From Chrysoperla carnea (Eukaryota; Arthropoda; Insecta; Neuroptera; Chrysopidae), in assembly GCF_905475395.1 (NCBI RefSeq), contig NC_058339.1, forward strand, positions 88,050,520-88,114,519: a stretch of 64,000 bases of DNA, written 5' to 3'. The notes beneath the pieces were generated by a model, which saw only the letters and a program-made list of their open reading frames with translations, was not told where the DNA came from and ran no database searches. The position numbers were made by a program, and so were the translations under genes. Shown here in pieces: positions 1 through 64,000 of this stretch. Every line of letters begins with the position of its first letter. The stretch's first letter is position 1.

Positions 1-3000
1 TTTCACCATGAAAATTACCATGGAATATAAAGAAAAGGTTAAACTTGTCTAATAATATATAAATTTGTCTTTTTATTAATAAAAATAGTAATTTTGTGAC
101 AATGAATCTAAAATTTAATAAATAAAAAATGAATTTTTAATCGACTTCAAAAAAAAGGAGGAGATATTACATTTCACTGTATTTTTTTGTGTAACGCTTA
201 AAAATAATGATGCTAGGAAAAAAATTTTGTCATAGGTGTTCATAAAATCACCTAATTAGTCCATTTCCGGTTGTCCGTCCGTCCGTCCGTCTGTGGACAC
301 GATAACTCAAAAACGAAAAAAGATATCGAGCTGAAATTTTTACAGCGTGCATGGTATTTCAACAATTAACTCAGTCAATTGTTTGTTTTCACTTGTTTAT
401 ATTAAAATTAGACCTAGTATATACCATCAATTTATCTTCGCAGACACTGTAGTCTATTCTAATTTCATACTAAGCCCATTCGATAATATAAAGTGGGTAC
501 ATATCATTTTTGAGAATCTCTAAGAAGTGGCAGCAGCCCCTGCCTGCCCCCTCTGGTGACGACCATGTTTCTTAATGAACTTGACGGCGCTATGATTATA
601 AAAATCCTTAAATGAATGCCAATTTCACGGTTTCGTTCATTAATTACATAAATTATATAAAAATGTGTCAAGAGAAGTCATAATTGATTAGCCATTAGCA
701 TTAATCTGGTAATCCCTCGTTTAAGGTCAAGACTTTGTGAATTATTAAATAATAGAAAAAAAAAATGTCAATTTTAATTCAACTTTTTTTTTCAATGTCA
801 ACCACTTGTAAGTAAACAAACGTGATTCCATATTGCAAAAAATATTCATTAATAAAAATTATTAAAAAAACAATTATCAAAAAAAAAAAAAAAAATTATA
901 CGTGGGTGGGACTCGAACTGACGTGACATACTTTGATTTTTATTTTTTTTTTATAGCTCGTAAAATCAAAAGTAAATTAAGAGATTAAATCAACCCTAAA
1001 TTAAAAAAAAAAAATTTCGGGTGTCATCACATGATAGGTTATTTTTAGATTTATCATAAGCTAATTTTAACCGAAAAATTATAATTCGGAACGAATTTTA
1101 GCCAGTCTTTTTGTTCGGACTTAGATTAAGTCCAAAAACGATGTTTTTGTGATGTGATGTTAATCTATTCTTCGTCGAAATATCAAAATGGATTCAAGGA
1201 TTCATTTGAAATCTTAACACTGATTTCGAAAGGGAAAACATTGGCCTCAATTATGTCCATTAGACCTAAAATTTTTAAATCTCAATAATATCGTGTGAGT
1301 AATTGATAGTTTATTTTGCAAATAAAAAACCAATAAAAAATTTTTAAAAGGTCAATATTTATTTTTGTTTTGTTTAAATTAAAAATAAAGTTGTTTTTCT
1401 TCAAAATTACGACAAAAACAGTTTCTGAATTAATTAACTGTAAATTATTATTTTTAAAAAATACTTTCAATTATTTAATCTGTTACTATCTTCAATATTT
1501 TTCGCCTGAAAAACAATCACCGAAAGAATTTTTATAAAATAAAATTATGTAAAATAATAATAAATATTTTTTTTTTAAATAATTATGAAATGTCACTTGA
1601 AACATATTTCTTATCAAATCCTTTTCACAAATTTGTTTTTAATTAAACAATTAGGATTCCGTATCTAACTTTCAGTATCACTGAGATCATCAAAGTATTA
1701 ATTACCAAAATACAATATAGAACATAAAATTCGGTAACTTTTGAGTTAATTTTGAATGGAACCTACCTATAACAATGTCAAGAAAGCTTGGTTTTTCCTA
1801 TGTTATTTGTTTTAAACCTATTGCAGAATTTCAGTGATATTTTTCTTTTAAAAGGTATTTCCAGCATGGTATTTGCAGTTCCTATGTTAAAACTTTGATA
1901 AAATCCATTTTTCGACAGAATTTAACGAATTTTCACAGACTGACAATTGGGCTTGCTATTAAATCCCAAAGTTTCAGAAATTTTGAGCGTTTAAAATACA
2001 AGATAATTAATGGCTTTGACAATGCACGTCAAAGTTAATATCCCGAAAACAAAAAGACATGGTGATTTTTTTTTTTCTAAAAATATTTGTTTCAATTCTC
2101 CAACCTTTTTTTAAGAGAGAATTTTTTAATATCGTAAAAAATGGCTGAGAGGACAGTGAGTTTTACATGCTTTGAATGGGGAAATCGCGAACTTTGAAGT
2201 TGATTAAACGACTAAACTACTGCAACTTCGGGCTCTCACAGATAACATTATTCTGGGTCTGTGAAAAAAGAGGTCAAATCTATCGACAAGTAGTTTCATG
2301 TTTGTAATACCTCAAAAATTTAGACAGTTTAGCTGAGATAATTTCCCATAAGATTTGGTAAAAACACTGACTTTGATATTAAATTTCGACGTATAAAAGG
2401 ATGATTAATTGATGACATATAAAAGGATGATTAATTGATCAATAAAACTTCAAATCTTTGGTATGATTTTCAATTTACGGTATCGAAATACCTTAAAGAG
2501 TTGAAATGACAATGATCATAAAATTTTAAGTTAATGTCGCCTAAATCTTTCAGAGAATCAATATGAATTTTTCAAAAAGACGTATAAATGGATGATTAAT
2601 TGATAAATAAAATTTTTTGGACAATTTTCATTTTTTTGGTATCGTTATACCATAAGTGAATATGATATGGAACCCTTTATTGTATAATCTTACTACATAC
2701 TTAATTATACAAAATATTTTTCGAAAATAAAGGAATCTATTATTTATTTCTCATAATCTATGTAATTGTTCACATAATTTGTAAATTTTTTTCGTGTGTG
2801 TGTGTTTTTCAACAAATTTTATGGATAAAATAATAATACAATGAACAAATATACTTAACATCTCAAAAAGTACTACTGAAGTACTTACGGCTGATCGATC
2901 TTATCTCAAAAAAATTTTTTTATCATAATTAAACTAATTTAAAGAGCATCCTCTTTTACAACAAAGTTATCAGTACGAGATTGTATTTAGTAATAAAATT

Positions 3001-3154
3001 TCAGTTGAAAATTTTCAATTCACTTAGAAACACTTACCAATAATTTATATTTGTGAGATTAGAAAGTGCGTAAATTATCCAAAAAAACTTTGTATTGAGT
3101 TTAAATAAACTTTGAGTTTTAATTTTTATATTTTTTTTCTTGTATTTGTTACAG
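1..3154. other. non-coding region upstream of glutamine synthetase coding exon
   Basis: I see no convincing coding exon on either strand. The region is very AT-rich with homopolymer runs. It holds one dispersed repeat copy at about 130-410 (listed separately). A short stretch at 900-930 reads on the minus strand like a tRNA B box (GTTCGAGTCCC), with no partner A box that I could confirm. A 3' splice acceptor at 3151-3154 just before the first coding exon implies that at least one 5' untranslated exon, and the promoter, lie in this stretch or further left. Confidence 0.6.
130..410 (+). repeat. dispersed repeat family A, copy 1
   Basis: It contains the block TCCATTTCCGGTTGTCCGTC followed by a short CCGT tandem, then GACACGATAACTCAAAAACG and a stretch ending in TTTTTACAGCGTGC. 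It ends with a TCAACAATTAACTCAGTCAA segment. The same ordered blocks recur at 16726-17100, 20195-20480, 29815-30165, 32098-32355 and 56820-57085. No terminal inverted repeat or coding content was recognised, so the transposon class is unknown. Confidence 0.8.
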
Positions 3155-6100
3155 AACATTTTTAAATCATGGCTTCAACATTAGCAGATTCACCAAATGC
3201 TAAATTAAATAAAACATTATTAGCGAAATATATGGATTTACCAATTCCAGATGGAAAGATTCAAGCTATGTATATATGGATTGATGGAACTGGTGAAGGA
3301 ATTCGTGCCAAAACAAGAACTTTAACTAATGTACCATCATCACCAAAAGGTATTGTACCTCTGTTTTGAAATACTTTTAGGTTTGGTATTTTGAGAAATC
3401 CTTTAAAACGGTATCTAATCTAAATAACTCATTTTTTTAATCACTTCAGGTGATAAATTCTCACTGCACGAGCAGAAAAATGAAAGTACGCAAAATATGA
3501 ACGTTTAAAATTCCTAATTAAACAAAGAGGAAAATATAGGCTAGTTACGTCACATATAAAATACATATAAAACTTTGTTTTGCTAAAAGGAGAGAGGCAA
3601 TCAATCTTTGAATGCTTATAACTTCTTCGTTTTTTAATCAATTTTAATTTCACTTTCAAATTTACTCATGGTATCAAGTCTAGTTTTACATTTGTATGCA
3701 TAATATGGCAAATTCGACATTAGGAAACTACCGTTAAAAGCAAATTGACCCAGCCACCGGTTGCAATGGCTCAGTTATTCGTTGTGTGCGTAGTCATGGT
3801 AGGGACAATAAAATCGATGCCAGCGCTTCCAGTGAAAAGTTTTTGCGATAAAGGAGGCTGTTATGACTAATTTGCAGTTCTTTCCATGTTAATCTTATAG
3901 AAAATGTCAAATTAAAATTATTGAAAAATACTAATTAATTAAAACAAATGCATTAAAAATTGTGAAAATAAGAAATCAAATTGCACAAGCATTATTTTTC
4001 AAATGTAAATTATCATAATTATTTATTTAAATTTGTGAGACAATAATATTAAATTTTCAATGTAAGTCATAGATGCATCCGTACAATTCTATAATTAAAG
4101 TAGTGTATCGTTACCATAGAAACGCCTCCAATAAAACTCACGCACGATGCGAATATCTAATACAAAAAATAAAAGTTTTTGCAAAGTTTTTGATTTTGAT
4201 TACTGATTTTGCTAAATTTTACTTGTTATAAAAAAAATCGACATTAAGCTGATTTAAATTTAATCAGAAAGCTAATGGTGTGGCAACTGAATGGATAATT
4301 TTTTATTCGCCGTTTTATCAATTTTTATAGATTTGTTTTTAAACAATTTTTGAAGAAAACAAAATTTATTACATCAAAAAAAAAAAGTTGTTTACTCTGA
4401 TTATGATTTGCATAAAAATTTCTTTCGGAAAAAAATTGTTTAAAAATAATGAGATAACGAAAATTAAAAAAATTTTTTCCCTACAGATAATTAATAATAT
4501 AGAAAATTTTTTTAATATTTATAACGATGACCCCTCTTGATTGATGTTAATTTCATTTAATATCCGGTAAATTATTTTGAGATAAAAAATTAATATTTAT
4601 TTTTGTTTTCATAATAATAATCACGTAACTTCCATGAATTGACCTTCCGTATTACTCAGTGAGGTCTTTTTTTACAGTTTTGGATAACTTCTCAGAAATT
4701 ACATGTTCAATCGTCAAATACATCCGATTTATAGGCACAAAAAACTTTTTCAAATTTTTGCTATTTTCTTAAGGAGCATTTATGACCATGAAAAAATGAA
4801 AAAAAAAAACTGCACAAATTGTTTTGGAATCTTTAATTCACCGCGACATTTTACTAGGGCTCTGAACTCGATAATCTGCCTGAATGTCTAAAAAACCTAA
4901 ATTAAAAAATAATTTTTCATTAAGATATCACATATCATCCATTTACCGTTTTCCCATAAGACCACTACTTTTGAAGTCATTTACTTATTTAAATAATCAG
5001 GCAACCCCCTAAAATTTTCAGAATTGATTCAGACTAAGTCCAACTTCATATAAAAGAAAACCAAGCCTTTTATCCAAAATTGCTCTGGCGATCGTACATC
5101 CTTAATGTAATAAAGAGCCGAGTACGAAGTTGCGATTAATTTCATTAATAAAATCTCTATAATAATATTTTGATAAGCATCAATAATTATAATTTTGATA
5201 AATATATAAACAGTATTTATATTTGTAAACAATATATTTCCTGGAAAAACTGCTACCATAAACGTGAATAAAATATCATAAAATTATATTTTTTTAATTA
5301 ATAATTTTTATCAACAAAAAAATTCATATATTTTAAGCTTTAAAATAATATTTTTCCTGTTATATCTATATTTGATAAATTTTAATTCCTGGACTTAATA
5401 TAATACATCCTATAGGATAATCTATTATTTGTTTTTTGTTTTTAATCGGGCCATTCCCCTTTTTAAAAAATTCCCTGTACATTAAAGCCTAGTCCAATAA
5501 GTTCTTTAAATAATCTTATTCATTAGAAATAACTAAGTCGGGAGGCAATGTTCCGACTGATATATCAACGCCCAGACCCAAATTGCTAATGATAGAAGTT
5601 AAACATTTCGAGAGGATATTGATTTTATACGGTAGTTATAATTTAAGAACAAATTTTTCGAAATTCAGCGCCTGAAAGTGTTGGAATAGGAGATAAAATT
5701 TTGTATAAAAATATACAAATAGACATTTTTGAGTTCACTACTTAATCTATTTTAGAAATTCTTTCACCTAAAAAAAGAATACTAAATTTTCACCTATAAG
5801 GCGAGCAAATGGGACATGGGTCTACTTGTCCTAAAAATAGAAGTTAAGTTTGAATTTAGCGGGCTGGCTAATCGGGGAGAGGAGAAGGCTTAAACGGGTG
5901 GGCTAAGCATATTAATAACTATTAACGAATAATTAAAACTGCACTTTTTAATTTAGATTAATAATCAAATATTACAATCAAATAAATTAATTGTAGGTGT
6001 AAAAAGCGAAGTTCATGGTATAGCAACTAAAAATATATGAAAAACTTGAATGGAAATTTTTCCAATTTATTGATGACCAAAGTGTAAGATAAATTAATAA

Positions 6101-9100
6101 TAATAATCGAAGCTATGATTATTATTGTACAAGTGACCGATTTAAAAAAACACGATCGCCGCCTGATAGACTGTCCCCCTATCATGTGAATGTAATAAAT
6201 AGCATTGTAATTAGTTAATTAGTGTTTATTTGTTTATTTATTGTATACATCCTGTTATTGCGAAATTAGGGCTCCATATTTGAATTCATTGGAATTGAAC
6301 CGAATGAGTTGACGTATACAAAACTTGAATAGGTACTTACTCAATATGATATGTATTTTCAGTTCGAAGGTGATTGTTTGAATCCCGAAAATATGAATTT
6401 TTTTTCATATATCTTTATGTTTTATTTGCCCTAAATTTTGTCCATGATAGGTATTTAAATTTGATTGTCCCGGTCACGAAGGTTATAAGAAGGAGAACGA
6501 TCGCTATAGAAAATATTGTCCCCGAAATATGGATAAAATAAGTGAGGCGCTGCGACCGCTAAGTAGTATCAATAAAAGCGGGCTGTTGTGCGCTAATTTG
6601 AAATGATATATCAATTTGTACATTATGCAACTAACTTCATTTACTTGTACTCATAAACAGCTAACTTCGCAGATACTACTTCTTGATGACAGCGCGGCTG
6701 GTGGCTGAAAAATGAACTATAAATTCTACAAATTTTCAGGGATAGACGAGCTAATGCTTTAACACGTAGCGATCGTTCTCCTTCTTTATAACCTTCATGG
6801 TCCCGGTAATGTTTTTTATTTCGTCGCCAATAGAACTTCGGTATCTCGTACGAGTTGCTAATTAATAATATTAAAAATTCAGATGTTTATCTTTACATTA
6901 CCCTTATGTCCGATTAACCTTAATCAGAAATTTATGGATCTGATGGCTCGAGATCACATATAACAGCTTGTTTATACAAACTACTATTTTATAATAGTCA
7001 ATTTATGAATTATATTGAAATATATACACATATGTAGCTGTTATTTAATAAAATTAATGGGATGGGAGAACTCCTATTCATTCATTGGGATCATTATTAA
7101 ATACAGGATGATTATTAAAGTTAATTATTCAAATTTAGATGAGCATTTCTGTAGGCTGTATTATATGCATTTTATTAAAATATAAATCCCTTTCAGGACC
7201 AAAAGTAACAAGCCATAGATAGAGTCTGGTGCGACCCTTGAGGTTCACACGAATAATTTTTCAGCCTAATAAAAAGTTATAACAAATTTTCAAAAATAAA
7301 AACTCACCCGACTCAAGACGACTTGATCGAATGTTATGAAATTCTTTTCGGATTATATTGCTTTTAATACGCATCGATCGACACTTCAAAGAAGTCGATA
7401 TCATTTTTTGTTCGCTCGCTATCGATTAGGATAAAATTTAAGAAAAAGCTCGTCCGGATCGAAAAGACTCGATCGAATATTATGAAATTCTTTTCGGCTC
7501 ATATACTCGGACTACTTTAACTGTACTATTATCATTTTTGATTCATTCAATAAGCTGAATAGATTATGATTGTAATCGGTAAAACTATGTGAACAAATTG
7601 AATAAAACAATTTGTTATGAATTGCTTTTTAATAAATTGATACAAGAGTCAATTACATTAATTAATTGATTTAATAATATATATCGGATATTATTTTATT
7701 TATTATATTTTCTAACTATTTTCCTTGGGGTTTTCCACACTCAAGGAAAAAATAATTAATTGTTCTAATTATTTCATACCACCAGTTTCATAATGTTTTT
7801 ATGTTTTTTTTTTCCAATGAAACAAATTTTATGGTGGTCGATTTATTTTATCGCAATTTCCATGTTTTTCCTAATTTTTATTGTAATATCCAAAATAGTG
7901 TTCTTTTTCCATTGGTTGTTATAATTGAAATTTCATTATTTTTAGCAAAAAATTCACTTAATTTAGCAAACTCCAGCGTGTATCACGCATTTTTTAAATT
8001 ATTTTTAAACTAGTTAAAAAAATAAGTTGTTAATATTAAAATTAATAACAATTTTATTTATTTTTTTGCCTTTTATCTCATGCAATAAATAAATATTGCA
8101 ATAAAAAAAAACATTTGTCAGTCACTGTCACGTATTTGCTAAATGAACATGTTCGTGACAATAGAAATTATGAAAACGTATTTAAATTATTTAATTTTTT
8201 TATTACATCCTTTACTATTGATAATAATTATTATTATCAGTAATTAGTAGTAGTCAATGCATAATTAATAATAATAAATGACAAAGAAATTTTAATGACA
8301 ACTTTATCTCAAGTTGTTAATGGTAAGGACATGCATGTACCCATCCAGATTTTGATCCAATGAAGCAGGAATTTTTGGTCAAGAGAAGGATAGACAAGAA
8401 ATTTTTGTCAAACAGTACTTTGAATATTACGTCCAATTGGTTTGAACTTTTATAAGACTAATTAATATTATCGAAATACGATAACTATTTTTCCCATAAA
8501 CACATTAGGCAATTCTCTAAGGAATTATCGTCCAAAAAAGAGTAAAACTAATCGTATTCCATCTACCTTTTGTCACTTATCCGTGGGTGCAAGAGGGGGC
8601 GGTACAAGGGAAGTACATTTGCACCCCCCTGCCTTGAAGAAAAATACACCGAAAAAGTTTAAAAATTGTTTATCCTCCCCTACTCTTTTCCACCTCAGTT
8701 CCCTACGAAGAAAAAAACGAGTGTGCTTTAGACCACACGACTGAAGTAAAATTTCTTTAGCACCATCTTTTGGTGTAAATGCATGTTCCAAATTGAATAA
8801 ATATTATTTATGAGATTATTGAATCAGAGTGACTGGACTAAGCTACTGGATCTCTGTGTAAATGTATAATGTTTTATATACTTATCCCCCCCCCCCCCTC
8901 TCAATTTGATCAGATCTCTTTTCGTAACAAGCTTGATCTCTTTCTATCTTCATTAAATTATATCTCCTTCTCAATTCGAACACACTTTTCTTAACAAGCT
9001 TGATCACACATTTTCGTAACATTCTGATTATAAATTCTCCCGTTTACTCTCCAAATCAAGCGTGCCTAAAGAAGTTTTACTTCAAAAATTCACCGTATCA

Positions 9101-12100
9101 CCATTAATTAAACGTATAGCAAATACGTTCAATTCATCCATAAAACCACTGCTTCCAGAAGTTTTTCTGTTCTTTTTTTCACAGTAGACGATTTGCATTC
9201 ATACAATAAAACAGGCCACCCATAACACTTGAGCAATCCAGTCTTTGTTCTTTTAGAAATGTTTTTGTTTACCAGTAACAACCTGAAATTATTAAAAGCT
9301 ACCTTTTGCGAGGGTCACACGTCTCTTGATCTTATGTGCACATCTACCGTCTTTAAGAGATAAGAGATCCAAGATATATACATATTGGTTCTCTAGTTCC
9401 ACCATGGTGCTATGAATTCTTAATTTGCATTTGGTTTTTGTTTGCTTATCACCATGCACTTTGTCTTACTTGCGTCTATCTAGAAATAGTTTAAAAACCT
9501 TTCGAAAACTCAGAATGATGTGTCCGTTACAGGTTCGAGAGAAATAATAAATACCAATTATTTTTCAACGTCCTTGCTTTTCCTATTAAAATATTGGATT
9601 GTTTAATTTATAGAATATTAAATTTTAAACTTTATGTTACTAACTTAAAATTTAATATTTGTTATGAGATAAAACATTTAGAGATAAAAAAAAAATATCG
9701 ATATTTTTATAAATATAATTTCCATTGTGTTAATATAAAAATTTTGTCCCGCGAATAAATATGCCTAAAGTTTTGAGTTAGCTTATTCCTTGAACAATTT
9801 TGAGCTGAAAATGTCTCTAACATTTTTGTTCAAAACTCAAGGTCTATAAAACGGTAGTCCCCAAACTGATTTGGGAATATAATGAACTTTCCACCTACAT
9901 GAGAATGAAATGCTTGGGGGAATGCCAGGGCTCATAGTTTTTTATTAATTTCCAAAAGAAAGAGGTTATAATCCGGATGTCGATTTGACCATATTACACA
10001 TAAAAATGTAAAACTAGACTTGATACCATGACAAAATTTGAAAGTGAAATTAAAATTGATTAAAAAATGAAGAAGTTATGTAAGCAATCAAAGATTGCAT
10101 TCAAAGGTTGCCCATCTCCTTTTAGCAAAACAAAGTTTTATATGTAATCTCCATGGCGATACTCACGTATGACTTCACTAGTGGGTATCTTTCTCTTTGT
10201 TTAATCTTTAATTAGGAATTTTAAACATTCATATCTTGCATACCAGTAAAGATTTTTAAAAACCAACTTCACTTTTCTATTCGTGAAGTGAGAATTCTAA
10301 ATCTGAAGCGATAAAAAAAATTTATTCCAATCCTCTACTATTAGTTAATTAATAAATTGAGCAGTTAACTAATTAGTTTAGATCCCTTTATCCTGGACCA
10401 TACCCTCGTGGCAACACTCTTAAACGTAACAGTTAATTTACAGAAATTATAAATAATTATATCTTTCCAGATTTACCTAGATGGAATTATGATGGAAGCT
10501 CCACTTATCAAGCAAATGGTGAAAATTCTGATACATATCTCCAACCAGTAGCCATTTATAAGGATCCATTCCGTCGTGGAAACAACATTTTAGTATTATG
10601 TGATACCTACAAGTTTAATTTGGAACCAACTGGTAAGTTATTTCGGAAAAAATTTAATGATTGCCTGTCACAACAAATGTGCGATTATATGAATTTAACT
10701 GGCTTTACTCGTAAGGCAGTACGAGTAACTCGTAAGAAAAACAAAAGCCGCATCATTATAGCTTATAAAGAAGAAAAGGGGTAGTTTTTGGGATATTTTT
10801 CCCATTTTCGGGGGTTGTGATATAGGGAGTGAAATTTTTCGAACTATTTTTTAATTGGACTTGATTTTGAGTGGATTGGTGAAAATCCCACCTTTCTAGC
10901 TTGTATAGAACAGAAAAAAGACAGTTTCCGAGGGGTTTTCTCAGTTTCGAAAAAGGACGTGCAATGAAAAATTGGTCAAAAATTGGGAATGCTGCAATGA
11001 TTATCTGAGTTTATTGCCTCATAGATAATTTAATCAAGTTTTATTTTGTTCTGGGGAAAATTTGTCATGACACATTCACTTTTAACTTTGATTAGGCGCC
11101 ACAAATTTTGATTCATATAAAAGAACATTCGATGCCAAAGAATTTTCAATCTAAAACTATTCAATTTGAAACTAATCGCTCAACTTATGTTTTTAGAAAC
11201 AAACCATCGCATATCATGTTTAGCTGCGATGAAAGCGGCTGCAGATCAAAAACCATGGTTTGGTATTGAACAAGAATATACATTACTCGATCATGATGGC
11301 AGACCTTTAGGATGGCCTAAAAATGGTTTCCCAGGTGCACAAGGTCCATACTATTGTGGTGTTGGAGCTGATCGAGTTGTTGCTCGTGATATTGTCGAAG
11401 CACATTATCGTGCATGTTTATACGCAGGCGTAAATATTGCTGGTTCAAATGCTGAAGTGATGCCAGCCCAATGGGAATTCCAAGTTGGGCCATGCGAGGG
11501 TATTAAAATGGGTGATGATTTATGGATGGCACGATTTTTATTACATCGTATTGCTGAAGAGTTTGGTGTTATCGCTACGTTAGATCCAAAACCAATGCCT
11601 GGTGATTGGAACGGTGCCGGAGCCCATTGTAACTTCTCAACGTTAGCAATGCGTGAAGCAAATGGTATTGTGGACATTAATCAAGCTATCGAGAAGTTGA
11701 GTAAATGTCATGAGAAGCATATTCGAGCGTATGATCCTAAACAAGGATTAGACAATGCTCGCCGATTAACTGGCAGACATGAGACTTCATCTATCCACGA
11801 TTTTAGTGCTGGTAAGTGAAGCGAAAATTAACCATCAGATTTATTGTTGATAATATTAGTTAAGGTAAATTATAGCGTAGTAAAAGAGAGTTTTGAGAGG
11901 AGAAAAACAAATTTTTCGGTTAACTTTGGTAAAATAAAACTTTTTATTAGAAGAAAAGTTATTCATATCCCTATCCCTAAACATTAAAAATTTGAAAGTA
12001 AGGTTTGTTGTTTGTTTGTTACGCTTTCACGAAAAAACTATTGAATGAATTTGAATGAAATTTGACAATAATATAGCTCATACATTAGACTAATACATGA

Positions 12101-12797
12101 ACTATAATTTATAAAGATATTTATAAAAAAAAATTAAATTTTCCTTTGACATTTCACTGCGCCATCTATGAACATCATTTTACAACTAAATTAAAGATTT
12201 CTATTTCTTTAAAGATTTTTAAATTAAAGTAAAAATGGTGATATACTTAATGAATAATTACTACGCTATAATTTACCTTTTCAACTAATATTATCGACAA
12301 TTAATAATACGAACGCCAAGTTTCTGAGATTTCGACTGAAATGATCCCAGAATATCGAAATAAATTTATTTCTGAGCGTTTCTGAAAATATTTTGAAAAA
12401 TATTCGTTTAATCGACAAATGAATAGAATTTTTATATATATCGTTTTTAGACTGTCTAGATTAGACAGTCCAAAAACTCTGAGAAATTCAGAGTTATTCA
12501 GAGTTCCAAAGACTTTTTAAAAGTTCAAAAAACTTTTTCTGAGCGTCTAAGACTTATTAAGACTAATTCTTTCTTAAAATATTTTGCCCACCAGGATGAG
12601 ACTTTTATTTTAATACATCGTCAAATTAATTGTTTATGTTTTTTGCAGGTGTTGCAAATCGTGGATGCAGTATTCGTATTCCACGTGAAGTTGCCGATGA
12701 AAAGAAAGGCTACTTAGAAGATCGTCGACCATCATCTAACTGTGATCCATATTCTGTAACTGAAGCTATTGTACGTACTGTCTGTCTCAACGAATAG
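3155..12797 (+). CDS. Gs2: glutamine synthetase, cytosolic type (complete, 4 coding exons)
   Basis: Makes glutamine from glutamate, ammonia and ATP. Coding exons are 3169-3349, 10471-10632, 11197-11811 and 12649-12797; the first lies in an exon that opens after an acceptor at 3154. All introns are GT-AG and the phases join exactly, giving 368 aa, the normal length for eukaryotic GSII. Landmarks: WNYDGSS soon after the first junction, metal-binding Glu139 and Glu141 in GIEQEY, the [10 protein letters not shown] loop at 253-262 with His258, GRHET with the flap Glu310, and Arg324 in VANRG. The start [15 protein letters not shown] has no mitochondrial presequence, so I infer the cytosolic Gs2-type enzyme rather than Gs1. 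The gene looks intact. Intron 1 is 7121 bp and carries several repeats. The symbol follows the Drosophila cytosolic gene and is an inference. Confidence 0.95.
3445..3725 (+). repeat. dispersed repeat family D, copy 1
   Basis: Shares ordered blocks with 9970-10280 (opposite strand) and 54418-54645 (same strand): GAATTCTCAC-like start, ATATGAACGTTTAAAATT, TTAAACAAAGAGGAA, TTTTTTAATCAATTTTAATT, then ATGGTATCAAGTCTAGTTTT. It lies 95 bp after the end of glutamine synthetase coding exon 1. No coding capacity; class unknown, probably non-autonomous. Confidence 0.8.
6475..6799. mobile_element. hAT-like MITE, 325 bp, with 8-bp target duplication
   Basis: Ends are inverted repeats of about 30 bp. The left end reads CACGAAGGTTATAAGAAGGA then GAACGATCGCTA. 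The right end, reverse complemented, reads CATGAAGGTTATAAAGAAGG and continues with the same motif. It is flanked on both sides by GTCCCGGT (6467-6474 and 6800-6807), a perfect 8-bp duplication typical of the hAT superfamily. There is no transposase inside, so it is non-autonomous. The right half recurs at 14199-14373. Confidence 0.85.
7300..7505 (+). repeat. diverged direct duplication, about 142-bp period
   Basis: The motif GACTTGATCGAATGTTATGA followed by AATTCTTTTCGG at about 7319-7350 recurs as GACTCGATCGAATATTATGA followed by the same AATTCTTTTCGG at about 7467-7498. Upstream AAAACTCACCCG and AAAAGCTCGTCCG also align. This reads as a local tandem duplication in the glutamine synthetase intron. 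Confidence 0.6.
9970..10280 (-). repeat. dispersed repeat family D, copy 2 (inverted)
   Basis: Reverse-strand copy of the family also seen at 3445-3725 and 54418-54645. On the plus strand it opens with AAAACTAGACTTGATACCAT, then AATTTGAAAGTGAAATTAAA, and ends near GTGAAGTGAGAATTC. It is in the same intron as copy 1 but in the opposite orientation. Confidence 0.8.
12445..12595. mobile_element. fold-back element family C, truncated copy
   Basis: In glutamine synthetase intron 3. It keeps the right arm seen in two fuller copies (20901-21102, 45860-46117): AATTCAGAGTTATTCAGAGT, then TCTAAGACTTATTAAGACT, ending in CCACCAGG. The matching left arm is missing or too diverged to see. Confidence 0.65.
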
Positions 12798-12908
12798 ATG
12801 CCTTTTATTAAATCATTATTCTTATTACTGTTCGAATATTCTCGAACATTGAAGACAGGAAAAAAATCGCAATTTATTTAGAATATTCTTAATATTTATA
12901 TTTAAAAA

Positions 12909-12914
12909 AATAAA
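12909..12914 (+). terminator. candidate polyadenylation signal of glutamine synthetase
   Basis: AATAAA lies 111 bp after the stop codon, the first canonical hexamer downstream. In an AT-rich genome such hexamers arise by chance, so this is only suggestive. Confidence 0.45.
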
Positions 12915-14198
12915 TTAATCACATTTTTAAAAAAGAAGGATATTTTGTTGACTAATATTATAATTCATTTTATATTAAAATGAACAGATATCTATATTAC
13001 CGATTAAACATAGATTTGTTTATTTTTTCCAAATAAAGTTTTCCGATTTGTTCTTATGGATGTAAATAACATTAAAAGAAAAATGGAAATATTTTGGAAA
13101 TTAAACACGAAAAAAAATCCTTTTATCTATGTGTTAATAGGCTTGCCATCTTTACATATCCATGCCACAAAATGGTTGTGATCCTTGCTAAAATAAAATG
13201 GATCATAAAATTTCTCGATATTTTTCATTGAGAATAATGAAAATTTTTAAGACAAATTGACTCAAATATTAACGCATGTTTAATTTAAGTAAATTTATTT
13301 TTATTCTTCTCAATGTGATTTTTTGTTATTGCATTTGTTTATAAAATATTAAATCCATTAATTCAATAATTTTTTTTTGTCCTATATTTTAAAATTTTGG
13401 TTAAATTTAGTAATAAAAAAGGGTTTATAAAAAATACATTCTTTATTGTCTAATGTTATTAATAATTATAAATTGTTTATTTTAAAAATACTATTACTAG
13501 AAAAATAAATAAATAAATATATATTTTAATTATTAAAAACGAAAATCTACTTATTTATTCCAGTCATTCATTCCCAAAAGTCAAATTTTAGGCAAAAGAG
13601 CCCTTCAGCTTTCGATAATAAATTATATTTCCTCTTTGGAATTGTGATTATGGATGTCAAGATCCACAAAACACGCGCAATATGATATCAAATTTTACCG
13701 AAACCTTATTTTCGTAAGATTAGTGCCAGGTTCTTGTCCAATTTGTCATAATTTCTTAAAAATGGCAACTTTTTCTTTAACGGTTTTTAATACCTACATT
13801 TTAAGATATCAACCTGTAGGAAAATCTTTCGCAGGAGATGAAAATCGAGAACATTAAATATTTGAATCTATATTTTATATTAGCTCTTATACCAAATGTG
13901 GAAACCACGATACTGCATTTTCGAAATTTATAGACGATATGTTTTTGAAATATTTGAAAAGTATGACTCAAAATTAGTAGGATTACATACTTGATAGCTC
14001 AAAATTGGATAAAGTTTACGTATGGTGGAGCAAAATCAAATTTTTTTGATATTTTGGTCAAATTTTATCGTAATTGAATGAATTTTTTTTTTTTTGAAAC
14101 CCATTAATTTTGGGTCATATTTTTTATTTTTCGTGATAGTTATTCGTTTATATTACCCCTTATACCAAATGTGGAAACCACGATACTGCATTACAATC

Positions 14199-14373
14199 AT
14201 GGAGGTTAGAGAGAAGGAGAACGATCGCTACGCGCTAAAGCATTAGCGCGTCTGTCCCTGAAAATTTGTAGAATTTATAGTTCATTTTTCAGCCACCAGC
14301 CGCACTGTCGTCGGTAAGTAGTATCTGCGAAGTTAGCTGTTTATGAGTACAAGTAGATGAAGTTAGTACCATT
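14199..14373. mobile_element. partial copy of the hAT-like MITE
   Basis: Corresponds to the reverse complement of the right half of the element at 6475-6799. It starts CATGGAGGTTAGAGAGAAGG, carries AACGATCGCTACGCG, TTTTCAGCCACCAGCCGC and GTAGTATCTGCGAAGTTAGC, and ends near AGATGAAGTTAGTA. The other half and its terminal repeat are absent. It ends about 215 bp upstream of the zinc-finger start. Confidence 0.85.
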
Positions 14374-14587
14374 CAAATTTATAAAGTCCCATATAAGAGA
14401 GTACTCCTTTTACTCTACACTCCACAGTTATCAAATTAGCTTAATGAGTATGAGGTTATGAACTTTGTAGTTTAGACTCATAGATAATAACCATTTCTAT
14501 GTAACTAGACGCGTCTGCATTATTTTAAAATTACATATTTTATTAACCAAGAATTATATTACATCTGGCCCTGTTCCAAAATTAACC

Positions 14588-16372
14588 ATGGATTATGGTA
14601 AGAAAATTTTATAATTTTTTTTATCGTATTAAAAAAAAATTTTTTTTACAATTTTTATTCCCCTTTATTTTTGGTAATGGTACAAATTATTGTTAATTAA
14701 ACTTGAAGATTATGGTGAAATGTGCAAAGAATTTTATTCAAATAATGGTGAAATCGATGAAGATATTGATGAAAAACAAACAAAACTTGAACAAAAATTA
14801 CATTCCGAATTAATTTTGGAGGATGAAGAATTGTTTTCAAGTAATGATGAGAATATTGATGATAAAGACATATTGAAAAAAATTAAAATTGAGAAAGAAT
14901 TACATTCAGAATTAATTATAAAAGATGAAGATGAAATATCTGAACGAAGTGACTCAGAGAATAATGAAAAAAACTCAGAGAATAATGAAAATTTCACAAC
15001 TACTGAGTCATTAATTGGTCACAAACGACGTAGCCACAATCGAAGCAAATTAGTTCGACAAGTTCAAACAAGGAAAAAAACTTATTCATGTAATATTTGT
15101 AATAAATCATTCAGCACAAGCTCAAATCTCACTAAGCATAAACCTATTCATACTGGAGAAAAACCATTTTCTTGTAATGTTTGTAAAAAATCATTTCGAT
15201 ATCAATCGAGTGTAATTGTTCATAAACGAAGACATACTGGAGAAAAACCATATTCATGTGAAGTGTGTGATAAAACATTCGTTAGTGCCGGTGATTTAAT
15301 TGTACATAAACGAAGTCATACTAAGGAAAAACCGTGTGCATGTGATATTTGTGATAAAAAGTTCAAAGATATTTACTTATTAAATATACATAAACAAAGT
15401 CATTCCGGAGAAAAACCTTACAAATGTGATGTTTGTAATAAAGCATTCGTTTATAAAAGTTATGTTCGTCAACATAAACGAATCCATACAGAAGAAAAAC
15501 GTTATTCATGTGAAATTTGTAATAAAAAATTTACTGCAAAAGGTAGCGTAATTAGACATAAATTAACTCATACAGAAGAAAAATCATATTCATGTAATAT
15601 TTGTAATAAAAAATTTATAGAAAAAGGAAATTTTATTGTACATAAACGAAGACATACGGGAGAAAAACCATATGCATGTGAAAAGTGTGATAAAACATTC
15701 GTTAGTGCAGGTGATTTAATTGGACATAAATTAATTCATACCGAGGAAAAATCATATGTATGTGATGTTTGTGATAAAAAATTCAAATGGAAAAAAACAT
15801 TAATTAATCACAAACGAATTCATACCGGAGAAAAACCTTACTCATGTGATGTTTGTAAGAAATCATTTACATTTAAAAGCCATTTATTCCATCATAAACA
15901 TATACATACTAGAGAAAAACCATTTTCTTGTGAAATTTGTGATCAAAAATTTACTACGAATTTAATTTTATCGAGACATAAACGAGTTCATACAGCAGAA
16001 GAATATTTTAATTGTGATGTTTGTGGTAAAATATTTTTTTCTAAAAGTCATTTAACTACACATAAACGAATTCACACGGGTGAAAGACCTTATTCGTGTA
16101 CAGTGTGTAATAAAAAATTTATACAAACAAGTTCCTTAAAAAAACATAAACAAATTCATACTAGGAATGGAGAAGAAATAGAAAAATCATTATCGTGTAA
16201 TATATGTAATAAAAAATTGAGTAAAAAAATTAATTTAATGAAACATAAACGACTTCATACTAAACAAACACCATATGCGTGTGAACGTGAAGATTGCGAC
16301 CAAATATTTACAAATAAACAGGAATTGTATGATCATGAACATCAAAATGTTCTTATTTTAATTAATAAATAA
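14588..16372 (+). CDS. C2H2 zinc-finger protein, 14 fingers plus one degenerate
   Basis: Likely a nuclear DNA-binding protein; target unknown. A 10-nt first coding exon at 14588-14597 (ATG GAT TAT G, donor GTAAGA) joins in phase to 14709-16372 after an AG at 14707-14708, giving [14 protein letters not shown] and 557 aa. If that micro-exon is wrong, the next in-frame ATG is at 14720. The N-terminus is acidic and carries a repeated motif, [11 protein letters not shown] then [12 protein letters not shown]. Fourteen C-x2-C-x12-H-x3-H fingers follow, mostly joined by HTGEKP-type linkers. A last finger ([10 protein letters not shown]) has altered spacing and ends HEHQN. Just before finger 1, [10 protein letters not shown] looks like the tail of a lost finger. 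Fingers 2-4 closely match 7-9, so a five-finger block has been duplicated. An AATAAA overlaps the stop. Confidence 0.88.
16364..16369 (+). terminator. AATAAA overlapping the zinc-finger stop codon
   Basis: The hexamer is in the last codons (Asn-Lys) just before TAA at 16370-16372, followed by a 15-base T run. If used, the 3' untranslated region would be only about 20 nt. Confidence 0.4.
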
Positions 16373-17508
16373 ATGTTTTTTTTTTTTTTTAAACAAGGGA
16401 AAATGTTTAAATTTTATTTCTTAGAACCTGGAAATGGGATCTTTAATCATCAAAATCTCTTTAATTTTTAATGTTCGAGAAGGAACAATTGTTTGTCCTA
16501 AAATACACTTTCAATCATGGGCGCCACCAAATTACATTCAGGGGAGTGCATCTGCATCTACACATGAGTTAGTCAAAACAATTGACTATTTTCTTTTACT
16601 TTCGATACCGAAAAAAGTGGTTTCTATGTAACTTACTCTAGAAAATTATCTCTAGATATGAGATATTAATATTAATAGGAAGGTCCTCCACATCAAAATT
16701 TTCATTTTTACCTAAATCTATCATGAAACAAGTGAAAACAAACAATTAACTGAGTTAATTGTTGAAATACCATGTATAGACAGTTTTAATGACGCAATCG
16801 TTTATTTTTTGACGTCACCCAACCCTACGGACCCAAGACCCAATTGACCTATGTTGCTCATTTACGAACTCGACCTCACTTTTTACGTCTTAAGCACACT
16901 ATAAAAATTTTGATATCTCTTTTCGTTTTTGAGCAATCGTGATGACAGACAGACGGACATACGGAAATGGACTAATTAGATGATTCTATGAACACCTAAG
17001 CCAAAATTTTATTTGTAGCATCAATATTTTTAAGCGTTACAAACTTGGGACTAAACTTAGTAAGTATATTATGTATATTTCATATATACATGGTATAAAA
17101 ATTCATATCTTGCGATTTATTGAACGAACGTAATAACGAAACTTGCTAATTAATAAAACTCATAAAATGGGCAGTAAAGATTTTTGAAGAAAATTAACTG
17201 ATCTACAAAAAATTATTTTATTAAGTTTGTTAAGACCACTCAAAAGCTTGTTTATTTTTCTTGAAAATGAACTTAAAAAAAGTTTCCGTACAAGCTTTTT
17301 GGACCAAGATATCGCTTCTAAACTTCATATAAAAATTTGCGATATCATTTCTTACCTTTTCAACTCTCTTGCAAAGCCCCAAAACTAGAAAGTACAAGTT
17401 TTCAAACCAGCTATTTAGAAATAGATTTAATTGGAACAAGCTATTTAGAAATAGATTTAATTTTGGAATGTAATAGCAATTGTCTAACATTGTTTATATA
17501 ATCATATT
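16373..17508. other. intergenic region, zinc-finger gene to GNAT 1
   Basis: The two genes converge here. The main content is a family A repeat at 16726-17100 on the minus strand. Around 17375-17465 there is a short direct duplication (AGCTATTTAGAAATAGATTT twice). No coding exon was recognised. Confidence 0.6.
16726..17100 (-). repeat. dispersed repeat family A, copy 2
   Basis: On the plus strand it starts AACAAGTGAAAACAAACAAT, passes GGACCCAAGACCCAATTGAC and CTCGACCTCACTTTTTACGT, and ends in the reverse complement of the TCCGTATGTCCGTCTGTCTG block. It is one of the longest copies in the window. Confidence 0.8.
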
Positions 17509-19929
17509 TTAATTTAAATCAATAGTTTTATACCAAAGTTGTGTAACAGGATGTTTTATATTTGCCAAAGGTAAATGTGGCAATACTTTATGAATATCTG
17601 CATATTTTGTTTCTTCTAAAAATATAAAACCTGCTTTACGAGCTGCAGCTTGACTTCCTCCGCTTGTAAATTGTGTAGTGGTTAAAGGAATTTTTAACGC
17701 TTTACAAAATTCAGTCCTGAAAATAAAAAATTGATTTTATCAAACAAATTTTAGAGGTAAACCCAATTTAGACGGTCAAAAGATAACTAAAAACCGGCCA
17801 ACTATTTCGAGAGAAGGAAAGTTATTAAATTATTGTACAGTAACCTTGCTGTTAGAAGGGGGGTGTTCCTAACCTTGTGGAAATAAGTCTGTTTTGGAAC
17901 AGAGAAAATTCAGAAAAAGAATATATGAAGTAAAACAATCTCTGAAAAATTCTGAAAACATTAAATAAATTATTAATCAATCATTTAATGACAGAAAATT
18001 ATAATAGATTGAGACTCTTTCGGAAGAAATATTCTAAGTTACTAAAAATTTTTCAGAAAAGTAGTAATAAAGTAGAATATTTCTTTCGAAAGAGTCTCAA
18101 TCTGTTACCATATTTTGTCATTAAATGATTGATTAATAATTTATTTAATATTTTCAGAATTTTTCTGACTATTTTAAATATGGTTTTACTTCACATATTC
18201 TATTTCGGAATTTCAAAACAGTTCCAGAACTAGATTTATTTCCACAACGGTAGCATCAAATTCACTAGTTCTGAGTTCTTATGATGTTGGCCCAATGATC
18301 AATGCAAGTTTTTAGGATTTCTCTTTTATTGCGCAAACTTCAATTAAATCAATTTAAGTCGACGAATCCGAATGAGAATCCTACCTTTCCTCCACCTGTT
18401 TGATTCTCGAAATAGTTGTCTCGATTTGTATCATGTATTTTACAGTTTATGTGTACCTTGCTTTTAAGATTTCTGTTGCAAGACCTAAACCACGATATTT
18501 TCTGTTAATAGCCAAACCAACTGCTTTTAAACATACTGATACGCCAAATTTTTCAAATTCATTAATTTTTTTATCAGCTTCCAAAAATACACTGATGTAG
18601 TCTTTAAGTAATGGTGACGTTGGCTGCAAGAAAATTTACAATATACTATTTTATTTACGTTGTACCTATAACTCCTAACGGAAGCCATGTCAATATTTGT
18701 TCTGATTTGGTTGGCAATTGGTATGACCATTGGATCAAGCTTGGGGATAAAGATTCCTCAATATTGCGTTCAGTGCTGTAATCGTAAAATCAGCAGAAGG
18801 ACTGACAATCCAAGACTTGAATTATTTGGGCAAGACCTAATAAACCGAGGCTTGGCAAACTAATTGATGGCTCGACTAGAACCCCAAAGTAAAAAAACAA
18901 AATACTTATTACAATATCTGAATACGAATCTTCTGGTTCCATGGCAAGGGTCATATTACATCCAACCAATTGTTTCGATCCATCGTTTTCAATTTTAAAA
19001 CAAACCAAAGGAGTTTTCGCATTAACTATTTCAGAATAGAATCCTTCTAGATATGGCTTGCTTTCAGCATCATTTATAACATCTTAAAAAAAATGCAAAA
19101 ATTATTTTATTACAAGCTACAAGCTTTTATTTAACTTTGCAATGCACATATGTATGTGTATGTATAAGTATGTATGCAAGTATGTATGTATTTATGTTTG
19201 TCCGGTTGTAATCTTGCAACTCAATTTTAAAGCACTTATTGCCAACCGATTTAGCTGAAATTTTGCATGTACGTTTAGTTTCATTTTTTATATACATGCG
19301 GTTTTTAGTCTCAAATTAAAAATTTAAATAGAAAATACTTTTTAGAGCACAAGCTTTTATTGAAAGTAGAAAATAATTTTTTACTATTAAGCAAAATTGA
19401 CAATTTGGATAATACAGTTCATTGAAAAAACGTTGAATTGTCGCTATACCACGAAAAGGCGTGTATTTGAATAAATTTATCATGATCCAAAAACTAAAAT
19501 TCAAAAAAATTACATTGATATCTTCTACCGTTTTATTTCTATTTCAAATTAAAAATGTATAAACTTAATTGGATCACCCTATTGTATCTTTTCAAATATA
19601 GTTCCAAAAATTAAAAAAAAAATTATATTGAACAGAATTTATAATTTTTTTGAGTAAAAATTCAAAAACATGCCAAAAAGAGGGAAATGAAAGCATTTTA
19701 GCAAGTTTTTTTTTTTTCAAAATAAAAATATACACTTACCAAAACATTCTGCAACCGGTTCATCAGCCCAATAATACTTGAGCATATGATCTATCATGTC
19801 TGGTAGAATATCAATGGTGGCATCTTGAATTTGAAAATTATAAATTTCATCACTAGTTTTGGATTTTACTTGATATTCTCGCCATACAGATGGATATGGA
19901 ACTTTTGGATCTCTTTTCCATTTACCCAT
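17509..19929 (-). CDS. GNAT acetyltransferase 1, insect arylalkylamine N-acetyltransferase-like
   Basis: Predicted to move acetyl from acetyl-CoA to an amine; the insect family acts on dopamine, serotonin and related amines, but the substrate here is not known. Exons in gene order are 19929-19740, 19082-18913, 18623-18457 and 17716-17509, all GT-AG with phases 1, 0 and 2, giving 244 aa. The N-terminus MGKWKRDPKVPYPSVWRE leads into a GNAT fold (FQIQDATIDILPDMIDHM). The acetyl-CoA loop RGLGLA at 164-169 fits R/Q-x-x-G-x-G/A, and the last exon carries SGGSQAAARKAGF. It is a paralogue of the gene at 45570-47845. It lies downstream of the UGT on the same strand, but nothing links them functionally. 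Intron 3 holds a long fold-back element. Confidence 0.88.
17873..18250. mobile_element. long fold-back element in GNAT 1 intron 3
   Basis: A near-complete palindrome of about 380 bp. The left arm opens CTTGTGGAAATAAGTCTG and the right arm ends, reverse complemented, CGTTGTGGAAATAAATCTAG. Deeper in the arms TTAATCAATCATTTAATGAC and GATTGAGACTCTTTCGGAAG have inverted partners on the other side. The centre is near 18060. There is no coding capacity, as in MITE or fold-back transposons. Target duplication is unclear. Confidence 0.8.
19149..19195 (+). repeat. imperfect TATG microsatellite
   Basis: Runs of TATG with a few interruptions (TATGTATGTGTATGTATAAG onwards) in intron 1 of GNAT 1. Confidence 0.7.
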
Positions 19930-20194
19930 TTTAAAATATTATGAGATTTGAACACAGGAAATTGTTAAATAAATTTGTGAAGTGTTGAAGTAATCTTATT
20001 TAATTAAAACTAATTTTAAATCAGAATTATAAATAGTATACAAATAAGTGTGTATACAAAAACATATTCAATGCGTATATGGTTCAGTAGTAGTTTATAG
20101 ATGTATGACTAGATTTTACCCGATTGCCAATTGAAGTAGGATAATAATTTTCGAGGAGTGATTTCTTTTTTTGGGAAGCTGGTAAAATTTAAAA

Positions 20195-20480
20195 TAACGC
20201 TTAAAAATATTGATGCTACGAAAAAAATTTTAGTATAGGTGTTCATAGAATCACCTAATTAATCCATTTCCGGTTGTCCGTCCGTCCGTCTGTGGACACG
20301 ATAACTCAAAAACGAAAAAAGATATCAAGATGAAATTTTTACAGCGTACTCAGGACGTAAAAAGTGAGGTCAACTTCGTAAATGAGCATCATAGGTCAAT
20401 TGGGTCTTGGGTCCGTAGGACCCATCTTGTAAACCGTTAGAGATAGAACAAAAGTTAAAATGTAAAAAATGTTCCTTATC
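20195..20480 (+). repeat. dispersed repeat family A, copy 3
   Basis: Shares GGTGTTCATAGAATCACCTA, TCCATTTCCGGTTGTCCGTC, GACACGATAACTCAAAAACG and GTCAATTGGGTCTTGGGTCC with the other copies. The order of blocks matches copy 1 at its start and copies 2, 4 and 6 (reverse) at its end. Confidence 0.8.
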
Positions 20481-20799
20481 AAAAATTGTAGCTCGATCGC
20501 ATTGCCACCTCCCCCTGACGTAGCTTTTGAACTAATTCTCACCCCCCCCCCGCTGTTGACCGGGCCATATGGTTTATAGATGTATCCCACATATCCCACT
20601 TTTAGCTATGATATTCTAAAATGTTTAATCTTGTGAAAGGATTACTTTTATCTTACTTTAAATAAAAAAACTATAATTGTTTCCAATATTTATTTCTATT
20701 TGTCTTTTCCGTTCATAAACAGAACTACCTAATTATATTAGTCTTATCAGTTTCAAATGTCAATAACAAGGCGTGTGTATGTGACTTTTAAAAACAGAC

Positions 20800-20890
20800 C
20801 AGGTCCGTGCGCACATAGGGAGATTAGGGGTCAAAGCCCTCTTCCAATGAGAATCTATATAAAGTGCCAATAATATAATCCTGTATAAAT
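20800..20890 (+). repeat. dispersed repeat family F, copy 1
   Basis: Related to 49725-49820. Shared blocks are a GTGCGCA-like start, GGGGTCAAAGCCCTC versus GGGGTTAAAACCCCT, TTGAGAATCT or ATGAGAATCT, and AATAATATAATCCTGTA versus AATAATATAGTCCTGTA. A weaker relative lies near 58050-58110. Class unknown. Confidence 0.55.
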
Positions 20891-20900
20891 GCTGCGCCTA

Positions 20901-21102
20901 CCCTGATGGAAAAAATATTTGAAGAAAGAATAAGAAATTCTGAAAAAGTTTTAGGAAATTTGAATTTCTCAACGTTTTCGGACTAGTCTAATTCAGAGTT
21001 ATTCAGAGTTCTTAATACTTTTTTAAAGTTTCTAAGACTTTTTCAGAGTTTCCTAAGACTTATTAAGACTTATTCTTTTTTCAAATATGTTTTCCACCAG
21101 GG
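20901..21102. mobile_element. fold-back element family C, full copy
   Basis: 202 bp. The left end is CCCTGATGGAAAAAATATTT then GAAGAAAGAATAAG. The right end, reverse complemented, is CCCTGGTGGAAAACATATTT then GAAAAAAGAATAAG, a 34-bp inverted repeat. Between them lie repeats of TCTGAAAAAG and CTAAGACTTTTTCAGAG. It sits directly downstream of the UGT polyadenylation signal. Relatives are at 12445-12595 and 45860-46117. Confidence 0.85.
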
Positions 21103-21115
21103 ATAGCAAGACCGA

Positions 21116-21121
21116 TTTATT
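21116..21121 (-). terminator. polyadenylation signal of the UGT gene
   Basis: AATAAA on the minus strand 46 bp past the UGT stop, well placed for a short 3' untranslated region. Confidence 0.6.
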
Positions 21122-21166
21122 TACAATTGAATTACAAAACAAAATAAAATAGTAACCTAATACTAA

Positions 21167-23658
21167 TTAATTAGTTTTCTGTTTATGTGGATTCTTAGAA
21201 CCAATAAATTGTTTAATTATTAATTTAATTAAAAAGTAAGTAACACTTAAAACAATTAAAACTAATATAATTGAAATGAACATAACATCGTACATGTAAT
21301 ATTGATACCAAGTTAAGTTCACACTGTACGGTCGTAAATGTGGCGCTCCTTTATGTCTGATCACATATTCAATCCAATAAACTGCGGTTTCCATTGCAGA
21401 CATTGGTCGATCTTTGTATAATTCTGACAAATATTTCATATTTCTTTCGTATCTGTAAAATAAACAAAGTTTTAAAATTTAATTCAAACTTTATCGAACG
21501 TTATTTAACTTACTTAGGATCGTATAAAACTTTGTTTAACGCATTTAAAATATTTGTTTTCGTTAAAGTTTCGTAGGATAATTTTTCTGCAATGCCCTTT
21601 TCAACATATTTTCCAATATTTAAATCTTGATCACCAAAGAATGGAAGACCAATTAAAGGTGTTCCACATGCAATTGCTTCTTGAGTACCCATCAAACCTC
21701 CATGCGTAATAAATACTTTTGTTTTTGGGTGACCTATAAAATTAGATCTTTAATAATATTTGTAAATTAGTCATAAATTAACGTGCTTGTCCTTAATTCG
21801 AGAGTCCATAAAAGTTTTCTTAATTTATCCAAAAATTAAAATAAAATATTGCAGGAAAGTAAGATTTCCTGGCCTGTGAAAAACAAAAGTCGAAGCGAAA
21901 CTTTTTATTTCATACTCCAGGGCTTCCATGAAATAATCAACTTGAGTGGCTTGTTGGAGTATTGCTTCCTTATAAAGGTCGATCTTCTCGGATCAAATTG
22001 CGGCCGAGGCCGTGCTTTCGGTTTGGGGATCAAGAAATATAATTTTATGAAATAATTAAAATTGAATATCATACATAAAATCTCTAATTGTGGTAACCAT
22101 GTATCAAAATAGATATTTTTCGGTATTGGTGCAGGAAATTTATCTTCCTCGCCTTTCCAAATCACAGTAAACGGTAATTCACCAAAAGCATCCAATAATG
22201 CTCGCTGTTTTTCGATTGTAAATGATTCAGTTCGTATCATTGAACCCAAACAGAAATAAATCACACCATTCTTTGATTCATTCAAAACTTTTTCCAAGTT
22301 CTGTAAAAACCATTCTAATTAGATCAAAAACTACTTGGAATAAGCCATGACAATCAACTTACAGTTGGTAATTTTCCAGTTGGTTTTCCAACATGAAGTC
22401 CAGCCACTTCCACAACATTTGGTGGCATCGGTCTGGCCCCATTTATACTGAAATGACTGTTTACAATCAATAGACTTGTGTTTTTTATAAAATTTGACAA
22501 AGATGGTAAGTTTGGATCCAATTTTTCACGTACAATTTTATTTGATTCACTGAGAGTTAGGTAATTAAACCTAAAACGTAAGTTTTCAGTATTAAAATAT
22601 TCATCCTTTGCATTTCTTGAAGAAAATTAATGTTTACGGAAATAAATCAAATGTTTTTGAGTCGATCCATTATAATGACTTTCATAGTAAAATTTTTTAA
22701 ACCTTGGCTTGCATTTTCGTAGAGATCTCATAATTTTTACCCATGAATCTTGCTATCATGTATAGAAAGAAGTTTTCGAATCCGAAAGGTTCGATATATA
22801 TTACAGGTTGCATAAGCACTTACCTAAACTTGGAGTAAACATTTAACATTGTATTAATAAATCGTTCATATAACGACATATTTTCCGTGAATGGTAACAA
22901 ATAATTTGGTATGTACGATGGATTATCTGGTAAACCAAATCGATCTGGTATCCATGGAAGAGCCACACTACTTACAATTGCAACTGTGGGTACTTTAAAT
23001 GAATGGGCAAACGCTAGCATACAATCTGTTCCAAAGATTTCTGTTATGATTACATCATATTTATGTTTCGATTTATAAAGATCTTGTATTTTCGTTTGAT
23101 TTAAAACCATTTCGCATATTCCATTACCTCCTAGTAAAGCAATAAAATCGATACAAACAATTGGAGTCCATTCTGACATCACATCCACTGTTAAACTATT
23201 TTTAATAGATGGCATAGATCCTTCAATACTTATGTCATTGTACCTAAAATGGAATAGAAATTTTATTAAACTTAATTTTTTAATACCCTCCAATATTTCA
23301 CGCGCGTTTTATTTGTAGATTTCTTCTTTGAAGATTACTTCTCTGTATTTATTCGGATACCGCTTGACCGATACCATCAAATATTGTGGAATTTGCGGAT
23401 CGACGGAGAAAGCATGCGAATTAAACTGCAAAAAACGCACATTGGCTAGAAATTTTTCGAATTTTTATACCTAGGTATTGGTTTTCTTTGTGGAAAATGT
23501 GAGACAACATCAACCGTATGCCCCTTTTCAGCTAAACCTTTCATTAATGCCTCAAACATAGCCCAATGACTTGTGCCATGAAATGGAAATAATCCCAAAA
23601 TTCGAGCTCCATAATTTTCATTTATAAGTAAAATTAAAAGCAGGAATGTAAATTTCAT
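21167..23658 (-). CDS. UDP-glycosyltransferase, membrane-bound (complete, 6 exons)
   Basis: Transfers a sugar from a UDP-sugar to small lipophilic compounds in the ER lumen; a typical insect detoxification or pigment enzyme. Exons are 23658-23471, 23243-22824, 22570-22363, 22300-22075, 21733-21514 and 21452-21167, with every phase matching, for 515 aa. A hydrophobic signal peptide (MKFTFLLLILLINENYG) is followed by FPFHGTSHWAMFEAL with the likely catalytic His. DVIITEIFGTDC holds the likely partner Asp. The donor-binding signature runs from WLPQLEILCHP through FITHGGLMGTQEA to GLPFFGDQ at about 338-383. One C-terminal membrane segment (MFISIILVLIVLSVTYFLI) precedes a basic tail ending KQKTN, which fits the K-x-K-x-x ER-retrieval motif. 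The single gene shows no breaks. The sugar and substrate cannot be read from sequence. Confidence 0.95.
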
Positions 23659-25554
23659 TTTTGTTTAAATACCTGTAAATTAGAATATATATCATCAAAA
23701 ATTATATAATTCATCGATTTTAGAAAAACTTCGGAAAATCAATTTACCAGTAAACTACTGACAAGATTTAAATCAAGAGAATGAAGTGATAGAATATTTT
23801 CAAATTTACCCAAATTTGATATCAAATAAAAGGACATGATGTGTACATTAAAAAACTGTGAGTTACATGAAAGTCAGTTAGTTCAGCCGTTTAAAAGTTG
23901 TGAACTATTTTATCGGGGTTTTATCAAATTTCATAAAATTTAGTAGATAGGTACTCTCGACTATTTTTATGCAACCATAATGTCTCACAGCGAAGCGTGA
24001 CAGGGTACAGCTAGGGCTTTTGACCAAAAATTAGGATTCCACACCAAAATAATAAAATCTACGAAATTGTGAACAAAAGGAGATAAGTGCTGGCATATTT
24101 AGTAAAGGCTATAACACAATTATCTTTGTGTTTAAAATTGAAGTTGTCCAGCGAAGCGAGTTATAATTATAATTAGTCATTTTTAGCAACAACATAATTT
24201 TTTTTAAACAAATTATATGAAAGAAATAAGAAGTTAAAATTATACCTCGAATTTTCTAATTCTCGATAAATAATTGAGCACTTAATTGTATTGATAACTT
24301 TTTATACAGAATCATTGATGTTACTTTGAGCGACGACCAACAATTGAACTTGAACTGTTAAGAATCCTTAATTAATTAAGCTTAATTATTGATTTAATCA
24401 GTTATCTTCATTTTGTTGAGATATTAGTGGTATTATTAGTCTAGACGCTATCGAATATTGCGTATCCAAAAAAGGACGCTTGTTATCTACCACTTTATAA
24501 TAACTTGGACCACTCTGTATACTTAAATAAACTGAGCACAAAGAGTATATGCAATAAACATTACATGAATGGTACTATATGCATCATAAATTGAAGCTTG
24601 AACTGCAGCTCGAAAAATTAACATTTTTTTGAGTTATATACTAACGAAGGTTTTATTCGGAATCTCTAATTAGAATTTAGATCAATCACACGTGTGCAGA
24701 AATCATCCAAAGGGAGGTTTCAAACTTTTGTTCATGATTTTATGTCATAAAGTTAATAAAAATAAGAATCTCTTTTTTTCTTATGTCGAAACTAAATTTT
24801 TTGGACGAAACCGAACTTTCAGTGGGACACTACTATATTGTTCAAATTTTTGTGGAGATATTCTAAATAGGAAAAGGGTAGGGGATTGACGACTAAAACC
24901 CCCCCCCCCGCTCGTGTCTTAATTAGACCAATTAATAGTATTTTTCCGTTTTGGTTTTGTGCAGAGTCTTTTGAACCCTTCGACATAGAAGAATTGGACA
25001 ATATTAGCAAAGGAAAAGGAGAAAAAACAATTTAGTTTCTATAATTGAATATTTAGACAAATTTTCAACTGTACGAAATTAATGCAGTTTTTTTAGATTA
25101 ATTGATAGCACCTAGACTATAAGCATACTACTCAAAACATAAGATTAAAGAAACAATTGTATTTGTAGTAATCATTTTTATTAATATCAACAAAAATTAA
25201 TTTAAATAGTTTATTATCTTATTTTTTTGATATTTAAATATATCAATTTACTGTTACTTTGTAAGGAAAGATAACTGATAAGATAAACTAACAAAATATA
25301 TTTTATCTACTCATGCAGGATAATAAGTACTTCCGTGTAACAAATTGCCTAATACGTAACGTATACACGTGAAATTTATTTAAAATTGTCTCATTTAATT
25401 GGAAAATTGTTAAATAAGAATAAGTATTTGTTTATTAATACCTCGTATAATAATTATCATTTATTATTTATTGAATAATATTCTGACAGCATAAAAATAT
25501 ATATTTTAAAATTGGCGCGTAATGTAAATCAATAATAATGAATAAATACGTCTT

Positions 25555-25611
25555 GATTTAAATCAGAGACTATATCAGTAAATTTTACCGATATATTCTC
25601 TGATTTAAATC
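25555..25611. repeat. hairpin with 15-bp perfect arms
   Basis: Arms GATTTAAATCAGAGA and TCTCTGATTTAAATC enclose a 27-bp loop region that is itself partly self-complementary (TATATCAGTAAA and TTTACCGATATA). A related core, AGAGAATATACC then ACTGATATAGTCTCT, occurs at about 31793-31824, so it is probably an old palindromic repeat. Confidence 0.65.
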
Positions 25612-26349
25612 ATAGATGACTGCATCTATGCATATTGACAGTCTAAAAATTAAAAAAATCTTTAAAAACTATATCTGACTTAAGTGATATTTGCCGTTTT
25701 TAACCAAATTTTGATATCCTTTTCCTCAATCAGGAAGGTAGATATAAACATCCAGAATTAGTAATAAAATGTCGGTTAAATAGATTCAATTGCGGTAATT
25801 TTCATAATATCGTCTGAAATCATAAAGAAGACCTTTGTTGTGGCTAAATTTTCGTCGTTTTTTTTCCAAACTACTGATCTAATGAACCGAATATTTGTTT
25901 TTTTTTTTCTTCACTCCAAAACAGTTTTTGGGTTTATTTTAGGTGAATTTAGTGCTTTGAGAGTAGCTTGAAAAACTGATAAATATATATTGTTTTATTC
26001 GTGTGGTTCATTAGCTTGAAATATCGAGACGTATTTACCAAGGCTGGCGTACATGTCCGTTCTCGACACCTCAGAGTTTATTCATGAACTTTCTCCTGTT
26101 CTTGATCAGTCGTGTCAAAAAGGATATCATTGTTCTCCCGTAATGATCTGCACAGGTAAGAAAATAAAGCAATATTTTAAGAATGAATTATTTTAAAAAG
26201 ATTTAAGAATATTAGTCTTAGAAATTTCTTAGAAATATTAGTAAATATTAGTCTTAGAAATACCACGCATTGAAATTATTAAAAACGAAAATGTGAGTGC
26301 AAGGATGCTGTGAAAGTTAATGTGATAAAAGTATATCCGCCTGTTTGTG

Positions 26350-26640
26350 CGAATTCTGCGATGAATACGAAATATGGAATTGCGGAAGCCAAGGCTCGCT
26401 TTAGAACAGACTCAACGCTACATGAATTTACAAGATCCGTTTTTGAATCATCGTCATATTGAATCAAATTTTGCTTTCATCTTTCCAAACAAATTGAAAA
26501 ATTTTGATGAAGCATCTTGCGCTCAACTTTTTGAACATTTGGTATCCTTTATTTTTGCGCGATGATTCCCATGCCATCTGGGTAGAGCTATGGCGAATAA
26601 ACTCATTGTCGGACCGGACGCCAAAAATTCATCATCAAAT
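26350..26640. repeat. dispersed repeat family B, copy 1
   Basis: Aligns by eye with 49975-50275: TTCTGCGATGAATA, TGCGGAAGCCAAGG, TTTTGAATCATC, CTTTTTGAAC, GCACGATGATTCCC versus GCGCGATGATTCCC, ATCTGGGTAGA versus TTCTGGGTGGA, and CATTGTCGG. The copies differ by indels and base changes. It could be the decayed body of a transposon, but no conserved domain could be read. Confidence 0.65.
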
Positions 26641-26747
26641 ACCCAGCCTAAAACATTTAACAGCCCTAAGAATAGGGACCATGGAAACTGCAATTACCGG
26701 AGATTTGGGAAAACAAATAATAACCCAATTATTTATAAAAACATACA

Positions 26748-26753
26748 TTTATT
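26748..26753 (-). terminator. candidate polyadenylation signal of SOAT
   Basis: AATAAA on the minus strand about 115 bp past the SOAT stop codon. Confidence 0.4.
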
Positions 26754-26866
26754 AAAATTGTAACAATAAACCTTATAACAGGCAAAAACATTTACCAAAA
26801 ATAACTCTAATATAGAATAAATAATTACAATTTAGAAACGCTTTCCAAATCCAGGATACGAACAGC

Positions 26867-29800
26867 TCATTTATTACAGACCCATGAATGTGGAATTATA
26901 GATGCAAACATGGAATCATTCTGGTAATCACAATTACGACGAGCAAAAAACTCCATTGAATAGAAAGCAATCATTAAACCATTACCAAAACTTAATCCAG
27001 TCCACATAAACATGTTACCAGCATTTTTAGTTATTTTCTCTAATTGTTTTGTTATAAATATTGCAAATAATCCAATGCCAGCGAAAAAGAAAAACATAAC
27101 CGGATAAAAGAATCCAATGGACATTGCAACAATATATTCATGGAATATGGATGAAATTATGAAAACACTTAAAAATGGAAATAATTTATTATTACGTCCA
27201 AAATTTTCATGTAAATCTTTATACACGTAATTGTACAGCCAATCATGGACAATTATATTCCATTTACGAAAATATTCACTAAAATTTGTTGCATTCCACC
27301 AATCCTATTAAAAAAATTCTTAGCTCAATAAAAGACTGCAAATAAATGACCTCGGGCGGACACTAGAGACACGAGAATACCACCAATTCTACATCGAATT
27401 TACAACCAAAAATTTTCTTTGGAGTTATTTATACTCTTTTTTTCAAAATTGGGTAAAAAAACACAAAAAATGTATTATTTTGCAAAAAAAATCATTTGTA
27501 AGGGTCAAATTTTCTACCAAAAAAAAAAATGCATGCTCAGGAGATCAAAATACATTGAAAAACTTAGGTAGGCCCTATCAATATAATCGATAATATAATC
27601 GATATGGACATTGGGAATTCCAAAATCATGATTTTTATTTCTACAAAGTAAAATTGTTTTCGAAATGTGCCATACCTTATAAAATAATCGATCAGCAAAT
27701 CGTAAACCTTCTGCCCAAGCATTATGCCATGAATGTAAAAACAAATAAAATCCCGAAAAGTATATGAATAATGCTGGACAAGTCAGTCCAATAATTTTGA
27801 ATAACAATTTTTTGGTCTCATAATGAACGGTTCCATAATCATCGAAAACATTAAAAATAAATCGTTCCGTGAGATTGCTCAATAAAAATAATACCATTAT
27901 TGTTTCAAAAACGTTCCATAAAAGAAATCCCCAACGAATTTCTTTTGTTCTATAATCATAAAAACAATAAAATTATTTTCGAGATAAATGTGGAGAGATC
28001 ACTTTTTTTTACCTTGGATAACTATCTTGATAAATCAACGTTGGAGCAAATAAAAAGTATAAGTACTTTGAAAATCCGGGTAAAATTTGATTTTGAACTC
28101 CAGTCTGTGGTTTGAGTGAATCGTTATGGTTTAACACCCGCGTTATATTACTGCGTACAAACGCATGACATTTCATCATAAACCGCGCTTGTTCACAAAA
28201 GAATGCCATTCCAGTTCCAAATGTGTAATGATTAAGCCGAACCAAATATGCAAAACCACACATAAAAGTAATTTGGTATAAAATATACAAAATTATCCAT
28301 AAACGATCCCAAATATAAATTGAAGTCGCTGGAAAAAAAAAACATAAATTTTAAGGTATATTTCGAACTATGGTCCCGCCATCTGTGAGTAAGACAGTCA
28401 AGTTATCAGATATCTTTGTCGGTAATGTAGGTATATAGAAATGTTTAAAGATGAATAGAAAGTGTCGAATTTAAGGTGAAGACATCCTCCATAAATATGT
28501 ATATGTGTAAATACTTTGAATGAGTGAATAGTTTTTGAGATATCGCCTAAAATCCTGTGCGAAAAGCTTTTTTCATAGTGAAACTGGAAATATCTCGAAA
28601 AATTTTCATCTTATCTTCGAATGAGGTGGTTTTTTTTTTGGACTTAATTCTCCATAATAATCGGGCTACGCGCTTGCTAATATTATTTCATAAAATATTG
28701 TATATTAAAAAAAAATCTATATTATTTCTTACTTTTTGGCGTTAATTGGACATGGATGTGAGCCCAAATACTAAAAAAAGTATATACAAATTGCGTTGCT
28801 ACAAACATACAAATCCATAATATGGCAATCGTAAAAAATCCTTGAAATGTTGTTTGTATTGTGGACAGTCCAAAATTTATACTAAAAATTATTAAAATTA
28901 CTAAATTAATTTAAAATTCCAAACAAAATGATAAGTAATCTTCAAATTTTATGTAATTCTTAGAAGTGACCAAAGAGTGCAAAATATCTCAGTATTAATT
29001 AGACGATATAATTAGAACAAAAATATTAATTTAAAAAAAAACTACTTTAGGAAAAATACTTTATTGTGTTGAAAAAATGGACGGATTAATTTTTCCTTTT
29101 TAATGAAAATTTTTTGTATTAAAATGAGTTATAATTACCTTCCAGTTTCAAAATAATCGCCAATGGAAGAATGCAAGAATAAAAACGAAATAATTACAAC
29201 AAATATATTGTGAATTGTACTGATATGTTTGATATCGAATAAATCCGTTAACAGCGAATTTCGTGGAATAAATTTTTTATCACGTAATTGTCCATGACGA
29301 CTTGTAGATCTAAAAATAATTTTTTCGAAAATTTAATTACCTAATATACGATGTGTTAACAATTTCTATGACACCATGCAGTATTTGTAGAAAAAGACGA
29401 AATAAAACTTTTTGAAAGACTATAAATTTCCGATATTTTACTTTATTTTCGAGATATCTAACTTTCGTGACTTTTCCAAAATAGTTTTATTTCGGCGAAT
29501 TTTACAAAAATCATTTGATGGTCTCGCAACAGAAATTTCAGATTTATAAAACTCGATAGAACTGGAAACATACTTTTTATTATTTTTATTAAATAATTGA
29601 TTGAATTCATGCGAGACTCCACATTTTTCGACATCTTTCATAATTTCCCCCACCAAAGTTGATAATTGTTCGTTAATATTTTCTAATGTTGAATTTTGTA
29701 AATCCTAAAAATAAAATTTGTCAAAAAATTGGTATCTTTTAAATTTTTAAGGTATTTCCAAAATATATCAGCTGATCGGGTAGTAACAGATTAATAATCT

Positions 29801-30778
29801 TTTTTTTTTAAAGAACAAGTGAAAACAAACAATTGACTGAATTAACTGTTGAAATACCTGTATAGAAAGTTTAATAAATTATTAATTCAAGATTACAGTT
29901 GAAGCTACCTGCAAATTTTCAACTCCCTAAAATGGACACTAAAGTTTTGCCCTAATTGGCGCCCTCAGAGGTAAATGCAATTATGTTTATGAAAAAATAT
30001 TTCAAACAAAAGTTGTTTATATTTTATACGAAACATTTTTTATATGTAAACTTTTGTTCTATCTCTATAACAATTTACAAGATGGGTCCTACAGATCAAA
30101 GACCCAATAGACCCTATTTTGCTCATTTACGAACTGAAACTCACTTTTTTACGTCTTGAGTCAGTATATTGTGGTGAATTTCGTGAAGTTTTTGACAACC
30201 TAATAATAGTTTGGAAATACTTTAATTTTCAAAATTTAGATCTTTTGATTAATGAAAATAGAAAATTTACCTCCAATCGATCACGCATTTTTTGTAAGGA
30301 CATATCCTTAAGAACCTCATCCATTTTTTGAAGTCCTTCAGGTTCACTGCCTGGAGAATTATAAACATTGTACTTTTTAGCAAATTTATTTTGTACGCCG
30401 TCCTTTGAAACTGTGAGCCCATATTAAAATCAAAATTCGGTGATTCATTTAAACTGTATTTTGAAATATTGATAGGTAACCGGTAGTTTCAATATTGAAA
30501 TTATTTACCGAGTTTTTCGACCAGTTTTTATTTTAAAAAAATCCGTTGAAAAAAACAATGAATGAAAAAAATTACCGGCTTTTTTATTACAATCGATAAG
30601 GTTAAAAAAAGTTTCTACACCAAGATTACCTTTATAAATTCTCCAAAAAGCGGGTAAGGAATAATTAATGTTTTTCTGGGCTCACGGTATATTTCCATTT
30701 ATTTAGAAGTTAAAAAAAAATAAATAAATACTCACTTCCAATACTGGCACTATCTTTAAAACGATTTCGTAAAACCAT
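26867..30778 (-). CDS. sterol O-acyltransferase (ACAT/SOAT), complete, 8 exons
   Basis: An ER membrane enzyme of the MBOAT family that esterifies sterols with fatty acyl-CoA for storage. Exons are 30778-30736, 30410-30271, 29704-29574, 29309-29139, 28881-28733, 28328-28013, 27949-27676 and 27304-26867, with all phases matching, for 553 aa, close to the usual SOAT length of about 550. Landmarks: [17 protein letters not shown] before the first membrane segment, [14 protein letters not shown], the FYxDWWN motif as FYKDWWN at 406-412 (split by the last intron), and the catalytic His463 in SSIFHEY. Eight or nine hydrophobic segments follow a soluble N-terminus of about 130 residues with a charged helical stretch. 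Insects lack sterol synthesis, so dietary sterol storage is the likely use; this is inference. No breaks were seen. Confidence 0.95.
28440..28500. repeat. possible decayed arm of the 57094-57305 element
   Basis: AAGTGTCGAATTTAAGGTGA then AGACATCCTCC in SOAT intron 5 resembles the terminal repeat of the TA-flanked element at 57094-57305 (GTGTCGCATTTAAGATGAAG then ACACCCTC). Only one arm is visible. Confidence 0.4.
29815..30165 (-). repeat. dispersed repeat family A, copy 4
   Basis: In SOAT intron 2. It begins GAACAAGTGAAAACAAACAA and ends with AAGACCCAATAGACC and CTCACTTTTTTACGTCTTGA, in the same order as the copies at 16726 and 56820. Confidence 0.75.
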
Positions 30779-33203
30779 TTTTTTGGTTTTTTTGTGTTAT
30801 AGCAATAAATTAGTCTCACAGCTCTTAACAATGGGATCGATATGTTATGAACTGATAATGTTTTTAATAACAAAAAAATCTATGATTTAAATTTCAAAGT
30901 ACTTATTTATTAAAAGTTCAATTGTACTTAACTTAAATTTCATATAATGATTAGATTAGATTATTAAGTGCATATGAACTCGCAAACAAAGTGTCTCAAT
31001 AGATCAATTTACTTAAGTCAATTATATAAAACTCGTAAATTATTTAAACTATTGAGTGTGACTTTTTTATGGTAGGGGAGCCCAAGAGGGGATTTGTGTA
31101 GTTACTCGAGCGCGTCAGATTAAAACATGGGGGGTTCCTTGGACCTTCCTCAGTACCTCCACCAAATATTAGTCCTAAATATGGGGGGACCCGCATAGCG
31201 CAGACGGTCAGATTAGTAAAAACAAAATTGCGAAGGGTAAATTAACTCGAACGCGTTAGATTAAGATATGGTGGATTAATTACATGATAAAAAATGTAAA
31301 TTTCAATAATCTGATAATTTAAGCGAGACGAAAAGAAATGGGAAGTAAAATTTATTTTCGCACAAATACCACGGAAATAATAAATGAATCTTATCTATTT
31401 ACTGTTCATAAAAAAGGGCTGACTGGCCAGCCCTGTTCTAACATTGAACTGACTGCCAATAATAACTGTTATTTATAGGCAATATACAATCTGTCTACTT
31501 TAAAAAATTCATTATAATACCACGTAAAACTACATAAATTAGAATCGCACAGAAATATTAAATTTTTGTGGAATAAAATCTTATTTCGTATATCAATCTG
31601 TATAAAATATTAAAATATTTTATTTGATAATAAAAGTTGACATGAAATATTTGGTTTAATCTTGTTTGAAAGATATTAATCAAAGTCTAACTAAATAATA
31701 ATATTTACCAAAAATTGTTTAAGCTCTTTGTGAAAAAACCTCCATATACAAACTACTTATAATGTAATCACTGCACCTAAGTAGCCTAGAACAGAGAATA
31801 TACCTTTACTGATATAGTCTCTGCCTAGAATATGCGAAGGGCTAAAGAAAAGGGACTGTTGTACATAATAGGATCAAAACATGTTATCTTTCTTTGGGTA
31901 AAATAATCTGTTCTATTAATAGTTTTTCTTAGATTATAGAATTTTATCTTTGTCATTAAACCTTATCTATTGGGAAAAAAATTACATTATTATCAAATGA
32001 GGTTGTCTTGTCAACTTTATGTCATACTTTACAGTTCCTAAGTGAAAACTTGATTGGATTACTTACCTATCTTGTTAAAATAAAATTTATATCAACAACA
32101 AGTGAAAACAAACAATTGACTGAGTTAATTTTTGAAATACCCTGTATAGAAAGTGTTAAATATCAATGCTTGCATTATTATACCATGTAAATGAAATATA
32201 TCATAGTATATTAAGTTTAGTCCCAAGTTTGTACACCTAATAAATCCATTTCCGGTTGTCTGTCCGTCTGTGCCCGTAAGCACGATAATTGAAAAACGAA
32301 AAGAGATATCGAGCTGAAATTTTCATAGCGTGCTAAGGACGTAAGAAGTGAGTAAAAAATTATTCACAGAATCCCGGTAAACTCCTCAGCCTTCAAATTT
32401 TGTTTTATTTATAGACATTCGGGCTGCGTATTCGTTGCGTGCAGCTACATATATTTCACTAAGGCAGGTAAGGATTAAGAAAGAAAAATAACGTTTACAA
32501 ATAACATTTTCTAGTATTATTTTATAGTTTTCGTGTTAAAAAGAGAAAATCAGGTACATTTTAACAATTATTTTTATACATTTTCTTTCTTTTTCATTAT
32601 TTTTATACATTATTTACACAATCCAAAATACACAGATGTCTTTACTAAACATCAATCGCTAACTAAAACGATTTAAAAAGACGTATCATTTAAATTTACT
32701 CTCATTTTTTCATAACGCGCTTAAAGAAGTATAACTTCAAAAATGTATCAGATCTATTTCGTTCTATATTACCTACATTTTATTTTGAAGTAGATTTTCA
32801 TTTCTGCCATCTCAAACTAATTTTCAAAAAAAAAATATTAACGATCACATCAGCATCATTTTCATTGATTTCCACCCACGATTACTCAAGGAATATTATG
32901 AATGAGATATGAAACGAAATATAAATTTTCATGGATCAATGAAAACACAGTGCAAGTCGGCAATCTTTTCCTTTTTCAAGTGGCCAAATTTTAATCTACT
33001 AATCAAAGTATGATAAACAAAACATTCGAAATCATTTCTGACTCGCTCCAAAAAGCCGCCTAAAACGTTAGTTAGCAATTTAAGTGTAGTACAAACATTT
33101 GTGAAAAAAAAAAATTAAAAAGGCCAACAAAAAAAAAATATTTATATATTTTTCATAAGATTTTCACCCCCTTGTTAATGTACACAAATCAATCCATGCT
33201 GGA
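30779..33203. other. intergenic region, SOAT to USF3-like gene
   Basis: Upstream side of SOAT with no recognised promoter motif. A GC-richer patch at 31075-31275 holds two diverged copies of an ACTCGAGCGCGTCAGATTAA-like block about 130 bp apart. A hairpin GGGCTGACTGGCCAGCCC lies at 31408-31425, and split pieces of family A at 32098-32355. The stretch from about 32400 to 33203 is probably the USF3-like 3' untranslated region. Confidence 0.55.
32098..32355. repeat. dispersed repeat family A, copy 5 (rearranged)
   Basis: The ACAAGTGAAAACAAACAATT block at 32098-32160 faces one way. The TCCATTTCCGGTTGTCTGTC and CACGATAATTGAAAAACG block at 32235-32355 faces the other way. The halves look inverted relative to each other compared with copy 1. 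Confidence 0.65.
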
Positions 33204-36200
33204 TTATTGTAAATTTGTATAATTTCCACAATTTTGTTGTGGTATTAAATTTGGAAGATTATTATTGATTGGAGCACGATGCTGGTGATACGTTGAATTC
33301 TCATACACTCCACTTGAACTCACTGGCTGTAAATTGAATTTTTTTAAGTGTTAGAAAGCAAAATTTAGGGGCACTAAGATATTGAAACCATTTCAGAATT
33401 AATTTGAAGGGAATTTATTCATTATAACGTATTGACTTAAAAAATAAATCGTATTTAACAGAATCTCTCCGAAAAACCCGGACATAAGCTAGGGGGAAAC
33501 ATTAGAGGGGTACCACAAATGGGTTCCTTGTACCTAGCCCAAAGGCTCTTAAACCACCTTGTTTGTTATCATTTATCAATAAAACCCGACCCAATTCTGA
33601 TTTAATGGTTTCAATATTATAATATTAATTGAAAATGTTACCTTATTGATTTCCGGGAAAATTGTGCTTAAATTGAAGTTAGCTAAACTGTTTCCGCCAA
33701 CGGACGATGGTACGTTGACGCCAGCCGTTGGTGTAGACACAATATTTTGTGTAGTTGGTAACGTAGGATTACGTGTCGCTAACGAAACGGACGTTGCTAG
33801 CGGTGGTAATAAATTACACGATGAAGTATAAGTAGACGCGATTAAATGATCTGGATGTTGATTTTTGGAATAACTTTGCGAATAAATCTGCGAAGAATTT
33901 GTATTATTTGTTGTGTTAAATAAATTTGGAACATGGAATGGATCATCTGTTGGCAGCAATGATGGTGAATTTGTCGATGATATTGACAAAAATCCTAAAT
34001 CAGAAAAACCTGGCAATGTTGTTGTTGACGTACCGATTCCTCCCGAAGACGGCGGTGGTTCGGTTAAATTTGGTTTACGTTTATTAGTACGCTTTATATT
34101 CGAACATGGAACGGAAACATTTCCCGCAAGTTTACGATTATCTTTTACCTTTGAACAAGCTTTAATTTGATTCGATGCGCCCCCACTAGATGAAAATAAA
34201 GATGGTGTGTTATAATTATCATCAAATTCTTGATAATTTTGGAAGTTTTGATAATTTTGTGGATAATAGTTTGTGGATTCTTGAGGTGTTGAGTATTCAT
34301 TGTTATAGAACGGTTGAATAGGATCAAATGTTGGTACATATCCACGTTTTGATGTTGAGTATGGATAATTTGTGGAACTTTGGCCACTAATTAAGGCCTC
34401 GGCAGAATATGTACTCGAACAATTTTTATATACATGTTTATTGGAGTCCGTTGTGTTTTTCATCCAATTTTGTGTCTCGTTTTGAGTATTATAATATCGT
34501 TCAACTGTTTTGTGTTCGATTTTAGATTGATTCTTATAAACATTTTTGTTATTCGAGGATTCTGTTTGTTTTACCCAATTTTGCGTCTCAAAAGTTGTGT
34601 CAGAAATATGTGGCACAAATGTAATCTCCTTGTTGCCACAATTATAGCGTTCGATTGGTTTTTGTTCACTTTTAGGTGGATTTTTATGATTTGAAGAGTC
34701 TGTGGATTGCTTTACCCAATTTTGGGTTTCGAAAGATGAGTCAGAAATTTGAGGCACAAATGTCGACTCCTTGTTGTTGCCACAATTATAACGTTCAATT
34801 GGTTTTTGTTCGCTCTTAGGCGGATTTTTGTGATTCGAAGGGACTGTAGATTGCTTTACCCAATTTTGGGTCTCAAACGATGTGTCAGGGGTATGAGGTA
34901 CAAATGTGGATTCTTTGTTATTTCCACAACTATAGCGTTCATTGGATTTTTGTTCACTCTTAGGTGGATTTTTGTGATTCGAAGGATCTGTAGATTGCTT
35001 CATCCAATTTTGAGCGTCATATGGGATATCTGAAACATGAGATACAAATGAGGCCGCTTCTTTGCCACAACTGTTGTATCCTTCAATAGTCTTTGATTCA
35101 CTTTTCGATGAACTCTTATCCGTGGGATGCTTTAACCAGTTTTGAGTTTCAAATGATGGTATTTCTGAGACATGAGTGTTACTGCAATGATATCGTTCAG
35201 TTTTTCGCTCACTTTTCGATACGTTTTTATGATTCGAAGAGTCAGTGGATTGTTTTAACCAATTTTGAGTGGCAAATGTCGTATTTGTAACATGAGACAC
35301 AAATGGTGATTCTTTAATTGCGGGGCTACAATTATAATTTTCAACCGTTTTTTGATCGCTTTTTGGCGGATTCTTATCTGTGGATTGTTTAATCCAATTT
35401 TGAGTTCCATATGATGTGTTTGAAACATGAGATACAAATGGTGGCTCTTTAGTACCGGTACTACAATTATAGCTCTCAATTGTTTTAAAATCGCTTTTTG
35501 GTAGATTCTTGGAATCCGTAGATTGTTTCATCCAGTTTTGGTTCTCATAAGATATTTCTGGAACATGTGATACAAATGTTGACTCCTTACTTGTCGTGTT
35601 ACAATTGTAGCGTTCGATTGTTTTTTGTTCATTTTTGGGTTGATTCTTCGATTGATCCGTGGATTGTTTGATCCAACTTTGGGTATCGTATTGAGAGTCA
35701 GCAACATGAGACGTAATGTATGATTTTTGTTCATTTTTTGTTGGATTTTTATGGTTACTCGAAGGGGATTGTTTGATCCAATTTTGGTTATTTGGGTATA
35801 GTGGTTCGGAAAATGTAGCCTCCTTGACACCGGCACTACAGTTATAATTTTTTTGTTCATTTTTCGATGGTCGATGTTGTTTTAAAGACGGTGCTTGTAC
35901 TTTCCGTGGGGATGTTTTAATTCCACGCTGTTCCGATTTCCCGTGATCAACCAATTGACTGACAGACAAAAATGTATTATTCGGTGGATTCTCCGAATAT
36001 TGTGGTTTGCTCGCCTTCCCTTGTTGATCTTTATTACTCCCGAAAGATTGTTTAACAATTTTTTTCGAGTAATATTCTTCCGTATTCGGAATAAAATCTT
36101 TTGAACTGTCATACTTCGCGCCAAGTGTATATGTTGAAGTCGTACTCAATGCTAAATCACCCATTAGCATGGGTAAAGTGGAAGGGGGTGCAATATTTAC

Positions 36201-39200
36201 ACTTGTTGTTGAAGACGATGTCCATAGATATTGTTCTTCTGTATAATTCCTCGAATCTCCTCCAACTTCTTCAATATATTTAAAATATTTTGTTTTCGTC
36301 GTACTTCCGCTACCAAAGTCTGGTAAAAATGACGTTGTATTATCTGACATTGTTGTGGAAGGTGTTGTCATCCAATTTACTAAAGGTTTTTGGGAGGATG
36401 TCACAGGAATACTTTTAAAATCAGGATATTTAAATTGTTCTCGATTGTTATAATTTGTAGTCGTGATTTTCGAAATGTATGGTGCTGATGTTTTTGTAAT
36501 TTGTAAGTCTATGGTCGATGTGGATACAGTTCCAGAATTTGATAGGAGTGATGTGGAATTAGAATATGGTATGTCCGAATAATTGACTTCCATTGAGGAA
36601 TTATTCGATGTGGGAAAAGATATCGAAGAAGTGGTTGGAAGCGATTTAGAATTTTTATTGCATGTAACCGGTGTATGTTCGTAATTAAAAATATGATTTT
36701 GAAATGATGGAATTTCTGGAATCAAAGTATTTGTATTAATTGTATCCAGAATATTTGCAGATCCTTTCAATTTAGGCTTTGGTTTGAAAGGATCTACTAA
36801 ATTTTTTTTCGGTTTTACGGTTGTGGTGTAAAAATTTGGGATATTATCGAAGGAAATTTGTGACTCAGTGTGTTGTTTAGTTTCGATATTTCCAATTTGT
36901 AACAGTGTAGGTGGGTCATGTTGACTCTCGGAATTCTCGTCATCAGCGTTTTCAGTTTTTCCACCCGTTAGCGTCGATACCAATGGAAACGCTAATAAAA
37001 ACGCGGCAGTTGGAGAAATTGATTCTGGATGTCGATTTTGAATGTTTAATGTCGAAAATAAATCATTAGAAAAATCTGAATGATTTTGTGTTGGAAGCGT
37101 AAGCGATAAATTTTCTTGGGGTTTCGATACTGTTGATACAGCAGAGTCCAAGATCGTTGAGGTTGATGTTTGAACCGTTACTGAAGTTGTTGGAATATCC
37201 AAAAATGATGTCACTGGTGAGGAAACGTTGTTTTCACCGGTGGTTTTCGAATTTTCGGTTTCTTTTACAACATCTTGTTGCGTCTTCTTTTCTTCGTTCG
37301 ATGATTCCGTTTTAGCACACAAAGAGTCAACACTATAATTACTAACAGGAACTTTTTTCTCTGGAATTTCTTCACTCTTAGTGTCCTTACGAGGTTCATC
37401 TTCAGTGCTGTTTTTTTCAATTAATTTAGGAACTTTCTCCGGCGGTTGATTTCCGGTTTCCTTCTCAACACAGTCACATTTCTTTGGAGACGTGATTGTA
37501 TTTTTACGCTTTATCGATTGTTTATCACTATTTTGGACAGTTATCGTAGATGTTTTACTATTTACGGCTTGTTTCTTTTGATTCTCTTTGCCAATCACTT
37601 TTCGTCCAAATTTCGATGTTAATGCAGGTATTGGAACTTTATTAACAGTTGTGGTTTTAGTGATTCCAGGCCGTTTAATAGCAATTCGTGGATATTGTTT
37701 TAAAATTGTCGTACTTTCATTTTTTCTGGTGTCGATAATATTTGTTTGAGGTGGTTTTCCGACTACAAGCAAAGTTTGATTTGTGGCAGGTGCTGTATTT
37801 GTCACTAATAATGTTGGCTGTTGAATAATTGTCGCAGGTGATGGGCCAGGTAATATTGGGAATACATTACCATTAGCTAGAATTAGTGTACCTGGACCTA
37901 AACTGGTTATAGAACGGGAATCTGTTGTGATTCCAGTTGCCATAATTGGTGTGGACAGTAGAGTGGAATTTGTAACGCCTGCTGCAAAATCGAATATATT
38001 ATCTTTAGTCATACTTTCCCCGAAAATTAACAGAGAACAAATGAGTGTAAACCTGATATTGGTACCGGGACACAAAGAATTATTGTGAAGCCGAAGAGAT
38101 TGCTAGATATGGCACAAGGCTGCCGAACACCTGAATGAGGATATCTCAAAAAAAGCTAATTTTAGATGTAGGGAGAAACGTACTTGAAGTACTACAAGAA
38201 AGATATGGTCTGGTTACAATCATATGAGTTCCGAAGACCTTATATAGTTTCAAAGGGAGCCAAAATTTTTGCAGAAGCTGTCACAGTGAGGAGGAGGAGA
38301 CGATGTTTCATTTTCTCTGTCACTGTCCAGCTCTTGCCATGAGAAGATGGACTTACTTGTGGCAGCTTTTCTTTGACGACCTGTCCGACTTGAAGTCCGT
38401 TGACTTCAAAGCACTACTGCTGTTCTTAAGCAGCTTCAAATGGTTCATGGAGTAGTGGTCGAGAATGAGCCAACCCTTTTTCAGTATTACAACGGGTCCT
38501 ATGGTCAAAGTGTATCCCACTCTAGGACAGTCACTCTGGCCTAACCTAACACCATTTTTTAATTTTTAGAAGAAATGGGGTGGTTTTTTTTTGAAGCTAT
38601 AACGTTATATTCCAGAAAATGTGATTCAGCGTGACGAAGGGTCCAAAAAGAAGAAACAAAATGAATTTTCCTTACCATTTTTACAAGTAATCGTTGGATT
38701 ATTGATAATAATCGATGAAGTTTGTGATTGTATCGAATTCGAATGGTACGGTACAATAGCCTTTGACGATGCCGTCGAATAGCTGGTCACATTCAACACT
38801 TGACTAGAGCTGTTCTGTGTTCCCACATTATTGTTGTAGTGTAAAACTTTTAAAGTTTTTGATTTTAAGGGTTTTTTAATTTTTTTATTTGTTTTAATTT
38901 TCTTATTTTCATTGTTTTTTGTTTTGGTCTTTTTTAATTTCACCTTTTTTGTATCTTTTGTCTTTTCATTTTCTTTCTCAGCTGTAAAAAAGGGAAAAAT
39001 TGCAATGTAAAAATTCGAAAATCGAGTTCATTTAACGATTGGCTAAGTAACTTCCAAGAAAAACGATATCGATGATGAACTTTTGATACGTTTGCTCGAA
39101 AATTACTTACTCACTCGTTAAATTCGTCCCTAAAAAAAGTTCGATTTACCATTATTTACTTGTTCAGCTAAAATATCAGCTTTTTCTTTAGTAATTTTAT

Positions 39201-41123
39201 TCGACCATAACTTTGGCTTACAGAATTGTTTATCTGCTTTTAATTCGGTTGGAATTCGTATTCCAGCATTTTGTAACAATGCAACTAATTGTTCGTTTCG
39301 ATTCAATAATTTTTGAATGCGTGTGTCCAACATTTGTAAATCACGTTCTAAAAATGAAGAATATAAAATGTTAATTTTTAGGACAACCATTTCAGAACGA
39401 CTGAAAATTTAAGACGCTGTTATTACGGCGACATACTAGTCCAAAAATTTGAAAAAATCGACTTTTTTGTGCATATTTTCAACGTTTAGACCCTTAAAAA
39501 TATACCTTTAAACGGATTTTTCAAAATTTGAATTATTAACCCCCGAACTACAAAAAAGGGGTTTTATAAGTTTGACCGCTATGTGTGTGTCTGTCTGTTT
39601 GTGTTTATAATTTAATTTATTGGAGAGTGTTCTAAGCTATGTTTCAAGTGCGAATTTGGGGTACCGTACCCAAAAAAACTAAAAAATTGGCGATGATCTT
39701 CAAAATCGGCTCAGTTTGGAAAATGCTTTAAGGTAAAATTTAATTTAATGATTCCGTACTCGAAAATTGGTCGGGGTTTTTTAAATTTTGTAAATTTTCT
39801 TTGTTTTCGGAGATACAGTGAATTTTATGACGAAACATCTAAGCCGGCCGAGTAGAAGGCATCAAATAATAAATGGTAGATGTTGCCGGACGATTTGAGG
39901 ACTCATTCATTCCAGGAACTCCAGTAGAAGAAGGTCGAATGCATGGATTTGGAATCGCTGATTAATCCAAAGTGAGTATTAAATATTATTATCCGACTTA
40001 CTCAGCCGGAATTGTATCTCAAATTTTAAACGCTTTTTTCTCAATACAACTTTTTTCAAGGTGGTTGATATGATATCTCAAGTTTAACCCGATCGATTCA
40101 TTTGGAAAGGGCTGGAATGTTGTCAACCAGGGTGCAAACTTTTTTTGATAGCCCCCACTTTACCAGTCTGTAATACGACATTGTATTTATTTTTTAACCC
40201 CCGAACCAAAACAGGGGTGTTTTACTGCTATGTGTGTCTGTCTGTGGTATGGAAGCGTCTGAACGGATGAACCGATTTGAATTTTTTTTTGTTTCGTTTG
40301 AAAGGTAATTTAATAGGGAGTGCTCTTAGCTCTGTTTCAAGTGCGTGTTTAGGGTTCCATTTTTTTTAATTGAAGTTGTTTCAAGGAGAGTTAAGACAAT
40401 GCCGCCAACTTAGCCAAATCTTTGTTAATATAAAAGCTTTAGCTAATCATTAAACTATGATTAAGCTTTTGTATAAGACCGTATCAAAAATTAAATTGTA
40501 TTGACATAGATCTTTCTAGGAAAACTTTCATCAATGGGAACTTATCATTTAAAGGGCTAGAAACATTTTTAATTTCCACACTATCAAAGTTTTATACATT
40601 TGTTTACGTTATTTCAGAATCAATCGATTTTATTTCAGAAAATGTAAATAATTTTTCAAATTTGTAAGTTTTATCTCGGATAGCAGAAATAAAACTAATA
40701 GATCTAATGTACAAATGATACTTTCCGAAATAAAGCTGTTAAATCTGATATTTTCTGGTCTTTCTAACCGTTCTGAAATGATTACGCCTAGCTTTAAACT
40801 TAAAGTTATTGAACAGAAACTTACTTAAATCATCGTGTAAACTTTGATCTCCATTAATTACTTTTTGCTTGAGTGTTTGTAACTCTTTGATATAACTTGT
40901 AGCTCCTTTCAAAATATCAGATTTACTGAGAGGTACTGATGGATCATATGAAGGTAAAACTTTGCTTAGACCATTAAATTGTGTTTTAAGCCGATTACGA
41001 CGTTCTCGTTCCCATTGACGGCATTTTCTACAACATTTTTACAAATACATTTTGGTTGGTTTCGAAAATTTTTTGATAGGTTAAATTAAATTTGTATATT
41101 AACTTAGGCTCTCTTTTTGGCAT
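33204..41123 (-). CDS. USF3-like bHLH-leucine-zipper protein, about 1729 aa, 6 exons
   Basis: Probable E-box-binding transcription factor. Exons are 41123-41104, 41027-40825, 39347-39150, 38981-38676, 37981-33642 and 33326-33204; phases 2, 1, 1, 1 and 0 all match. The 20-nt first exon (MPKREP) joins through a weak GTTAAT donor over a 76-bp intron, so the start is less sure. The basic region KCRQWERERRNRL, helices (FNGLSKVLPSYDP, KSDILKGATSYIKEL) and a zipper (MLDTRIQKLLNRNEQLVALL) follow. A Lys-rich segment precedes the 4.3 kb exon, which is Ser/Thr/Asn-rich. That exon holds the tandem 48-residue units at about 34430-35860 and ends near STYSAEALI and NFNLSTIFPEINK. From memory, layout and the C-terminal motifs fit USF3 (KIAA2018), and no database comparison was possible. 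A LINE fragment lies just upstream of the big exon. Confidence 0.75.
34430..35860 (-). repeat. intragenic tandem repeat coding about ten 48-residue units
   Basis: Within exon 5 of the USF3-like gene. Each unit runs roughly YNCxxxxKESTFVSHVSDT then SFETQNWIKQSTDSSNHKNP then PKSEQKTIER. I count ten near-full units and an eleventh partial one (ETQNWMKNTTDSNKHVYK). The units closest to the C-terminal side (three in a row with NCGNNKE and ETQNWVKQST) are the most alike, so expansion there is the most recent. Invariant positions are the QNW(I/M/L/V)K core and the KSE/KNEQK basic stretch. All units keep the reading frame, and lengths vary by a few residues. Confidence 0.9.
38017..38546 (+). mobile_element. 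LINE 3' fragment (RNase H and C-terminal zinc knuckle)
   Basis: Antisense in intron 5 of the USF3-like gene. It reads on the plus strand as NREQMSVNLILVPGH, the WVPGH-type end of a LINE-encoded RNase H, then in a shifted frame CEAEEIARYGTRLP. Near 38277 follows CRSCHSEEETMFHFLCHCPA, the C-terminal Cys-His motif of insect LINEs of the I/LOA/R1 kind, closing at a TAG at 38453. The 3' end reads GGCCTAACCTAACAC. It is 5'-truncated, with at least one frameshift and one early stop, so it is dead. Its left edge is about 35 bp from the splice acceptor of exon 5. Confidence 0.85.
39530..39690 (+). repeat. dispersed repeat family E, copy 1
   Basis: AACCCCCGAACTACAAAAAA, GGGGTTTTATAAGTTTGACC, GCTATGTGTGTGTCTGTCTG, then GAGAGTGTTCTAAGCTATGT and TTCAAGTGCG. 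It lies in intron 2 of the USF3-like gene. The matching copy is at 40195-40360. I recall very similar repeats from other insect orders; that is memory, not a search. Confidence 0.7.
40195..40360 (+). repeat. dispersed repeat family E, copy 2
   Basis: AACCCCCGAACCAAAACAGG, GCTATGTGTGTCTGTCTGTG, GATGAACCGATTTGAATTTT, GTTTGAAAGGTAATTTAATA, GAGTGCTCTTAGCTCTGTTT and TTCAAGTGCG. It has the same block order and orientation as copy 1, about 660 bp away in the same intron. Confidence 0.7.
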
Positions 41124-43070
41124 TATAATTTAAATTCATCATATTTTTATGTGCTTTTACGTTTTTATTTTCGAATATCAAACATTAAATTTAATGAAAA
41201 ATTGTCGAAATGTTTTACTGAAATTTGACATAATAATTAACTTTTTTGTTTTGGTGCAAGTTCTGACATCTATTAGCTGAACTTCGGAAGGCGGCCGCTT
41301 GACTAGGTTAGTTAGTGTTCCATCAAAAATGGTTGGAATTTTGAAATTTCGATTGAATTTAATTTTGTTTGTTATGTAACAAGATTGTCAATTGAATTCG
41401 TACTTTTAAGTAAGTTTGAAAATCAAGTTTACATTTATAGATTAAGAAATAATTTAAATAAAAGGATCTAGTTCATCTTTTTTAGAGCCAAAAAATTAAA
41501 CTTATTAAATTTTTGTTGTGTTGTGCTGAAACTCAATGTTGTACAGGGAGGTCCGTCATATTTGGGCAGAGGTACCATAGATAAAATACAGTAGTAGAGG
41601 ACAGAGGTACTTATTTGAATTTCAACATTACAAAATAAATATATAATTTTGACGTGATTTTTTTTCTGTCGTTGGTACTGTAATATTGTTTTAATTGGTT
41701 TTTTAATTTGAGAAAATTAATGCCACAAATTTAATATTTTGTCTCCAGAATTTAAAAAAAATTCAAAATTCTGAATTTGTTATTGAAATATGGTGAGTAA
41801 CCTGATGGTCTAAATTGAAACTACAGAAAACGGGTCCACTTCAGCTGTAGTAATTAGTACAAATTATTATCGCTAGTTGGCAGGATTTATCTGATTTGAA
41901 TTTGAATATTTAGATTGGCCTTTAAAAATGATAAGTATAAGTATTGCAAAGTATTTCAGTATTGAAAACGAGTTCATTTCCTGTTTTAATTAGTACGAAT
42001 TATTATCGTCAGTTGGCAGGGTTGCAACTCCCAGTTATCAATAATCTTCTAATACATAAAGCTCAAAAATTTAAAAGAAAAAAAAATGACTTAAATAAAA
42101 GTGACATATTATTTAGTATGTTAAACTAATCTTAAAAAAAAATATGGTTTTCCAATGAAATTCACCTTTATTTGACTTTAAAATGATTCGCTCAGAAAAA
42201 AAACTTAATGTCGGAAATGAGTATCTCTCGCCAAATGACAGAACTTTTGTACGAAACATTCCGAAAATAAATGTACTCCACAGAAAAAAAATCAGACTCA
42301 ATTATGATGGAATACCCCATATGTCATATTTCTAATGTAAATCTGTATTAACGACAACACATTGTGCTATGGGCTGTTTTTGTACGCAATGGGTATTTTT
42401 GTTCTTTGATCCTAACACTCACTTATAAATAAATAACACAGAGACGGACTTAAGGACAGTGCGTTGAAATTTTACAATATACAATTTTTTTAACGGAATT
42501 TATTTAACTAATAAAAATAATAATCGCCTTTTGATTCTGTCTGTCTTCGCGCGGATGCAAATTTTTTTAAATTATTTATTTTTTTAATTAATTTACGATA
42601 ATTTATGAAAGTAGAAATTTTTACTTTTTGATCTATAGAAGTTGGAGCAACTATTATCGAAAATATGTATGTGTTACATTCAATATTTTTATTTACAATA
42701 ATTCCTATTTTAAATGATTAATTAAATGAAAACCCTTTGTCAGGAAAGCCTTTTGTATTTTATACGTATGAGTTAACATAATTAACATATCAAAAATTCA
42801 GACTTATTATCTATACATTGCTTGAATGTCCAATCAACCTTAAGATTTCTATTTTAATTAAATGAATTTATTGTTTCACGTGTGTAAATAAAATACAAAC
42901 TTATTAATGCTTATAATTATATTAAAAATTCATTTTATATAATTGGAGAAAATTTTGTTGTTTGCTTATTTTTATTCCTGAAATGAAATACAAACATTTC
43001 CAAAGACTTGTGTTGATGTTGTCTGAATTCCTTAAATCCATTTCCGCCCATGTTCGTTCGTTCATCGGCC
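41124..43070. other. intergenic region upstream of the USF3-like gene
   Basis: AT-rich, with no coding exon recognised on either strand. A GCGGCCGC-containing patch at about 41285-41325 (AGGCGGCCGCTTGACTAGGT) resembles CGCCTTTGACTAGGTTAAGT at 61263. The promoter of the USF3-like gene is expected here but no motif is clear. Confidence 0.5.
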
Positions 43071-44223
43071 CTATTTAGTAGCAGGAGGCGCAATTGGCGG
43101 CTCTGGTGCCTTTTTCCATTCTAGTTGTGAGGCATAATGATAACCTAAAATTTAATTTTTGTTTTGTTTATTTCTTTCTCCATTCTAGTCTGGTGCAACA
43201 AAAATTACCTAAAATATTAAATTTTCTTATTTTTATTTTAGATTATTTATGTTGTGGAAAATTCATTTTTTTTTTAAATCAACGTTTTTGGAATTTTTAA
43301 ATTTTGGTTGATATGGTTGCGTTCAGCCGAAATAGGCTTTACTGAGTTTAAGGATGGTACAGGTTTTTAAGATGAGCAGTAGTTCTTCTTATCTTAGTAG
43401 CTCATCTTAAAAAAAGATTATCAAATATGGGGTGCCGGTACTAACATTTATTTTTTAACTAGTGTTCAATAAATTAACTGAGGATGTACTAGCCCTTGTA
43501 ATGTAAGAAATAAGCCAAAGGGTTGCCATCTAAAAATTACGGGATCTCGGGAGATCAAAAGAAAATCGGGAAATAATCTAATTATAGTGACGAATCATAA
43601 TACTGTGTGATTTTTCAAAATTTGTCAAATTTTTCAGTTATTTAACTTTAAATACTCCGAATTTCAATCGCCAATAACTCGGAAAGTATTGACTTTTCGA
43701 AATATACTTGAATGACACATTTTGCTTAAATTTAATCGCTATATCGCCATTTTCAACATTTTTCATACTTTAGAAGGTTGGGTGATTACCACCCCCTGGG
43801 CAAAAGCATCACAAGGCACCAATCAACTTTTGATCTAGAGGGTGAACAAAGCTTAATACCAAATTTTCAGGTCAATCGAAGCTATAGAATTTAGAGGTTT
43901 AAGCCTCGTTTACTGGACATATTATTGAGGTCTGGCGATTTATGTTGATTTATATTAAGACACAAATGGAATAATTGATTTCACTTACATATTTTAATTC
44001 CTATAACTGCAAGGAAAAACACTATAAATGGATCTTTGAGATATCGTTCCACTATTTGACAAAGTGTACGATTACCGCCCCGTTCATTCGCTGGACACGC
44101 TCTTCGTCGTCGATTCGGTGGCGGGCAATAGTTTGACCTTGTGTTTCTTGCTGGTTCACAACAACTAAGGTTCTCATCCTGATCGCAGCCATCCGGGGGT
44201 TGACAAGATTCAGTTGACGGCAT
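43071..44223 (-). CDS. unrecognised small Cys-rich single-pass membrane protein, 102 aa
   Basis: I do not recognise the family. Two exons, 44223-43989 and 43144-43071, join GTAAGT to TTTTAG in phase 1. The N-terminal 45 residues are rich in Cys and Pro (MPSTESCQPPDGCDQDENLS, then CCEP, NYCPPPNRRRRACP), with a strongly basic RRRR stretch. A helical segment (LCQIVERYLKDP) leads into one membrane span (FIVFFLAVIGIKICYHYA), and a short Pro-rich tail ends in ATK. The in-phase join of two open segments with good splice sites is the main support. Topology is probably N-in with the basic run cytosolic. No neighbour suggests a function. Confidence 0.7.
43363..43412. other. short hairpin with 14-bp perfect stem
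   Basis: TTTTTAAGATGAGC and GCTCATCTTAAAAA flank a 22-bp spacer in the intron of the small membrane protein gene. The stem is short for a microRNA precursor, and no function is assigned. Confidence 0.5.
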
Positions 44224-45569
44224 TTAAAAATAGATATGATTAAAAATTATTTACGCAAAAAAAAATTGTTCTATTCCATTTATTTTGAAATATGAAAGTT
44301 TTTCTTATCAGGAATAAAATAGGTGAAAAACTTTTCACCTATTAATGGCTAAAAAAAAAATTTGTTAAAAAATTTTAATATTTTAATAATTTTTTTTTTT
44401 TATTATTTACATTATTTTATATGATTGAAATAGATGCCAGAATTTACTAAAAATTTTAATTGAATGTGATCAAAATATAAAATCAAAATATATTTTGCTC
44501 ACATTATTTTGTGGTAATGTTTAAAATATGACATTTTAAAAAACTTGCAGGTCTTACTTTGATCAACTTCGATTTTACAAAATATATTATATTTGTTTCG
44601 TATACAAGTTGCCTTTTTAAGTTGACAAGCTTGAAACTCGAAAATTAGTTTTATCGATAAAAATGCTTGAAACAAAAAATGTTGGGTGTTTAGGCGCATA
44701 TCTTACGCAGGCATTTAAATTGAGTTTTCAAGCTCAATGTTAAGCTGACCCTACTCCATAACTAGTAATCGATAGGTGATTTGAATTAGAAAGTTGTTAT
44801 TGATTAAAAACATTTTTCCGCAAACCGTACAGTTTAGGCAAAAAAAGACTGACAAGTTTTATCCAAAATTCTTTCGGGTTCAAAAGTTTTTGTTTTTACT
44901 TTTTACCCACCTCCGAAGCCAATGGTTATTACCCAGAAATATTGGGTGTATCAGAATAAGTGGTCAATAACTTGAGGGATAACAAGCTACATCAAGCATT
45001 TTCAAAGTCAAAACTTTGCCGAATTCGTTTGATTTCCGAAAAATAGTTATTATTTTTTCTATTTCAGTTTTTGCTTTATCTCTGCCGAATTTGACACGAT
45101 ATTAAAAGTTTCTAACGCTAGTGTAACCTATCTTCTAGATTATTGACAATTTATTCTGGTACATTAGAGATAGATTTAAGGAGCCTTTTACCTCCCGTTT
45201 GGCTCAGAGCAGAGCGGAAAGTTTTTCAGTGTTGATTATATAAAGAATGAAAATTTCCGATAGAACTGGGCCCCCGAGAATTGCTTGTATAAAATATCGA
45301 AAAATTCGTTATTCCATTTTACATGGCCATTCACAATTTGTTTCCGTGATTCTTTATAATATCAGGACCTCATTTCAATTCTTATTATTTTTTTAACAGA
45401 TTTTTGAGGAGTTAATTTTACTTATGCTTGTCTATTTAAGTATGTATTATTTATTTTTCAACGGGTAATATTTCTCGTTTAAAATAATTGTTGACATTTT
45501 CAAATATTTAATCTATAAATTTTTTTTCCCGATTATCAAAATATTTTTTAGACAAAAATATTCTTAAAT
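44224..45569. other. divergent intergenic region
   Basis: Separates the start of the 102-aa protein gene (minus) from the start of GNAT 2 (plus), so both promoters should be here. It is AT-rich with no coding exon and no clear motif seen. Confidence 0.6.
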
Positions 45570-47845
45570 ATGTCTGGCGAATTGTGGCATCGTGATCCAA
45601 AAATATTGTATCCAACAGTTTGGCGAGAATTCGAACGACAATCGAAAATAAATAAAGATGTTATACATAAATTTCAAATTCGAGATGCCACTACAGATGA
45701 TATTCCACAAATTTTACAACATATGCGTGAAAATTTTCTAGTCGATGAACCTTTGTGTAAAATCCTTAGTAAGTGTACATATCCTTTGCGAGAATGAGAC
45801 ATTCCAATTTTAAAGTTTTCTAACGTGCTGCCAAATGACTCCAGATTTTTTTAGGACCCCCCTAGTGGAAAAATATTTGAAGAAAGAATAAGTCTTAGAA
45901 AACTCTGAAAAACTCTTAGAAACTCTGAAAAAGTTTTAGGAACTCTGAATACCTCTGAATTTCTCAACCTTTTTGGACTGTTTATTTCAGAGTTATACAG
46001 ACTAGTCCAACAACGTTGAGAAATTCAGATTTCCTAAGATTTTTCAGAGTTTCTAAGACTTTTTCAGAATTTTCTAAGACAGACTTATTCTTTCTTCAAA
46101 TCTTTTTTCCACCATTGCCGATCAAAGAAAACTTTTGGAATGAAGTATTTGATCCATAAATCTGGTATATTTTGTAACATAGTTTCGAATAAATACAATG
46201 TTTGTCTAAGCGATATCGCAAACTTTTTCCCGATACATTTCTGCCTTAGATTTTGGATAATATATCAGTAACTACTCATAAATTTGTGCATATAAACCCG
46301 ATTTTTAAAATTTTTGTGCTAAAATTATCGTATAGAAATTTATCGAAATTAGAAACAAATTTTGCTTCGATTTCTGGAGTTATTTATTTGCGTTTTGAAA
46401 ACCTTAAACTTTTAACATAAATAAAGTTATCTGGAATGAATTAACGCAATAATTTTTTTAGATGCTACCAAAAATGCAGAAATTTTAGAAGCATTTGATA
46501 GTTTTTGGATATCGAAAATTAAAGAAAAAACTGCTTTAGTTTGTACATTAGATTGCAATCCAAAATTAGTTGTTGGAGTGAATATTACTTTTGTATCGAC
46601 TGTAAATTCAACAGTTCCCAGAGTAAGTATATACATAACTTTTTTTTTTTTAATTAAATTCGCTGTTCATTTATATGATTTTTATACCAAAATGTAGTTT
46701 TTTTTTTTTCTAATCTAGTTTGAATGCGAAGTTTTACAACATTTTACCGATGTTTTCTCCTACATGGATAAAACTGCAAATATATTTGAAATATTCCAAA
46801 CTGATAAAATTTTAATTGCTGCTGGATTATCAGTAGATAAAAATTTTCGTGGATATGGCATTGGTGTAGAAATTTTACTGGCTAGGTAAGTCAAAGAATT
46901 TATTCTTAAGGCCTGTACGATCACGGTAGGAACTAAAAAATCATGGTCAAATATATGGACTTTCATAAAGTTACGTGTTTATCTTTTTTAACTTTCATTT
47001 GAAAAATGTAAATGTGTTTTCCAATTAAGATGACTTCTGAAATTTTGGACATTTTAATTAACTAATTTTTGAAGTAATCAAAAATTAATATTCAGTATTC
47101 GCGACTACAAGAAACTATAGGCAATCCTTTAATAGAGATAAGTTGCATGATTTCATTTTTTAAAACTTTACTAAAAATTACTAAGAAAAATTAAAAAAAA
47201 TTTCATTTAAATTGATTTTTGATGTAATAATAAAATTGAAAATAATTTTTCTAAACTATAAATTCAACACCAATGACGTCAACACATCGCTTTAATAACG
47301 CCATCTCCCGAACAAATGATAAAATAAAATACAGAATGATAAATGATTTATTTCTCAACTTGCTTTCACTGTATCAAAGAATACAGAATACATATCAGTA
47401 TTCTTTGATATTGCTTACACCTTCCTCCTCATTTCATATTTAAACCAGTAGAGATCAGCCCAGTATTTTGGAGTCATGAATTATTTGCCACCATTAAATT
47501 GAAGACATAATGTACCCAATGCAGTACATAAACAAACAATTCTGTATTGTGGTAATTAATGTTTTGTTCAATAGAAGTCAGGAGTAAAAGCCTACTATAG
47601 TTCTATTACTCTATTTATTTTTTGTATTTTTTTGCAGAAAAGCTTTATGTAAAGCTTTAAATATTTGTGTAACAACTACAGTATTTACAAGTGTAGCTGG
47701 ACAAATTGTGGCAAAACGCGCTGGTTTTGATCTTTTATTTGAAAAACAATTATCTGAAATTCGACAATGTATTCCAGGGCTTGATTTACCAAATGATATT
47801 AGTCATTCAATTGTTATACAATTAATGTTTTTAAAAATTTTGTAA
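45570..47845 (+). CDS. GNAT acetyltransferase 2, paralogue of GNAT 1
   Basis: Predicted acetyl-CoA-dependent amine acetyltransferase of the insect arylalkylamine N-acetyltransferase type. Exons are 45570-45768, 46462-46622, 46719-46885 and 47638-47845, GT-AG, phases 1, 0 and 2, for 244 aa. Exons 3 and 4 are exactly 167 and 208 nt in both GNAT genes, and exon 1 plus exon 2 add to 360 nt in both. The N-terminus LWHRDPKILYPTVWREFE parallels KWKRDPKVPYPSVWREYQ of GNAT 1. The acetyl-CoA loop is RGYGIG at 164-169, and the last exon carries TSVAGQIVAKRAGF where GNAT 1 has TSGGSQAAARKAGF. The central regions are much less alike, so substrate may differ. Intron 1 holds a fold-back element. Confidence 0.88.
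45860..46117. mobile_element. fold-back element family C, longest copy
   Basis: The left arm is CCTAGTGGAAAAATATTTGA then AGAAAGAATAAGTCTTAGAA. The right end, reverse complemented, is AATGGTGGAAAAAAGATTTG then AAGAAAGAATAAGTCT. The arms are built of repeated CTCTGAAAAA and TTTCTAAGACTTTTTCAGA units. It lies in GNAT 2 intron 1. Confidence 0.85.
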
Positions 47846-47908
47846 TGTATTTTTACAAGTGAATTAAAGTATTGTTTTCAAAATTTAAATTTTTATTCAT
47901 TATTACCG

Positions 47909-48105
47909 TTAACGTGGGCTTTTTGCTATTTGTACTACTTTACCAGAAATAAAAACATTATTGGTTGGCTGTATTCTTGATTCAACCGTAAATTTTACTT
48001 GAATACGTCTTGGACTAAGAGATAGAGACGTGTTCTGCTCGTGATATGTAGTCCTTCCAATGTTGTTGTCATTATGTAAAGGAGGTGTTATTATATATGT
48101 AATTA
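47909..48105 (-). other. possible orphan terminal coding exon
   Basis: The minus strand is open for about 65 codons without a Met at the start. It follows an AG at 48106-48107 and ends in TAA at 47909-47911, 64 bp from the GNAT 2 stop. The translation has a protein-like composition, for example SLSLSPRRIQVKFTVESRIQ and PTNNVFISGKVVQIAKSPR, unlike the Lys/Asn/Phe/Ile noise typical of this AT-rich DNA. No upstream partner exon could be found between here and pdm3, and I recognise no family. It could be a last exon of a gene with distant exons, a gene fragment, or chance. Confidence 0.25.
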
Positions 48106-49724
48106 CTATTTTTACAAGCTTTCAGTGAACTTACCGCTTACCATTTCTACAAAGTTTTGAGTGAAGTGTGAAGGTATATGAAATAAAAAAAAAGGGGCAA
48201 ATAAGAATGATTCAGTTTATTAATTTTTTTTTAGAATTTTACACTTAAAGAGTACGAATGGTTTTACAGTTTGGACATAATAATAATAAATATCTAAACA
48301 CAATAATTTTTTTTTTTGCATTTTACCAGTAACTGTTCACATGAGTTTTTTTTCTGTTTTTCCTTAAATACAATTACTTTTCCGTTTTTTTTGTTTTTAA
48401 AATTTTAAATACACTAAATTTACTTTCTTAAAATTAATTTTTATTTAATAAAAGATTATTTACAGTGTTTTTTTTCTTAATTTTCTTTTTTTTTTTTAAG
48501 TATACTGTTGTAATATTTTCTCTATAAAATTTAATAGGAACTTTGGTTTCATTCAGAGTTGGCGAATTTGTTAATCAATTTGTATTGAGTGTATATTCCA
48601 AGAAAAGTTTAAAAAAATTATACATATATTTGGTTCTAGCCTTTGCTAAGCACAAGTTCGAACCTTCTATTGAATTTTTTTTAAATATGGTTTGTATGTT
48701 TGATAAAAATAAAGTAGTGGCATCTACCTGTGTAAATTGTTATTTGTGATATGTTCGCTCAACTCTTCTTTCTTAACTCTAAGATTTTTTTGAAAAATGT
48801 CAAACAAAATACAGATATCACAGATGTCTTTACTTGGCCCAGGATGCTAGCAAGTGTTACAGGATTTTATTTGCTAATTTGGACTAGATTAATTGAAAAT
48901 ATCCTAGAGAAAACTCAAATAATCAAAGTTGGATTAGTTTAGACATCTATGATCTCTTTGAAAATTTCGAAAATAAGAATAAATTAAAAATAAATAACAT
49001 ATCAGTCCTATTTTATAAATTAATGACTATAATAATATGACGTAATTTGGTTGAATTATATTCACCAAATCATTTTTCTTTTTTGCTCTTAAATTCTAAA
49101 AATCTAAAATTTTTCATTCGTAACTTATGCCGAAAATTATCCAAAAAGTTTTTTTTTAATAAAAATATGTACACAGAAAAAAAAGAAAATTATTTTTTGT
49201 AATTTTTGGAAAATTTTGTTTTGTCTTTTGTTTTTTTTTTTTTTTGTTCAATCACACACTTTGGTCCTTAAATAACAATTTTCTTTTAAATATTTTTGTG
49301 GAGTATATTTAGTACGTATACAATTTTTATTCCTGTTAAGCGATATGTATTTTGAATTAACAAAAATATTATTTTATATCTACAGTCTATTCTCTATTTT
49401 CGTATACTTGGGAGGGGCGGGGGTCATTTTTTTTTGTTACACAAAACAATAGGAGGGAGGTGGTAAGAAATAGTTCCTCAACAGAATCTATGAAAATGAT
49501 TGAAATTCATCTCGTAGATAATTTTTTGAAAATGTTAGTGTAGGTAATAGACTAATAGTTCATCATCCATTATCACGTCGGGGTCACAAAATTGTGGGTA
49601 CCATTTTATGGTTTCCCCGACTTGAATATTTATTGAAATATTCACTTGATATTACATTTGATTGTTTATTTGATTACCATAGCGTGCTACATTATGAACT
49701 ATTGCCTAGATTACTCTCAAATAG

Positions 49725-49820
49725 AGACCCATGCGCAAAGGAGGGATTTTGGGGGTTAAAACCCCTACCATTGAGAATCTGTCTGCATAAATTTTGAACT
49801 AATAATATAGTCCTGTAAAT
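49725..49820 (+). repeat. dispersed repeat family F, copy 2
   Basis: GACCCATGCGCAAAGGAGGG, GGGGTTAAAACCCCTACCAT, TGAGAATCTGTC and AATAATATAGTCCTGTAAAT match the copy at 20800-20890. Confidence 0.55.
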
Positions 49821-49974
49821 GCACAAATTTATGAGACGCATTTCCACTGACGAATCAGATACCCATGCATGTTTTGAGCTCGGTACTCTGTGACTTTGCT
49901 TATGCTACGAACTAGCTGATTCTACGAAACATATTTTAACTGAAAGAAGAGGAAACTTCGGAGAAGAGTTCAGT

Positions 49975-50275
49975 AATATCTGCGATGAATAAGATACAGA
50001 AGTGCGGAAGCCAAGGAAGTCATAACAGAATCAACGCTTGAATATACAGACTGATTCAGTTGAAGATTATAGATCGAATTTTGAATCATCACAATATTTT
50101 ATCAAAATTAGCTTGTCTCTTTTTCAATAAAATAAAAATTTTGACCAAAACTCTTGTTCGACTTTTTGAACTAGAATATTCAATTTTGCACGATGATTCC
50201 CGTGACTTCTGGGTGGACGAAGTTCAACTTTGGCGAAAATGCATTGTCGGTCGAGATGCCAAAATACCACTCTAA
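49975..50275. repeat. dispersed repeat family B, copy 2
   Basis: Partner of 26350-26640; shared blocks include ATCTGCGATGAATA, GTGCGGAAGCCAAGG, TTTTGAATCATC, GCACGATGATTCCC and GCATTGTCGG. Confidence 0.65.
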
Positions 50276-51187
50276 GCACTCGATATTTGCAATGAAGATA
50301 CATTTCCGAATGTCTACTAAATCCTTCATGTTCTGACAGTCTGTGACAAGAGCGATGAATACTCCTTTTCAACTCTGCGTCGCGTCGTCTCAAAACATAC
50401 CTTTTTCTCTACCTCGCAGAATTCATTTATTGAAAAACAGTGACTGGATATTACATTTTGACCAAATTAAATGTTCTCTTACTCGAAAAAAAATTATTGT
50501 TTTCTTGACTTAACATGACCAAACATGGCGACCAAAAGTTTGAACCACTCTCTTTGATAATTCCTGCGCACGGGCCTTCTAAATAATACCGAACAAAATT
50601 TTTGGATTAAATTTTATTCCATTTTTCATATATATGATATTCTGAATACACAGTATTTATTGGAAAATATCTTTTTTGGATGTTTTTAATCAGAATATCA
50701 TTTTGCACCTTTTCGGAGAAGTGTTTCTCCAAAAAAATTTGTCCGACATTCCTTGCAGTTTAGTTTTTATTTGACGTGTATAGATATCGTTTTTTTTTAT
50801 TTCACTTATAAATTAATTAGAAAGTATCACCAGTAGTTGAATAAAAAAATTTACAATTTCTTTTATGGCATCATCTTGTGTTTATGGCACCTTAAAAGAT
50901 TGCATAGAATGGAAACAAACCATCACTTATCTGTACATGTGTGGCATCTATGAAGTCAGAATTCAAACTAAATGTTAAAACTAAGTTTGACTTCCATTTC
51001 TATCAAATCTTTTTTGTTTTTTAACTGACTATTTAGATCACGTATTCAAGAAGCGTTCACATCCCATTTTATGAGTATTTTTTTAGTTTATTTTTTATTG
51101 CATTCGATTTAAAAGTTTTTTAAACTTGAACTTTGGTAAATTTTAAAAACAATTTTTTAAAAGAGTTTTTTTAAAAATTTTATTTGT

Positions 51188-54100
51188 TTAAACCATGCCT
51201 TTCGACATCATTCGCACTGTATTTTTTAACGCTTGTCTTTTATTACAAAACCATATTCGTATCACTTCACGTTCGTAGCCTAATTGATGTGCTAATCCAG
51301 TGATTTCGGTACCTAAACATAACGAAAAGTACATTAAAAAATTTAGTCAAGACACAAAAAAAAACATTCTGGGTGTCAAATTTGACACACGACTGGAGTT
51401 TACTTCTTTAGTGTTGTATAGTTCGCTATCAGTTTCAAACAATAGATGCTTTGTCTGTTATACGCACTATGTAGTATTTATACAAAGTTGTCTTGACATT
51501 CTAAATAAGTTCTTAAAGACGAACGAAAAAGCTCTTAAGAAAATTTCGGCCGGAAGCCTAATTTATTAGATAATTAACCAAATCAATTAATAAATTTATC
51601 CAATGATAGAGCACTTAGAAATAGAAGGATGTCTTTATCGTAACTGAGTGGGATTTGGTTAAAATTAAAAAAACTTAAGTAGATAAATGCAACGTTAAAG
51701 ATAACAATAATAAGACAACAATTATTGCTGTCTTTATCGTTGCATTTCAAGAAGTATAAATTAAAAAATATAAAAATAAGCTGGTTTATTACCTGATGGA
51801 TGAGTATTTCGTTCGAAATGTGCATTTAATAATTCTAACGCTTGTGGTGTGAATGATGTTCGCCGTTTTCGTTTCTTCGATGGTTCCACACCAATGAAAT
51901 CCGTTAAATGATTTTGTCCACTTTTGTATCTAGAATACAAAGCACTTCTTTTATTCATAATGAGATAATTCATTTATTATTTATATTTTTTGGGAATTAA
52001 TTTAAGTTTTGAATTATAATAAAACATATTATTTAGGTTGTTACAGTCGATTCATAAAATTCGTAGTAAATTCGTAATTTTTCTCGTCTGTACTCAATTT
52101 TTTGCTTAAACTTGATGGAATCTATTTCTTACGTTCGAATATTATTCGTAAATCATTAGTTAGTTAGTGGTGCAAATGTTTCTATTTGTTAATAAACAAT
52201 AAATTGTCAAGTAAACAAAACGGTCCATATAAAGTTGACTTGAAAAAAAAATCAATAAATAGGCAACTTGTATTACGTATATGTTTATACATTGATTCGA
52301 GTTTTTCGATTATTTGACAAACAGTCAGTCATAAAAAATACAATCTTATACATGTATAACATTGGCGTAATACAAGTTGCCCATTTATTAATTTTTTAAG
52401 TAAACTTTTACATAATTTCTTTTAATTAACAATTTACTGTTTCTTAAGGATGTATGAGCATGGTAGTGGGGGCACAAATTTAAAAATAGATATTTTCAAT
52501 TTTGATGATAAATTTATATTATTACTTGACGATATAAGACGAAAAGTAAGAATAAAATTTTTCGATATCTGGCTTAATTTTCAAAATATCGAAAATTGAA
52601 AATTTTGTTTAATTATTTAGCTTTCGATATTTCGAAAACCAAGACACATATCGAAAAATTTTATTCTTATTTTTCGTCTACATTCATGAAGTTATAACAA
52701 AATTCATCATCAAAGTTGAAAATAAGATAAAAATAATTTCAACCCTTAATCTACCCTGCTCTTACATCCCTTATATGGACGGTGACACTTAGTTTTTTTC
52801 TTTTCTAATTCATTGCTAATATGTTTACTTTCTATTAAAAAGTTTTTTTTAAATTTGTTTTCATTCATTCCAAATGAAAATTATCAAAAACTTCCAAAAT
52901 ATGTCGTTTTTTTGAGATTCCTCCATAAGAGCCAATGTATTTTATATCGATTTTTAATGACTTTTTTCTTAAAAATTTGCACGGTTACCTAAGCTGAAAT
53001 TTTAACCACATATTCTTTGAGTAAAAGACTACCTACAAACAAATTTTGAGTCTTTAAATCAAACATTGTTGTCATGCTCATACATCCTTAACAAATAGAA
53101 ATATTTGTGCAACTAAGAAACACAACCCACCAGGTTTTAGTAAAAATTGAGCAGCTTATTTCATTTTCCTTAATCTATTATATTTTTGACTGTACTACTA
53201 TTAAAAATTGTATGCAAAAATAAATGAGTTTAATGTTAATTATTTAATATTCTTCATGTTTTGATATAAATATGTTATGCATTTTTAATAGATATTTTTT
53301 TTATTCTTAATAAATTATGATTATATTCAAAGGTATATATTTATACAGGGGGTTTAAGAAAAGCACGCCATCACGAGTTTATATGTCTTATTTTTTTTGT
53401 TAAATGGTACGAATGGTTTCGTTAAATGGTAAGAGCTTAAAAATCGAATACCCAATTGTTGCTGAAAACGCAGCAACAATAGTGTATTCTACTATGTTTC
53501 AATAAGTTACACATAATAATATATTTCGGCAAAATAAACACGCTTTCTTGCCATAAAATTAAATTAAATTTTAAACCTTAGAATTTTAAAACAAAATTAT
53601 AATATTTAAGTATATTTCTACATAAATTTTAATTTTTATCAATTTCATATTTTGTTTTTCACTAAGCACAAATACCCTATTATTTTAGATTTTAAAAGCT
53701 TTAATTTAGTTTCATTTGTCTGTTGTTTGTAATCAAATCTTACATAAATCTTCCCGGTTTCCCACTTTTCGGTTTCCGATTTCCGTGATGGTAATGATTT
53801 TTTATGGTATGAATCAATTTTTCTATCGCGACCACTATATTTGATATACATACGTTTTTTAGTTTTTAATAAAAAAATTTTAACAAAAAATACTTTTTTA
53901 GAGACAAAATTTAATTGTACAAAAAAGTAGCAAATAATTTTTCTTATGAGTCACTCATATTTGTAAAAACTTGAGGCGCTCCGAATTTTCTTTGATATTT
54001 TCCATTGTCTTTAATATTTACAAATAGTCACGTATGAATTAAGAAAAATTATTTTCTCCTTTTAAGTAAAATAAAAGCTTCTCCCAAAAAAAATTTTTTT

Positions 54101-54865
54101 ATTGAATTTTTTTTATATTGTTAAGTTATTATCTATGAACCCCTTTATCTCGATAATAAGTGGGGACGGTAGAAGCATACTGATCCAAGTAAAATTTTTA
54201 TATTTGTAAGAAAATAAAGAAAATGTGTTTTTCAAATTGTAAGAAAATTAATTAAGCGTAAGTATTGTAGGAATAAAAGGAAAAATATATGCGATTAAAT
54301 TATTTTCATTTAATTAATTCTTGGTTTTGGATTTCTCGAAGAAAATGATGCCAAAAGGTACTTCTTTCAGTGTGACATGGAATAATAGGGGATTGTACTA
54401 AATTTTTCTCTTTATTACTTCAGGCGAAGAATTCTCACAGGACGTGCAGAAAAATGAAGTTGGCAAGATATGAACGTTTAAAATTAAAAATTAAACAAAG
54501 AGGAAGATACTCACTAGTGACGTCATACTCACTAGTGACTTCTTCGTTTTTTAATCAATTTTAATTTCACTTTCAAATCTTGTTATGGTATCAAGTCTAG
54601 TTTTACATTTTTAAGGATAATATGACCAATTCAACACCATAATTATCCCCTATTATGAAAGGAAAATGATACTTGGATTACTATAGTTTGAGACATATAT
54701 GTATCTATAGAGAAAACATATACCTAAAATAGTGGCGTGCAATTCTGAAACACTCTATAAATATTATGCTTTATTAATTAAAAATATTAATAATAATACT
54801 AAAAAATTAATTAGTTTTTAACTAATAAATCATCTTTAGTAATTTTAATATTTAATATAATAATA

Positions 54866-54911
<46 letters not shown>

Positions 54912-57900
54912 TATATAATATATAATATATAATTATAATTTATAATATTAATAAAAAATAAAAATCAAATATTGAACTGAGAGAACCAACTCAACTTGGG
55001 TTTGGATGTTTTAACATTCAATCTATAATACAATGTTTTTATTAAGTTTTATTTATAATATCTCCAGTGATTTCATATTGTATTATATAGAGGAAAGTTG
55101 TCTAGGCCGTGTCGCTAGCTAGATCGGTACAGGGTAATTTCTAAAGAGAAAACTTCTTCAACCGGAATTCTCTGCTGGTGGATCAGTGGTATAGTCGCTA
55201 AATTGCTATAAAAAAAACTGCGTTCGAAACCCAATCCAGTCAAATTAAAATTAAAAAACGTTTTTAATTTATAATGTAATTAATTAAAAAATTAAAAGAA
55301 AAACACAGTTATTCCAAAGTTTTAAGTTTTCACTTCTGTTGATAGTCTCCATGACTGACCAACTTTTGGCTAGTTCTTCTATTATTAACTTTTTAGTTTT
55401 TAGTGCAATAAAGTGTGCTTGCTGTTTTTTCATTCTTATCTAATAAATTGCAGTTAGGGATGACAAAGGAGCAGTTGCCCACCGGGATTAAGAACTAGGG
55501 CACGAAACTTTTTCTTTTTTTTCCCTATACTTTTGCAACAGTGTTTTCAGACTTCTTAAATTCGTTCTTAAACAAAACTATGATAGTCCAGTAAAATGAA
55601 GATTTAAAAAAGTATAAATATGTTAAAAAATATTAAATTATTTTAAGGGGGTAGAAAAACATACGAAGATATGAAAAAAATGTATAAATATCAAAATTTT
55701 CTATAAAAACATTTCTGATCACTTTTAACGTATTTACAATAGAAACCGAGATATTTGCAATAAACAAATCTAATTTATAGCTCAGCCGCATAAAATATGG
55801 AAAAAATTTCCCCCGGTAAATCGGAAAACCCCCTCTAAATTACGTTTTTCAGTTGTATACATGTTAGAAATTGGTAGAAATGTTTTCTATTGGAAATACG
55901 TCAAAAGTGATTAGAAATGATTTTATAGAAAATTTTGATATCAACATTTTTATGAAAATTTTGTATCATACCTTCGTTTGTTTTCGAGATTTTCAAAAAA
56001 GTGATTTTGGCGGTAGTTTTTAATGATTTTCTACCACCTAAGTAGAATTCAATATTAAATGTAAACATCAAATTTATGTCAAAACGAACTTATATTCAAA
56101 AATGCAGGCTTTCGTATTGATGGTAGTTTAAATCTTCTGGTGGTTTAAATTTTATTAGTCTATGAAAACACTTTGTACATATGAATAAATAGAACTTAAA
56201 AAAAGACCATAGTATTATGGGTATGGTATATTTATTATATGATATGATATGCAAATGAGTATGAAAAAGTTAATTAAGTCTAACTTAAACTAAAGAGTAT
56301 AAAATATATAAAGTATTATAATTAAAATAAATACCAACCTTTCTTCAGCCTCTTTCATCCACCGTTCTAAAACTGGTTTAATTTTCTGTGCGCTCTTAGG
56401 CGTAATATCAAGTTTTTCAAACCTGCCAAAATACCAATTTTATTTTATTTTATATTATATTTATATATTATAATATTATAATACTTATTTTATAGATTAC
56501 ATATATTAAAAATATATATTTATATTTATTTATTGTATATTAAAAGAATGTTTTTATTTATATAACAACCAGTAGTAATCAATAATTTTATTCAATATAT
56601 TAAATTATATGAAAATATATTGGGTGAACAAATAAAAAAGGATTGTTTTTATCGCACGAGTTAAGCTTGAAAACATTTAGTTATTTTTTAAAAGAAAAGT
56701 TCAATATGATTTTCATCAAATCTTGATAGGAAAAAGATTCATCAGGTTCTATCGACAGAAATCAAATTAATTCTTGTCAAAATAGGGGCCGAAATATAAA
56801 TTTTTTATTGAATCATAGTGATGTTTACGAAAAAATGTTTCAAACAAAGTTGTTTATTTTTTTATAAGAACCATTTTTTTTATATAGTAACCTATTGTTC
56901 TACGGATTCAAGACCCAACTGACTTATGTTTCTCATTTACAAACTCAACCTCACTTTTTACGTCCTGGACACAACCGGACAACTTGAAATGAATTTTGTG
57001 AACACATATACTAAAATTTTGTTCGTAGCATAAATTTTTTTAAGCGTTTCAAACTTGAGACTAAACTTAGTATACCTTAGTAAATATTTCATACAGTGTG
57101 TCGCATTTAAGATGAAGACACCCTCATATTTTCGTTATTTATAGGAATATTGATTTGAAATTTTGCACAGTCATACAGGGTGATGGGTCACATTTTTTAA
57201 GATAATTAAACGAAATCCGAACTTTAAACTGTGCAAAATTTCAAACCGATATTCCTATAAATAACGAAAATATGTGAGTGTCTTCATCCTAAATGCGACA
57301 CACTGTATATATTTGGTATAATAATACGTTTTCTTGGCATCCTGTATCTGATGTATATTTATTTATTGGTTCGTTACTTGATTAACTTTTAATTAACTAA
57401 GTTGAGTAGCTTGGTAGCTTCTCGTAGCTAATATAATCAAGCTACAAGCAACACATTCGATACATATATTTATATTTATTACACTGGTTGATATATTTGT
57501 ATGTTTATTTGTAGGTATCTACATAATCCACAAATATTCTTTCTGGCTGCATATAATTATAATTTATTTTAAGTACATTTCAAATGATTTTTACGTCATC
57601 TTTTGAATTATTCAAGAATCATGAATATGTTGAATATTGAGTTTTCTATTTTGAGTTAAATTAGAACATTTTCTTTTTAAATTTAAACAACACTGGTGGC
57701 TCTGTGGTTACAAGATTAGGAAAATCGACAATTATCGGATTGAAAAAAAAAAATTATGATGGTGGGAAGATTCGAAAAATTTTTGTAACTTCCCAAAAAA
57801 TGCGGCGATATGAATAATTAGTGTTGGTCAAGTCTTATTTTAATTTAAAAGATATGTATCTAAATCAAATGTAAATAATTTTTCGAAATTTAATTTTTGT

Positions 57901-59803
57901 CTCAATCTTACTGCTACCAAAGATAAAATTTGCAAATTTTAAATAAACCAAGAGAATAATCGAAATGTTTATGAAGAGCATCTTTTTTGTAGTAAACAGT
58001 TCATCTAAATTCCATTATTAAAATCATTTATTTTCATAGGCGTCTAAAATTTGGGAGATTTTAACTACTAAAACCCCTACATTTTACGGCCATGAATTAA
58101 TATTACTTATAAGGATTATATGAGTTGTTTTGTATAAAAAAAGTGTCAAAATCGCGCTATCCGTTCCAAAGTTATGGAAGAAAAATGTTTTCAAAATTGC
58201 AACTTCCAGACCATATAGCGCAAAACTTTCACTAGGGCATGTTTAGCTAAATCAACTCATTTTGAGTTAAGCTATATTTGGTAGAGCACTGTAAAGACCA
58301 TTGAGGGGCACTCTATATATTGAACGGCGTCTTGGTTACCCAATACAGTAATTATCTCTGTTCAAATCAAGATTTTACTTAAACAACGGGGCATTCAAAT
58401 TCTACCATACCGATTGTAAGCTATCTTGTTAGCCATATAAAATATATGAAGTAAGAAGAGATTTTATGAACGTTTTTATGTATAAAACAAAGAAGGAATG
58501 TTTACTGTGTGTTATGGTAATGTTTTACTGTATGTGATTGGTATTGTATGGATACAACTTCAAGTGACGAGTCTAATCGACTGAGTTCATGTATACACAT
58601 ATACAATTCTTCTTTGTTTTATACATAAGAACATCCGTAAGAACTCTTCTTATTTCATATATTATAAATGGATAACAATATGGTTTACAAACAGTATATT
58701 GTCAATAATATTGATCGTTTAAGGCTGTTCTTAGATATGACGTAAAAATCATTTTAAACAAAATAAACTATTTTCTACATAATTAATACAATAAAAATTA
58801 AAAGGAGCACTCTTTCTTATTCAAATAACCAATTTCAAATTGATAAAATTAAAATGAAATTTAAATGAGATACAACAAAAATTTAAATTTCTTATCAATA
58901 AAATATTGAAATTCAATAACAACAACCATAAAATTAAAAAAAAAAAAAACGAAAAACAAAAACAAAAGAAGGATAAATGCCAGGACATTGCCATCCAGAT
59001 ATTTTATAATTAAAACGAATTGTTTAAAAGTATTTAATTTATTAAAAAAAACCGAATTTTTGTTAAAACAAAACGATCTGTTTTAACTATTTCACTAGTG
59101 TTTTGAATTCAAAAGTAAATATAGTTAAAACGTTATTATTTGTACGCCAATGCCCTGGCCTGGCTGTTTAAATACAAAAAAAATCAAAGATTAGTAATGA
59201 AAAGTGCTCCATTTTAAAATTTTAAAACAAAACGAAAAACTAACTAAGAAAGAAACTTATGTGGTTAGAAATAATGAGAGAAAAGAAAAATTCAAAAAAA
59301 AAACAAAATTTCACACGTACATTGCTTGTTGTTGCGAAGACAACTGCGCGGCGCAGTACATCTGGGTTGCCAGGGCACTGGAGACAAAATTACACAAAAA
59401 ATTAATTTCTATTCTATTTCCATTGGCGTAATTAGGGGTTGGGAAGGGGAGTGAAAATTTTAAATAACCAATGTCCTGGCGTAAATTATCGTATGGACGA
59501 GCGTTTTTTTTTCTATGTTCAGATGTTTGTGAAAATTTATAATCACGTCAGGAGCATGTATTTTGTGGAAATATTGAAGAGAAAATTGTTTTGAGAAAAA
59601 ATGAATGAAAATAAAACTTTACCTGCATATTGCACTTTGACTGTATGCGGGTCCTTCGGTTATGCTGAGTGCTTGACCCACTTGTGTTTGTGTTAGACCT
59701 AATGACAAACGACGTAATTTAAATGCTTTAGCGAATTCTTTGATTTCATCCAAATTGATGCCATCCACAACGTTACTGCTGGTTTGATTGATCGTTGGTT
59801 GAT
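51188..59803 (-). CDS. pdm3: POU6-class homeobox gene pdm3, 3' part (POU domain and C-terminus)
   Basis: A neuronal POU-homeodomain transcription factor; in flies pdm3 acts in olfactory neuron and axon targeting. Four exons are present: 59803 to about 59623 (two bases uncertain), 56422-56339, 51929-51793 and 51312-51188. The first reads INLDEIKEFAKAFKLRRLSL, GLTQTQVGQALS and GPAYSQSAICR, the POU-specific domain. The second continues FEKLDITPKSAQKIKPVLER. The third gives the linker and the start of the homeodomain (EPSKKRKRRTSFTPQALELL). The fourth gives EVIRIWFCNKRQALKN and the terminus RMMSKGMV. Phases join exactly. The acceptor at 59804 shows that more exons lie 5', but none was found up to 64000, so the next intron exceeds 4 kb. 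The 5' part is outside the window. RLSLGLTQTQVGQAL distinguishes POU6 from other classes. Confidence 0.93.
52044..53192. mobile_element. TA-flanked MITE interrupted by a second element
   Basis: The right end is TTTTTGACTG followed by TA, and the left boundary candidate is TA then CAGTCGATTC. Internal blocks AGTGGTGCAAATGTTTCTAT, AGGCAACTTGTATTACGTAT and AATACAAGTTGCCCATTTAT match the element at 62342-62864, and ATGAAATAAGC matches its ATGAAAGAAACC arm. The left 100 bp are diverged, so the left end is uncertain. The middle is interrupted at 52448-53087. Confidence 0.65.
52448..53087. mobile_element. TTAA-flanked non-autonomous element, 640 bp, nested
   Basis: Both sides are flanked by TTAA (52444-52447 and 53088-53091). 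The termini are perfect 15-bp inverted repeats GGATGTATGAGCATG. Inside, 52490-52735 folds into a long hairpin: AAGAATAAAATTTTTCGATA on the left and ATATCGAAAAATTTTATTCT on the right. TTAA targets are typical of piggyBac-type transposases, though the terminal sequence is not the familiar CCC-type. No transposase is encoded. Confidence 0.85.
54418..54645 (+). repeat. dispersed repeat family D, copy 3
   Basis: GAAGAATTCTCACAGGACGT, AGATATGAACGTTTAAAATT, AAATTAAACAAAGAGGAAGA, TTTTTTAATCAATTTTAATT and TTATGGTATCAAGTCTAGTT match copies 1 and 2. It also has a local duplication of CATACTCACTAGTGAC-type sequence in its middle. Confidence 0.8.
54866..54910 (+). repeat. AT dinucleotide microsatellite
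   Basis: About 22 AT units in a row, followed by degenerate AT-rich sequence. Confidence 0.95.
55176..55240 (+). repeat. tRNA-like sequence, pseudogene or SINE head
   Basis: GGTGGATCAGTGGTATAGTC resembles a pol III A box and GCGTTCGAAACCC a B box, at roughly tRNA spacing. CTGGTGG and CCAATCCAG could form a weak acceptor stem, but the T stem is poor and an A run fills the anticodon region. I do not call it a functional tRNA. A second A-box-like stretch (GGTGGCTCTGTGGTTACAAG) is at about 57692. Confidence 0.4.
55644..56038. mobile_element. fold-back element, about 395 bp
   Basis: Arms: left CGAAGATATGAAAAAAATGT, ATATCAAAATTTTCTATAAA, GATCACTTTTAACGTATTTA. The right arm, reverse complemented, is CGAAGGTATGATACAAAATT, ATATCAAAATTTTCTATAAA, AATCACTTTTGACGTATTTC. 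The outer ends GGGGGTAGAAAA and GGTGGTAGAAAA also pair. TTAA precedes the left end and CTAA-like sequence follows the right, so a TTAA target is possible but not exact. Confidence 0.75.
56820..57085 (-). repeat. dispersed repeat family A, copy 6
   Basis: AAGACCCAACTGACTTATGT, CAACCTCACTTTTTACGTCC, TTTTGTGAACACATATACTA and AGCGTTTCAAACTTGAGACT follow the order of copies 2 and 4. It directly abuts the element at 57094. Confidence 0.75.
57094..57305. mobile_element. Tc1/mariner-like MITE, 212 bp, TA target
   Basis: Flanked by TA on both sides, with arms of about 80 bp: CAGTGTGTCGCATTTAAGAT on the left and CAGTGTGTCGCATTTAGGAT on the right (reverse complement). They continue with TATTTTCGTTATTTATAGGA and TTTGAAATTTTGCACAGT. 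It is nearly a perfect palindrome with a short centre. There is no transposase, so it is non-autonomous. Confidence 0.88.
58425..58685. mobile_element. fold-back element, about 260 bp
   Basis: Left arm ATATATGAAGTAAGAAGAG and TTTATGTATAAAACAAAGAA; the right arm reverse complement is ATATATGAAATAAGAAGAG and CTTATGTATAAAACAAAGAA. The outer parts ATCTTGTTAGCCAT and ATTGTTATCCAT pair weakly. The loop of about 110 bp has no coding content. Confidence 0.75.
58973..59485. repeat. cluster of inverted CCAGGrCATTG motifs
   Basis: Four copies: TGCCAGGACATTGCC (58978), CGCCAATGCCCTGGCC (59142), GTTGCCAGGGCACTGG (59367) and CCAATGTCCTGGCG (59468). The first and last are inverted to each other, as are the middle two, so either one element sits in another or two fold-backs overlap. 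The cluster ends about 140 bp downstream (minus strand) of the pdm3 POU-specific exon. Confidence 0.6.
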
Positions 59804-62341
59804 CTGAGGAAAGAAAATTTTATTTTAATAGGGTGTTAACGTTTTTCATTTTAAATCTACCCAGATTCTCTTTTCAGGAATTGAAAAGACAAGAGAATAT
59901 CGTTTTTCACCAACTTTTCCTTTCTGTTTTTTTGGCAAAGATACGTGAGATTCCTTTATAATTTTGCAAGGGTAAAAAATTCAGTAAAACTCTAAAAATA
60001 TGTACCGCTACAAAATAACTCATTTTTTTTCTTGCGGAAAATGATAGCTCAAAATCCCTTTATCACAATAAATATAGTTATAAGACCTTTTGCGTGGCAT
60101 AATTTTGAATTATTTCTTTTTAAAATTTCTCACAAACTCAAAAACTCACAATAATGTTAATTGTAGAAAAATTAATCGGTGATTGAGCTTCAAAAAAGTG
60201 TTCATCATGAAGAAATTTTATCATAGATTCTGTTTATGCGAGAAAAAAAATTCATTACTTTATGGCGGTTTCCAAAAAGAAAACGTAACAAAATTGGTTT
60301 TTGACGCTTTTACGATATTTTTAGAGCATTTTATTACATTTACATCATACAAATTGCTTAGTTCACTGCACAACAGCCGGACTACATTAAGAGTGTATTG
60401 TAAAATTGTAGTGTACTAATCGATCAACTTTAAAGACAATAAATTAAATATTTGCTTAGAATCAATAAAATAGCTACATTTTATTTTTTGATTGTGTATT
60501 ACTAATATGCAATAAAATAAATACATAACGTATGTACGTTATTAATATAATTAAGTAATTATCAAATAATATAATAACCGCTTGTCTATTTAATAACAAA
60601 CAGTAGTTACAGATACAAAGACAGATAGATGCACAGATACACTCATATAGATACATTATTAGATACAAAAATGAATTTTATTGTTAGTAATTAGTAATTA
60701 CTTATAAAGTATAATAATAAATTGAAATGTTCTAGTTTTAATAAATATGACGATAGCTTTTATTAAAAAGGTTAGTTATTACTTTTATTGAAATAAGAAA
60801 ATATCATTTCATATTAAGGGGTAATGAGTATGGCTTTAAGATGTCAGTTCAGTAAGTTTCTGCTTAAAGACGTTCGCAAAAAAAAAATTAAGGTATGAAA
60901 ATATTTGGAATATGGAAAAATTGATTCTATTGGAATATGGGAAAATTGGACGAAAATTAAGAGTTATGATATTACTTATTATGACATTTGATCTACCCCC
61001 TCCCCGCCACCCTTTATAATATGAGACTTTAGAATACAGTTTGGACGATAAATAATTAGCTTGCCATTTTTGTGCCATGAAGTGGAATTTTCGATAAAAA
61101 ATGACGCAATAATGTTCGGAATACGTGATAGAAACAGTGTAATCTATCAACGGATTCGTATTCAGCGACCAAAAATATCTAATAGATGACAATTTCAAGT
61201 CAAAATATGTATTTCCTAAAAAATTTTGTGCTAATTTTGCATCCCGCTGGGTGCTCTTTGTCCGCCTTTGACTAGGTTAAGTTGGCTGAATGTTCTTTGG
61301 AGTCCTTATTGGCTGGACATTTATTAAACCATTATTTAAGTAATTAATATCTTTTTAATTACTGACGTCATAGTATGTGAGTTGTCCAAAGAGGTTATAT
61401 ATAATGTTATTAATTCTATGGGCTTGTCAGACTTGTTCACATACTGTATGGTATTAATTACTTATATTTTGTATCATATTACCATGGATATATACTATAA
61501 TTACTATATACGTGGGTATTACACCTATAGTAAACAGTACATTGAACTGTCACAAATTGACAGATCAAATATTAATACGTCATCAAAAGAGAGCGTCATC
61601 AAAAGAACTGCGTTTAAACATCTCAAAATTATTCTCTATTTTAAATATTTTTTTACACTTTGTAAACAGCTAAATTATTAAATTATGATACGATTTTCGA
61701 TTTTTATTTTCAAGATGAAATCAATGGCTTGATATCACAAAGTTAGTAACTATATATACCTCACATAGTTACTAAACTATATAAGTAACTATATATTATT
61801 ATTCTAGTATACATTTGTTCTTGAGTCTTATAATGTATATATATATATAGTATATGGTAGTATTAATATAATTACAAATTACAAACAATTAAAAGTAACA
61901 ATTAGCCAATAATTAGATCAATTACGCAAACAATAGGCATAATTAAGTGTAATTACTTATTAGACAGACATTATACATTATACATTATATATATATTACG
62001 TATATATTGTATTGTATTATATTATTATGGTCTAGTTGAATACGGGATGATTAGTTTGAAATATCCATTTTATTTGTTAGGTTTTATAAGAAAGTAGACA
62101 AAAGGTTAAAATGAGCGATTGATTTCGTAAAACGAAATAAGTAAATTTTGTATGAAAACATACAAAAAAGTAGATACTGTGACGTTCACATACAGGGTTC
62201 ACCAACGAGCTTTTTATAGCTAATAGCTCGTTCTGTTGTTAACCAATCAAAAAATAAAACAAAAGTTGAAGAATTTGATGAGGTACAACATGTTCTGACA
62301 TCAGATTGGACCTAGTTCTTCGTGTTGCTTTAATATTGGTA

Positions 62342-62864
62342 CAGTGAAAGATGCTGCAAAAATCGGCTAATAAAAGAAAATGAAAGAAACCGCTCGCATT
62401 TTGTTAAAACCTTAAGGAATGTGCTTTTTAAATATAAAATATCATTAGTAACGCATCAGTTAGCGGCGCAAATGTTTCTATTTGTTAATAAATAATAAAA
62501 TTGTTAATTCAATGAAACGGTTAATGATAAAGTTGACTTATAAAATTAATAAGTAGGCAACTAGAATAACGTAAATGTTAAGTGTTTGTCAAACAATCGA
62601 AAACTTTTATACATGTATAACGTAAACGTAGTTCAAGTTGCCTATTAATTAATTTTGTAAGTCAACTTTAATATTAATTGTTTCATTGAATTATGAATTT
62701 ATTGATTATTAGCAAATAGATTTGCGCCACTAACTTATGCGTTACTAATGATTTTTTACCAAAAAATTATTTTCCAATTACCCAAGAAACACATTTCATG
62801 TGGTTTTAGCAAAATGCGAGCGGTTTCTTTCATTTTCGTTTATTTATTGTAACATCTTTAACTG
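62342..62864. mobile_element. Tc1/mariner-like MITE, 523 bp, TA target, palindromic
   Basis: TA on both sides. The left end is CAGTGAAAGATGCTGCAA and the right end reversed is CAGTTAAAGATGTTACAA. Next come GAAAATGAAAGAAACCGCTC and GCATTTTG on both arms, then TTAGTAACGCATCAGTTAGC paired with TTAGTAACGCATAAGTTAGT. The arms reach almost to the centre. There is no coding content. It is related to 52044-53192. Confidence 0.88.
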
Positions 62865-63949
62865 TAATATAATAAATTTAGATCATAAAAGGTAAGAGAG
62901 AGAATAACACCTTAAAAAGTTGATTCTAATAAAAAACTAAAATTTTTTTATTTGAAACATTTTTTCGAAAATTTTAAGCTTTCGGAAGAAATCTTACTTA
63001 AAAATATGGCATTATTTCATTTAATCGAAAAAATTACGCTAATTTTAGAAAAATTTTTTATATTGAAATTATCAAGGACAAATAAAGGTCATTCCTCTGC
63101 ATTAATAAGTAGTCTGTAATTTTAAGCCCAGGTAAATTTTCAAAATCATTTGATGTTCAAGGACAACTCACTTTTGAACTAGAATTTCAGGTCAATGTCA
63201 TTTGAAATTTTGGCTAAAACATTTTTCTGTAGCTAATATATTTTCTTTCGATTTAAATGAAATAATGATTTATAGGTAAGTTGAATTTCCTTCGAAAGGT
63301 AATCATTTTTTAAAACATATTTTTAAAAAAAAGTTAGGTTTTTTATCAGGATCAACTTTCTAATTTAATACTCTGGTCAATGAGTTCAAATTGGTGAAAT
63401 ATAGAAATATTGTTCTCAAAAATACGTCCGATAGCTCGTAGAAAAATGTGCTAGAAGCGTTTTTCAGCACAGAAAAAATTGCAAAAGTTATAAACAATTG
63501 AAGATGAAAAAAAATGTTGAAAATGGGTCTGTTTGCGTCATTTTAAGACTGTTGTAGTACCGACATAAATGAGTATCTCACCCTAGTGTTAAATATTAAT
63601 TAAAAAATTTGAAAAAATTATGGTGGATTCTCTACTTTAAAGAATTTATTACCGTTGGAAATTTATCTTGAAGTTAATTTTTCAACAAGTAAACGATTGC
63701 TGATACAAGTGCATCCCCTTGTATACCTCCCCCCTCCCGACGCAACTGTTAACATTTAGGGTAGTAGTGAAGGGTTAAATAAATGAATTAAAAATTATAT
63801 GTGTGTGCATATGAAATTAAAACCCTGTAATTAGCTGCTCTAGTATGAATATATAATACTTTATTCACTCATAGAATTAAGAAATGATAATTTTATAGTT
63901 TTAATAATATCATATAGAAACAAAACAACTTGATAATGGAGACTGCCTT

Positions 63950-63970
63950 ACAGACAGACAGACAGACAGA
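63950..63970 (+). repeat. CAGA microsatellite
   Basis: About five CAGA units (CAGACAGACAGACAGACAGA). Confidence 0.85.
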
Positions 63971-64000
63971 CTACGGACAAACTAATAGTTGTTAGCTCTT

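Follow-up and report, generated by a model that had tools for sequence, protein, structure and literature searches.

What is the tandem array that lies within one exon of a bHLH gene in this part of the Chrysoperla carnea genome, and were its units copied recently or have they been kept for a long time? An earlier note on the locus had proposed that a linear motif in a transcription factor is expanding at present. We examined the array, its gene and the silent sites of its units across the whole stretch of DNA analysed (64,000 nucleotides, hereafter the window).

The array and its units

The array runs in frame on the minus strand. Unit borders were set by cutting after each Q[NS]W[IMVL]K core, and the bit scores listed with the units are from a leave-one-out profile.

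34422-35870, minus strand: whole array, 11 units plus a trailing 12-residue fragment (Tandem Repeats Finder, core count and leave-one-out profile)
35772-35870, minus strand: unit 1, 33 residues, short, 25.1 bits
35667-35771, minus strand: unit 2, 35 residues, short, QSW in place of QNW, 26.2 bits
35526-35666, minus strand: unit 3, 47 residues, 79.1 bits
35388-35525, minus strand: unit 4, 46 residues, 74.3 bits
35253-35387, minus strand: unit 5, 45 residues, 77.3 bits
35130-35252, minus strand: unit 6, 41 residues, 49.0 bits
34998-35129, minus strand: unit 7, 44 residues, 53.0 bits
34854-34997, minus strand: unit 8, 48 residues, 76.9 bits
34710-34853, minus strand: unit 9, 48 residues, 92.3 bits
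34569-34709, minus strand: unit 10, 47 residues, 89.7 bits
34458-34568, minus strand: unit 11, 37 residues, short, 23.6 bits

Eight of the 11 units are 41-48 residues long, and the three short ones have 33, 35 and 37 residues. The Q[NS]W[IMVL]K core is kept in every unit, as is a K-x-[ED]-x-K patch. Tandem Repeats Finder detected the array independently, with a period of 144 at 34566-35012 (score 604) and periods of 135-138 at 35245-35682 (scores 328-376). For the leave-one-out test, a profile built from ten units was scored on the eleventh and on 499-500 shuffles per unit. The units reach 23.6-92.3 bits against 8.5-12.6 bits for the best shuffle, and chance similarity is ruled out since each of the 11 lies above its own shuffles. 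The array is contained in a minus-strand open frame of 1508 codons (33576-38102), and the remaining five frames across it hold 8 to 57 stops. Its G+C content is 0.356, compared with 0.364 in the rest of the array exon and 0.292 in the window. The longest exact repeat within the array spans only 23 bases and silent divergence is high, so collapse or mis-joining in the assembly is unlikely.

Much of the earlier description of the array is borne out. The array is a single-exon, in-frame tandem array, and the proposed QNW(I/M/L/V)K core is present throughout, with one QSW. Divergence is graded, as had been noted: the three pairs among units 8-10 share 83-87% protein identity and the other 52 pairs 40-71%. 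The count of about ten units at 34430-35860 identified a real array and needs correcting to 11 Trp-Lys cores at 34422-35870, while the 48-residue unit length is a maximum found in just two units. A KSEQK stretch occurs literally in only three of the 11 units and is general only in its relaxed K-x-[ED]-x-K form; likewise the YNC box is literal in six units, and YxC is found in eight.

The unit profile found no further units elsewhere in the window, where the next-best six-frame segment has an E-value of 0.41. Upstream of the array, at about 36380 on the minus strand, the peptide VNWMTTP resembles the NW(M) core. It was considered as an ancestral single copy and rejected, as the unit profile does not rise above shuffles there.

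The host gene

Five exons of the host gene were located on the minus strand. They were set by eye at AG/GT borders, their phases agree, and their joined frame encodes 1722 residues up to the stop.

40825-41027, minus strand: helix-loop-helix (HLH) exon, the 5'-most located (start-codon exon not found), with PF00010 at 40829-41023 and AG/GT borders placed by eye
39150-39347, minus strand: exon downstream of the HLH exon, without a Pfam match (gene model)
38676-38981, minus strand: lysine-rich exon (gene model), with an overlapping frame that is sub-threshold in Pfam
33642-37981, minus strand: array exon, 4340 nt (open frame and gene model)
33204-33326, minus strand: predicted last exon, holding the stop codon (gene model)

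The HLH exon matches PF00010 with an E-value of 3.8e-13 (49.5 bits, cut-off 20.7) and belongs to the same gene as the array, which upholds the assignment to a transcription factor of bHLH type. The best Pfam match of the frame overlapping the lysine-rich exon has an E-value of 0.04 and 15.1 bits, below the cut-off of 28.3.

The host gene is most likely the USF3 orthologue of this insect, a label that rests on two C-terminal peptide motifs. YSAEALI follows the array directly, NFNLSTIFPEI comes close to the end of the array exon, and similar peptides (YSAEALI and NFNxxxxFPEI) occur in human USF3, which gives a lead to the name. The HLH domain alone does not indicate USF, because Myc (E 1e-5) is the top hit of its exon among the 23 PDB sequences with E up to 0.1, ahead of MITF, Max, USF2 (0.023) and USF (0.062). 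USF3 (KIAA2018) also resembles the predicted protein in combining an HLH domain with a very long low-structure region without a Pfam match. We know of no such tandem array in USF3 proteins, and the open-licence literature that we found on insect or arthropod USF3 or KIAA2018 offered, in its accessible text, no treatment of USF3 repeats.

At about 43060-44220 on the minus strand there is what appears by eye to be a small two-exon gene for a short membrane protein; any USF3-like first exon farther upstream would be separated by it from the HLH exon. Other loci in the window include a glutamine synthetase exon (11121-11816, plus strand; Pfam Gln-synt_C, E 7.3e-16), two exons of a UDP-glycosyltransferase (21908-23308, minus strand; UDPGT, E 2.1e-9 and 1.6e-6) and an MBOAT acyltransferase exon (26870-27304, minus strand; E 4.1e-22). 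An open frame adjoining the MBOAT exon (27517-27972, minus strand) has no Pfam match and looks membrane-spanning.

Age of the units and constraint upon them

If the array were a recent and ongoing expansion, units 8-10 would be fresh duplicates and copy number would still be changing. These units do resemble one another most closely at the protein level (83-87% identity for pairs 8-9, 9-10 and 8-10), and they cluster in all three trees, with ultrafast bootstrap values of 92 for protein, 95 for codons and 65 for DNA. Against this, dS for pairs 8-9, 9-10 and 8-10 is 0.85, 0.73 and 1.17 by NG86 and 0.86, 0.80 and 1.36 in a GY94 fit. Each pair offers only about 29 silent sites and the upper dS limits are wide, with bootstrap limits of 0.38-2.69, 0.34-1.85 and 0.51 to 9.90 (the cap), and the lower limits alone are 0.34-0.51. 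Codons for the same residue differ at 12 of 39, 13 of 40 and 12 of 38 positions in the three pairs, where codon independence predicts 18.5, 18.8 and 17.3; over all 55 unit pairs, 428 of 1108 differ against 487.7 expected. The silent sites of units 8-10 are well diverged, short of full randomisation. Given the high dS and a longest exact repeat of 23 bases, no fresh copies are visible, and the proposal of a recent expansion, which we now regard as highly improbable, is not sustained.

Omega among units 8-10 is 0.07-0.10 by both methods, and the GY94 likelihood-ratio statistics against an omega of 1 are 19.7, 20.5 and 26.0 for pairs 8-9, 9-10 and 8-10. Units 8-10 look young because their protein sequence is constrained and not because the copies are recent, and the array as a whole appears old and constrained at the protein level. 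High protein identity between units is thus no proof of recent expansion, and the silent sites need to be read. Units 4 and 5 also cluster (78 for protein, 52 for codons, 62 for DNA), and deeper nodes of the unit trees are mostly weak. The clustering of neighbours 8-10 and 4-5 fits local tandem duplication, by which the units may have been born long ago. Units 1, 2 and 11, the short ones, are missing some of the unit sequence and look eroded or partial. Most human protein repeats are reported to be old and fixed in number (PMC3995336), so that an old array is what one would ordinarily expect.

An old array could still be a spacer that evolves neutrally or almost so, a minisatellite within coding sequence that merely keeps its frame, and both its low structure and the range of unit lengths from 33 to 48 residues would suit such an origin. 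The low omega among units 8-10 argues against it, as does the number of amino-acid changes. Pairs 8-9, 9-10 and 8-10 differ by 8, 6 and 8 changes. When neutral evolution was simulated 2000 times for each pair, the average number of changes was 16.2, 14.7 and 17.9 and the lowest was 10, 9 and 11, so that all three pairs fall below the neutral minimum. Invariant full columns are likewise in excess: five of 16 are observed, and no more than two arose when units were simulated along the codon tree with omega held uniform (0.15, 0.25 or 0.36; kappa 3; 100 runs each). A neutral spacer is accordingly quite unlikely. GY94 fits to seven of the 55 pairs gave omega values from 0.063 to 0.401, the highest (0.40, statistic 3.2) for units 3 and 10, which is not clearly below 1. 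Constraint is usually weak as the repeats of a protein drift apart, and a survey reports a median dN/dS of 0.52 for pairs of repeats in human proteins (PMC5120217). Omega among units 8-10 is clearly lower, and this is the remarkable feature of the array, although a median obtained with another method in another species is a rough yardstick. Together with the diverged silent sites, an omega of 0.07-0.10 singles out the array as a functional device with many sites.

Constraint is unevenly distributed along the unit. Over the 55 unit pairs pN/pS is 0.36; it falls to 0.08 for the 16 columns of highest conservation and is 0.54 for the remaining 38, a contrast that is partly built in because these columns, like the blocks that follow, were chosen by conservation. 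By block, pN/pS is lowest at K16/E18/K20 (0.06), followed by TQNWxK (0.14), ERYNC (0.23) and KNPPKSEQK (0.24), and is looser in QSTD (0.39), KE..FV.H (0.53) and the eight columns preceding TQNW (0.61). The stretches outside the core are under mild constraint only (the 0.54 above). Conservation of the tryptophan does not stand as proof of constraint in its own right, since W was kept in all 11 units in 42, 27 and 20 of 100 simulation runs at omega 0.15, 0.25 and 0.36. The residue following W is I in three units, M in three, V in three and L in two, and nothing else, which suggests an aliphatic contact.

For control, 13 C2H2 fingers of another gene in the same window gave a mean pN/pS of 0.76 over 78 pairs. 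That gene lies at 14678-16372 on the plus strand, its 13 fingers are defined by pattern, and pN/pS among them is far looser than in the array. These fingers are overlapped by a match to BolA that passes the cut-off and is probably spurious.

Structure, candidate partners and a proposed function

Structure predictions were made with AlphaFold2 for two units (mean pLDDT 50.0) and one unit (60.4), with pTM of 0.10 and 0.12. Neither the two-unit nor the one-unit model contains secondary structure, which is weak evidence for disorder because the alignment is so shallow (10-11 rows, all paralogous units). Serine, threonine, asparagine and glutamine make up 12-22 residues of each 33-48-residue unit, and all 11 units have 3-5 aromatic residues, evenly spread among polar linkers. 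Pfam searches at E up to 10 returned no family for unit 10 or for any of the 11 units, nor was a family found for the array exon, and no PDB sequence is related to the units at E up to 10. No relative turned up in viral contigs, searched with units 8-10, the post-array stretch and the HLH exon, or in GTDB contigs, searched with units 8-10; both collections consist of viral and prokaryote records and are uninformative on insects.

By analogy with known systems, we propose, with a probability of about one half, that this bHLH factor, most likely the insect USF3 orthologue, carries its old 11-unit array as a disordered ladder of Trp-anchored docking motifs for one partner. The array would lie within the long, low-structure region of the factor. 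Each unit, presenting a Q-N-W-aliphatic-K linear motif together with the K-x-[ED]-x-K patch, would act as a single weak docking site, all units sharing one folded partner, and flexible linkers would allow many copies of the partner to be bound simultaneously. The closest precedent is ASCIZ (ATMIN), a disordered transcription factor whose output is reported to be tuned through multiple sites of a single motif: the human protein has 11 LC8 sites, and transcription drops as more LC8 is bound (PMC5963919). Both are transcription factors in which a short docking motif recurs as many as 11 times in a long region that is disordered in ASCIZ and, we infer, disordered here. In contrast to ASCIZ, which has zinc fingers, the present factor has a bHLH domain, its units lack the TQT anchor (0 of 11), and eight of the 11 are near-regular units of 41-48 residues that probably derive from tandem duplication. 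On this analogy the array might recruit its partner or measure it through the number of filled sites, as ASCIZ does with LC8, and graded filling could grade transcription. Multivalent partner binding, the idea put forward in the earlier note, would fit such a ladder.

Two other accounts of the array fare less well, and each strikes us as rather unlikely. The units could fold into a small repeat domain or a solenoid, overlooked by the predictor because its alignment was not deep, with W and the aliphatic residues as the core. The near-regular length of eight units is what such a fold would produce, as is the conservation of aromatic and aliphatic residues (F, V, Y/F and W); both models without secondary structure, the abundance of S, T, N and Q and the lack of a Pfam or PDB relative point the other way. 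Alternatively, W, Y and F could serve as homotypic stickers that drive self-association or condensates in place of binding one specific partner. A review on the disordered regions of bHLH proteins describes repeated short motifs in this way (PMC6862971), and the evenly spread aromatics and polar linkers of all 11 units agree with it. Stickers, however, depend on the type of residue more than on its precise sequence context, whereas the units preserve the Q, N and K that flank the tryptophan and also the K-x-[ED]-x-K patch.

An LC8 (dynein light chain) ladder, in which TQN would stand in for the TQT anchor used in ASCIZ, is very improbable. TQN does occur in seven units and Q in all 11, and LC8 sites that lack TQT are reported, if uncommon and mostly weaker (PMC12057147), but no unit has TQT, the T preceding Q is replaced in three, and W and the following K, each present in all 11, fall beyond the anchor triad. 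Two further candidates were considered and rejected. In GW182/TNRC6, many tryptophans in a disordered region serve as repeated docking residues, whereas here the residues flanking W are fixed on both sides. Argonaute-binding GW repeats have GW or WG pairs, which occur in none of the 11 units. The SUMO acceptor consensus is a large hydrophobic residue followed by K-x-[ED]; V, I, L, M or F precedes the lysine in none of the units, and six of 11 would qualify if P were counted.

Within the docking-ladder proposal, a bolder version would take Q-N-W-aliphatic-K and K-x-[ED]-x-K together as a Trp-anchored docking motif not described before, served by a dedicated reader domain, the 11-site ladder having been built in this lineage and transcription tracking the amount of reader. 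We hold this version to be doubtful; if true, the ladder would be an independent invention of hub sensing of the ASCIZ/LC8 type. The array supplies a precise motif with which to search for the partner.
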